Shown here: piece after piece, positions 1-42,212 of the stretch
Numbering within the stretch: the first letter of the stretch is position 1
Layout: each line of letters starts with the position of its first letter
Assembly: GCA_029247405.1 (NCBI GenBank)
Contig: JAQWLH010000204.1
Coordinates: forward strand, 1-42,212
Length of the DNA: 42,212 bases
From: Mariniblastus sp.
GTDB lineage: Bacteria > Planctomycetota > Planctomycetia > Pirellulales > Pirellulaceae
Direction of reading: 5' to 3'
Notes under the pieces: model-generated
Seen by the model: only the letters and a program-made list of their open reading frames with translations
What the model was told of the DNA's origin: nothing
Databases searched by the model: none
Program-made: the position numbers and the translations under genes

Positions 1-601
1 AAGCAATAACCGGTAGAGTGCACGATTGGGTAACGGCTTGGAGCATAGGTAAATCGTATCCGCTGCGTGTGCCATCCCGATCAAAACTGGTTAAGAGAAT
101 TTCTCCTGCACCTAATTGCTGGGCTTGGGCTGACCAGACAACCGCATCAAGTGTTTCGGCTGTCGTGCCGCTTCGTGTCAAAACCTGAAAAACACCGTCG
201 GTTAGCTTGGCGTCAATTGCAACAACGGTGCATTGGGCTCCAAAACGCTCTGACATTTCGTGGATCAGATTCGGATTACGAACTGCAGCTGAATTGATGC
301 TGACTTTATCGGCTCCGGCATTGAGAAGACGTCCTGCATCTTCAACTGACCCAATGCCTCCTCCCACGGTTAAGGGGATGCTGAGCTTTCTGCGGACTTT
401 TTCCACAGTTTCCAGCATCGCAATTCGTTCTTGTCTTGTTGCGGTTACGTCGAGCAGGACTAATTCGTCGGCCCCTTGGTCCTCGTAGTGAAACGAAAGC
501 TCAACGGGATCACCGGCGTCGCGAAGGTTCTGAAATTTAACGCCTTTGACAACGCGTCCGTCATTCACATCGAGGCAGGGGATAATTCTGGATTTCAACA
601 T
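1..601 (-). CDS. hisF: Imidazole glycerol phosphate synthase, cyclase subunit HisF (C-terminus beyond left edge)
   Basis: HisF uses ammonia from HisH to close the imidazole ring, making imidazole-glycerol phosphate and AICAR in histidine synthesis. The protein starts [12 protein letters not shown] at the ATG at 601-599 and reads open to the window edge (200 codons). The catalytic Asp of PCLDV (residue 11) and the second catalytic Asp in VVAIDAK (about residue 130) are present, as are the phosphate-binding TVGGGI motif, the [11 protein letters not shown] segment and GAGEILLTS. HisF is usually about 255 residues, so about 55 are missing off the left edge. It starts 2 bases after the hisH stop, as expected for subunits of one heterodimer, and lies last of the visible his genes on this strand. 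Confidence 0.97.
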
Positions 602-603
602 GA

Positions 604-1224
604 CTACGCCTCACTCTCGACAGGGTTGGAGATCCAGGTGCCGTTGATCCAGTTTCTCAAAACTTGTTGGCCCCATTGTCCAGAAAGCTCAGGGTGAAAC
701 TGGCAAGCGAGGGTCCGTCCCCGCCAGATACTACTGACAAAGTTTTCACCGTAATTTGTTTGAGCAAATCCCCATCCTTCGGGAGGGTTTTCCAATCGAA
801 ATGAATTGGCGAAATAGGCTTCGCCCGTTTCGTATGGTCCGTCAGATTGTGGGGCAACTTGATTCCAGCCTAGCTGTGGGACGGCGAGGTGGTTGCCAAA
901 CCGTTTGATTTGATGCGGGATGATTCCAAGCCCACGAGCCGATTGCGATTCATCACTTGATTCGCCTAACAACTGCATCCCCAAGCAAATGCACAGCGTC
1001 GGAGAATCAGGATGTCGAAGGCGATTGACGATTGTCTCCCGAAGGTTCAGTCGGTCAATCGATTCGACGGCTGCCGCAAACGCACCCACTCCCGGTAAAA
1101 CGACGTGAGACGCTGACTTAATTTCTTGGGCATCATCGGTGAGTTGCCAAGGTTCTGCAAGTCGATCAAACGCGGCTTGAAGAGAACGGATATTGGCAAC
1201 ACCCGTGTTAATGATTTGGATCAT
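604..1224 (-). CDS. hisH: Imidazole glycerol phosphate synthase, glutaminase subunit HisH
   Basis: Class I glutamine amidotransferase that releases ammonia from glutamine and channels it into the HisF barrel. The 206 residues match the family length. Visible motifs are LPGVGAF (oxyanion loop, about 43-49), the nucleophile Cys80 in CICLGMQLL, PQLGWN (116-121) and the catalytic His177 and Glu179 in CQFHPELSG. The usual YFxHSY segment reads YFANSF, a conservative variation. It lies between the hisCB fusion (52-base gap) and hisF (2-base gap), so it belongs to the his operon. The start is ATG; no strong ribosome-binding site is seen. Confidence 0.96.
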   Translation of the reverse strand: MIQIINTGVANIRSLQAAFDRLAEPWQLTDDAQEIKSASHVVLPGVGAFAAAVESIDRLNLRETIVNRLRHPDSPTLCICLGMQLLGESSDESQSARGLGIIPHQIKRFGNHLAVPQLGWNQVAPQSDGPYETGEAYFANSFRLENPPEGWGFAQTNYGENFVSSIWRGRTLACQFHPELSGQWGQQVLRNWINGTWISNPVESEA

Positions 1225-1276
1225 GATCTTGATTGACTTTTACTTGGGTCACAATTTGAGCTGGTGATTGATGGGT

Positions 1277-3004
1277 TTACAAAACACCTTTTGTGCTGGG
1301 GACTTCGCCGTCAGTTCGTTCAATTGCTTCTCGAAGAGCTTTCGCACACGATTTAAAAGCAGCCTCGGCCCGATGATGATCATTGGTTCCACGTAATACA
1401 TCGACATGTAAAGAGCACTTCAATGTCATTGCCAGCGAGTGAAAAAAATGGGTGATATTTTCGCATGCCCAGTTTCCGATCATCTCTCGCTCAAGTTGAA
1501 GGTGGATTTCTGGCCAAGGACGACCACTTAAATCAATTACAGTTCGAGCCATCGCTTCATCGAGCGGCGCGTACGCGTAACCAAATCGCTTGATGCCAGT
1601 CCGTTTGCCCAGGGCACCATCGATCGCTGTCCCAAGTGCCAAAGCACAATCCTCGGCGGTATGGTGGTCATCAACGTGGAGGTCACCTGCACATTTGAGT
1701 TTCAAGTCAATTCGTGAGTGGAACGCGAGCGCCGTGAGCATGTGGTCGAGGAATCCGATTCCTGTTTCGATCTCGGTTTGACCGGTGCCGTCCAGATTCA
1801 GCTCGAGGTCAATGTTGGTTTCGTTGGTGGTTCGATTGGCTTTCCAGGTTCGATCGGCCTCTGAGCCCACGGGAACTGGGCCGGATGTCTCGGTTGGTTC
1901 GCTTGCCACATGGCTGTTTTTGAACGCGATGCCGAGGGCAATTTTATGAGGCTCAAATTCTGAATCGGTCACGCGACACAGCGAGTTGGCCAGTTGTAAA
2001 AAGTCGCCCGCTTGGCTCGGGCAAGTGATTCGAACACGGTTGGTCAGATGGGGGTTGCCAGTGAACTTGCGAATGCCGATCCCATCATTTCCCAGCCCGG
2101 CCCAGATTTCATCTGCATTATCAAACTCGGCCAGCACGAAATTGCCTTGGGAAGGAAATGCTTTCCCGCCACATGAATGGACAAGTTCGCTGACCAAGTG
2201 GCGGATGGTTTTGGTCGTTTCAACATTTGTTCTCATCTGCGGCTGGCAGTGAGCCAGAGCTTGGCGTGCTGTTTCCAGCGAAACGGCGCTGACGGGAAAC
2301 GGTCCTGAAGCATTGCGAATGGTTTCGGCAAATTCCGCGTTGGGAGCGATGAGATAACCTACCCGCAACCCCGCCAACCCCCAGGCTTTGGAAAATGTAC
2401 GAACAATCATGATGTTTTCGTCAGCCGCGAGTTCGCTGGTCGATTCTGAATCGGCGAATTCGATGTACGCATTGTCAACTAGCAACTTGGCACCCGCGGC
2501 TTTGGCTACCGTGTTGATTTTTGTGATTGAATCAAGTGAAACCACTCCGCCGGTTGGGTTGTTCGGGGAAGTGATGACAACCAGCGCAGTTTTGTCGTTG
2601 ATTAATCCGATCAAATCGTGCTCGGGAAATTCGCCCTCAAGCCATTCAACGGTGGCCACTGATCCACCGTAGTTGTGGCAATAAATATCCACCATCTCGA
2701 ATGATGGCGAGTGAGAAACGACAGTGTCGCGGGTTTGAGAAAGAGAAACCCGCATGACTCGATCAATAGAGTCGTCTCCTCCTGCGGTCATCACAATCCG
2801 ATTTCCATTGACTCCTATCCAATCCCCGATCAAGGTTTGCAACGCCATGTGGGATGGGTAGCGGGAGACAAATGGCGCTCCGAGGTTCCCAAGGTGGTCG
2901 GCGAGATCACTAATTGCGCACTGAGATTCGTTCCGACTCAGTTGCAATGTGATTGGGGTAGTCGGTTCGGGAGGTTTATAACCGGTTGATTTTTTTGACA
3001 TCAT
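1277..3004 (-). CDS. hisCB: Bifunctional histidinol-phosphate aminotransferase / imidazoleglycerol-phosphate dehydratase (HisC-HisB fusion)
   Basis: A 575-residue fusion of two histidine enzymes. Residues about 15-345 are a fold-type I PLP aminotransferase (HisC): SPNNPTGG (146-153), Asp177 in VDNAYIEF, the PLP lysine Lys206 in TFSKAWGLAG and the following arginine of GLRVGY. After a poorly conserved linker (about 347-385) comes a complete imidazoleglycerol-phosphate dehydratase (HisB, about 386-575) with GIGFLDHML, the metal site HHTAED (447-452) and a second DHHRAE motif. The frame is continuous, with no stop or shift between domains. The reading frame extends to a TTG at 3013, but the ATG pair at 3004/3001 is the more likely start. 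It follows hisG by 37 bases. The order is unlike the known HisB fusion, in which the dehydratase is joined to a HAD phosphatase. Confidence 0.95.
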   Translation of the reverse strand: MMSKKSTGYKPPEPTTPITLQLSRNESQCAISDLADHLGNLGAPFVSRYPSHMALQTLIGDWIGVNGNRIVMTAGGDDSIDRVMRVSLSQTRDTVVSHSPSFEMVDIYCHNYGGSVATVEWLEGEFPEHDLIGLINDKTALVVITSPNNPTGGVVSLDSITKINTVAKAAGAKLLVDNAYIEFADSESTSELAADENIMIVRTFSKAWGLAGLRVGYLIAPNAEFAETIRNASGPFPVSAVSLETARQALAHCQPQMRTNVETTKTIRHLVSELVHSCGGKAFPSQGNFVLAEFDNADEIWAGLGNDGIGIRKFTGNPHLTNRVRITCPSQAGDFLQLANSLCRVTDSEFEPHKIALGIAFKNSHVASEPTETSGPVPVGSEADRTWKANRTTNETNIDLELNLDGTGQTEIETGIGFLDHMLTALAFHSRIDLKLKCAGDLHVDDHHTAEDCALALGTAIDGALGKRTGIKRFGYAYAPLDEAMARTVIDLSGRPWPEIHLQLEREMIGNWACENITHFFHSLAMTLKCSLHVDVLRGTNDHHRAEAAFKSCAKALREAIERTDGEVPSTKGVL

Positions 3005-3041
3005 GGCTTTCAAAAGCTGATTTCAGCGGCATGGTTCAAAT

Positions 3042-3917
3042 CTATGGGATCAATTGCTCTGCCGTGGTGGTGACAATGTCGCAAGCACCAGCAGATTTAA
3101 GTTTGGGAATGATCTCTGCGAGTTCTTTTCGCGGAATCGCCGCTCGTACAGCGAGCCATCCCGAGTCGCTCAGAGGCGAGACGGTTGGGGTTCGCATGGA
3201 AGGAAGGCAAGCAACGACCGCCTCCAGATTTTCATGGGCCACATTGAGATCCATCATCACTCGGCCGCGAGCCTGCAAGACCGCCTGAATCAACATCGTG
3301 AAGTCTTCAATTCGACCTCGAAGAATGTCGTTGTCCATGGCTTCCTTGGAGGCATAAAGCCGGGTCGAAGACGTCATGACTTCATCAATGATTTGTAAGC
3401 CATTGGCTCGAAGCGTTGATCCCGTCGCTGTGTTATCCATGATGCAATCAGCATCTTCCGGAGGAAAGACTTCAGTTGCTCCATAGGTTTGGACGACTTC
3501 TGCCTCAAGTTGGTTGTCAGCAATCCAGCGTTTGGCGAGAGCTGGATACTCGGAGGCGATAATTATTTTTCTGTCAGGTAACTTTCCGTCGTTCAAGATC
3601 TGGTGTGGAGCGGCAACAATCAGGCGAACCGGATTCATTTCCGTGTCCAGCAGTTCGTGGATTTCGGTACCCGTTTCAACGATCCAGTCTTCTCCGGCAA
3701 AGCCAATGTCACGTGAACCGGCGGCCAGCATGCTGATCACGTTTCGCGGTTTGAGAATTTTAGCATCGAAATCGGGCAGCGATATATTGGGGCGATAGCC
3801 TCGCTCTGATTGACCGATTGAAATCCCAGCTGACTTTAATAAATCAACGACTTGATCAAACATCCGGCCTTTGGGGAGCGCCAAGCGAACGATACTGGGG
3901 TCGTGAGAGAGTGACAT
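3042..3917 (-). CDS. hisG: ATP phosphoribosyltransferase HisG, long form
   Basis: First enzyme of histidine synthesis, joining ATP and PRPP; usually feedback-inhibited by histidine. The 291 residues fit the long form, which carries a C-terminal regulatory domain and needs no HisZ. Visible segments are RLALPKGRM at the start, AGEDWIVETG, the PRPP-binding region IMDNTATGSTLRANGL, and the C-terminal part with PSMRTPTVSPL followed by an ACT-like fold (about 217-291). I chose the ATG at 3917 because AGGA lies 8 bases upstream. The frame stays open further upstream to a TTG at 4007, but that extension would run through the attenuator hairpin. It is the first structural gene of the his operon, about 50 bases after the attenuator. 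Confidence 0.96.
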   Translation of the reverse strand: MSLSHDPSIVRLALPKGRMFDQVVDLLKSAGISIGQSERGYRPNISLPDFDAKILKPRNVISMLAAGSRDIGFAGEDWIVETGTEIHELLDTEMNPVRLIVAAPHQILNDGKLPDRKIIIASEYPALAKRWIADNQLEAEVVQTYGATEVFPPEDADCIMDNTATGSTLRANGLQIIDEVMTSSTRLYASKEAMDNDILRGRIEDFTMLIQAVLQARGRVMMDLNVAHENLEAVVACLPSMRTPTVSPLSDSGWLAVRAAIPRKELAEIIPKLKSAGACDIVTTTAEQLIP

Positions 3918-3963
3918 GGAAGTCCTGGTTTTTGTTAAGGTTAGGTCGGGGGAGGGTGAGTCC

Positions 3964-3993
3964 AAAAAAAAACGCTGGCCAAGGTGGCCAGCG
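3964..3993 (-). terminator. his operon attenuator: intrinsic terminator in the leader
   Basis: Read on the minus strand, an 8-bp perfect GC-rich stem CGCTGGCC/GGCCAGCG with a 5-base loop is followed at once by nine T. It sits between the leader peptide stop (4036) and the hisG start (3917), so it would stop transcription before the structural genes. An alternative pairing of GTGGTC (4030-4025) with GGCCAC (3989-3984) would open the terminator stem and could serve as part of an antiterminator. That pairing is my inference. Confidence 0.93.
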
Positions 3994-4035
3994 CTCTGTG
4001 TATGCAATTTACAAGATCAGACTAGACCACAGCCG

Positions 4036-4089
4036 TCATCGGCGAAGATGGTGTGAATGGTGGTCGTGGTGGTTGGTAATCTGATTCAT
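4036..4089 (-). CDS. hisL: his operon leader peptide (histidine-rich, 17 codons)
   Basis: A short reading frame, ATG at 4089 to TGA at 4036, encodes MNQITNHHDHHSHHLRR, with six histidines in an eight-residue run. It lies just downstream of a strong promoter and just upstream of an intrinsic terminator and hisG, which is the layout of a translation-coupled his attenuator. When charged histidyl-tRNA is scarce, a ribosome stalled at the His codons should prevent terminator formation. The ATG falls 7 bases after the last base of the -10 box, so the transcript probably starts at or next to the AUG, and no ribosome-binding site precedes it. It is too short to be found by ordinary gene calling. Confidence 0.92.
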   Translation of the reverse strand: MNQITNHHDHHSHHLRR

Positions 4090-4095
4090 GCCGCA

Positions 4096-4123
4096 ATCAT
4101 AAGTGGTGAAATAAGGATGTCAA
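4096..4123 (-). promoter_or_regulatory. his operon sigma-70-type promoter
   Basis: On the minus strand TTGACA (4123-4118, perfect -35) is followed after 16 bases by TATGAT (4101-4096, 5 of 6 to the -10 consensus). The predicted start point, about 4089, coincides with the ATG of the leader peptide. It lies only 18 bases from the stop of the upstream kinase-like gene on the same strand, so the his operon has its own promoter. Confidence 0.85.
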
Positions 4124-4141
4124 CGGGAAATCTGATAGCCG

Positions 4142-5278
4142 TCAGGCCATTTGAATTGCTTTTGACCACCCATCAATCATGAGATCAATTGTTTGATATC
4201 GCTCACTCCGTCTTTGACGCGTCGAGTGAGTGATTACTTGATTAATCCCTCTAGCCAATTCATCGTTGATATCTTTTGTAATCCTAATCAGGAGTTTTAA
4301 GATCCGCCCGATTGCGTAAATATCAGATCGAACATCAATGTAATGGGCATCATTGTTCCGACTTTCGGGCGAGAGAAATGGATCCCCTGGTGCCAACGGC
4401 TCAAGAAGTTCGAAGTGGTAGCGACTGTCTAATTTGAATCCAAAATCCCCCACAATGATGCTCGACCGATCGTTCGTGATCCAGATGTTGTTTGGGTTTA
4501 AATGTCGGTGCAAAATTCGTTTGGAATGTGCGTGACTGACGGTGTCCAGAAGCTGGTTAAAGAGGGTAATCATCTCTTTGGGATTGAATTGATAGGTATC
4601 GTCTGAAACAGCCGCTTTGGCAATTTGCTTGAGATTAGGGTAATTGCCAATGAAGTCAGTAGAATAATAAACACGGTTGGCATCCCATTCCCCAAAATCG
4701 ACGGGCGTGGAAATGTTGGGGTGCTCAAGCGACTGGGCAGCATGACAATCTGCAAGAAACTGCTCGTTGTGCATCGGTGTGGTCAATTTTGTCGCGAACG
4801 GAATCTTGATATTAAATAAATCATTGGAATCTAATTTTGCCAGAAAAGAGTCACCGAAGTTGCCCTCTCCGATGATGCTAAGGACTTGATATTGGTCCTC
4901 GCCAAATTCTTTTTGCTCGCTGGGAGCGAGTGAAATTTGACTGTTAATTTTCGACATGGCTGTCGAAAATCCTTCCGCAGTGGCTAAATCATCTGAGTTG
5001 CCATCTGTCTCATTAGCGCGAGCGGTCCTAAGGCCCACAGCTAGAGAGCTGGGTTCCATTGCATCGAGTTGACGGATACAGGAATCGCATAACCTCAGAT
5101 GCTCTGAGATCTGCTCAATCTCAAAAGCGTCGCTGATGCGGCCTTCATTAAAAGCTCGCAGCAAATCTATTTGTGGGCAATTCTTGCTCAAACGAAATCT
5201 CTTTTTTTTGGCAGCCAACAGTTCAAAATAAAAAACTCTAGAAGGAATTGCAGGGGACTTTCGGCGGCGAGAATCCAA
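4142..5278 (-). CDS. Zinc-finger/kinase-like protein lacking the catalytic Asp (probable pseudokinase anti-sigma factor)
   Basis: 378 residues. Residues about 33-75 resemble the zinc-binding anti-sigma N-terminus, with His60-x3-Cys64-x2-Cys67. From about 130 a eukaryotic-type Ser/Thr kinase fold follows: glycine loop GEGNFG (137-142), a candidate ATP lysine Lys158, DFG at 278-280, SPE at 303-305 and the subdomain IX Asp319. The catalytic loop reads HRHLNPNN (257-264) where active kinases have HRDLKPxN, so both the catalytic Asp and Lys are replaced (by His and Asn). I infer a pseudokinase that binds rather than phosphorylates. No membrane segment is seen. It follows the ECF sigma factor by 46 bases on the same strand; in Planctomycetes such ECF/kinase pairs are common, and it probably controls that sigma factor. 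Confidence 0.85.
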   Translation of the reverse strand: MDSRRRKSPAIPSRVFYFELLAAKKKRFRLSKNCPQIDLLRAFNEGRISDAFEIEQISEHLRLCDSCIRQLDAMEPSSLAVGLRTARANETDGNSDDLATAEGFSTAMSKINSQISLAPSEQKEFGEDQYQVLSIIGEGNFGDSFLAKLDSNDLFNIKIPFATKLTTPMHNEQFLADCHAAQSLEHPNISTPVDFGEWDANRVYYSTDFIGNYPNLKQIAKAAVSDDTYQFNPKEMITLFNQLLDTVSHAHSKRILHRHLNPNNIWITNDRSSIIVGDFGFKLDSRYHFELLEPLAPGDPFLSPESRNNDAHYIDVRSDIYAIGRILKLLIRITKDINDELARGINQVITHSTRQRRSERYQTIDLMIDGWSKAIQMA

Positions 5279-5324
5279 TCTCCATGTCCGTTGCTTTTCC
5301 AGAAGCTTAACTGGTCTTTCGGGA

Positions 5325-5969
5325 TTAAATCACATCTTTAAACACCTCTCGAATTTGGGCCAGGATTCGTGATTTTAGTTGGTAGACGACGTTGACGCTG
5401 ACATTTAATTCTTTCGCAACCTCGCTTGGTGCTTGCTCTTCCAGAATCACACGTCTGAAAACAATTTTTTGGCGTTTTTGTTTTTGATATCTTTTATCGA
5501 CCCAGTTGACAATGTTTCGGAAAATCACACTCGTTTCTTCCGTGTGATCATTGTTAGTCGTGTCTAACAAGCTAGTCAAAGATTTATTGTTAAAGGGAAT
5601 TTCACTGAGACGCTGATGCCAATCGGAGCCACCAATGGTTCTAAGTTTTGAGTTGCCTAACCGATTTGTGAAAATGTGATTGCGAGTAATGACTCGGAGC
5701 CAGCCACGAAAGGATCCGCCTGTGGCACGATCTTGATACTGTTTCAGGTTTTTGGCAATTTTGGTGAATACGTCCTGAACGATATTTTCAAGTTCATAGG
5801 GACAAGTCACGCCAAAGCTTCTGGCCCAGCGACGAATCAACGGGGCGTAAAGGGTGTAAACGATCTCCCATGCCGATGGGAGATCATTCTTAGCCTGTTC
5901 GATCAGGCTCATTTGAGTGTCTGGATCGCTGTTTAAAGCGTTCTGATTCGTCTTAAAACTACTGGACAT
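5325..5969 (-). CDS. ECF-type RNA polymerase sigma factor
   Basis: 214 residues with a region 2 segment (about 60-100: ELENIVQDVF then FRGWLRVITRNH) and a region 4 helix-turn-helix near the C-terminus (about 170-210: EEQAPSEVAKELNVSVNVV). It should direct RNA polymerase to a small set of promoters in response to a signal passed on by its regulator. The region between domains is longer than in the shortest ECF factors, as in planctomycete kinase-linked groups. The kinase-like gene lies 46 bases downstream. The start ATG has only weak sequence resembling a ribosome-binding site. Target promoters cannot be named from this window. Confidence 0.9.
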   Translation of the reverse strand: MSSSFKTNQNALNSDPDTQMSLIEQAKNDLPSAWEIVYTLYAPLIRRWARSFGVTCPYELENIVQDVFTKIAKNLKQYQDRATGGSFRGWLRVITRNHIFTNRLGNSKLRTIGGSDWHQRLSEIPFNNKSLTSLLDTTNNDHTEETSVIFRNIVNWVDKRYQKQKRQKIVFRRVILEEQAPSEVAKELNVSVNVVYQLKSRILAQIREVFKDVI

Positions 5970-6194
5970 GTTTTAAGTTAGATTGCGAGAAATTTTGGAG
6001 CAAAATGCAAGTCACTTTGGTTCTCCGACACTCTCAACTATACCGATAACTGTTTGGTTTTGCACGAATGTATTCAGAGAATCTCGAAACAACTGCCCGT
6101 TTCATTTGTGCGGTCATTCTTGCTGGGTTGCGAAGGTTAAATTCCAATAAAAACGACCTGTTTTCAACTCTGTTGGATTGCAAAGAGGGTGCCG

Positions 6195-7358
6195 CTAAAA
6201 AGGAAAATCTAAATAGAGTGATGCGACTTGATTAGTCGTTAACTGTTTTTCTTCTAACTGCTGCTTGTCCGCCAAACTGATTGGAATCAGCCATAGCATG
6301 TTGACGGGGTCTTGCCGAAAGTCAGGCAGAGTTGGGTTCAATTTCAGCGAAGCTGGAAAGTCCAGTTCGGAGATTATTAGCGCCAGCTCAAATCCATCCC
6401 AAACATTTGGAAGTTGGCAAGTGTGTCCCGCGCCGAACCAAGTAAGATTGCGCCAAGGGTAACCCGCCAGTTTGCCAATTTGTTCGGCGATGACCTGCGA
6501 CCGGGAAGCGTCCTCCTCAAGATTCCCAGGCATTCGAATTGCCAATTCAATTCGACGTTGTTGGGGCGGGTTGTTGGCAAACAGTTCAACAGCAGGTTGG
6601 GGGCAAAGCGACATTCCAACAGTCGCAAGGACTGTCGATTGGTCGCTCGAGTATTGAACAAGTTCGCAAGGAGGAAAGGTCTCTCCGCCGATACTGAAAT
6701 ACTTCGGTTCAATTTTTTGTTCGTTATTAAAACGTGGTTGGTAACATTCCAAAAGGCTCGATTTTAAGACGGCAAAAGGATCGGGGGCGGATGGTTGCGA
6801 GGAGTCCTTCGGGAGCGCGATCGAATCCAGAAATGAATTCCAAAACTCTTTGGCCCGTATAACCCTGGTATCGAGTTTTTCGTTATCTGGCATGGGCCAA
6901 CAAAGGGGACTTTCGATTGCGCACTCCAGCGCGTAGCCGTGAAAGCCCTCCAACCCACTCCAGGGCGGAATGAGGCAAAGCGTTTTGGCTTTACCGGCTA
7001 CATCGGTCTCGACGAGCGCCGCTCCGTTGCCCTCTTCGAGCCAGATGATGGACAGTTGCTCGGGGTCTGGCAGTGTTTGCCCTTCGCGATAGACGCAATG
7101 AGTTCGGGAAAGCATGGGGGGAATGCCCTGTTGCATTTCATCTTCATTGATCACCAACGGTCCAATTTGCAGATTTCTAACCCAACAGGCTCGAGTGCCA
7201 AAATCAACTGAAGATTGACGGGATTGGTTGAGGTAGAAATAGACCGCTCGCCCATCGTGCTGAACAATTGCGTCCAGTGTGCCGAAAGGCGAGGTTTCAA
7301 AAATTAAAATTTCTGGCTCAGCTAAAAGCTGATTCGAATTGTCAGGGGTGGGTGTCAT
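6195..7358 (-). CDS. Suppressor of fused (SUFU) domain protein
   Basis: 387 residues from the ATG at 7358; the frame extends to a TTG at 7406, but the ATG is preferred. The C-terminal half (about 210-385) matches the SUFU domain: TVGMSLCPQ, RRIELAIRMPG, the GHTCQLP segment and WLIPISLADKQQLEE. The N-terminal half (about 15-190) holds a separate beta-rich domain I do not recognise (EILIFETSPFGTLDAIV). In animals SUFU regulates Hedgehog signalling; in bacteria the role is not settled, and many copies act as immunity or protein-binding modules. No signal peptide or membrane segment is seen. It lies 225 bases upstream of the sigma factor gene and is divergent from the ABC genes. I see no toxin gene beside it. 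Confidence 0.8.
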   Translation of the reverse strand: MTPTPDNSNQLLAEPEILIFETSPFGTLDAIVQHDGRAVYFYLNQSRQSSVDFGTRACWVRNLQIGPLVINEDEMQQGIPPMLSRTHCVYREGQTLPDPEQLSIIWLEEGNGAALVETDVAGKAKTLCLIPPWSGLEGFHGYALECAIESPLCWPMPDNEKLDTRVIRAKEFWNSFLDSIALPKDSSQPSAPDPFAVLKSSLLECYQPRFNNEQKIEPKYFSIGGETFPPCELVQYSSDQSTVLATVGMSLCPQPAVELFANNPPQQRRIELAIRMPGNLEEDASRSQVIAEQIGKLAGYPWRNLTWFGAGHTCQLPNVWDGFELALIISELDFPASLKLNPTLPDFRQDPVNMLWLIPISLADKQQLEEKQLTTNQVASLYLDFPF

Positions 7359-7445
7359 ACCGGTTAATAAGTTGGCTGAAATTAAGTTTTTCGTTGCCCG
7401 AAACAACCTGAGCGTCCGCGGAGTACAATCTACACTTGGTCCCCG

Positions 7446-7474
7446 TTATCCCAAAGTGCCATTGGCTTTATAAT
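7446..7474 (+). promoter_or_regulatory. Candidate promoter for the ABC transporter operon
   Basis: A perfect -10 box TATAAT (7469-7474) lies 72 bases before the ATPase start, in the 187-base region between divergent genes. The sequence 17 bases upstream, TTATCC (7446-7451), is a poor -35 box. The call rests mainly on the -10 box and its position. Confidence 0.4.
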
Positions 7475-7545
7475 CGGACCACCGCGCCCAACCAAAATTC
7501 GGCGATTTTTACTTTTTGTTTCTCAATCTGCCCCGATCGAGCCAG

Positions 7546-8625
7546 ATGATCAAAGAATCCGAGTCAAATTCAGCCCATGAAAAGGCGGCCCAAGAAAAGC
7601 CAGCCCATGAGCGAAGCCAATTTGCAATCGAAGCGAGTTCACTCGGTAAGACCTACAGCGAGGGCATTTTCGCGAAGAAAAAGTTCGAGGCTCTCAAGGA
7701 CGTCACTTTTAGCGTTAATCGTGGTGAAATTTTTGGATTGTTGGGCCCTAACGGGGCGGGCAAAACGACTTTTATCAAAATCTTGCTTGGAATCATCAAA
7801 AAGTCAGCTGGAGATGCATCCATGCTGGGGCAACAAGCTGGAAGTCGTGCTGGCCGAAAATTGGTTGGCTATTTGCCGGAGCACCTGCGGATACCACCTC
7901 ATCTCAACGGCTACACAGCGCTAGAGTGTTATGGCAGTCTCAGCAACGTACCCAAATCTGTAATTCACGAAAAACGTGATGGCTTATTGGACCTGGTTGG
8001 CTTGGCGGAGCGAGCAACTGACCGCTGTAAGAAGTATTCGAAAGGGATGCTGCAACGCCTAGGGCTGGCGCAAGCCCTGTTGCACGACCCGAAGCTTTTG
8101 ATTCTCGATGAACCAACCGATGGCCTTGATCCACAAGCCCGGGCAGAAATGCGTCAGATTATTCGGCGGCTCAAGGGTGACGGAGTCACAATTTTTCTCA
8201 ACAGCCATCTCCTCCAAGAGGTTGAAATGGTCTGCGATCGCGTTGCGATTCTGGATCGTGGTTGTCTCAGGTACTGCGGCGATGTCAGCACCATCGGGGA
8301 TTTTGTTTCTGATTCATCCGGGGGTGCGAGTGGTGTTCAGCTTGAAATCGACGTCGTTGGTGATCCAGCGGCGATTAATGGGTCATTTGAGGGGCACAAA
8401 TTCGAGATCGTTTCCGGCGAATCAAGTGACTCATTTTTGGTGCAGTTAACGCTTTCAGACCAAGCTGCGATCGACGCTCTGGTGGACCGCTTGCGAACCA
8501 ACCAAGTCAGCATTCATCGTTTGTTACGCAAACAAAGCTCACTTGAGGATGCGTTCTTGCAAATTATTGCCGACCCTTCATCCCCAGCTAACGTTAATGC
8601 CCGCATTGACGAAGTTCTTAAGTAA
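7546..8625 (+). CDS. ABC transporter ATP-binding protein
   Basis: 359 residues from the ATG at 7546; an in-frame TTG at 7516 is less likely. The N-terminal 25 residues are polar and unusually rich in Glu, Lys and Ala-His. The ATPase domain (about 28-250) has Walker A GPNGAGKT (67-74), the signature SKGMLQ (from 165) in place of LSGGQ, Walker B LLILDE (184-189) and the switch His221. The C-terminal 110 residues are the small regulatory domain typical of ABC-2 exporters. It powers transport by the membrane protein encoded 20 bases downstream, so the two form one export complex at the inner membrane. The substrate is unknown. Confidence 0.93.
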   Translation: MIKESESNSAHEKAAQEKPAHERSQFAIEASSLGKTYSEGIFAKKKFEALKDVTFSVNRGEIFGLLGPNGAGKTTFIKILLGIIKKSAGDASMLGQQAGSRAGRKLVGYLPEHLRIPPHLNGYTALECYGSLSNVPKSVIHEKRDGLLDLVGLAERATDRCKKYSKGMLQRLGLAQALLHDPKLLILDEPTDGLDPQARAEMRQIIRRLKGDGVTIFLNSHLLQEVEMVCDRVAILDRGCLRYCGDVSTIGDFVSDSSGGASGVQLEIDVVGDPAAINGSFEGHKFEIVSGESSDSFLVQLTLSDQAAIDALVDRLRTNQVSIHRLLRKQSSLEDAFLQIIADPSSPANVNARIDEVLK

Positions 8626-8645
8626 CCCTCAAGAAAGTTTTTTGG

Positions 8646-11189
8646 ATGCGTCCTTATCTTGCGATCATTAAAGACTCGTTTCGCGCCGCGATGGCAACGC
8701 GAGTTCTGTACGTACTGATCTTATTGATTACGTTGCTGTTGCTGGCGATCGCGCCGTTGCACCTGCGTGAAACGCTCGATTGGCGACTGAGTTCGGATGT
8801 TAACGTTCAAAATCCCGGTCAGATGGTGCGACGTGTCGTCGATGGCCGAGAGACCAAAAAGCCCATTGCGAGAATCTGGGACTTATTGCCAGAGAAGATC
8901 CGGGACAAGGTTCTTAAGAGCGTCGAGCCAGCAGACGACGACAGTGAACAAGACGATGTTCCTGGAGGCCCACCTCCCGCGATCGAAGATATGTTGGTTC
9001 AGGAAAAATTGATTGATGAGCTGAACACCATTATTTCCAATCCCGAATTTTATCGTGAAGAAGACTGGGTAGATCGCGTCTTGCCATCGGAAGCCGAAGA
9101 ATTGATTGAATTGGGGGTTGAGAACCTTTCATTGATTCGGAACAAACGGCTTAATCGACTTTTGGTTGCGACTGCTTTGGCCCCGGCGATTGATAAAGGA
9201 AATGCTTCAGCCCTGACAATTTATTATGCGGTTTGGGAATTTCCGATTCCCATCAATCAGACTCACCAGCAATTTGCCCAATTGCTCACTTCGTCGGTTC
9301 CTTGGGTCTCGATTCCGTGGTATTTCGAAAAACTTGTTTTGTCGATTGGACTCCTGATCGCGATTATTGTCACGGCTAATATGATCCCCGACATGTTCGA
9401 ACCTGGGTCATTGAACCTATTGCTAAGTAAACCAATTTCACGTTGGGGACTATTTGTTTCCAAGTTCTTTGGCGGTTGTGCATTTATCGCGCTATGCGCG
9501 ACGTACTTGTTTTGCGGCCTCTGGCTCTGGATGGGGATTGGCATGGGGGTTTGGGATCGAGCGATGCTACTGAGTATCCCGCTTTATGTCATCGTGTTCG
9601 CAATCTATTTTGCAGTCTCGGCGGTGGTGGGTTTAGTGTGGCGAAGTCCAATCGTTTCCGTCATCCTGACGCTCTTGTTTTGGGCCTTTTGTTTTTCAAT
9701 CGGCTCAGCGTTTAGTCCTTTTGATCGAAAGATGAAGAACAGCGAATTGGTAGCCTTGCTGCCGGTTAATGACCAAGTTTTCTCTGCTGATATCCTTCAC
9801 CGATTGAAGGCGTGGGATGGCAATGATCAAGCTTGGCAATCTGCCTTTGATTCGAATATGACAGAGCAGGTTGAAATCCAATTTGCCGTTAACTCTTTTA
9901 TGTTTTCACTTCGAGAAGTTCCCGCATTTCCGGGAATCCTGAATTTCCTCGAACCGATTTACGACAAGAGTAATTCACAGCTTATCTCTAGCAGCTACGA
10001 GTTTGGCAAGTCACTGTCATCAGGCAAAAAGCGGATGTTTGTTGCGAAAGTCGATGACGGTGGGAAACCCGAATTTAGGGACGTTGGCTTCTTCCCGATC
10101 GATGCCGTGCGAGCGTTTGCAACGGACAAGGGGGTGATTGTTGCTTCATCGGATGGTTCTTTTTATCGGCTGGATCAAGCCAAACTGGATCAGTTGTTTG
10201 CAAAGGCTAAATCCAAAAATCTTCCGGAGGAAGAAGCTCAAGTCGATAAGAACGCCGACAACCCAGCGACTGCTCAAGCTCAGGATAAGGAGTTGTCCCG
10301 GCAAACAGCTGCTGCCGAAGAAGCTGATGAATCTCAAGAACAACTGGAGGTGTTTCAACCTCTTGGCCCGGAAAATGGTTTGGCCATTCGTTCCTCCAAG
10401 CATGTGGACTACAACCACTTGCGAGACGAAATTGCTGTCTATCGTCGTGGTCAGCTGAAGATTTTCAAATCAGAAGACTCGTCTACCGCCAACGAGACGG
10501 ACGATCCCAAGCCGTCCTACTCTTATCAGCAGCACGCTGTGCTTGATTTGGACCTTGGCTTTAGTGAAGCAATGACTTGCCGGATTGCTTACCAAGGCGA
10601 CACGATTGCGCTCGCATTTGGAAACGGACAAGTCATCACCGTTGATGCGGAGACGGTGACTGAGAAAAAGGAATACCAACCTGAGAATCGTACTGCCATC
10701 GAAGAAATACGCGGTTCGGCTGACGGGCGATACTTCGCCACGCTCTACCGAAATGGAAATCTGTGGTTGTTGGACACACAATCCGATGAACAAATGAAAA
10801 AAGCCGATATTATTGGGCAAGGTGAAGTTTGTGCATTCACGTTTGACGACGAAAACCAGCTGTGGGTTTGCGACAATACCGACCGAGCCACTGAGTACGA
10901 TCTGGCTAATGGCGAAATGAAAGTCCGTTACTCGCCGCCCGGAGGTTGGATTGAAAAGCTCTATCGGTATGGTTTGCGCCCGTTTTATAAGATTTGCCCA
11001 AAACCGGGTGAGTTCTACAAAGTTGTTTCTTACCTCTCCGCTTCAGGTGATTCTGAAGCCAATGCGGACGTTGATTTGAATAAGACATTTGAAGTCAGCG
11101 ATCCCTGGTCACCACTTTGGAGTGGATTACTTTTCATGCTCTCGATGTTGTTTTTGGGTTGTTTAGTTTTTCAATTCCGCGACTATTAA
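8646..11189 (+). CDS. ABC-2-type permease with a large soluble propeller-like insertion
   Basis: 847 residues. A first membrane helix (about 17-38) is followed by a soluble segment of about 190 residues, then a block of about five helices (about 228-360, including FEPGSLNLLLSKPISR, a loop typical of ABC-2 permeases). A long soluble region (about 370-815) comes next, and a last helix (about 825-843) ends the protein. The second half of that soluble region contains short repeats such as AVRAFATDKGVIVASSDGS, ADGRYFATLYRNGNLWLLD and AFTFDDENQLWVCDN, which read like blades of a WD40/PQQ-like propeller, and an acidic Glu/Gln/Ala-rich linker at about 525-570. It lies 20 bases after the ATPase. No substrate can be named. 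Confidence 0.82.
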   Translation: MRPYLAIIKDSFRAAMATRVLYVLILLITLLLLAIAPLHLRETLDWRLSSDVNVQNPGQMVRRVVDGRETKKPIARIWDLLPEKIRDKVLKSVEPADDDSEQDDVPGGPPPAIEDMLVQEKLIDELNTIISNPEFYREEDWVDRVLPSEAEELIELGVENLSLIRNKRLNRLLVATALAPAIDKGNASALTIYYAVWEFPIPINQTHQQFAQLLTSSVPWVSIPWYFEKLVLSIGLLIAIIVTANMIPDMFEPGSLNLLLSKPISRWGLFVSKFFGGCAFIALCATYLFCGLWLWMGIGMGVWDRAMLLSIPLYVIVFAIYFAVSAVVGLVWRSPIVSVILTLLFWAFCFSIGSAFSPFDRKMKNSELVALLPVNDQVFSADILHRLKAWDGNDQAWQSAFDSNMTEQVEIQFAVNSFMFSLREVPAFPGILNFLEPIYDKSNSQLISSSYEFGKSLSSGKKRMFVAKVDDGGKPEFRDVGFFPIDAVRAFATDKGVIVASSDGSFYRLDQAKLDQLFAKAKSKNLPEEEAQVDKNADNPATAQAQDKELSRQTAAAEEADESQEQLEVFQPLGPENGLAIRSSKHVDYNHLRDEIAVYRRGQLKIFKSEDSSTANETDDPKPSYSYQQHAVLDLDLGFSEAMTCRIAYQGDTIALAFGNGQVITVDAETVTEKKEYQPENRTAIEEIRGSADGRYFATLYRNGNLWLLDTQSDEQMKKADIIGQGEVCAFTFDDENQLWVCDNTDRATEYDLANGEMKVRYSPPGGWIEKLYRYGLRPFYKICPKPGEFYKVVSYLSASGDSEANADVDLNKTFEVSDPWSPLWSGLLFMLSMLFLGCLVFQFRDY

Positions 11190-11347
11190 ATTTGATTGCT
11201 TGCAGAGATGAGGTTTTTCTTTCCAGTCATCGAAAGAGAGATGGTTTACTCTGCATTTTGCCAATACCGCTAGCGTCCTTTCTATAGGCTGATGCCAGCG
11301 TTCTTGGTAGACTTCGCCGCAATTTTTAATTTAAATGCGGCGGGAAA

Positions 11348-14300
11348 ATGATAGGCAAATTAAATACCTTTGGGTCTTTGACGCTCCATCGGTCAATCGT
11401 GACCAGTTTGGTATTGGTCCTATTATTAACTTCGAAGCTATTTGCTGATTACGACCTGCCTCATGAATCGCTGCCGGCTTCCTGGAAGCAAGACGCAGAA
11501 CTCACGGATGTATTTTTTCTTAACGCCGACCTGGGGTGGTCGGTTGGGGCGCAAGGTGTGATTCTGCGGACGGTCGATGGCGGTGGCCATTGGCGCGAGA
11601 TATCCCAAGTGAGTGACTTTATTTCAGATGATCTGACTCTGGAGCAGAAACTCAATCACATGCGATCGGGGGTGCGGACGAGGCACTCTGGTTCCATCTC
11701 TGATGGAGCTTCTGCGACGCAGCCCATTCGGATTCGATTTGAGTCCGTTCATTTTGTCGACGAAAATCATGGCTGGATTGCCGGCGGATACAGTGTTCCT
11801 TACGTGGGACGTTCGCGAGCGGTGGTCATGCGGACCAGCGATGGGGGTCAGACGTGGGAATCAGTTAGAAGCCTTGTGATTCCGAGAATTAACAAGATTC
11901 ATTTTTCCGATTACCTCAATGGTTGGGCGGTTGGGGAGAGCGGTAACTTATTTGCGACTGGCGTCTTCTTTACTTCCGATGGAGGGCAAACTTGGTCCAG
12001 TCGGTCGTCTGAAAAATTTTCTGGCTGGACCGACGCAGCCAAGACCTCCCAAGGTTTGGTGACGCTTGGTTACGATGGCAAAATTGGAGTTTTTGAGGGT
12101 GACCGGTTTGAGTCAGCGGTCATTTTGGGTGACACTCCTGAGAAGATTTCCCGGCTTGAGATGGCTGATAATCGCTTGGGTTGGGCGGTCGGCGTCAAGG
12201 GTTCGGTTTTGCAAACCACCAACGGTGGAAAGTCATGGCGGCCGATTGAGTTCCCGGGCTACCCCTCCTCCACTGGAGAAGTGAAAACTAATGCTGTCAA
12301 ACAGTTTGACTTGCGGGCTCTGGCGATCACGCCAGATAAAGTTTGGTTTACGGGGGATCCGGGGACCTACTTGTTCAGCCTCGATCGCACCACAGGAGAG
12401 ACCGCAAGTATTCGGATGCCGACCCCCAATCGCATCAACAGGCTTTATTTTGCGGACGGGCAAACTGGGTGGGCCGTCGGGGCATTTGGAACAATTTTGG
12501 CAACGAAAGACGGTGGTTCAAGTTGGGCAGTCCAGCGCGGAAAACAGCGTCGAGTTGCTGTGATGGTCGTCAGTGCTGATGTTGATTCGGTTCCTTTCGA
12601 GGTCTTTTCCAAGTACGCTTCCGAAGGGAATAGTCTTTGTGCTTCGGTCATTCTTGAAGCGACGGCGAAGCAACATCAAACGAGCACCCAGGCGGTCGAC
12701 CGCCTGGGAAACACCATTTCAACACGAGTGAATCTTGGTGGAGAGTCGACCGTGGCAATCCGTCGTCTGGTTCGATTCATTCGAACTCTTCAGCCGAGCA
12801 TTATTGTGCTTAACACAAGTCAGGATGCTGCCCCGGCGGAAACCCTGCAGTTAACTAATTTGGTTAAGGATGCAGTTCGAAAATCAGTCGATCAAAATGC
12901 TTTCGAACAACAAATGACGGACGTCGGATTAAAAACCTGGCAAGTCAATCGACTGGCCGTTCTCGATAGGGCAGGTACGGTAAGCATTGATCCAACACAA
13001 CTTTTGCCGCGTACGGGCATGCTCATGGAAGATCAGATTGCGATTAGCCGGGCCATCATGGATAAGTCCATTGTTTCCGACGAAAGTACCATCTATCGCG
13101 TTGTTGAGTTATCAAACAATGGTCGAATCAAAGCTTCGAATCTGTTGTCAGGTCTGAGTCAAAACAGTGTTCCCGTAAGGTCTCATTCCGATCAACGACA
13201 TGGGAACTTGACTTCGATTTTACAGGCTTCAAGCAAGCAGAAGACATTCAATCAGTTTTTGAAATTTGAAGCTGTTACGCCGCAAGATTTTCTCGTTTGG
13301 CGACGCCAGGTGCAGTCGTATGCCATGAAAATGGAGAGTGATGTCGCTGGAGTGTGGTTGCTGCAACTTGCTGAACGTTATCTTGCTGATGGGAAAATGG
13401 AACTCGCCGCCGGTTCGGCAGAGATGCTTGTTTCTCGATGGTCCGATCATGCCTTCACACCGGCCGCATTGACGTGGTTGGCGCATTACTACGGTAGCGA
13501 TGAGTATGGGCAAATTGAGCTTAATAATCGAATGAAGTCAGGGCAATTGGATGTAAAAACGGGAGCCGTCAAGACTGGCAATTCAGATAATCGTTTTGCA
13601 ACAGCGCCCGCGTCAGTGGCAGGGCAGGGAGTTTCCCAGTTGGTCTGGATACCAACCAACGATCCGACGATGAGTGGGAAGAACGACTCGAGTATCGCCC
13701 TGGCAGGGCACAGCGAGACAATTCCTGAAGAAGCCCTTGCGAGTGCACGAAAGGCTTTCTTCGACGCTCGGCATCGAAAAGCGGGGATGTTTTTAACTCA
13801 ACTTGGTCGGCGAGATCCGGAGTTGGTTGCTGGAAGTCAATACAAACTCATGGATGTTCAATTGACTCGGCAAATCAGTGGACCAATCACAAATGAGCGG
13901 AAATGGAAAGTTCTGGAGCAAAAAAAAGAATACACCGGCGCCGGCGTCTCATTGGCTGCTCAACGTGAATTAGCACTTAACGGAAGCGCCCCAACGCAGA
14001 GCGGGGTCAATCCGCTTGTTTGTTCCAAGTCAAAAACTCGACCCGTTCTCGATGGATACCTCAATGAGGCTTGTTGGAAATCGGCCGTTCAAACTGGTAA
14101 CGTCGTGATGTCAGATGTAAGGCTTTCCAATCAAGTCAATCCAAAATCCGATATCGTGCTGTTCGCGCATGACGAGGAATTCCTTTACGTGGGGCTGACT
14201 TGTCAGAAAATTCGCGGTCACTTTTACAATGTTCGAAAAAGTGCGAGGCCTCGCGACGCCGACCTAAAACGACGTGACAGGGTTGAACTGACAATCGATG

Positions 14301-14662
14301 TGGATCGTGATTACCGGTCGGCGTATCAGTTTGTGGTCGATCATCGAGGCTGGGTTCGTGAAGGTTGTGCTGGAAGCATTGGCTGGAATCCAGATTGGTT
14401 TGTCAGTCAATCAGAAGACGAAACTTCCTGGACGATTGAGCTTGCGATTCCACTCGACATCATTGCGGCGAGTTCAATCGACTCGACAACCACCTGGGCG
14501 TTCGGGTTGAAGCGTCGGATCCTTGACGATCGAAATGTTTGGACGGCTGCTCAGGAACGGGACGCCCGGAAGGATTTGTCAGGTTTTCAGCATGGGCTGC
14601 AAACACGGGCAACGGATTTTCATTTGCTAAGATTCGAAACTGCTCTTACGACGACAGAGTAA
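11348..14662 (+). CDS. Secreted multidomain protein: Ycf48-like BNR repeats, PIG-L-like region and CBM9-like domain
   Basis: 1104 residues with an N-terminal signal sequence (hydrophobic about 17-30). Residues about 50-400 carry at least five Ycf48/HCF136-type repeats of the form GWxVGxxGxILxTxDGGxxW. Around 400-580 the sequence resembles a PIG-L/LmbE deacetylase (AVMVVSADVDS, then FSKYASEGN, then LQPSIIVLNTS), but the HPDDE metal motif is replaced by ADVDS, so it is probably inactive. Residues about 895-1095 resemble a CBM9/DOMON-like domain (VLDGYLNEACWKSA, DIVLFAHDEEFLYVGL, ELAIPL). I infer an exported binding or assembly protein; the exact role is unknown. A perfect 22-bp palindrome lies in frame at codons about 447-454. 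Confidence 0.8.
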   Translation: MIGKLNTFGSLTLHRSIVTSLVLVLLLTSKLFADYDLPHESLPASWKQDAELTDVFFLNADLGWSVGAQGVILRTVDGGGHWREISQVSDFISDDLTLEQKLNHMRSGVRTRHSGSISDGASATQPIRIRFESVHFVDENHGWIAGGYSVPYVGRSRAVVMRTSDGGQTWESVRSLVIPRINKIHFSDYLNGWAVGESGNLFATGVFFTSDGGQTWSSRSSEKFSGWTDAAKTSQGLVTLGYDGKIGVFEGDRFESAVILGDTPEKISRLEMADNRLGWAVGVKGSVLQTTNGGKSWRPIEFPGYPSSTGEVKTNAVKQFDLRALAITPDKVWFTGDPGTYLFSLDRTTGETASIRMPTPNRINRLYFADGQTGWAVGAFGTILATKDGGSSWAVQRGKQRRVAVMVVSADVDSVPFEVFSKYASEGNSLCASVILEATAKQHQTSTQAVDRLGNTISTRVNLGGESTVAIRRLVRFIRTLQPSIIVLNTSQDAAPAETLQLTNLVKDAVRKSVDQNAFEQQMTDVGLKTWQVNRLAVLDRAGTVSIDPTQLLPRTGMLMEDQIAISRAIMDKSIVSDESTIYRVVELSNNGRIKASNLLSGLSQNSVPVRSHSDQRHGNLTSILQASSKQKTFNQFLKFEAVTPQDFLVWRRQVQSYAMKMESDVAGVWLLQLAERYLADGKMELAAGSAEMLVSRWSDHAFTPAALTWLAHYYGSDEYGQIELNNRMKSGQLDVKTGAVKTGNSDNRFATAPASVAGQGVSQLVWIPTNDPTMSGKNDSSIALAGHSETIPEEALASARKAFFDARHRKAGMFLTQLGRRDPELVAGSQYKLMDVQLTRQISGPITNERKWKVLEQKKEYTGAGVSLAAQRELALNGSAPTQSGVNPLVCSKSKTRPVLDGYLNEACWKSAVQTGNVVMSDVRLSNQVNPKSDIVLFAHDEEFLYVGLTCQKIRGHFYNVRKSARPRDADLKRRDRVELTIDVDRDYRSAYQFVVDHRGWVREGCAGSIGWNPDWFVSQSEDETSWTIELAIPLDIIAASSIDSTTTWAFGLKRRILDDRNVWTAAQERDARKDLSGFQHGLQTRATDFHLLRFETALTTTE
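12687..12708. repeat. Perfect 22-bp palindrome inside a coding sequence
   Basis: Eleven bases CCCAGGCGGTC are followed immediately by their exact reverse complement. It is in frame within the Ycf48/PIG-L-like gene, where it encodes part of TQAVDRLGN. The outer CCAGGC/GCCTGG arms recur in two intergenic hairpins (14692-14723 and 32766-32789). Confidence 0.85.
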
Positions 14663-15020
14663 CGAGCAAGTCGTCTGTGATTTGGCTAAAACCAGGCCTC
14701 AGCAGGTAATGTGAAATGCCTGGCCCAAATCAGAGGATCGGGGAAGCTGCGGCGCAAAAAGTGACTTGAAGTGGCCGAAAAATGCTTCTTTTGACAGGCT
14801 AGCGCAGTTAAATCCCGCACTTCTGAATTCAAACTCATCCTAAAACCTCGCGAAAACCGAAAAACCCCATGGCGGCTAACTATATTTGAAGCGCAGGGAA
14901 CGCACTTCAGATGCTCGGTTTTGACCATGCTCAAATGGAACGACCTCGTTAAGCAACGATGGTCAGTCCGAAACGATGCTGGCGTGAGCAGTTTTGAAAT
15001 GCCAATACTCAGGGTCCATC
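14663..15020. other. Intergenic region of 358 bases with a two-part hairpin
   Basis: No convincing gene. At 14679-14731, 16 bases after the upstream stop, is an imperfect inverted repeat: outer stem GATTTGG/CCAAATC (7 bp), an internal loop, then inner stem CCAGGC/GCCTGG (6 bp) around a 20-base loop. It has no T tract, so it may be a 3'-end stabiliser or a factor-dependent termination site. The rest must hold the promoter of the gene that starts at 15021; I could not pick a clear one. Confidence 0.6.
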
Positions 15021-16862
15021 ATGACGAAGCAACCAAATTCGAACGGTTCATCATTGCCGAACGATGGTTCTAGCTTGGGGGCGTTCAAGACCGGGGCAGC
15101 GGCTCCTCGTCACTCAAAGGATCAGCCTCCGCCGGCTCGACAGGGGAAAAAGCGGGAGCTGGAAACCGTTAAGCCACGCTCACGCCGGCGACCGGGAGGG
15201 CAGCAAAACAATCCCTTAGTCGCCAACTTGCTTACGCGAATGGCCCAAAAAGATGCCGAGGCGGCTTCTGAGAAACAGCGAGTCGCTGAGGAATCTAGCA
15301 AACCATCAAGGCACCAGAGAACTAGCCCCTTGGTTGGGCTTTTAGAGAGCCCGCCCATTGATGAGGTATTGCTCAGTCAATCGCTGAGGCAAATCGTCCT
15401 CGAGCAAGACCTAGATGAAGAGGGAACGTTACTCGACGCGACGGCCAGCAAGCGGATGATCCCCGTGCCCTCCTTTCTGGTCAGCATGGTGGTTCATCTG
15501 GCGATTTTTTTAACGCTCGCGTTGGTTGTTTACACGAAAACTGCTCCAGAGCCAAAACTTAGCTTGATCGCTGCTTTTGAATTAATGCCGACACCGATGG
15601 AGCCGAGCGAAGTTGAAATTCCGGAAACCATGGAAATTGAGCTCCCGGATGACAGCCAGTCCCCGCTGGAAAAAGCATTTGATGCAAGTGCAACAGAAGA
15701 CAAATTAGAATTGGCTGATACGACCGACATCGTTCCAAATATCGCCACTGATGCGATTGAGCCGAGCCCGATTGATTCGGAGGTCAAGATCGCACCCAAA
15801 GCAACGTTGCCGAGCGGAGGTGGGCTTGAGGGGCGAGAAGAGTCATCACGAGCACGCCTGGCAGCAAGCCGCGGTGGATCAAGGGCCAGCGAACTTGCGG
15901 TTGAGAATGGTATTCGCTGGATCATTAACCACCAACGCAAAGATGGCAGCTGGCACTTTCGACATGATGATGGGCAGTGCAATGGAGCTTGTCGAAATCA
16001 AGGACTTCAAGAATCAACGACTGCAGCGACAGGTCTGGCGATGATGACTCTGCTTGGAGCAGGTTACACTCAAAATACAGGGCCGTACCAAGAGGAAGTT
16101 CACAAGGCGATTGAGTTTTTGAAACGAAAAATTCGGATTGGGCCTCACGGTGGTAGTTTTGTCCAGGGCCAATCAGGAATGTACTCCCACGCAATCGCGA
16201 CCATTGCACTTGCTGAGGCGTACATCATGACTCGTGATACCGGGCTCAGTGCGATGGTTGATTTAGGTCGGCAATACATTGAGACAGCCCAGCACAAGCA
16301 GGGTGGTTGGCGATACGTTCCCGGAACCAAAGGCGATATGACGGTGACGGGCTGGCAAATCATCGCACTCAAGAGTTGTGAGCGAGCTGGATTCGAATCC
16401 GGTGAAGTGACTTGGGAGCGTGCTGAAGATTTTCTGGATTCACTCGCCAGCAGTGATGGCCGGTATGGTTATCAGAACCCCGATAACCAAACAGATACAA
16501 CGACCGCTGTGGGAATGCTTTCGAAGATGTATCTCGGTGCAGCGCTCGAAGATGGAAGACAAGAATTAGGGGCGCAGTTTCTCGTTGGTCAGGGCCCATC
16601 AAGAACGGACATGTATTTCAATTATTACGCAACTCTTGCCCTCCATCATCGTCAGGATCCCGACTGGAATAAATGGAACACCCAGTTGCGAGACTATCTG
16701 ATTCAAACCCAAGTCAATGGGAATGGCCATGCCGATGGCAGTTGGTATTTTGCTGACCAACATGGCAAAGTAGGAGGTCGTTTGTATACGACCGCGTTGG
16801 CCGTGATGACTCTCGAAGTCTACTACCGGTACATGCCGCTGTATGCCAATAAAGGCCTCTAG
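15021..16862 (+). CDS. TonB-like membrane-anchored protein with terpenoid-cyclase/prenyltransferase repeats
   Basis: 613 residues from the ATG at 15021 (ATGACGAAGCAACC; an upstream in-frame ATG at 14994 is less likely). The first 145 residues are polar and low in complexity. One membrane helix (about 149-172) is followed by an acidic Pro/Glu-rich stretch like that of TonB/TolA periplasmic stalks. From about 285 to 605 come alpha-alpha barrel repeats of the squalene-cyclase type (AVENGIRWIINHQRKDGSW, TAATGLAMMTLLGAG, YSHAIATIALAEAY, GGWRYVP, TTALAVMTLEVYYRY). No DxDD cyclase motif is seen, so it is probably not a cyclase but a binding or scaffold protein facing the periplasm. Such proteins are common in Planctomycetes; the function is unknown. 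Confidence 0.85.
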   Translation: MTKQPNSNGSSLPNDGSSLGAFKTGAAAPRHSKDQPPPARQGKKRELETVKPRSRRRPGGQQNNPLVANLLTRMAQKDAEAASEKQRVAEESSKPSRHQRTSPLVGLLESPPIDEVLLSQSLRQIVLEQDLDEEGTLLDATASKRMIPVPSFLVSMVVHLAIFLTLALVVYTKTAPEPKLSLIAAFELMPTPMEPSEVEIPETMEIELPDDSQSPLEKAFDASATEDKLELADTTDIVPNIATDAIEPSPIDSEVKIAPKATLPSGGGLEGREESSRARLAASRGGSRASELAVENGIRWIINHQRKDGSWHFRHDDGQCNGACRNQGLQESTTAATGLAMMTLLGAGYTQNTGPYQEEVHKAIEFLKRKIRIGPHGGSFVQGQSGMYSHAIATIALAEAYIMTRDTGLSAMVDLGRQYIETAQHKQGGWRYVPGTKGDMTVTGWQIIALKSCERAGFESGEVTWERAEDFLDSLASSDGRYGYQNPDNQTDTTTAVGMLSKMYLGAALEDGRQELGAQFLVGQGPSRTDMYFNYYATLALHHRQDPDWNKWNTQLRDYLIQTQVNGNGHADGSWYFADQHGKVGGRLYTTALAVMTLEVYYRYMPLYANKGL

Positions 16863-17080
16863 AAGACTCGTTTTCGGCCAGTTGTCAAAAAACCGGCTCC
16901 TCGCTGATGTCCCTCAGGTGCCTCAGATTTCTGGCTAGTTCGCATGCGGCTGCGACGAATCGCCAATTCTGACAAACGGCTTGGAACCATGAATAATCAA
17001 CCAAGTCGATGGCTGTTCAAAATTGAAAGCAGAATTTAAAACTGCCGTTAAGCTTCCTGTCGACAAATTGGTCAAAGTTG

Positions 17081-17869
17081 ATGTCCAAAAATATCTATGC
17101 CGTAGTACCCGTTCTCGATCTGATGATCGGGCAGATTGTACTGGCCAAAGCTGGGAATCGAGATGAATATCGGCCCGTCGAAACACCGCTGACTTTCAGC
17201 AGCCAACCTCTCGACGTCGCCAAGGCAATTTTTAATCAGACGGGGTGTGATTGGCTTTATTTGGCTGACATCGATAGTTTTGCAGGCGCTAACCCAAACT
17301 GGAAAGTCTACAACGAATTGTTAAATCACGGATTCGGTCTTTGGGTAGATGCCGATTGGTTTTTGGAAGGTCGATTCAGACAGATCAGTGAAAATATTGA
17401 GAAGCCGGAGCGTTTGCGAATCATCCTTTCTTCGGAAACGATGTCGAGTCTGGATCAGTTTGCGAAGCTGAAAGAACTCATTGAATCTGATCTTGAACCA
17501 ATTTTTAGTTTGGACCAGAAGGCAGGTCAGACGATTACGCAGCGGGGAGAATTGGTTGGACTGACTCCACTTGAGTTAGTTCAGCATGCCTACGATCAAG
17601 GAGTTCGAAGCTTAATTGTTTTGGATCTCGATTCTGTTGGCACCATGAAAGGAGTGGCCAGCATCAATGATGGTGTCGGCCCTTTGATCCAGGAAATCAA
17701 AAGTCAACTCTTGGACATGACGTTAATTTCAGGGGGTGGGATTCGAGAAGCGGCGGATGTTCAGGCGTTGCTCGAAGCTGGTTGTCATCACGTCTTGGTG
17801 GCATCCGCGATCCATCAACGAAAATTGACCCCCGATGACATCACGGGTTTTCGAGCTGGAAGTGATTAG
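17081..17869 (+). CDS. HisA/HisF-related TIM-barrel protein
   Basis: 262 residues from the ATG at 17081 (a TTG directly before it is also in frame). It resembles HisA, which isomerises ProFAR in histidine synthesis: VPVLDL with Asp13 near the N-terminus, LADIDSFAG, a second Asp at about 145 (IFSLDQKAG), a third-strand IVLDLDSVGT and the phosphate-binding ISGGGIRE. True HisA has IPAIDL, a GDYD-type loop and T-D-I-x-x-D-G, which are changed here, and it fits better with the uncharacterised proFAR-isomerase-related group (COG1411-like). It lies 13 kb from the his operon, alone on its strand. It may be a paralogue with another substrate. No hisA is visible in the his operon part of this window, so a HisA role is not excluded. 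Confidence 0.75.
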   Translation: MSKNIYAVVPVLDLMIGQIVLAKAGNRDEYRPVETPLTFSSQPLDVAKAIFNQTGCDWLYLADIDSFAGANPNWKVYNELLNHGFGLWVDADWFLEGRFRQISENIEKPERLRIILSSETMSSLDQFAKLKELIESDLEPIFSLDQKAGQTITQRGELVGLTPLELVQHAYDQGVRSLIVLDLDSVGTMKGVASINDGVGPLIQEIKSQLLDMTLISGGGIREAADVQALLEAGCHHVLVASAIHQRKLTPDDITGFRAGSD

Positions 17870-17976
17870 CGAATTTCCGCGCTGTGATGATACATTCTGA
17901 AGCTGGATGCGAGTTCAAAGGCAGCATCGAAGTCAAAGGTCTATCCCCGGGGTAGGCCGTTGCGAGTGGGGCTGGC

Positions 17977-18042
17977 CGTGCGAATTGGCACGATCAAACC
18001 CAGACGGGCCCAACTCAGCATCGAGTGCTTGCCTCTCGATGC
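17977..18042. other. Two tandem hairpins downstream of the HisA-like gene
   Basis: CGTGC/GCACG (5 bp, 6-base loop, 17977-17992) is followed by GCATCGAG/CTCGATGC (8-bp perfect stem, 9-base loop, 18018-18042). They sit in the 284-base spacer between the stop at 17869 and the next start. No T tract follows directly. They could be a terminator or a small structured RNA; nothing else is seen in the spacer. Confidence 0.45.
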
Positions 18043-18153
18043 GAAAAGTTCGAGCATTGCCGTTTTTATGAGGTGTGTTTCTGCTGATGCCCTCTTGGTA
18101 TGTCGTTTGCATTTCAAAAATGCATCAGAACACGTTTCGATTAGCCCGTTGAC

Positions 18154-18504
18154 ATGTCCACAAATCATCCTCGCCCAATTGTTGATCATCGACACCGATG
18201 GATTGGGCTGGTGGTTGTTTTGTTGTTGATCCTGGTGCTGTTGCTTGCCAGTTCATGTTTTGAACCTCATCGCTGGTTCGCGATGGTTGACCGCCCAACG
18301 GCGCTGCAAACCACGCTGCCGACTCAGACCCAGAAGGACGTTAAGGCTGCAAGCAACATTGCGGCTGAACCCTCCTGCCGATCGGACTCGAAGCAATCGC
18401 GAGCGGCCGTTAAGTGGCTTCGAAAGTTGCAGCAATCTCGATCAGGCATTGTTATCAAGGCACATGGTTTTCCTGCTGGGCAATGTAATGATTGTTTGGC
18501 CTGA
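18154..18504 (+). CDS. Small single-pass membrane protein, unrecognised
   Basis: 116 residues with a charged N-terminus (MSTNHPRPIVDHRHRW) followed by one strong membrane helix (about 17-34, mostly Leu and Val) ending in SSCF. A polar tail follows with KWLRKLQQSRSG and a terminal CNDC pair. The helix and polar tail argue for a real product, but there is no ribosome-binding site before the ATG and I recognise no family. It lies 87 bases upstream of the DksA/TraR gene on the same strand. Confidence 0.45.
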   Translation: MSTNHPRPIVDHRHRWIGLVVVLLLILVLLLASSCFEPHRWFAMVDRPTALQTTLPTQTQKDVKAASNIAAEPSCRSDSKQSRAAVKWLRKLQQSRSGIVIKAHGFPAGQCNDCLA

Positions 18505-18591
18505 TGCGTTGCTCTAGAAATCACCATTTCACCTGCTGCAAATCAAAACAATTTACTTATTCACTTAATATTTAAACTGGAGAAATAAGAG

Positions 18592-18930
18592 ATGAACACG
18601 AGTCAATTAGAAGCTTACCGAGATCAGCTTGATAAGCTTCGGAATCGTTTAAGTGGAGAAGTCGAAGAGCTGGTACAAGAAATTGACATTAACCGCCTCG
18701 CAACTCATGAGCACGATGCCGATACCAGTGAAGAAATCAACGCTGACATTAAGATCAGCCAAAATGAAGCAAATATCCTCGCTGATGTAAAATCAGCAAT
18801 TGAGCGCATTGAATCAGGAACGTTTGGAGTGTGTGTCGACTGCGGTAAGAAAGTCCCGATGGCGCGGCTTAATGTGATTCCCTACGCGGCTGTGTGTATT
18901 GGATGCGAAATCATTCGGGAGGCCTCTTGA
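18592..18930 (+). CDS. TraR/DksA-family zinc-finger protein
   Basis: 112 residues. A coiled-coil N-terminal half (about 4-75) is followed by a four-cysteine zinc finger: Cys81-x2-Cys84 and Cys102-x2-Cys105 (VCVDCGKKV and VCIGCE), with IPYAAVC between the pairs. Proteins of this family bind in the secondary channel of RNA polymerase and change promoter choice, as DksA does with ppGpp. DksA has two acidic residues at the coiled-coil tip; here DAD at 42-44 (HDADTSEE) is the candidate. GGAG lies 12 bases before the ATG. It converges on the minus-strand membrane protein, with 64 bases between the ends. Confidence 0.92.
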   Translation: MNTSQLEAYRDQLDKLRNRLSGEVEELVQEIDINRLATHEHDADTSEEINADIKISQNEANILADVKSAIERIESGTFGVCVDCGKKVPMARLNVIPYAAVCIGCEIIREAS

Positions 18931-18994
18931 TGATCTGGATGACGCATTTCTGGAATCATTGCTGGCGTGAACTTTGGCCATTTGGGGAGTCCTG

Positions 18995-19483
18995 TTAGGC
19001 AGGCTCTCGAATTCCGTTTTCAATCAACTGCTTCAGGGTTTTCATTTCATCGGATGAAAGTCGCTGGCCGGCTTGTGACCCAAGCCAAAGAACCACTGCA
19101 ATTGAAATCCAGGGTGCCAAGAGAAAATATCCCCAAGCACTTTGTCCGGAGAGTTGCTGGGATAATCCGAGGATCAAAGAAAAGAACACCAAAACGCCCA
19201 AAGATAAATAAGCAAAAATCAGGCCGGTCCAGATACTCGGGTGGGGGCTGAAACGACCAAACAACGCGTTGCCGGAGTCGGATTCTCGATAATCGAGGTT
19301 GAGGCAGGGGGACCAGAAATGTCGATTGCGATTCGCAATTGAAATCACCGCGTGCTTGGTCTTAAGTTGACCAACGACTCGATCAGGGTTGTTGGCGAGG
19401 ATCTGGCCGATGCGTTTCATTGTTTCGATTGAATCCAAATCAGTCTTGATCACGAACGTGGGGCGAAGTCGTACGGTACTCAT
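18995..19483 (-). CDS. Conserved hypothetical two-helix membrane protein
   Basis: 162 residues from the ATG at 19483, chosen because AGGG lies 8-11 bases upstream. The N-terminal half is soluble (FVIKTDLDSIETMKRIGQIL, then a KHAVISIANRNRHFWSPCLNLDY segment). Two membrane helices follow (about 90-112 and 120-142) with GLSQQLSGQSAW between them, and then the soluble tail GQRLSSDEMKTLKQLIE. The overall pattern is that of a conserved membrane protein of unknown function. The same frame is open for another 115 codons upstream to 19828, so a longer product cannot be excluded, but that part looks less like protein and contains a strong hairpin. Confidence 0.75.
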   Translation of the reverse strand: MSTVRLRPTFVIKTDLDSIETMKRIGQILANNPDRVVGQLKTKHAVISIANRNRHFWSPCLNLDYRESDSGNALFGRFSPHPSIWTGLIFAYLSLGVLVFFSLILGLSQQLSGQSAWGYFLLAPWISIAVVLWLGSQAGQRLSSDEMKTLKQLIENGIREPA

Positions 19484-20043
19484 TAATGTCGCCCTGCTTG
19501 GTTTCAAACGATTGATTCCCGCTGATTCTACCATGATCTGAAGCCTCGGTTCTAATTCCGATAACGGCATGGGATTCGACAAGAGGGTAACAACGATTGA
19601 TGTTTGGCTGACAATCACTTGATTTAATTGCCATCGCAAACTGGCGGGCGCGGGAGGTTGAGGCAGAGCGGTTGCCAGCGAGCTTCTGACTGCTGGTGCA
19701 ATAACGCTAGCTACCGCATCGTCGTACTCACTAAAACCGATCAAGTTCCATTGCTTGATTAGTGAGTAATCTTTACAAACATTAATGCAAAAATTGCGTG
19801 AATTGAAAACGACCGCACAGGTCATCAAGTTTTTTGATTCTTAACCATTGGTTTTTGCGACGAAAAAGACAACTGTCAAATTCAAGCAGAATTTAATGAG
19901 TTGTGGCATGGCGGTTGCGGACAGCAAACGTCGCAAGCGTTGCCGAATCGCAACGGTGTAAAGGCAAAATATAAATGGCAGACGAAGGATCGTTTGTCAG
20001 AAACAGTTCAACACAATGTTTCGTCAGTCAGGGAGGACGAGTC
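19484..20043. other. 560-base divergent region with a long hairpin
   Basis: This separates the minus-strand membrane protein from the OmpH-like gene. It contains a 42-base inverted repeat at 19726-19767: outer stem ACTCACTA/TAGTGAGT (8 bp) and inner stem ATCAAG/CTTGAT (6 bp), with six unpaired bases on one side only. The minus strand is open from 19828, so part of it may be coding. No clear promoter box pair was found for either gene. Confidence 0.5.
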
Positions 20044-20658
20044 TTGAAATCTAAAATCACCAAATTGGTATTAGTCGCAATCGCTGCGGTAGTTTCTTTT
20101 CAGGTAAACCAAACCGCAAACGCTCAGGGAGCCAATGCTGGATTGGTTGCAATCTTGGACGTAGCAAAAGTCTTCAAAGAAAATCTGGAGTTTACAGCTC
20201 AGATGCAGTCCATCAAAGCTGAGGCTGAACGCCTCAAGGTAGATATCACTGCAGAGCAAGATGCAATTAAGGGTCGCGCCCAACAGGTGACACAGTACGA
20301 AGTTGGAACGGCGGAACGAAACAAATTTGAGGGCGACCTCGAAATTCAACAGGCCGCGCTACGAACAAAAGCTCGTCAAGCGGAAGCTGGGCTGCTTAAC
20401 CGCGAAGCCAGGATTTACTACGCGACTTATCAAAAGATGCAGGGTATCGTCAGTAGTGTCGCTACTCAAAACAATATTTCATTGGTCCTTCGATTCGACA
20501 GTCAGGACATTGATCAGACGAAACGTGACGAAGTGATCAAAGGTGTGAACCGCGCTGTCGTCTACCACAATCGTCTGGACCTGACCTCGATGGTCACCAA
20601 AGCGATGAACGCGGGAGCCGCTCAAGCGGCCGCTCCGACGGGAACCCAGAACAAGTAA
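20044..20658 (+). CDS. OmpH/Skp-family periplasmic chaperone
   Basis: 204 residues. I place the start at the TTG at 20044, because GGGAGGA lies 7-13 bases upstream and a signal peptide begins right there (KSKITKLVLVAIAAVV, cleaved near ANAQ). The frame is open further upstream to an ATG at 19975, but that would bury the signal peptide. The mature part has the OmpH pattern: a beta strand VAILDVAKVFKEN, a long charged helical hairpin (about 50-130) and a closing strand NISLVLRFDSQDID, then an Ala-rich tail. Skp-like proteins hold unfolded outer-membrane proteins in the periplasm. A strong terminator follows 29 bases after the stop. Confidence 0.9.
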   Translation: MKSKITKLVLVAIAAVVSFQVNQTANAQGANAGLVAILDVAKVFKENLEFTAQMQSIKAEAERLKVDITAEQDAIKGRAQQVTQYEVGTAERNKFEGDLEIQQAALRTKARQAEAGLLNREARIYYATYQKMQGIVSSVATQNNISLVLRFDSQDIDQTKRDEVIKGVNRAVVYHNRLDLTSMVTKAMNAGAAQAAAPTGTQNK

Positions 20659-20687
20659 CCTGCACGTTACTTGGAGCAAATTTATAG

Positions 20688-20720
20688 AGACGGCTTGGGG
20701 ATTCCGAGTCGTCTTTTTTT
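20688..20720 (+). terminator. Intrinsic terminator after the OmpH-like gene
   Basis: An 11-bp stem AGACGGCTTGG/CCGAGTCGTCT, with two G-T pairs and a 5-base loop, is followed directly by six further T. It begins 29 bases after the stop at 20658. Confidence 0.92.
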
Positions 20721-20732
20721 ACGGCGTTATTG

Positions 20733-20787
20733 CTCTTGGGTATTTTACCTTGTTTACGCCGACGGTCGTAAAAACCGTCACCAAGAG
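20733..20787 (+). other. Nested inverted repeat upstream of the GlmU-like gene
   Basis: Outer stem CTCTTGG (20733-20739) pairs with CCAAGAG (20781-20787). Within it GACGGT (20761-20766) pairs with ACCGTC (20774-20779) around a 7-base loop. All pairs are perfect. It lies 115 bases before the next start and after a terminator, so it is either in a 5' leader or near a promoter. The remaining 115 bases show no clear promoter. Confidence 0.45.
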
Positions 20788-20902
20788 TTGTTCTCTCGCC
20801 TATGGCAGATCTGACATTGAATGACTGTCAATTGTTGATACAAAACAACTTGATTATTGCTCATCTGACCGACGCGTTCCCGAATGGGTCGCTATTTCCA
20901 AC

Positions 20903-22162
20903 ATGAATATCATTGTCTTTGAAGATGCTGGAACGGAGAAGCTTTCGCCCATTAGTATTGGACGCCCAGCTTATGGAATAAGTTGTGGCAGCTACCGTTT
21001 GGTTGATTGGCTTCGCGCATTCGAGGGGAATCTTGTTGGTCTGGTGCGGCCATTTTTAAAATCGGTTCAAGAGTTTGATTATCCTGATTTCCAAAACGAG
21101 TTGGATCCTGAATTGAAGTGGACTTTGGTCGTTAATGCTCGTCTAGCGCCTTCGGTTGCCAATGTGCGGAGGCTCCAAAGTATCATGGGGCAGGCAGAAT
21201 CTGATCAGTCAATCCAAGTTTTTCACTCAGAGGGAGCGACCTCTGCTGCAGTTGTTCCGACAGGATTGTTTGTCTCCAGCGAGATGAGTAGTTGGCATAA
21301 GATCATTGATGAATTGAGTTTGCAGCCTCATTCAACGGTCACCGAAAACGGCTTTAAGCTGTTCAAATATCCACACGATGTGATCATGGAGAACCTTGAG
21401 TGTATTGGGGAAAACCTTAAGCATCGTGTCGGGCTTGGCCGCTGTGAGCAACTGCATAAAGGAGTTTATGTTGGCCAAGGTGTTCAGATTAATGATCCCG
21501 TTATTTTTGATTCAACCCATGGCCCGATCGTCATCGATGACGAAGTGAAAATTGGTCCATTTACTTTTTTGCGTGGACCGGTTTACATCGGACCGAAAAC
21601 TCGCATCTCAGAACACGCCTCAATCAAAGACGGTGTTTCCATCTCGCACACATGCAAAATTGGTGGTGAAATCGAAGGCTGTGTGCTGGAGGCTTTCACC
21701 AACAAGCAACACCATGGATTTCTTGGGCATAGCTATCTTGGATCTTGGATCAATCTTGGTGCAGGAACCTGTAACAGCGACCTCAAAAACACATATGGGA
21801 TTGTCAACATGCAATACGGGGCTGAAAAAGTTACCACCGGCACTCAGTTTATTGGATGCGTCATTGGCGATTATTCAAAAACAGCAATCAATACGTGTAT
21901 TTTCACGGGCAAAACGATTGGAGTCGCAAGTATGGTTTACGGTTTTGCCACGACCAACGTGCCAAGTTTTGTGAACTACGCACGGACCTTTGGTGAGGTG
22001 GGTGATTTACCGGCCGAAGTCATCATCACAACACAGCAAAGAATGTTCCTCCGACGCAATGTGGTGCAACGGCCCTGCGACATTCAGTTAGTGCATGATA
22101 TGTACAAATTGACTAGGCACGAACGGCCGGACGACCTCTCAAGTGATCCCTTAAGTCTTTAA
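20903..22162 (+). CDS. GlmU-like putative sugar nucleotidyltransferase
   Basis: 419 residues. The N-terminal part (1-190) starts MNIIVFEDAGTEKLSPISIGRP, the pattern of the GlmU-related N-terminal domain group in which the classic GxGTRM loop of nucleotidyltransferases is absent. From about 190 to 370 it forms a left-handed beta helix of hexapeptide repeats (VYVGQGVQI, VKIGPFTFLRGPVYIGPKTRI, GSWINLGAGTCNSDLKNTYG), typical of acyl or sugar transferases and also found in GlmU. It probably acts on a nucleotide sugar in the cytoplasm, but the exact reaction cannot be read from the sequence. The start ATG has no obvious ribosome-binding site. Confidence 0.82.
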   Translation: MNIIVFEDAGTEKLSPISIGRPAYGISCGSYRLVDWLRAFEGNLVGLVRPFLKSVQEFDYPDFQNELDPELKWTLVVNARLAPSVANVRRLQSIMGQAESDQSIQVFHSEGATSAAVVPTGLFVSSEMSSWHKIIDELSLQPHSTVTENGFKLFKYPHDVIMENLECIGENLKHRVGLGRCEQLHKGVYVGQGVQINDPVIFDSTHGPIVIDDEVKIGPFTFLRGPVYIGPKTRISEHASIKDGVSISHTCKIGGEIEGCVLEAFTNKQHHGFLGHSYLGSWINLGAGTCNSDLKNTYGIVNMQYGAEKVTTGTQFIGCVIGDYSKTAINTCIFTGKTIGVASMVYGFATTNVPSFVNYARTFGEVGDLPAEVIITTQQRMFLRRNVVQRPCDIQLVHDMYKLTRHERPDDLSSDPLSL

Positions 22163-22297
22163 AACGTTCAAATACATGGCTGTCAGGGTCGTTGTCCTGT
22201 CACGACGGTGGAAATGCCCTTCTCATGATTGAATCAGAGAATATCATGGAAAGAGTCGCTTTAGCGTTTTTTTCAATACTTTCTTCGTTTGGTCCCA

Positions 22298-23179
22298 ATG
22301 TCGCTCAGCCAACTTTTTCAAACCAAGCGAGCTGTCTCGTTTGAACTTTTTCCACCGAAAACACCCGCGGGAGAAAAGAGTCTTTACAAGCATGTTGAAA
22401 AACTGATGCGATTTTCACCAGACTTTGTGACGTGTACTTACGGGGCTGGTGGTTCGACACAGGGCAAGACGTTAGAGATCATTGGCAAAGTCAAAGAGCA
22501 ATTCAATGTGCCGGTTGCGTCTCATCTAACGCTCGTTGGGAGTACAGCTGAAGGTTTGAGGCAGTACTTAGCTCAGGCAAAAGAGCAGGGAGTCGATTAC
22601 ATCGTTGCTTTGCGAGGAGACCCCCCCCAAGGCGAAAAAGAATTTCATCGTACCGAAGGTGGATTTCGGTACGCCAATGAGTTGGTTGATTTGATTCGCG
22701 CTGACTTTAACAGCTTTGGGGTCATGGTTGCGGGATACCCGGAAAAGCATGTCGAAGCTCCGTCTCTGGATGTTGACTTGGATAACCTTAAACGCAAGGT
22801 TGACGCCGGGGCTGATGCAGTTGTGACTCAATTGTTTTATGACAACGATGATTTTTTCCGCTTTCGTGATCTCTGCGTTGAACGTGGAATCACAATTCCT
22901 ATTGTTCCCGGTCTGCTTCCTGTGACCAATTTGAAGCAGGTTCAGCGCATCACCACGCTGTGCGGAGCGAAGCTTCCCCAAACATTAGTCGATGCACTGG
23001 GAAAAGATCTCACGGAAGAGGGGCAATTTGAGGCAGGTGTGAATCAGGCCATTAGGCAAACAGAGGAATTAGTTGCCCAGGGGGTCTCAGGTTTGCATTT
23101 TTATGTCTTGAATCGTTCCAATGCAACATCGAGGATCTTAGAGGCTGTTGATCTGACAGCCTACCGGGATTCGCGATAG
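22298..23179 (+). CDS. metF: Methylenetetrahydrofolate reductase MetF
   Basis: Flavoenzyme that reduces 5,10-methylene-tetrahydrofolate to 5-methyl-tetrahydrofolate, the methyl donor for methionine synthesis. 293 residues from the ATG at 22298 (upstream in-frame TTG at 22289 not used). Motifs: SFELFPPKT with the catalytic Glu16, FVTCTYGAGGST, SHLTLVG, ALRGDPP, GYPEKH, DAVVTQLFYD, PIVPGLLPV and the C-terminal LHFYVLNRS. The DPP motif is encoded by a run of eight C (22621-22628). It stands between the GlmU-like gene and a TPR protein on the same strand, with gaps of 135 and 91 bases. Confidence 0.96.
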   Translation: MSLSQLFQTKRAVSFELFPPKTPAGEKSLYKHVEKLMRFSPDFVTCTYGAGGSTQGKTLEIIGKVKEQFNVPVASHLTLVGSTAEGLRQYLAQAKEQGVDYIVALRGDPPQGEKEFHRTEGGFRYANELVDLIRADFNSFGVMVAGYPEKHVEAPSLDVDLDNLKRKVDAGADAVVTQLFYDNDDFFRFRDLCVERGITIPIVPGLLPVTNLKQVQRITTLCGAKLPQTLVDALGKDLTEEGQFEAGVNQAIRQTEELVAQGVSGLHFYVLNRSNATSRILEAVDLTAYRDSR

Positions 23180-23270
23180 AGTTCGGTTTCAGCCAATCGC
23201 CACAGATAGTTTTACAAGGCAGTCGATTCAATCCGTTTCGGGTTAAAACATTTAGCAAATTAAGAGTCCA

Positions 23271-24863
23271 ATGCGTAAACAACAATCAAATCAAATGAAA
23301 CTAGTGCGATGTTTTTTAATGGCGACTGCGATGATCGGGATGTCGGTTTCCCTCGGTCAGGGGCAGACGCCCGGAAGCGATGGAGGGTCTGGCTTCGTCC
23401 CTCCTCAACAACTCGACGGTAGTAAGACCAAGCCGACGATCGGTGCGGGTGGCGCTGCTCAGGCAGATTCAGCAAGCGGTGCAAGCAAGGCGGGAGCGAC
23501 GTCCGTCAAGTTGTTCGATCAATTGATGGCTGAAATGAATAATCTGATTCCGAGCGAGCTGAAAGATAGCCCAAAGCTTAATTCGGTAATTGAAGAAGCG
23601 ATCACTGAATTTCAAGGCCGGAATGTAAAACGATCAGTGGAGATTTTTGACGAGCAAGTAGCAGCTGATCCTGAGTTTCCCCCTTCTGACTTGTTGTTGG
23701 CCGCCCTCAGTTTTGTTGTCAAAGATCAGAAAACAGGCCGTCAATTATTGGAGCGAGCAGCAAATAATTATCCGACGAGTATGGCGGTCTATTCAGCCTT
23801 TTCAAGATTGGCGATTAACGAAGGTCGCGTGACTGATAGTTTGGTGCACTTGGAAAAAATGCAAGCCTTATTGAGCGAACAACAGGTTTCCGAAAAAACC
23901 AGAAAGTTTTATACCGTTCAATACATTGACGGCATGATTGATGTAGCGATGCGGCAACAGCGGTTGGTTGCGGCGAGGGAGTTGTTGGAAAAGCAAAAGC
24001 TAAATTTGGAAGGCAACCCCAAGGTCATGATGATTGAGGCGGAGCTTGACTTTCGAGAGAAGAAGATTGAAAAAAGTTTAGCAATTTTGAAAAAGCTAAA
24101 AGGCAAGTTCGGGAAAACTCGTGCCCCGGAGTCGGTCTTGGCAACTTGGTATCAGCAAGCAGGTGATTCCCAAGAAGCCGGTAAATGGGTCGTGGAATCT
24201 GCATCTCAGTACCCTGAGGATCCACAGGTTCAGTTGGAGTATGCCAGTTGGCTCGTCAACAAGGAAGATTTCCCGACGGCGAGCGATTCGATTGGAAAGG
24301 CCGAAGCGATCAATAAAGAGTCTGGGTTTTCGAAAAACCTCAAAGCTAAAATTGCCTTTGCGAAAGGCTCTTATGTCGTCGCCCAGTTTCATTACGAAGC
24401 ACTCGCCAAAGCAAACCCCAATAACTTCGACGCGACCAACATGTACGCGCTTGCTCTGATCGAAAGTGCTGACGAAGCCAAACGTCAATTGGCTTTAGAA
24501 ATCGCTTTGCGAAATTACCGTGCCTTGCCAAATAATTTGATCGCTCAAGCGGCACTGGGTTACATCCAGTTGCGGCTTGGAAATGTTGAACAAGCCAAAG
24601 CAGCTTTGGCACGTGGCGCCCAGTCGAAGCGAGGCGTTTCCCCTGAAATCGATTTTTACGTCGCCGCTGTGCTCAAAGAACTCAAAGAAGACATCAAGGC
24701 CAGAGGCGTTCTTGAAATTGCCCTCAAACACGACGGTTTCTTTCTTTACCGCGGGCCGGCCAAGAAAATGCTAAATGACCTCGGAGGCCCATTGCCGCCC
24801 GGAACCAATCCGGACCAATCCACGCAGGATTCTGAGTTGCCCACCCCGACCGATGATAAGTGA
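23271..24863 (+). CDS. Secreted tetratricopeptide-repeat protein
   Basis: 530 residues. A signal peptide (about 9-31, hydrophobic MKLVRCFLMATAMIGMSVSL, ending GQGQ) is followed by a Gly/Ser/Ala-rich linker (about 32-75), and then helical TPR-like repeats run to about 500 (examples FYTVQYIDGMIDVAMRQQ, LATWYQQAGDSQEAGKWV, ALGYIQLRLGNVEQAKAAL). The Pro/Thr-rich tail is disordered. TPR arrays bind other proteins; the partner is unknown. The first ATG at 23271 and another at 23295 are both possible starts. It converges on the Nudix gene. Confidence 0.85.
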   Translation: MRKQQSNQMKLVRCFLMATAMIGMSVSLGQGQTPGSDGGSGFVPPQQLDGSKTKPTIGAGGAAQADSASGASKAGATSVKLFDQLMAEMNNLIPSELKDSPKLNSVIEEAITEFQGRNVKRSVEIFDEQVAADPEFPPSDLLLAALSFVVKDQKTGRQLLERAANNYPTSMAVYSAFSRLAINEGRVTDSLVHLEKMQALLSEQQVSEKTRKFYTVQYIDGMIDVAMRQQRLVAARELLEKQKLNLEGNPKVMMIEAELDFREKKIEKSLAILKKLKGKFGKTRAPESVLATWYQQAGDSQEAGKWVVESASQYPEDPQVQLEYASWLVNKEDFPTASDSIGKAEAINKESGFSKNLKAKIAFAKGSYVVAQFHYEALAKANPNNFDATNMYALALIESADEAKRQLALEIALRNYRALPNNLIAQAALGYIQLRLGNVEQAKAALARGAQSKRGVSPEIDFYVAAVLKELKEDIKARGVLEIALKHDGFFLYRGPAKKMLNDLGGPLPPGTNPDQSTQDSELPTPTDDK

Positions 24864-24933
24864 TTGGTTTTAGGTGAGAATGATGCAAGGGCAAGTAAGC
24901 AATCGGCGGTTGTATGGCGGCCCCCAGTTTTAA

Positions 24934-25485
24934 TCATTTTGTTTTAGTGTGTGATCGTCGCGCGGCCTGTAACAGAACGACACAAGTGGGGGCGTGAGTG
25001 ATTTCACCGCGCTCAATCATCTCAATTGCTTGGGCCAGCGGCATTTTTACAGTTTCGATGATCTCGGTTCCCTCAGGGTTTTTCGGTGTTTCCGTGAGTC
25101 CCCGTACGATGTAAAGCCGGGTAGGTGAGACCACGATGGTGGTAAATGGATCAACGGTTCCAACGTGCTCCCAATGTGCGGCTGCCAATCCAATTTCTTC
25201 TTGAAGCTCACGTTTGGCCGTGAGGTCTGGATCCTCTCCAGGTTCAATTCCACCAGAGACCGCTTCAATTGAATAACGACCAACGCCGTAATGAAATTCG
25301 CGAGTCAAATAGACGTTTTCATCCTCGTCGATTGGCAGCACGCAAACGCCCGGTTTCATTTCAACGACAACATGTTGTCCGTCCTTACCATCAGGACGAA
25401 CCACTGCGTCGAGGCGAACGTTGATGAAGGGATCCTCGTACACATCGTTGGAATGTTTAATCTTCCACGGGCCATGGCTAATCAT
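24934..25485 (-). CDS. Nudix hydrolase (ADP-ribose pyrophosphatase-like)
   Basis: 183 residues from the ATG at 25485 (a TTG six bases upstream is also in frame). The Nudix box is complete at about 76-98: G-x5-E-x7-REL-x-EE-x-GL, in the stretch GIEPGEDPDLTAKRELQEE and the following IGL. Flanking parts (YLTREFHYGVGRYSIEAVSGG and DPFTTIVVSPTRLYIV) fit the ADP-ribose/sugar-nucleotide diphosphatase group. It hydrolyses a nucleoside diphosphate linked to another moiety; the exact substrate is not certain. It lies alone on the minus strand, converging on the TPR gene. Confidence 0.92.
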   Translation of the reverse strand: MISHGPWKIKHSNDVYEDPFINVRLDAVVRPDGKDGQHVVVEMKPGVCVLPIDEDENVYLTREFHYGVGRYSIEAVSGGIEPGEDPDLTAKRELQEEIGLAAAHWEHVGTVDPFTTIVVSPTRLYIVRGLTETPKNPEGTEIIETVKMPLAQAIEMIERGEITHAPTCVVLLQAARRSHTKTK

Positions 25486-25788
25486 TGTCAAAAAACTTTG
25501 GTTGGGGCGTGAGATTGCTAAGGGAAATTCGTTTTCAGCAAAGCGACAGAAGGTTAACTGATTTCCATCGGCTCCAGGTACGATGGCCGAAATTCCGGCA
25601 TTGTATCAGAGAAACGCGAAACCCCTTGATTGGCTAGCGATGTAAAAATTTGGCAATCAATCGCACCAAGCGTAAAATAGAAGCACTCGTGATATAGGTT
25701 GGTTTTTCTTGGTGAATCACCAGCTCTTTCAACATTTCTAGATAGCTTCCGCTAATTTTAGAGGTGCGGATGCAAGAGTGAGGTTTTG
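25486..25788. other. Divergent intergenic region of 303 bases
   Basis: It lies between the Nudix gene and the hemerythrin-like gene and must hold promoters for both. I see no convincing -35/-10 pair, only a short TGGT/ACCA inverted repeat near 25711-25723. No gene was found. Confidence 0.3.
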
Positions 25789-26304
25789 ATGAGTACATGG
25801 CTTTCAGAAACTGAGTTTCGAGAAGGTGGTGCCGAGTCGGCAGGCGTCACCATCAACGTGGCTTTTCTTCAAGAAATAAAAGACGACTTTGAGTTCCGCA
25901 GTCAACTCAACCGCGTCTATGCCCAGCTCCACCCCAAGAATAATGACGACCGACCGTCGATCAGGGTCGCAGCGGATCTTCTTGGTGACCTGAGGGACGA
26001 GCTAAAAACTTATTTTGCACTTGAAGAATTCTATGGATACTTTGGTCAAGCCAAAGTTGATAACCCTCGCGTCAGCAAACAAGCGGGGGAACTTCAAACC
26101 GACCATGAAAAGCTGTTTCTCCAGCTCGGCGTCGTCTTTGAGCTATCGCAGCAGTTAGTCGATGACGAAGGCGTGCCCGATTTGGGTTACGAAAAAGTCG
26201 CGGAGGGCTTTGAGGACTTTTGCATAGCCTTGGCTCAGCATGAGCAAGCTGAAATGGAGTTAATGATGCGGCTGTGGAACGAAGATTTCGGCGTTGGGGA
26301 TTAA
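25789..26304 (+). CDS. Hemerythrin-like (HHE-type) four-helix protein with missing iron ligands
   Basis: 171 residues from the ATG at 25789 (AGG 6-8 bases upstream). Four amphipathic helices fit the hemerythrin HHE fold. Helix 2 reads LKTYFALEEFYGYF, where the family has HFxLEE, so a Tyr replaces the His but Glu79 and Glu80 are kept. Helix 3 has His106 (QTDHEKLF) and helix 4 has His151 and Glu155 (AQHEQAEME). Helix 1 (IKDDFEFRSQL) lacks its histidine. With two of the usual ligands gone, it may bind one metal ion or none. The ending NEDFGVGD is strongly patterned. A role in oxygen or metal sensing is possible but not shown. Confidence 0.65.
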   Translation: MSTWLSETEFREGGAESAGVTINVAFLQEIKDDFEFRSQLNRVYAQLHPKNNDDRPSIRVAADLLGDLRDELKTYFALEEFYGYFGQAKVDNPRVSKQAGELQTDHEKLFLQLGVVFELSQQLVDDEGVPDLGYEKVAEGFEDFCIALAQHEQAEMELMMRLWNEDFGVGD

Positions 26305-26545
26305 TCTTCGACGGGAGAACACTCAATGATCGCGTCCGGCCCTGTGGTGACCGAAGAGGTGTGCCCAAGATGTTTCGCGTGGTCAGATGGATCGGTTTAA
26401 AGCCGATGCTCATCAAGCCCGAATTGAAGCCGCGGGGCTGATAAATCTCGAATGATTTGTTTGTTAGGTTGCGTCGTCTCGTGCAGTGGGCCGCGAATGG
26501 GTCTTAATCGCGTGCTGTTCACTGGACTATTTTGACCAAGGCTGA

Positions 26546-26914
26546 CTATCCCAACCGGTCGTGTAAGCGATCAACTGCTTGCATGAGTTGACGCCACTGT
26601 TGAAAGATGTCCTCGGTTTGGAGTTCGCCAGCATCTGTTCGTCCAAAACCTCGTTGACTGACTTGAATTGATTCTCCAAATTGAGCGAGACCATTGAGCA
26701 TCGCTTCATAAGGAATTGCTTCAGGGACATCTGTGATTTCGGTTTCCGAAATCGGCAGTGAGAATGGATCAATGTCCTGAGAAATAAGCTCGTCTTCGAA
26801 GTCGCAAATTTTCTCGTCCATAATCCGGTGCATCGTCCAGAGGGCGGCCCCCTCAACATCGCAAGCACAAACAACAAATGAAACTTTGCCAGATTGAATG
26901 TAGTATTTTGCCAT
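26546..26914 (-). CDS. Conserved hypothetical protein, 122 residues
   Basis: Starts MAKYYIQSGKVSFVVCACD, with GGA 8-10 bases before the ATG. The N-terminal half (1-45) reads as a beta strand pair and a helix (AALWTMHRIMDE). The middle is acidic (ISQDIDPFSLPISETEI), and the C-terminal half is helical (AMLNGLAQFGESIQVSQRGFGRT, then TEDIFQQWRQLMQAVDRL). No membrane segment or known motif is seen. It looks like a short cytoplasmic protein of a planctomycete-type family, but I cannot name it. An overlapping frame at 26527-26877 is not credible. Confidence 0.7.
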   Translation of the reverse strand: MAKYYIQSGKVSFVVCACDVEGAALWTMHRIMDEKICDFEDELISQDIDPFSLPISETEITDVPEAIPYEAMLNGLAQFGESIQVSQRGFGRTDAGELQTEDIFQQWRQLMQAVDRLHDRLG

Positions 26915-26958
26915 TGGAGTTTCCTAAAAAGTGCAGTTTCTGTCTTGCACTTTCTTTA

Positions 26959-26998
26959 TCGCGGAAGACCCGACACGTTGGGTCAAATCATTCCGCGA
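26959..26998 (-). promoter_or_regulatory. Long hairpin in the leader of the 122-residue hypothetical
   Basis: Perfect outer stem TCGCGGAA/TTCCGCGA (8 bp) and inner stem GACCC/GGGTC (5 bp, 8-base loop), with a one-sided 6-base bulge (aaatca on the plus strand). It ends 45 bases before the ATG at 26914. A second hairpin GCGAAT/ATTCGC lies at 27020-27041. This could be a structured 5' leader; the ligand or factor is unknown. Confidence 0.5.
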
Positions 26999-27381
26999 TT
27001 TCAAAATTCAGGTGTCTACGCGAATCCTCTCCTTGATTCGCCCGAATTACGCAGAAACACTCCGTCGTCGCGCGTAAGCTTTACTTAACATAGCACCCGG
27101 TCGAACCAAAGCTACACAAATGGGTGAACATCGGTTGATTTGGCCTGCTTAAGATCCGGTTCTTCTAGCTGTACTACTTGAGTAATTGCAAAACGAGAAG
27201 CTGCGTGAAATGACGTAAAAGTTGGGGTTTTTTAAATAATTATGCCACATTTAGCCGGATCGTATGTTTGCCAATTCTGACCGTCGGGAAAGGGGTCGAA
27301 TCGCTGCATTTGTTTGATGGGGGTGACCGCAGCAAGTTGTTGAAATATCTTCCGTGAAAGCGCAAATGATTAATCTATGAG

Positions 27382-27501
27382 ACTCAATTTGAGACTGCCC
27401 GGTGCTTTGGTTAAAGGGTGCAAAAAAGACAGGCGAACAGAACCATGACCTCGACCAAGAAGAGAAAGGTTGTTCTTCACAAAACACACTCAATTTGAGA
27501 C
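27382..27501. repeat. 14-base direct repeat, two copies
   Basis: ACTCAATTTGAGAC occurs at 27382-27395 and 27488-27501, 106 bases apart. Each copy contains the near-palindrome CTCAA-T-TTGAG, so these could be paired operator sites. No gene lies between them. Confidence 0.4.
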
Positions 27502-27753
27502 GCGATCAAAATGAGCTTTAGAGTTGTTTTGTCTTCAGGACGCGGCTGACCCGGTGGAGATTGAAGTTAACCGGGCCGTCGAGCCTGGTAAGAGAGTGGT
27601 CGGTTGCACCGGCAATGGCCTGAACGATCTCAGTGCTGACCCAAAGTAAATGCTGGATTGGCCAAAGCGGAGATCTTTGCCTGTATCACCGTAGCGAGGC
27701 GGTGTTGGAAGCGACACACTTTGTTGATTGGCCGGTCACTTCATGCGCAGGGG

Positions 27754-28230
27754 CTATTCCGATTGTTTGGGCAAACTCGCTTCAATCAGGGTGACCATTT
27801 TTGATTTTCGTGGGAAGTAAAAGAGCATCATCAGCAAGCCGATACCAGCAGCGATTAAAGAAGCAATGTGAGGTTCGACCATGAAGACCAATAAATTGAT
27901 AAAAGCAGCTCCATTGATCAAAGCAAAGCGGATCAGCGTTTCTGTCGACAGCATTCCAAAAACTGAATCAATTGCCGCATCATCAGACAAATGGTCTGCT
28001 GGTTTAGATGAAAAGATCATCGAAATAACCGTTGACATTAAGTAGAGGCAAAACGCCGCAAAGCCTGCGATCGTCGTCAGCATTTTGGCGGGACCGGTTA
28101 ACGTCTCCCATTGAACAATCATGAGCATGATGGGGGTCAGGATGACAGTGGTTGACATGATTGCTGCGGTCGCAAGCTGTACCATCCAAATCTTTGATTC
28201 GGCCCGTTTTATTTGTTCGTCTGAAAGCAT
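27754..28230 (-). CDS. Four-helix membrane protein, unrecognised
   Basis: 158 residues. A short polar start (MLSDEQIKRAESKIWMV) is followed by two membrane helices (about 18-40 and 48-70), a cytoplasmic stretch with SSKPADHLSDDAAIDSV, and two further helices (about 98-116 and 120-137). The basic tail FPRKSKMVTLIEASLP closes it. It is probably an inner-membrane protein. It lies 39 bases after the gene at 28270-28533 on the same strand, so the two may be co-transcribed. I see no known motif. Confidence 0.7.
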   Translation of the reverse strand: MLSDEQIKRAESKIWMVQLATAAIMSTTVILTPIMLMIVQWETLTGPAKMLTTIAGFAAFCLYLMSTVISMIFSSKPADHLSDDAAIDSVFGMLSTETLIRFALINGAAFINLLVFMVEPHIASLIAAGIGLLMMLFYFPRKSKMVTLIEASLPKQSE

Positions 28231-28269
28231 GCTGGTCCAGAATGTTGCGTCGAGAGGATCGGCAGTCGG

Positions 28270-28533
28270 CTACGCGGATTCTTTTCCGAGTTTGGTAACC
28301 AGTTGAGCGGCCATTTGAGGATCGTCTTGTTTGATCAAGTGGTCAATTGTCTGTTGTTTGACCTCAAGTTTTAACAAATGACCTTCAAGCGACTTCCAAT
28401 ACTTTTGGCGCTTCTTGCCCTCGGAAAGGTACAATTCTGTGACAATTTCCTGAGCCCGCTGGAGCGAGATAGTTTCGCGATTATCGTAGTAGTTCTTAAT
28501 AATCTTTTGTTGGTATTTTGATCTTTCAGCCAC
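28270..28533 (-). CDS. Small helical hypothetical protein, 87 residues
   Basis: Starts with GTG (AERSKYQQKIIKNYYDNRE). It is strongly charged and helical, with EIVTELYLSEGKKRQKYWKS and a C-terminal part DHLIKQDDPQMAAQLVTKL. The QKIIKNYYDNRETISLQ pattern and the even charge distribution argue for a real protein, probably nucleic-acid or protein binding, but no family is recognised. It lies 39 bases upstream of the four-helix membrane protein on the same strand. Confidence 0.65.
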   Translation of the reverse strand: MAERSKYQQKIIKNYYDNRETISLQRAQEIVTELYLSEGKKRQKYWKSLEGHLLKLEVKQQTIDHLIKQDDPQMAAQLVTKLGKESA

Positions 28534-28866
28534 GGTTTTTTCTCAATCAATCAATGTTACAAACGAACGAAGAGAAGAGACTCCTAAAGGGATCTTCGGC
28601 AATCGCGGAAGTGCATCGTGATCTATCTTGATCCTCGCCAAATATGTCGATTTTATCGGCAACCCGATTTTAGAGTAATAAGGTTTCTTAACAATAAGAT
28701 GGGTGACCTGCTAAACTGATCGCAACCGTAACATTTGGCTTTGCTTTTCTCCACCTAAATGTCCAAGACGTGGATTCGATTCTGCTCGAATTTGGCGGAT
28801 CGTCAAATGATTGAGTTAGATCTAATAACACGAAATTGCGGTTTTTCGCTTCTTTGAGCCACGTCA
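28534..28866. other. Divergent intergenic region of 333 bases
   Basis: It separates the small minus-strand operon from the large kinase gene. It is A+T-rich compared with its flanks and should hold promoters for both sides, but I found no clear -35/-10 pair, hairpin or gene in it. Confidence 0.3.
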
Positions 28867-31830
28867 ATGCAAATCCAGTGTCCAACTTGTAAAAACCAGC
28901 TCTCGTCGGTGAACGGCGTGCCGCATTTTTGCAGCAATTGCGGTTCGCCTTTGGCTGCGCTCAAGGAGAAACTTTCAGCACTCGAATTGGACGAAGCGGG
29001 GGGCTCGATCGGGGTCACCGAGGCGTTTTCTGTCAAAGCACGCAAGACTCCTGACAAAATTGATGCAACCATCATTTATGGTTCAAAACGAGATCGAGCC
29101 CGCGAAGCTATATTGCCGGAGAACAGTTTTGTCGGGCAATTTCGGATTGTTACAGAGCTGGGCCAAGGAGGAATGGGGACCGTTTACAAAGCAGTTCATT
29201 CTGAAACAGGTCAAACGGTTGCTTTAAAATTGTTATCCAAATCCGTGCAGTCGACTCAGGAGACAATTCAGCGTTTTCAACGAGAGAGCCAGGTTGCGGC
29301 ATCGATCAACCATCCCCGATCGACTTTCGTTTACCAAGCTGGCCAACACCAGGGCCAGTTTTATATCACGATGGAGTTGATGACGGGGGGGACGCTGGAT
29401 GATATCGTCAAGTCCGAAGGTGCAATTCCCATAAAACGGGCTGTCGATTATGTGCTCGATGTGATTGCTGGTCTCACCGCAGCGCATGAGGTAGGGATTG
29501 TCCATCGTGATTTGAAGCCGTCAAATTGTTTTATCGATCAACAGGGGCGGGTTAAAATTGGCGACTTTGGATTGGCCAAATCATTCGTCGCCGAATCATC
29601 TTTAACGCAAACTGGCACGTTTATGGGGACTCCGCAGTACGCGGCTCCTGAACAGCTGCGTGCCTCGGAGGTTGATGAACGGGCAGATATCTACGCCATT
29701 GGAGGGACCTTGTTTTTTCTGTTGTGTGGACGCCCTCCATTCATGGGAAACGCTGCCCAAGTCATCGCGAGTATCGCTTCCGAACGACCACCCCACATTA
29801 AGTCGTTGTCACCGGAAATTCCCGCAGAGCTTTCTCGCATCGTCGCCCAAGCTCTCGAGAAAGATCCCGGACGGAGGCCGGAAAATCTGGAAGAGCTTAG
29901 ACAGGCCTTGCTCCAGTTTTCTTCCCGCGGAGCGACGACAGCCGACATTGGCCGACGGATGGCGGCTTTTTACTTGGACAACGCGATCATTTTTTTGGTG
30001 ATGGTTTTTGCTGCTAATTTGACGGGAGTTTTTGCCCAGGTTTTGTCAGTTAACAATTTTAATGATTTGTTTTTCGCCAACATTTTCATTGTCTTGGTGA
30101 TTTCGGTCGCCTATTTCGCCATTCAGGAGTGGCGGTGGGGGACGACCTTGGGAAAGTGGTTGTTGGGAATGCGAGTGGTGGCGCGAGGCAATCGAACCCC
30201 TGGATTGGTTGCGTCACTTGCGCGCGGGGCAATCGTACCGGGCATTTCTTATGTTGCCAACGCCCTGCCACCTTATGCCCTGAACTACGATCCAGAGACA
30301 CTGATAAATGCCGAGAGGTTGGGGCAGACAATTGAACTTCAAGATTGGTCACTCCTGAGCTGGCTTCCCAATCTACTTTGTTTTATTAACGCCAAACGTG
30401 AAACCGGTTTTCGCGGGCTCCACGAAGTCTTGACTGGAACTCGGGTCGTTCGATTGGCTGGCGCACTTGAATATCAACGGCCAGGAAATGTTCCTGTTAC
30501 CATCCCGACAGTACTTTCCTCGAATGCTGGTTCTTCGCCTGAAACCGACCTCGAGAACGAGTCGAGCAACGAAAAAGATTTTGCTTCAACGACAGTGGTG
30601 GGCAGCGATCCCGATTTATTTGATGGTGCTTCGGGGAAGGCAGTTGAGTCAAAATATGGATGTTATCACGCGATTGGTACTTTGGGATGTCGGCCGATGC
30701 CGGGAAGTTCAGTCTTACTGGGACGTGATAAGTCACTCGAGCGTGACGTTTGGATCGTCGATGGCGTGGTCGCAACCGCGAAATCCTCAAATTGGGAAAA
30801 ACGCAAATCCATTTCACGTCCAACGCGATTAAGAATCCTTGCCGAGAATACGAGTGGTGATTCGAGGTGGGTTGTTACCGAGGCGATTAAAGGGATGCCG
30901 CTGACCGACTACGTCCAACTGATTCCCAATATTGACTGGCGGTCGTTTCGTCCGTTGTTGCGCGAACTGGCATACGAACTTGCCATGGGCAAGGATGATG
31001 GCACGTTGCCTAATAAATTGGGACTGAAAAGCGTGTGGCTGGATCAAGGGGGGCGCACCAAACTGCTCGACCAACCACTCCTGCCCACTCGCTCCGAAAC
31101 TGAATCAGAATCTGAGCCGAGGCATATTCAGTTGAGTCCTTTTCAGTTGTTAGCCTCGCTTCTGGATGGGTTTATCGAAGCACAAATTGTGCCCGCCCAT
31201 GTGCTGACGTTTCGACGTGAGTTAGAGATCCTCCGTACAGAGCCCGATTCAATTCGCAAGATTGCGCATCGTTTAGGCGAACTGTCCGATAAGCCTTCAG
31301 CATGGCGATGGGACGATCGGTTGGGCTCGCTGGCGATTACGATGGGAATTGAGTGCTCGATGGTGATCAGTCTAGCGACGATTCTGGATTTGGCGTTCAC
31401 CTATTTTCTGAATTTTGATTGGGTTTTGTCAGCTGGTCTCATGCTTGGAGGGGGAAGTGTTTTTGCTGTTTTGATGGGAGCTGTTTTTGGTGGCGGTCCA
31501 GTTTTCAGAGTCTCTGGAGTTTTGCTCCGTAAAAACAAGACTTTAGAACCCGCGTCTGCGTTGCGTTGCGGACTCAGAAATTGGGTTGCCTGGATGCCAT
31601 TGATCTGGATGTCAGTTTGTGTTGCGGTAATAGCTGATCAATATAGAGATTTAATGGCGTCTAGCTCATCTTCTTTGGACCAACTTCCAATCTCAACGTT
31701 AATGGTAGTTGCGATGGTTGCATTGTTGCCCATGTTGCTGGTCAGTTTACTCGGAGTGGTGTATGCGATTTTGCGGCCGGCGCGTGGGCTGGCGGACTTG
31801 ATTGCAGGAACCCGTTTAATTCGGAAATAG
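28867..31830 (+). CDS. Membrane Ser/Thr protein kinase with duplicated kinase-RDD modules, second kinase degenerate
   Basis: 987 residues. An N-terminal zinc ribbon (Cys5, Cys8, Cys22, Cys25) is followed by a complete kinase domain (about 90-350): GQGGMG (99-104), Lys121, HRDLKPSN with Asp215, DFG (233-235) and APE (260-262). A first RDD membrane domain follows (about 361-530: TTLGKWLLGMRVV, ending GLHEVLTGTRVV). After a disordered Ser/Glu-rich linker comes a second kinase-like region (about 598-805) without HRD or DFG: KLGLKSVWLDQGGRTKLLDQ aligns with the catalytic loop and metal-binding strand. A second RDD-like membrane region (about 815-987) ends GLADLIAGTRLI, matching the end of the first. 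So the protein is an internal duplication with one active and one dead kinase. It sits at the inner membrane; substrates are unknown. The next gene starts 1 base after its stop. Confidence 0.9.
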   Translation: MQIQCPTCKNQLSSVNGVPHFCSNCGSPLAALKEKLSALELDEAGGSIGVTEAFSVKARKTPDKIDATIIYGSKRDRAREAILPENSFVGQFRIVTELGQGGMGTVYKAVHSETGQTVALKLLSKSVQSTQETIQRFQRESQVAASINHPRSTFVYQAGQHQGQFYITMELMTGGTLDDIVKSEGAIPIKRAVDYVLDVIAGLTAAHEVGIVHRDLKPSNCFIDQQGRVKIGDFGLAKSFVAESSLTQTGTFMGTPQYAAPEQLRASEVDERADIYAIGGTLFFLLCGRPPFMGNAAQVIASIASERPPHIKSLSPEIPAELSRIVAQALEKDPGRRPENLEELRQALLQFSSRGATTADIGRRMAAFYLDNAIIFLVMVFAANLTGVFAQVLSVNNFNDLFFANIFIVLVISVAYFAIQEWRWGTTLGKWLLGMRVVARGNRTPGLVASLARGAIVPGISYVANALPPYALNYDPETLINAERLGQTIELQDWSLLSWLPNLLCFINAKRETGFRGLHEVLTGTRVVRLAGALEYQRPGNVPVTIPTVLSSNAGSSPETDLENESSNEKDFASTTVVGSDPDLFDGASGKAVESKYGCYHAIGTLGCRPMPGSSVLLGRDKSLERDVWIVDGVVATAKSSNWEKRKSISRPTRLRILAENTSGDSRWVVTEAIKGMPLTDYVQLIPNIDWRSFRPLLRELAYELAMGKDDGTLPNKLGLKSVWLDQGGRTKLLDQPLLPTRSETESESEPRHIQLSPFQLLASLLDGFIEAQIVPAHVLTFRRELEILRTEPDSIRKIAHRLGELSDKPSAWRWDDRLGSLAITMGIECSMVISLATILDLAFTYFLNFDWVLSAGLMLGGGSVFAVLMGAVFGGGPVFRVSGVLLRKNKTLEPASALRCGLRNWVAWMPLIWMSVCVAVIADQYRDLMASSSSSLDQLPISTLMVVAMVALLPMLLVSLLGVVYAILRPARGLADLIAGTRLIRK

Positions 31831-31831
31831 T

Positions 31832-32743
31832 ATGTCGGTTTGTCAACGCTGTAACTCGAAACTGGTAACCGAGGGACTACTCCCTGGTCAGCAGTATCGT
31901 TGCGCGAAATGCCAAGCGGTCACCCGGCTAGGGGAATCAGAGAAAGTCCCTGTCAATAAACTGGCTTGGCGCAGTCTGTGGCTCGGTTTGGCATCCATTG
32001 TTTTGATTTTCTTGACCGGGATTCCGGCCGTCTATTACGGCGTTAAAAGTCTCTTGAGAATGCGTTTTGTTAAATCCGAGCGCGGCGATCGTGCGGCGGC
32101 GGTGGTAGGAACAACACTAGGTGGATTCTTCGGTATTTTCATCGGTGGTTTTGTGGCGACAATTTTTGCCGTGTGGCTGTTTGGATATTTAAACCGCGTT
32201 GAAACCGAAGAACCGGATCAAGTGGTTGTGACATGTCAGCAGATCTTTGATTTTGTCCCGCCCGATGGGTTCCTCCCCGTGAAAGCAAATTCAGTCGTTG
32301 CATTTAAGCAACACGCATTTGACTTTGCTGACGAGAAGCAATTAGGTGATCGGTCCGCCAGAATTCATTTGAAATTTCTTGGATCTACCATGAAGCTTCA
32401 TGAAGATCAGTTGGTTCATTCCTTGTCTGGCATTAACGTTTGGCAGTCATTGGGCCCTGCCATTTCGACTGAAATTCTTCAATGGGAAATGCTGGGTCAG
32501 CCCATCGAAGTCAAGAAAACGATTTATGAAGACTTGTCCGGTAATGATCAATCAATGACTTGTCATCAATATTTTGGTTTGAGACGAACCGATCGTGGAT
32601 ACTACGGGGCCGTGGTAGTGTTTGAGCCCGAGAGCTTTGAGCTGGACGAGCTGCAGGTTCAGAAAATTTTTGCTGACCTGATGCCGGCCAAACAAAAGCG
32701 TGATTCAGATGAAGCGGCGTCGTCGGTGCAGCCAGGGGATTGA
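31832..32743 (+). CDS. Zinc-ribbon membrane protein partnering the kinase
   Basis: 303 residues. A zinc ribbon (CQRC at 4-7, CAKC at about 24-27) is followed by two membrane helices (about 47-72 and 93-118) with YYGVKSLLRMR and GDRAAAVVGTTLG between them, a pattern like the DUF4190 group. A C-terminal soluble domain of about 180 residues follows (VTCQQIFDFVPPDGFLPVKA), which I do not recognise. Its ATG begins 1 base after the kinase stop, so the two are translated from one message. It shares the zinc-ribbon plus membrane layout with the kinase and may be its target or sensor. Confidence 0.75.
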   Translation: MSVCQRCNSKLVTEGLLPGQQYRCAKCQAVTRLGESEKVPVNKLAWRSLWLGLASIVLIFLTGIPAVYYGVKSLLRMRFVKSERGDRAAAVVGTTLGGFFGIFIGGFVATIFAVWLFGYLNRVETEEPDQVVVTCQQIFDFVPPDGFLPVKANSVVAFKQHAFDFADEKQLGDRSARIHLKFLGSTMKLHEDQLVHSLSGINVWQSLGPAISTEILQWEMLGQPIEVKKTIYEDLSGNDQSMTCHQYFGLRRTDRGYYGAVVVFEPESFELDELQVQKIFADLMPAKQKRDSDEAASSVQPGD

Positions 32744-32759
32744 GTCAATGGTTGTCGGG

Positions 32760-32794
32760 GGCAGGCCAGGCTTGGTGAATCAGGCCTGGGTGCC
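32760..32794. terminator. Candidate bidirectional hairpin between convergent genes
   Basis: Outer stem GGCA/TGCC, internal loop, then a 9-bp stem CCAGGCTTG/CAGGCCTGG with one G-T pair and a 6-base loop. It lies 17 bases after the kinase-operon stop and 58 before the methyltransferase stop. It has no T tract, so termination is inferred from position only. Confidence 0.4.
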
Positions 32795-32851
32795 AGGTAG
32801 ATTCGGATCGTCACCGCTGGCTGAGAACCGCCCGGCGAGTCCTTTCTCTGA

Positions 32852-33514
32852 TTAAGCTGAAGGCTTGGGTCGCGAGAAGAGAATCACATCATTGCCAATC
32901 AAGGATAATTTTGCCTTCCAGTGATTGGCCACCCAAGTAAAAGTATCGCGAGAGTAAAAGGAAATATGTGTGCAATCGTCCTTGTAATGCCAGCGTGAAA
33001 AGGCATCGCGATCAATCGCTAATTTCGTCATTAACCCCAAGATGCCGCCGGGCTTGACCAGAGACCACAGCTGGTCCAGATCACTTGCCGGTTTTCGGAA
33101 ATGCTCAACCACCTCTGTCGCGGTAACGAAATCGTATGGCTGGTTAAGGATCGTTTTATCGTTGGCGTAAATCGGGTCATAAATTTCCATCGAGTGACCC
33201 GCTTCCTGAAACATGAGATTTAAAGTGGGGCCCGGGCCAGACCCAAAGTCGAGTCCTCGACTGCCCGCAGCAACTCGATGGTTCATTGGTTCCATTAAAC
33301 GGGACAGGAATTTTCGGTAGCCCATGTCTTCTGGGGAATTCTGGTGCAGATCGTATTCGGCTTTTTCAGCTTTGGAGGTCACGTGGAACTGGATTGGAAC
33401 AAAGATAAGTTTGCAAATTTGGCAGCGAAGATACTCTCGCCGCTTGTCCTGGAAAAACCTGGCAATTTCGTGCGAATGACAAAGGGGGCAAAGCTGTTGG
33501 GTCTTCACGGTCAT
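32852..33514 (-). CDS. Class I SAM-dependent methyltransferase with zinc ribbon
   Basis: 220 residues. An N-terminal zinc ribbon has Cys9, Cys12, Cys31 and Cys34 (CPLC and CQIC). The SAM-binding motif I is GLDFGSGPG (about 87-95), followed by an acidic second strand (MEIYDPIYA) and motif IV-like YDFVTATEVVEH. The ending ISFYSRDTFTWV fits the methyltransferase-type-11/23 group. The acceptor is unknown. It follows the DinG-like helicase by 54 bases and may be co-transcribed with it. Confidence 0.88.
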   Translation of the reverse strand: MTVKTQQLCPLCHSHEIARFFQDKRREYLRCQICKLIFVPIQFHVTSKAEKAEYDLHQNSPEDMGYRKFLSRLMEPMNHRVAAGSRGLDFGSGPGPTLNLMFQEAGHSMEIYDPIYANDKTILNQPYDFVTATEVVEHFRKPASDLDQLWSLVKPGGILGLMTKLAIDRDAFSRWHYKDDCTHISFYSRDTFTWVANHWKAKLSLIGNDVILFSRPKPSA

Positions 33515-33568
33515 CTTCGATTGGGTGATTTATGAAATAGCTTCACCAGGATCCATTCGCGATTTTGC

Positions 33569-35560
33569 TTAAATGGTATCGTGCTCGATCTGGCATTCGG
33601 GCAAGGAACCTAAAAACAGCCGACCGTACATTTTAGTTTTTATTCGAGGGTCAAGCACGACCACAATTCCTGTGTCTGATTTGCTTCGAATGAGTCGACC
33701 AAAGCCCTGCTTAAATTTAATGATTGCTTCGGGGAGCTGATAATCATTGAATGGGTTGCCGCCTGCTTTTCTAATCGCTTCGAGTCTGGCCTCTAAAAGT
33801 GGTTGATCGGGAACACTGAAAGGGAGTTTGGTGATGATCACATTTTGAAGTGCATCTCCCTGCACATCGACGCCCTGCCAAAAACTGGATGTCCCAAACA
33901 AGACTCCCCGAGGGTTGGCTTTAAAGCGATCTAGTAGTTGGGTGCGGGAAATACCACTGCTTTGATCGTAGAGCCCGTAGTTTTTTTCACTCAGCCAGGG
34001 CGTGAGGTCGCGCACGGCGCGTTTGAGAAAATCATAGCTGGTGAACAGGACAAACGCATGGCCGTCTGTTCTCGAGACAAATTGTTTGATGGCTTGAATG
34101 CATTGTCTCTCGTGAGTGTCGCGGTCGTCGGTTGGACTGGTCATGTTGGTGACCAAAACTAACCTTGCTTGCTCGGTGTAATTAAAAGGACTGCCGAGCT
34201 TTACGGAATCGGATTGAGTTAATCCTACTCGGTTGCGGAAAAACTCAAATGATTGATCGCCGATCGCTAACGTAGCGCTGGTCAAAACGCAGCAATCAGT
34301 TTTGTTGAACAGATTGTCACGCAACGCTGGGCCAATGTCGATCGGCGCCGCCATCAGTTTGACATTTTGTTTTCCATAGCGATTCATGCTTGATTCGATC
34401 CAATACACCCCGCCTTCCATTTCCTGTAATCGCCACGCCTCCAAGTGAGTTGAAAGGGCGGTGAGTCGATCCGCTGATGAAACAAAGTCCTGCTTCTCGG
34501 TTGCGTCCTTCATGTTCTCGCCAAACTGACGAACCAGTTGGCTTAATTTGTCGAGGGCAGGGGAGAGGTGGTTGGCAACGATTCCGGACTGTCGAACACG
34601 AGTCGTGGTGGTGCGAGCTTTGGAGGTATTGGTCTTCGCAACCCATTCCAGAATGTCACTGAACAAATCCTCCGCCATGATTCGGCAGCGGGTGACGGCT
34701 TGTTGTCCGGCCCCGAGGTTATGATGGACCAACAAGCCTTTGTTGGTGTTGTCGTTATAAAGCTTGCCAAGGGTGTATTCGACTTGGCCGAGTGTGATTC
34801 CCATTCCCATGTGGTCACTGGCAACGTCTTGGATCGTATGGGCTTCGTCAAGAATCACCGTGTCGTAGTCGGGCAAAATGTTGATTCCCAAACGACGCAG
34901 TGAGAGATCGCTAAAAAACAGGGCATGATTGACGACCAGGATGTCAGCATTCTGAAGTCGTTTTCGTGCTTTGAAATAGTGACAATTGTCATAGCTTGGG
35001 CATTTTCGACCAAGACAATTACCACTGTCGCTTTTTACTTCGTCCCAAACGTTTGGTAAAACTCGAATGTCGAGGTCAGCACGAGAGCCGTCGCTCGTTT
35101 CGCCAGACCAAACTCGTAGTTTTTGCAGTTGATTGACTTGCTCATCAGTCGAAAAAATGCTGTCGGCCCGTTGCAGCGCTTTTTTCATTCGTCGCAAACT
35201 GATGTAATTTCCGCGGCCTTTGGCAAGCACGGCCGAAAACTCCAACGGGATGACGCTATTGAGTAGCGGAATGTCTTTTTGGATCAACTGCTCCTGTAAG
35301 CTGATCGTGTGTGTCGATACGATGATTCGCCGCTTGCCGCCTTCTTTGCTTTCCTGGTTTTCCTGAAGCGAAAGGATCGCAGGGACCAAATAACCAAAGG
35401 TTTTTCCAACGCCCGTTCCCGCTTCGACAATCAAATGTTTCTTGCTGCCAATTGCAGACGAAACGGCATCCGCCATCTCAAGTTGCTGCTTACGTTCTTC
35501 GTAATTCTCAAGCCGTTTGGCGATCAATCCGCCCTGTCCTAGTATTTCTTGAGAATTCAC
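33569..35560 (-). CDS. DinG/Rad3-type superfamily 2 DNA helicase
   Basis: 663 residues. Walker A is EAGTGVGKT (46-54), DEAH at about 238-241 in VILDEAHTI, then [21 protein letters not shown] and QGFGRLIRS (motif VI). The iron-sulfur domain shows three cysteines, Cys182, Cys187 and Cys193 ([12 protein letters not shown]). The first cysteine expected in the family, after KGRxNY, is Ser121 (NYIS). It probably unwinds damaged or R-loop DNA 5' to 3'. It starts with ATG at 35560. The methyltransferase follows 54 bases downstream. Confidence 0.93.
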
Positions 35561-35905
35561 AATTTTGCTTTGTTGACGTTTAAGCTTAAGAGGAGTTCAG
35601 CGTCTCTCGACTCGCGTTGGCCATGAGATTCAATTCCGAACAAACTGGTTGCTCCAGTTTAAGACGTTAGCGCCAATTCCAACAGGAGTGCCACTTCATT
35701 CAAACAAGCCAATTCGTGATGATACTGCGTCAAACGATCATTGCGAATCGCGCAATCGGTCTAACTATTTTTTGCCGTTACTCGTCACAGCAAGTTTTCC
35801 GCCTGCTGGATCTGGCAAAATGAAAAAGTGAGGACTTATGAGAAAACTCGCTCACGTGATCCCATTTGAAATCGTGACGGTGTTCGCGACGGGCAATGGG
35901 GCGGT
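35561..35905. other. Intergenic region of 345 bases
   Basis: It lies between the stop of the SPFH gene and the start of the helicase, both on the minus strand, so it should hold the helicase promoter. The only pattern I see is a 10-base palindrome TTAAGCTTAA at 35580-35589, just before the helicase start. No gene or clear promoter was found. Confidence 0.3.
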
Positions 35906-36715
35906 TTAAGCCGAGTTGCTGGCGTTAATTACCGGTTGCGTTTCTGATTCGCTGCACAGAACGACCATTAGATTGCCGACCATTGCCGCTTTTTGATTGT
36001 TGTCCATGGTGATGATTTGGCCATCTTCGAGATGCGCAAGTGCCATCTCAACCATTGAAACAGCGCCCTCTACAATTTTAGATCGAGCGTCGATAATCGC
36101 TTCAGCTTGCTGACGTCGCAGCATCGCTCCCGCAATTTCAGGTGCGTAGGCGAGGTGGCTTAGTCGGACTTCGACGACTTCGATACCTGCCATTGATAGT
36201 CGTTCGGTCAGTTCCTGTTGAAGTTCGGCATTAATTTCTTCCGAGTCACCTCGGAGAGAAGTTTGTCCCTCGGCAGCCGAATCGTAAGGATGTTTGGCGG
36301 CAGTGGTTCGCAAGGCGGATTCAGTTTGTACTTCGACGTAGGACTCATAGTCTTCAACATCAAAGGCGGCCTGGGCAGTGTTGGAAACACGCCAAACCAC
36401 GACCGAGCCGATTTCGATCGGATTGCCACGAAAGTCATTGACTTTCAGTTTTTCGCTGTTGAAGTTGTTTACCCGAAGTGAAACACTTTTCCGAACCGAC
36501 ATTGGGTTGACCCAATAAAGCCCTGGTTCGCGAATGGTTCCAACGTACTTGCCAAACAAAAGAACGATCTTGCTCTTGTTTGGATTGACCAGAGTTATTC
36601 CACAAAGAATTGGGATTCCAATTAAAAGCGGTAGCGTCAAAAGGCCGATCGTCAGCATTTTGATTCCAGACGCCGGATGAAGTTCGATTTCTTTGGTTGC
36701 TTGAATGGTTGCCAA
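35906..36715 (-). CDS. SPFH/Band 7 domain membrane protein
   Basis: 269 residues. The start is a TTG at 36715, supported by AGGG 9-12 bases upstream; the next ATG would remove the conserved ATKEIELHPASG start. One or two membrane helices (about 18-43) are followed by an SPFH domain (about 45-220): VLLFGKYVGTIREPGLYWVNP, RGNPIEIGSVVVWRV, SALRTTAAKHPYD, GIEVVEVRLSHLAYAPEI, RRQQAEAIIDARSKIVEGA. It probably forms oligomeric membrane microdomains like stomatin and may steer a protease. It stands alone between the PQQ gene and the helicase. Confidence 0.9.
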   Translation of the reverse strand: MATIQATKEIELHPASGIKMLTIGLLTLPLLIGIPILCGITLVNPNKSKIVLLFGKYVGTIREPGLYWVNPMSVRKSVSLRVNNFNSEKLKVNDFRGNPIEIGSVVVWRVSNTAQAAFDVEDYESYVEVQTESALRTTAAKHPYDSAAEGQTSLRGDSEEINAELQQELTERLSMAGIEVVEVRLSHLAYAPEIAGAMLRRQQAEAIIDARSKIVEGAVSMVEMALAHLEDGQIITMDNNQKAAMVGNLMVVLCSESETQPVINASNSA

Positions 36716-36871
36716 GGTGTTTCCCTGAATAGGCTAAGGACATTAACACCTTTTATTCGTCAGCAGGAATGCGTTATTGGTTGCAAAAGCAATTTAATTT
36801 CAATGTTCCGTAGTTTCGAGCGTCAAAAGTGAGGACGTCGATTGACCGCCGTGGCCAGCGCGACATCCACA

Positions 36872-38158
36872 TTATTCTGATTCCCCGATGCAATAGAGAA
36901 ATTTGTCTGATCGAATCAGCAACTGATGGTGGCTGACGGCGGGGCTCGCATTGAATAACGTTTTGTCGGATTCAATTTTGTTGAGTGCAATCGCTTTGAA
37001 GTCGGGTTTGGCCGGCAGAACCCAAACGCCGTTGTCACGGGTAGGTAAATACAGATGGTCACCCGCCCGAATGATTGAAGCGTAAACGCGCGCCTTGGTT
37101 GGCATGCGCTCTCGATAGATTGTTTCACCATTGCTGGCGTTGATGCAATTTGCAATCCCCTTGTCGCTGGCCCAGTAGAGATGCCCTTGGTGTAAAACCG
37201 GTGAAGTTACATTGGCACCGATATTGATGATCCACAGTCGATGGGTGTCGGTCACATCCCCTTGGCCACCAAGTTGGATTGCCATCGCTTTATTTCCTCT
37301 TCCACCAAGGCAGTAAATGATGCCATTTTTGGCAACGGGAACTGGCACCACATAATCTTCGATGCCATCGCAAGTCCAGAGTTCTTTGCCAGTTTTGGGG
37401 TCGAGTCCCAGAACTTTGAATTTTTGGTTGATGATCAGCTCGGTCACGCCATTTTTATTTGCGGCCAAGCAAGGTGAGGACCAACTTCTATCGATGTCTT
37501 CTTTTTTCCAAACGACCTTTCCAGTCTTCTTATCTAACGCAAACAAAGTTTTGCATTCGATGCTCGCATTGATGTACACCAGGTCTTGATGGACGACGGG
37601 TGAAGAGGCCGAACCGAAACCTGTCGTTGAGGTGCCCAGTTCATCATTGTGCCAAAGTTGTTTGCCATTCAAATCAAAGGCCACCGCACCAGACACTCCA
37701 AAAAAAGCGTAAATTGCTTTGCCGTCTGAAGTGGGTGTTCCCGAAGCGTATCCATGGTCAGGGAGGCGACGGGCAAACTCTTGCTCGTTGGCACTGGCTT
37801 CGATGGATTTATTCCAGATCATTTTGCCAGAGGTGCGTTCAAAACAGAGTGTGTTCAATCGCAATTCAGTTTTTTCACCGGGATCATCATCATGCATTCC
37901 ATACCCGGTGTAAGAGGTGAGAAAGATCTTGTCACCGATGACGATTGGGCTGGACGACCCGCGGCCGGGGATTTTGGTTTTCCAAATCAGATTTTTCGTG
38001 TCTGACCATTGGGTCGGTGTTGAATCAGCTGAGCTTGCATTGCCTGAAGGCCCCCGAAATTGTGGCCAATCCTCGCCGCGTGTTGTGTTTGTCACAAGAC
38101 AACTAGTTGTCAGTGCGACACAAGCAAGCAGTACGATAGTAAAACCGAAACGGGACAT
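36872..38158 (-). CDS. Secreted PQQ-like beta-propeller protein
   Basis: 428 residues from the ATG at 38158 (AAGGAA 8-13 bases upstream). The frame extends upstream to 38275, but that would bury the signal peptide (FTIVLLACVALTTSC, about 4-19). The mature part begins with the planctomycete hallmark DWPQFRGP, then propeller repeats such as GSSSPIVIGDKIFLTSY, ALDKKTGKVVWKKED, GLDPKTGKELWTCDG and TSPVLHQGHLYWASD. No PQQ cofactor site can be confirmed. It probably acts as a binding scaffold outside the cytoplasm. It lies downstream of cobA on the same strand with a 221-base gap, and appears to have its own promoter. Confidence 0.9.
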   Translation of the reverse strand: MSRFGFTIVLLACVALTTSCLVTNTTRGEDWPQFRGPSGNASSADSTPTQWSDTKNLIWKTKIPGRGSSSPIVIGDKIFLTSYTGYGMHDDDPGEKTELRLNTLCFERTSGKMIWNKSIEASANEQEFARRLPDHGYASGTPTSDGKAIYAFFGVSGAVAFDLNGKQLWHNDELGTSTTGFGSASSPVVHQDLVYINASIECKTLFALDKKTGKVVWKKEDIDRSWSSPCLAANKNGVTELIINQKFKVLGLDPKTGKELWTCDGIEDYVVPVPVAKNGIIYCLGGRGNKAMAIQLGGQGDVTDTHRLWIINIGANVTSPVLHQGHLYWASDKGIANCINASNGETIYRERMPTKARVYASIIRAGDHLYLPTRDNGVWVLPAKPDFKAIALNKIESDKTLFNASPAVSHHQLLIRSDKFLYCIGESE

Positions 38159-38379
38159 ACAGAGTTCCTTGGAGTGACGGGGATGGTAGGCCAGATGTTC
38201 TTTGAAGTGAAGAAGCGGTACGACAGGGATTGAGTGCCCCGGGAGAGGTTGATCACCAATGCGGAAATAATCCAAAAAGTTTGAATGATCTGAAATTCAA
38301 CCGTCTCGGGGCAGCCTCATCATGGTCTAGAAAAGGATGATTCGAGCGGTCCTATTATTGCTTGAAATCGGACGGAATT

Positions 38380-39174
38380 CTATTCTCCGAATTCGAGCGC
38401 AAAATAGTGCTCGTTGGCTTCGACAGGCCATTCGACCAAGTCGGGATTGACGTTTGTCGCAACCTCGCCAATGACTGTCACCATGGGATTGGCAAATCCA
38501 AGTTGGTCAATTTGATCGGCGATTTCGTAGAGACTTGAGTAAGTCACTCGCTGATCAGCAAACGTCGCGCGTTCGATGCAGGCGACGGGTGTTTGGGGGT
38601 CTCGACCCGCCTCGATTAAACCATGGGTAATCGAGCGTAGGTTTTTTCGAGCCATCAACAGCACGACGGTGTCTATCTGGGCCATCGCAGCAAAATCAAG
38701 TTCATGTTTTTTCAGGTGAGGAGCTGTTTGGCCGGTGACGACAAGAAAAGAACGGGCAATTCCCCGCGAGGTGACCGGGATTCCGGCTGCGCTTGGACCC
38801 GCAATCGCACTACTGATTCCGGGGACCACATGGCAGGGGATGTTGGCGGCAAGACAGGTTTCCATTTCTTCGGTGCCGCGCCCAAACACAAAAGGGTCCC
38901 CCCCCTTGAGCCGAACGACAATGTCACCTCTGCGGGCATGAATCACGAGTAATTCATTGATTTCATCCTGAGATATGCGATGGTGATCTGGGTATTTTCC
39001 CACGTCTATGATCAAGGTGGTGTTGCGGCAATATTCGAGAACCTCCGTTGGAATCAGACGGTCATGAATCACGACGTCAGCCTGCTGAAGTAATTTCATT
39101 CCACGCACCGTTATTAATTCTGGATCTCCGGGGCCGGCACCAACGAGATAGACTGAACCGCGTCGACAAATCAT
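38380..39174 (-). CDS. cobA: Uroporphyrinogen-III C-methyltransferase (SUMT)
   Basis: 264 residues. Methylates uroporphyrinogen III twice to give precorrin-2, the first dedicated step to siroheme. Motifs: VYLVGAGPGDPELITVRG near the N-terminus, VVIHDRL, VRLKGGDPFVFGRGTEE and PGISSAIAGPSAAGIPVTSRG. Its start overlaps the chelatase stop by 4 bases, so translation is coupled. It is the last gene of the sulfite reductase/siroheme operon. No dehydrogenase domain (as in CysG) is fused to it. Confidence 0.95.
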   Translation of the reverse strand: MICRRGSVYLVGAGPGDPELITVRGMKLLQQADVVIHDRLIPTEVLEYCRNTTLIIDVGKYPDHHRISQDEINELLVIHARRGDIVVRLKGGDPFVFGRGTEEMETCLAANIPCHVVPGISSAIAGPSAAGIPVTSRGIARSFLVVTGQTAPHLKKHELDFAAMAQIDTVVLLMARKNLRSITHGLIEAGRDPQTPVACIERATFADQRVTYSSLYEIADQIDQLGFANPMVTVIGEVATNVNPDLVEWPVEANEHYFALEFGE

Positions 39175-40046
39175 TGGTTTCCTCCGCTCTCAGAACTGGT
39201 TTTTGAGATGCTTTGAGCCAAATTACTTGTAGCCAAAACTGGTAAAACCAAGGGGCTTCCATCAGCGAGTTGTTCGTTTGCGGTTTCAAGGCAAAGCTCT
39301 TCCATGCCCGGGTACAGGGCAAGCGGAAAGTCGTAAACGAAAAACTGGTCGGCTTTTTGGCAAGCGTAAGGGAATGTAAATCCGGGCTGAACCGGAAGCC
39401 CAAACGCTTCTGGCACGTCGACCGTTGTGTGTGGGCCGCGACTCACGAGGAATGGCATGATCAACACATTTTGTGATTGTATTTTGTTTGCAATGGATTC
39501 AATGGAAGGGTCTTGGTCGAGAAAGCCGGTTTCGATCTTCAAGCCCGGCTTCATCGTCTCCTCCAAAGCCTTGGCCAGTTTGAAAGTGGCTGCTCCGCTG
39601 TTAGGGTTTCGTCGTGTGCCGTGACCGATCAGTGCGATTGTGGTTTCGTCAGGGTTCAATTGAAATTGGTCAAGTAAAATGTCAATGCGACGATTGATTC
39701 GTTGTTGAATCGACGGATGCACTCCAATGACAGGAGTCATCATGATGCGGAAGTCATCTGCATTCGCATTGGCGGCGAACTTTTCGGGAAGCTTTTTGAG
39801 GTAGTAGACTTCACTGGTCATGACAGGAACGATGACAGCATCTCCGGGGAGAATGTTTTGTTGCTCAAGCTCTTCGAAGACGCTGGTCATTTCTGGCTGA
39901 CCGTTGAGGAATGCTGGCGTTACGCAATCGAATCGGCCGCGTCTCGAAATGCGGTCGGCCAAATCAAACAAAGGCTGATTGGCATCGTCAGTCGCCATTG
40001 ACCCGTGGGCCGCGAGAATCAATACCTTGGTTCTGGTGTCAGTCAT
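39171..40046 (-). CDS. sirB: Sirohydrochlorin chelatase (CbiX/SirB family)
   Basis: 291 residues made of two similar halves, as in the long CbiX form. The first half has LAAHGSM (His at about 14) and FLNGQPEMTSVFEEL, the second IGHGTRRNPNSGA and TGFLDQDPSIESI with VLIMPFLVSRGPHT. It inserts Fe2+ into sirohydrochlorin to make siroheme, the cofactor of the sulfite reductase encoded directly upstream. The start follows the sulfite reductase stop with no gap and the stop overlaps cobA by 4 bases, so all three genes are one operon. A cobalt chelatase role is possible but less likely here. Confidence 0.9.
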   Translation of the reverse strand: MTDTRTKVLILAAHGSMATDDANQPLFDLADRISRRGRFDCVTPAFLNGQPEMTSVFEELEQQNILPGDAVIVPVMTSEVYYLKKLPEKFAANANADDFRIMMTPVIGVHPSIQQRINRRIDILLDQFQLNPDETTIALIGHGTRRNPNSGAATFKLAKALEETMKPGLKIETGFLDQDPSIESIANKIQSQNVLIMPFLVSRGPHTTVDVPEAFGLPVQPGFTFPYACQKADQFFVYDFPLALYPGMEELCLETANEQLADGSPLVLPVLATSNLAQSISKTSSESGGNQ

Positions 40047-41804
40047 TCAAACACCAATTTGTACGAGTTTGGGTTGAATCGAGTCGATGGTAGGCACCTC
40101 TTTGCCCGTCACGCGGCGGCGCGCGTCAGTTCTCTCCAGAACGCGTTGATAATAATCACCGAGACCCTCACCCTGGTTTCGGTTTTCTCGATACGTCATC
40201 AGTAGTGGTTCGAGTGTGGCGATGGCTTCTTCAATTTTCACGTCACCCGCGTAGAGATCAGCCATGCGATCTCCGGCCAATCGTCCACCCACAAAAATAT
40301 GGTAGATCCCAGGACGTCGTCCGACAAAAGCGATGTCGGCGGTGTAGGGTCTCGCACAGCCGTTGGGGCATCCCGTCATGCGGATTGTTAACTTTGTATC
40401 TTCTAATCCCAACTCTCGGAATTTGTCTTCGAGTTCGGTCATGAAGTCGGGTAAAAAACGTTCTGATTCAGCGACTGCCAAGCCACAGGTTGGCATGGCG
40501 GGGCAGGCCATCGAGTATCGCCGCGCATTGCTAATTTGGTCGATCAACGGGACATGATGCTCGGTAAGAATTGACTCAAGCGTGACAATTTGTTCCGCGG
40601 TCAAATCATTAAACAAGATGCTTTGCTGCGCCGTTAGCGTTATGGCACAGCGGAGAGTTTGAGCGATCTTAAGAAAAGCCGTTCGTTGTTTGATTGAATC
40701 GGTGTCCTTGATTCGGCCGTTTTCTACAAAAACGCCGTAAAAGAATTTCCCGTCTCCCTGTTCATGTTTCCCCAACCAATCTTCGTTCTTGGCTTGGGGG
40801 ATTTCTCGCCACTCGTGCACGTCGAAATCGCATCGTTGCTTGAATTCTGCCCGAAAGGCTTCCAAACCAATTTTGTCGATCACATATTTTAGGCGGGCTT
40901 GTTTGCGATCCGCACGATTGCCAAAGTCGCGATAAATTGCGGCGATTGTTCGAATCGCGGCAACCCCATTTTCGAGGGCGACAAACCCGATTTGGTCGGC
41001 GATTTGTGCGAATGTATTTGGGCGGCCATGGCTCAACCCTAATCCTCCACCCGCGACGATGTTCCATCCGATCAGTTCGCCCTCTTCGAGAACGCCGATC
41101 AGTCCGGAGTCGTACGAGTAGATGTCGATTTGATTGTCCCCCTGTAGCGTGACACCTGCTTTGTATTTTTTTGGAAGGTAGGTGTCACCATAAAAAGGCT
41201 CGCTTTCCTGTTTAGGTTCTTGCTGGGTAGTGACTTCCTTTTTGCCATCAATCCACAATTCGTAATAAGCTTTTGAAGCCGGCCGCATATCGATTGCAAT
41301 GTCACGTGCTGTTTGGCGAATCGTTTGGTGAACTTTATCTTTGATGGGTGCAGCGGTCGCCATCACGTTGCGGCAGATGTCACCGCAACCGCCGAGTGTG
41401 GTCATCATCGCCGCGTTGACCTGGCGGAGTGTTTCGCGAAGTTTGCCTTTGAGAATCCCGTGAAACTGAATGGCCTGACGCGTGGTGAGTCGAATGCTGC
41501 CGTTACCAAACTCATCGGCCATGCGGTCCACATTAATGTACTGGTCGTTGGTCAACTCACCTCCGGGAAGTGCAATCCGAATCATATAGCTGTAGGCCTT
41601 GCCTAAACCTTCCGCCCGGCGGGATTTCCGCAGATCTCGATCGTCTTGCTCGTAAGAACCGTGAAATTTGAGAAGGTGAAGATCGGCTGCAGAAAAGCTC
41701 TCAGCTTCAGGGTTGTTCAGCGTTTCATCAATCGTACCGCGAAGAAGATTGCTGTTCTGTTTTGCTATTTCGACTTTGGAGGGTTCGGTTTTTTCTTTGG
41801 CCAT
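40047..41804 (-). CDS. sir: Assimilatory sulfite reductase (ferredoxin-type, siroheme/4Fe-4S)
   Basis: 585 residues. Reduces sulfite to sulfide with siroheme and a [4Fe-4S] cluster. Cluster cysteines are in the pattern Cys434-x5-Cys440 ... Cys479-x3-Cys483 (ACPAMPTCGLAVAESER and MTGCPNGCARP). The siroheme-binding N-terminal part has RLTTRQAIQFHGI, TLGGCGDICRN, and GGGLGLSHGRP. The length and lack of a flavin partner fit the ferredoxin or NirA-like group, though a NADPH form cannot be excluded. It lies 55 bases after the cysH fragment and directly before the chelatase gene. Confidence 0.93.
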   Translation of the reverse strand: MAKEKTEPSKVEIAKQNSNLLRGTIDETLNNPEAESFSAADLHLLKFHGSYEQDDRDLRKSRRAEGLGKAYSYMIRIALPGGELTNDQYINVDRMADEFGNGSIRLTTRQAIQFHGILKGKLRETLRQVNAAMMTTLGGCGDICRNVMATAAPIKDKVHQTIRQTARDIAIDMRPASKAYYELWIDGKKEVTTQQEPKQESEPFYGDTYLPKKYKAGVTLQGDNQIDIYSYDSGLIGVLEEGELIGWNIVAGGGLGLSHGRPNTFAQIADQIGFVALENGVAAIRTIAAIYRDFGNRADRKQARLKYVIDKIGLEAFRAEFKQRCDFDVHEWREIPQAKNEDWLGKHEQGDGKFFYGVFVENGRIKDTDSIKQRTAFLKIAQTLRCAITLTAQQSILFNDLTAEQIVTLESILTEHHVPLIDQISNARRYSMACPAMPTCGLAVAESERFLPDFMTELEDKFRELGLEDTKLTIRMTGCPNGCARPYTADIAFVGRRPGIYHIFVGGRLAGDRMADLYAGDVKIEEAIATLEPLLMTYRENRNQGEGLGDYYQRVLERTDARRRVTGKEVPTIDSIQPKLVQIGV

Positions 41805-41859
41805 TGTGTTTCAGCAGATGTTCTTAAGTTTGGAATTCGTGGGTGACTGGTCGGAGAAG

Positions 41860-42120
41860 TCAAATTGAGTAATGAAGCCCGCATTCAGTTTTGTCTTTGC
41901 CAGCCCACCGCCCATCGCGGACTTCCGATTCGGGACTGGAGCCAGGAACTGGTTTGGTGCAGTGGAAACAACTGACGCTAGGGTAATTTTGTAAGTGAAG
42001 TTGATTGAACGGAACTTCATGTGTTTGGATGTAATTCCAGACATCGCTGCGGCTCAAGGTGGCCAGCGGACAGAACTTCATCAATTGGAAACGCCAGTTG
42101 CCCGCATGCAACTGTCGCAT
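41860..42120 (-). CDS. cysH: PAPS/APS reductase CysH, C-terminal fragment (5' part missing or shifted)
   Basis: The 86 codons from the ATG at 42120 encode the C-terminal part of phosphoadenylyl-sulfate reductase: LMKFCPLATLSRSDVWNYI, VPFNQLH, NYPSVSCFHCTKPV and the end DGRWAGKDKTECGLH with its catalytic Cys in ECGLH. These enzymes reduce PAPS or APS to sulfite for the sulfite reductase downstream, and the family is about 220-260 residues. Upstream the same frame meets a TGA at 42135-42133 and two more stops within 92 bases. Another frame is open but does not resemble CysH. So this is a truncated gene, a frameshift (an A5 tract lies at 42124-42120) or an assembly error. The window ends 92 bases upstream. 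Confidence 0.7.
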   Translation of the reverse strand: MRQLHAGNWRFQLMKFCPLATLSRSDVWNYIQTHEVPFNQLHLQNYPSVSCFHCTKPVPGSSPESEVRDGRWAGKDKTECGLHYSI

Positions 42121-42212
42121 TTTTCTGCCTTGTCATGTGAGGGACACAGCAGTCGTCACTTCTCAGACTAATTTGCGGAAGGTCTGAGTTCAATTTGCCG
42201 CGGGTTTCACCC

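Follow-up and report, generated by a model that had tools for sequence, protein, structure and literature searches.

The question raised by this locus is whether the histidine-rich reading frame ahead of hisG in a planctomycete genome is the leader of a his operon attenuator and, if so, how the ribosome gains access to this leader. The locus is located on the minus strand of the window, which is the whole stretch of 42,212 nucleotides analysed from contig JAQWLH010000204.1 of Mariniblastus sp. The promoter-like site, the leader and the terminator, as well as their order, conservation and spacing, are seen directly in the sequence. A sigma-70-type promoter, TTGACA-16 nt-TATGAT (4096..4123), extends from TTGACA at 4123 through a 16 nt spacer to TATGAT, which ends at 4096, and matches the consensus at 11 of 12 positions. 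It is followed by the leader ORF (4036..4089), which encodes MNQITNHHDHHSHHLRR and ends with the stop codon TGA. This ORF consists of 17 codons from the ATG at 4089 to the stop at 4038-4036, and six of eight codons within it are His codons (H7 H8 D H10 H11 S H13 H14). No Shine-Dalgarno sequence is seen before the ATG of the window leader. The leader is followed by an intrinsic terminator (3964..3997) with the core CGCTGGCCA-CCT-TGGCCAGCG, the stem of which is placed at 3997-3969 by the terminator scan. The hairpin has a stability of -20.8 kcal/mol and leads into nine T at 3972-3964. The initial annotation had described a near-consensus promoter, a 17-codon leader with six His codons in eight and an intrinsic terminator with nine T, in this order before hisG, and this layout is correct in all of its elements.

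The first structural gene is hisG (3042..3917), which encodes a long-form ATP phosphoribosyltransferase with the Pfam HisG and HisG_C domains. Its ATG is separated from the leader stop by 118 nt and from the end of the terminator by 46 nt. The second gene (1277..3013) is a fusion of hisC and hisB, coding for an aminotransferase and an imidazoleglycerol-phosphate dehydratase respectively, as identified with Pfam and NCBIfam models. The third gene (604..1224) is a candidate for hisH, the glutamine amidotransferase subunit, and an open-ended ORF that is cut by the contig start (2..601) is a candidate for hisF, the cyclase subunit; both are named from their sequences. All of these genes are encoded on the minus strand. 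The gene upstream of the promoter lies on the same strand with its stop at 4142, and is presumably kinase-like.

The leader RNA (134 nt) folds with -40.2 kcal/mol, as compared to a mean of -27 kcal/mol (sd 3.3) in 200 shuffles. The folds contain two arrangements in addition to the terminator, which is formed by segments 3 and 4. Segment 1, GACCAC (4060..4065), is located inside the His codons, and segment 2, CGGCTGTGGTCTAGTCTGA (4017..4035), directly 3' of the leader stop. GTGGTC (4030-4025) in segment 2 is able to pair either with segment 1 to form hairpin 1:2, or with GGCCAC (3989-3984) in the 5' arm of the terminator to form an antiterminator.

The genus sample consists of 28 genomes, namely 25 that were searched first, the genome of the window included, and three more; the genus is taken as the Mariniblastus, Pirellulaceae and Planctomycetaceae bins by record title. 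A close HisG (at least 67% identity) is encoded in 18 of the first 25 genomes, an unrelated HisG (about 30% identity) in three, and no HisG in four. Among the three further genomes, G430, a single contig of about 6.6 Mb from the same genus, has a close HisG and the other two have an unrelated one. A leader with three to seven His residues precedes hisG in all of the 19 genomes that have the HisG type of the window. The initial annotation had made its attenuator depend on the conservation of the His codons in relatives, and this conservation is found. When the leader is defined strictly as a short ORF with at least four His in 10 residues, it is detected in 16 of the 18 upstream regions of the first genus genomes, as compared to 0.25 of 18 expected from order-1 resampled sequences and none of 18 on the reverse strand. 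L014 and L016 have only three His, yet the aligned leader is present in both. The leader is also present in G430 (L200), which was left out of picture-building, as MKSTAAKFHHHHAHQLR. The in-frame codons of the genus leaders include 94 His codons (CAY; 53 CAT and 41 CAC) versus 14 Gln codons (CAR), and the other two frames contain 6 and 14 CAY. The His content is better kept than the remainder of the peptide, which is what codon sensing would lead one to expect. A chance origin of the His-rich ORF is rejected, because the leaders observed are far above the resampled expectation.

To follow the leader beyond the genus, 392 Planctomycetota genomes (phylum by titles) were searched, and 220 of them, the genome of the window included, gave a HisG match. 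Apart from this genome, 31 matches are listed at 41% identity or more, from which 29 loci were taken (without G214 and the partial G385); three of these repeat loci from the best-80 set described below. The leader is present in 23 of these 29 other Planctomycetota loci with the HisG subfamily of the window, as compared to 0.12 of 29 in resampled sequences and one of 29 on the reverse strand. One more leader, in L130, is counted if three His are allowed. As a control, 40 loci that encode the other HisG type were taken down the list of weaker matches, a non-random choice, and leaders are found in two of them (L145 and L148, from one genus). Among 12 relatives from the same order or genus that have the other HisG type, only L023 matches the leader rule, and this match, a frame of 40 residues, probably belongs to a coding sequence. 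The difference between 23 of 29 loci with the HisG subfamily of the window and 3 of 52 loci with the other type, L023 included, corresponds to a Fisher p value of 9e-12.

L145 and L148 belong to another planctomycete genus, and their leader is MTKTLHVFHHPIHHHLRHSPRRGSQVC or alike. An SD-like AGAGG is located before the ATG, and a terminator-like hairpin is also present. As far as these sequence elements indicate, the two loci probably represent a his attenuator that is leadered and arose separately.

The best 80 of 526 HisG relatives were also examined across phyla, which are named by record title, so that bins can be misnamed or mixed. By the strict rule, the leader is present in 26 of 30 Planctomycetota loci (14 of the 30 belong to the genus), in all five of Spirochaetota and in all three of Gemmatimonadota. 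It is found in 4 of 10 Myxococcota loci, in one of four from Candidatus Sumerlaeota, in one of 15 from Pseudomonadota (L099, which is without upstream sequence, being included in the 15), in neither of two from Bdellovibrionota, and in none of eight rows without a phylum. Single Acidobacteriota, Actinomycetota and Bacteroidota bins also have it, and none of the 11 Alphaproteobacteria-titled rows examined does. One of the four Myxococcota cases, L080, is probably due to chance, its His-rich ORF sitting in an apparent coding sequence. In L049, from a Myxococcota bin, a His-rich ORF, MQRTHHHPHHHLQGVSPSKM, is located 614 nt upstream of hisG, which is outside the counting limit. When L099 is dropped, 31 of the 65 non-genus loci with the HisG subfamily of the window have such a leader, the doubtful L080 being counted, and 34 are without it.

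A quick HisG tree, which leaves out the duplicates L112, L114 and L116 and the short rows L020 and L099, separates the subfamily of the window from the other type by a long branch. Accounting for the leader label takes 21 changes over the 109 rows of this tree, and many deep forks are open, so that co-inheritance, loss and repeated origin are indistinguishable on it. Judged from these sequences, the leader goes with a single HisG subfamily, which several phyla share. That a cassette of leaderless His leader and terminator was inherited or transferred together with this HisG subfamily across six or more phyla (by title), and forms an ancient lineage of his regulation distinct from those of enterobacteria and Firmicutes, is a tentative proposal, which falls a little short of being probable. 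The initial annotation had treated the attenuator as a matter of Planctomycetes. This view is supported in that an attenuator is the favoured reading there, but is too narrow in that the leader of the same HisG subfamily is present in several phyla.

In the alignment of the 18 genus sequences, 97.8% of the terminator cells are paired. Three pairs of the terminator are changed on both sides (2 of 500 shuffles are as high), and its covariation score is reached by none of 500 shuffles. The antiterminator and the 1:2 hairpin are paired in 85.3% and 70.4% of the cells respectively, and neither of them shows covariation above the shuffles in the genus alignment, which is poor in that region. The antiterminator is visible by eye in the cut-transcript folds of 15 of the 18 sequences; the automatic transcript cut is misplaced in L006, L007 and L017. 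These structures were also analysed in a set of 69 leaders across phyla, from which L080 was dropped and to which L014 and L016 were added, with order-1 Markov resampling, which is not an exact shuffle, as the reference. A hairpin of -10 kcal/mol or stronger follows the leader in 65 of 69, with a median of -18.6 kcal/mol versus -5.1 kcal/mol for the resampled sequences. The hairpin is weaker than this in L017, L018, L102 and L117; in L017 and L018, a bulged terminator is present in the folds and was missed by the bulge-free search. At least five U are present in the 12 nt after the hairpin in 53 of 69 leaders, and fewer than five in 16. Pairing between the terminator's 5' arm and the segment that follows the His run has a median of -20.7 kcal/mol versus -14.6 kcal/mol for the resampled sequences, and the signed-rank p value of 5e-13 for this difference is overstated, since the rows are related. 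The antiterminator duplex of the window is no stronger than its resampled counterparts (-14.2 versus -14.1 kcal/mol), and those of L017, L018, L079 and L129 are likewise no better.

The position of the promoter relative to the leader bears on the manner in which the ribosome would reach the leader. In the window, 6 nt separate the -10 box from the ATG. All of the 19 genus leaders have the first T of TTGAC 34-36 nt upstream of their ATG, and in 16 of them the -10 box ends 6-7 nt before the ATG; in L012, L016 and L200, this distance is 8-9 nt by automatic assignment. In a set of 68 distinct leaders (16 from the genus and 52 others, L080 included), an exact TTGAC is present 30-45 nt before the ATG in 52, all at 34-39 nt, as compared to 1.5 of 68 expected (at most 4 in 50 draws). 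A Shine-Dalgarno-like sequence is present in 3 of the 68, as compared to 5.2 expected. The short distance from the -10 box, the lack of a Shine-Dalgarno sequence and the spacing of TTGAC suggest that transcription probably starts at the leader ATG or no more than about 3 nt away from it, such that the RNA is leaderless. The -10-to-start distance mapped in Streptomyces lividans averages 6.3 nt, according to PMC8079986, and its closeness to the 6-7 nt found here is counted in favour of a leaderless start.

The same features bear on the possibility that the his attenuator is carried by a conventional leadered mRNA, which would start further upstream and have a weak or non-canonical ribosome binding site. 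The uniform end of the -10 box in the genus, the narrow range of TTGAC in the larger set and a frequency of Shine-Dalgarno-like sequences below the chance expectation make this arrangement unlikely. It draws some support from the facts that the start site is predicted here from sequence only, that L145 and L148 of the same phylum look leadered with their AGAGG (with the other HisG type), that 16 of the 68 leaders are without an exact TTGAC at this spacing, and that six other TTGAC are located at 25, 48, 51 or 59 nt before the ATG.

The pattern TTGACA-N15-18-TATNAT-N4-8-ATG has a single exact match in the draft genome of the window (4.8 Mb, 84% complete), and this match is the his leader. Thus, a genome-wide habit of leaderless promoters with strict consensus is not supported. 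In the 28 genus genomes, this pattern has 20 matches, 12 of which are the his leader, and the reversed pattern has none. No other attenuator is recognised among the eight non-his matches. At one of them, L184 (G013:C307), a gene, presumably for a Fur-like regulator, may be leaderless from a near-consensus promoter. Three near-consensus promoters with an ATG close behind (L196, L198 and L199) are located on one contig, G008:C596, which is perhaps part of a mobile element.

A his attenuator in a planctomycete, as initially proposed, is the best-supported reading of the locus, with the leader kept throughout the genus genomes with this HisG and the terminator covarying. With high confidence, its sequence features point to ribosome-mediated attenuation of his operon transcription, of a leaderless kind. 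We infer three parts of this reading, namely the start at the AUG, the antiterminator state and the response to histidine, which would operate as follows. RNA polymerase would start at or next to the leader AUG, so that a ribosome would load directly on the bare 5' end of the RNA and trail the polymerase closely. When charged His-tRNA is ample, the ribosome would pass the six His codons to the stop and mask segment 2, such that the terminator (3:4) forms and transcription ends 46 nt ahead of hisG. When His-tRNA is scarce, the ribosome would stall on the His codons and leave segment 2 free to pair with the 5' arm of the terminator (2:3), such that hisG-hisCB-hisH-hisF is transcribed. When the leader is not translated, segments 1 and 2 would pair and the terminator would form. 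This mechanism predicts that the ribosome loaded on the bare 5' AUG has only until the polymerase passes about 126 nt to act.

It is very improbable that the leader RNA acts mainly as a terminated small RNA or as the source of a trans-acting small peptide, as in the rhizobial rnTrpL/peTrpL case, with attenuation being secondary. The leaderless trpL RNA of Sinorhizobium meliloti and its peptide have trans roles according to PMC7298713, and the architecture is alike, but the His content of the leader is conserved more than the rest of the peptide. That the terminator belongs to the transcript of the upstream kinase-like gene and that the His-rich ORF arose by chance can be dismissed almost with certainty, because, even though this gene shares the strand and no second terminator-like site was detected by scanning 3600-4400, this explanation is already contradicted by the conservation of the leader, which all 19 genus genomes with this HisG type and 23 of the 29 other Planctomycetota loci carry, and by the promoter-like site between this gene and the leader.

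The proposed leaderless attenuator was compared with known RNA families and attenuators. No match to Rfam (release 15) at the gathering score is found in the window and 36 other loci (34 with the HisG subfamily of the window and two with the other type), so a T-box, a riboswitch or another listed RNA family is rejected at that threshold for these loci. Below its threshold, the highest-scoring family in the leader is Thr_leader, at 25 bits where 55 are required (E 0.0078). No Pfam or NCBIfam model matches the two leader peptides that are longer than 20 residues. The his attenuator of Escherichia coli and Salmonella (hisL; Rfam family His_leader) is similar in that a short leader with a His run, alternative hairpins and a terminator precede the his operon. 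In contrast, the promoter abuts the AUG here, there is no Shine-Dalgarno sequence, the His codons are interrupted, no Rfam match is obtained, and the leader is found in different phyla with a long-form HisG of one subfamily. For the known attenuator, PMC3896937 describes a leader of 18 residues with seven consecutive His.

Leader mRNAs that begin at the AUG and are part of an attenuator, as predicted here, are described in two other cases, in so far as these sources cover them. The trpL RNA of S. meliloti starts at its ATG (PMC7298713), and leuL, trpL, ilvL, metL and thrL of S. lividans encode leaderless leader peptides (PMC8079986). Unlike the present leader, these leaders sense Trp, branched-chain and other amino acids, and are in different phyla; none of the eight S. 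lividans leaders named in PMC8079986 is for His. Attenuators of his operons are reported for gamma-Proteobacteria and some Firmicutes (PMC9413887). Those of the Firmicutes, namely of the Bacillus cereus group, Eubacteriales and Erysipelotrichales, and the His leaders before hisS and hisZ in bacilli were identified by comparative genomics (PMC9413887, PMC2965389). The Firmicutes attenuators likewise combine a His-rich leader, a terminator and an antiterminator outside Proteobacteria, but belong to other lineages, and the portions of these reports that were consulted do not mention leaderless transcripts, Planctomycetota, Spirochaetota or Gemmatimonadota. Histidine supply also acts on his genes through the histidine T-box riboswitch and the HisR repressor (PMC9413887); unlike in the T-box, the sensing element here would be a reading frame. 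For Actinobacteria, PMC1262725 reports that histidine operons are not preceded by a conserved RNA structure. Two works cited in PMC4833913 may bear on priority, namely a survey from 2010 that compares amino-acid attenuators and a conference paper from 2015 about leader peptides with His in Actinobacteria. No description of a his attenuator in Planctomycetota or of a leaderless his leader is found among the top open-access literature matches listed.

Attenuation of his operons is known, and what appears to be new, as judged from the loci compared here, is its leaderless form in Planctomycetota and further phyla without an Rfam match. This form is a new variant rather than a new kind of regulation, because his attenuators are known in gamma-Proteobacteria and some Firmicutes. 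The leaderless form and the tie to HisG across phyla go beyond the initial annotation. In Planctomycetota, 5' regulatory RNA is poorly known, and the coupling of transcription and translation has been debated. The proposed attenuator would give this phylum a case of amino-acid attenuation in which both sensor and output are defined. It would also add, for several phyla, a leaderless version of the textbook his attenuator, one that Rfam release 15 does not cover in the loci scanned.

The his genes themselves differ within and around the genus. Two unrelated HisG types are present in this one genus, that of the window in 19 of 28 genomes and that with about 30% identity in five (G005, G011, G023, G431 and G432). 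Eight genomes of other genera of the same family are among the matches listed, and all of these matches are weak (HisG E values of 1e-27 to 1e-30), which hints, at the level of sequence similarity, at a replacement of the hisG gene in the genus of the window. By a crude motif check of the loci that reach far enough downstream, the hisC-hisB fusion is also present in L003, L012, L039 and L043, of which L012 and L039 are from the same genome, whereas L048 and L113 encode the hisC and hisB domains in separate frames.
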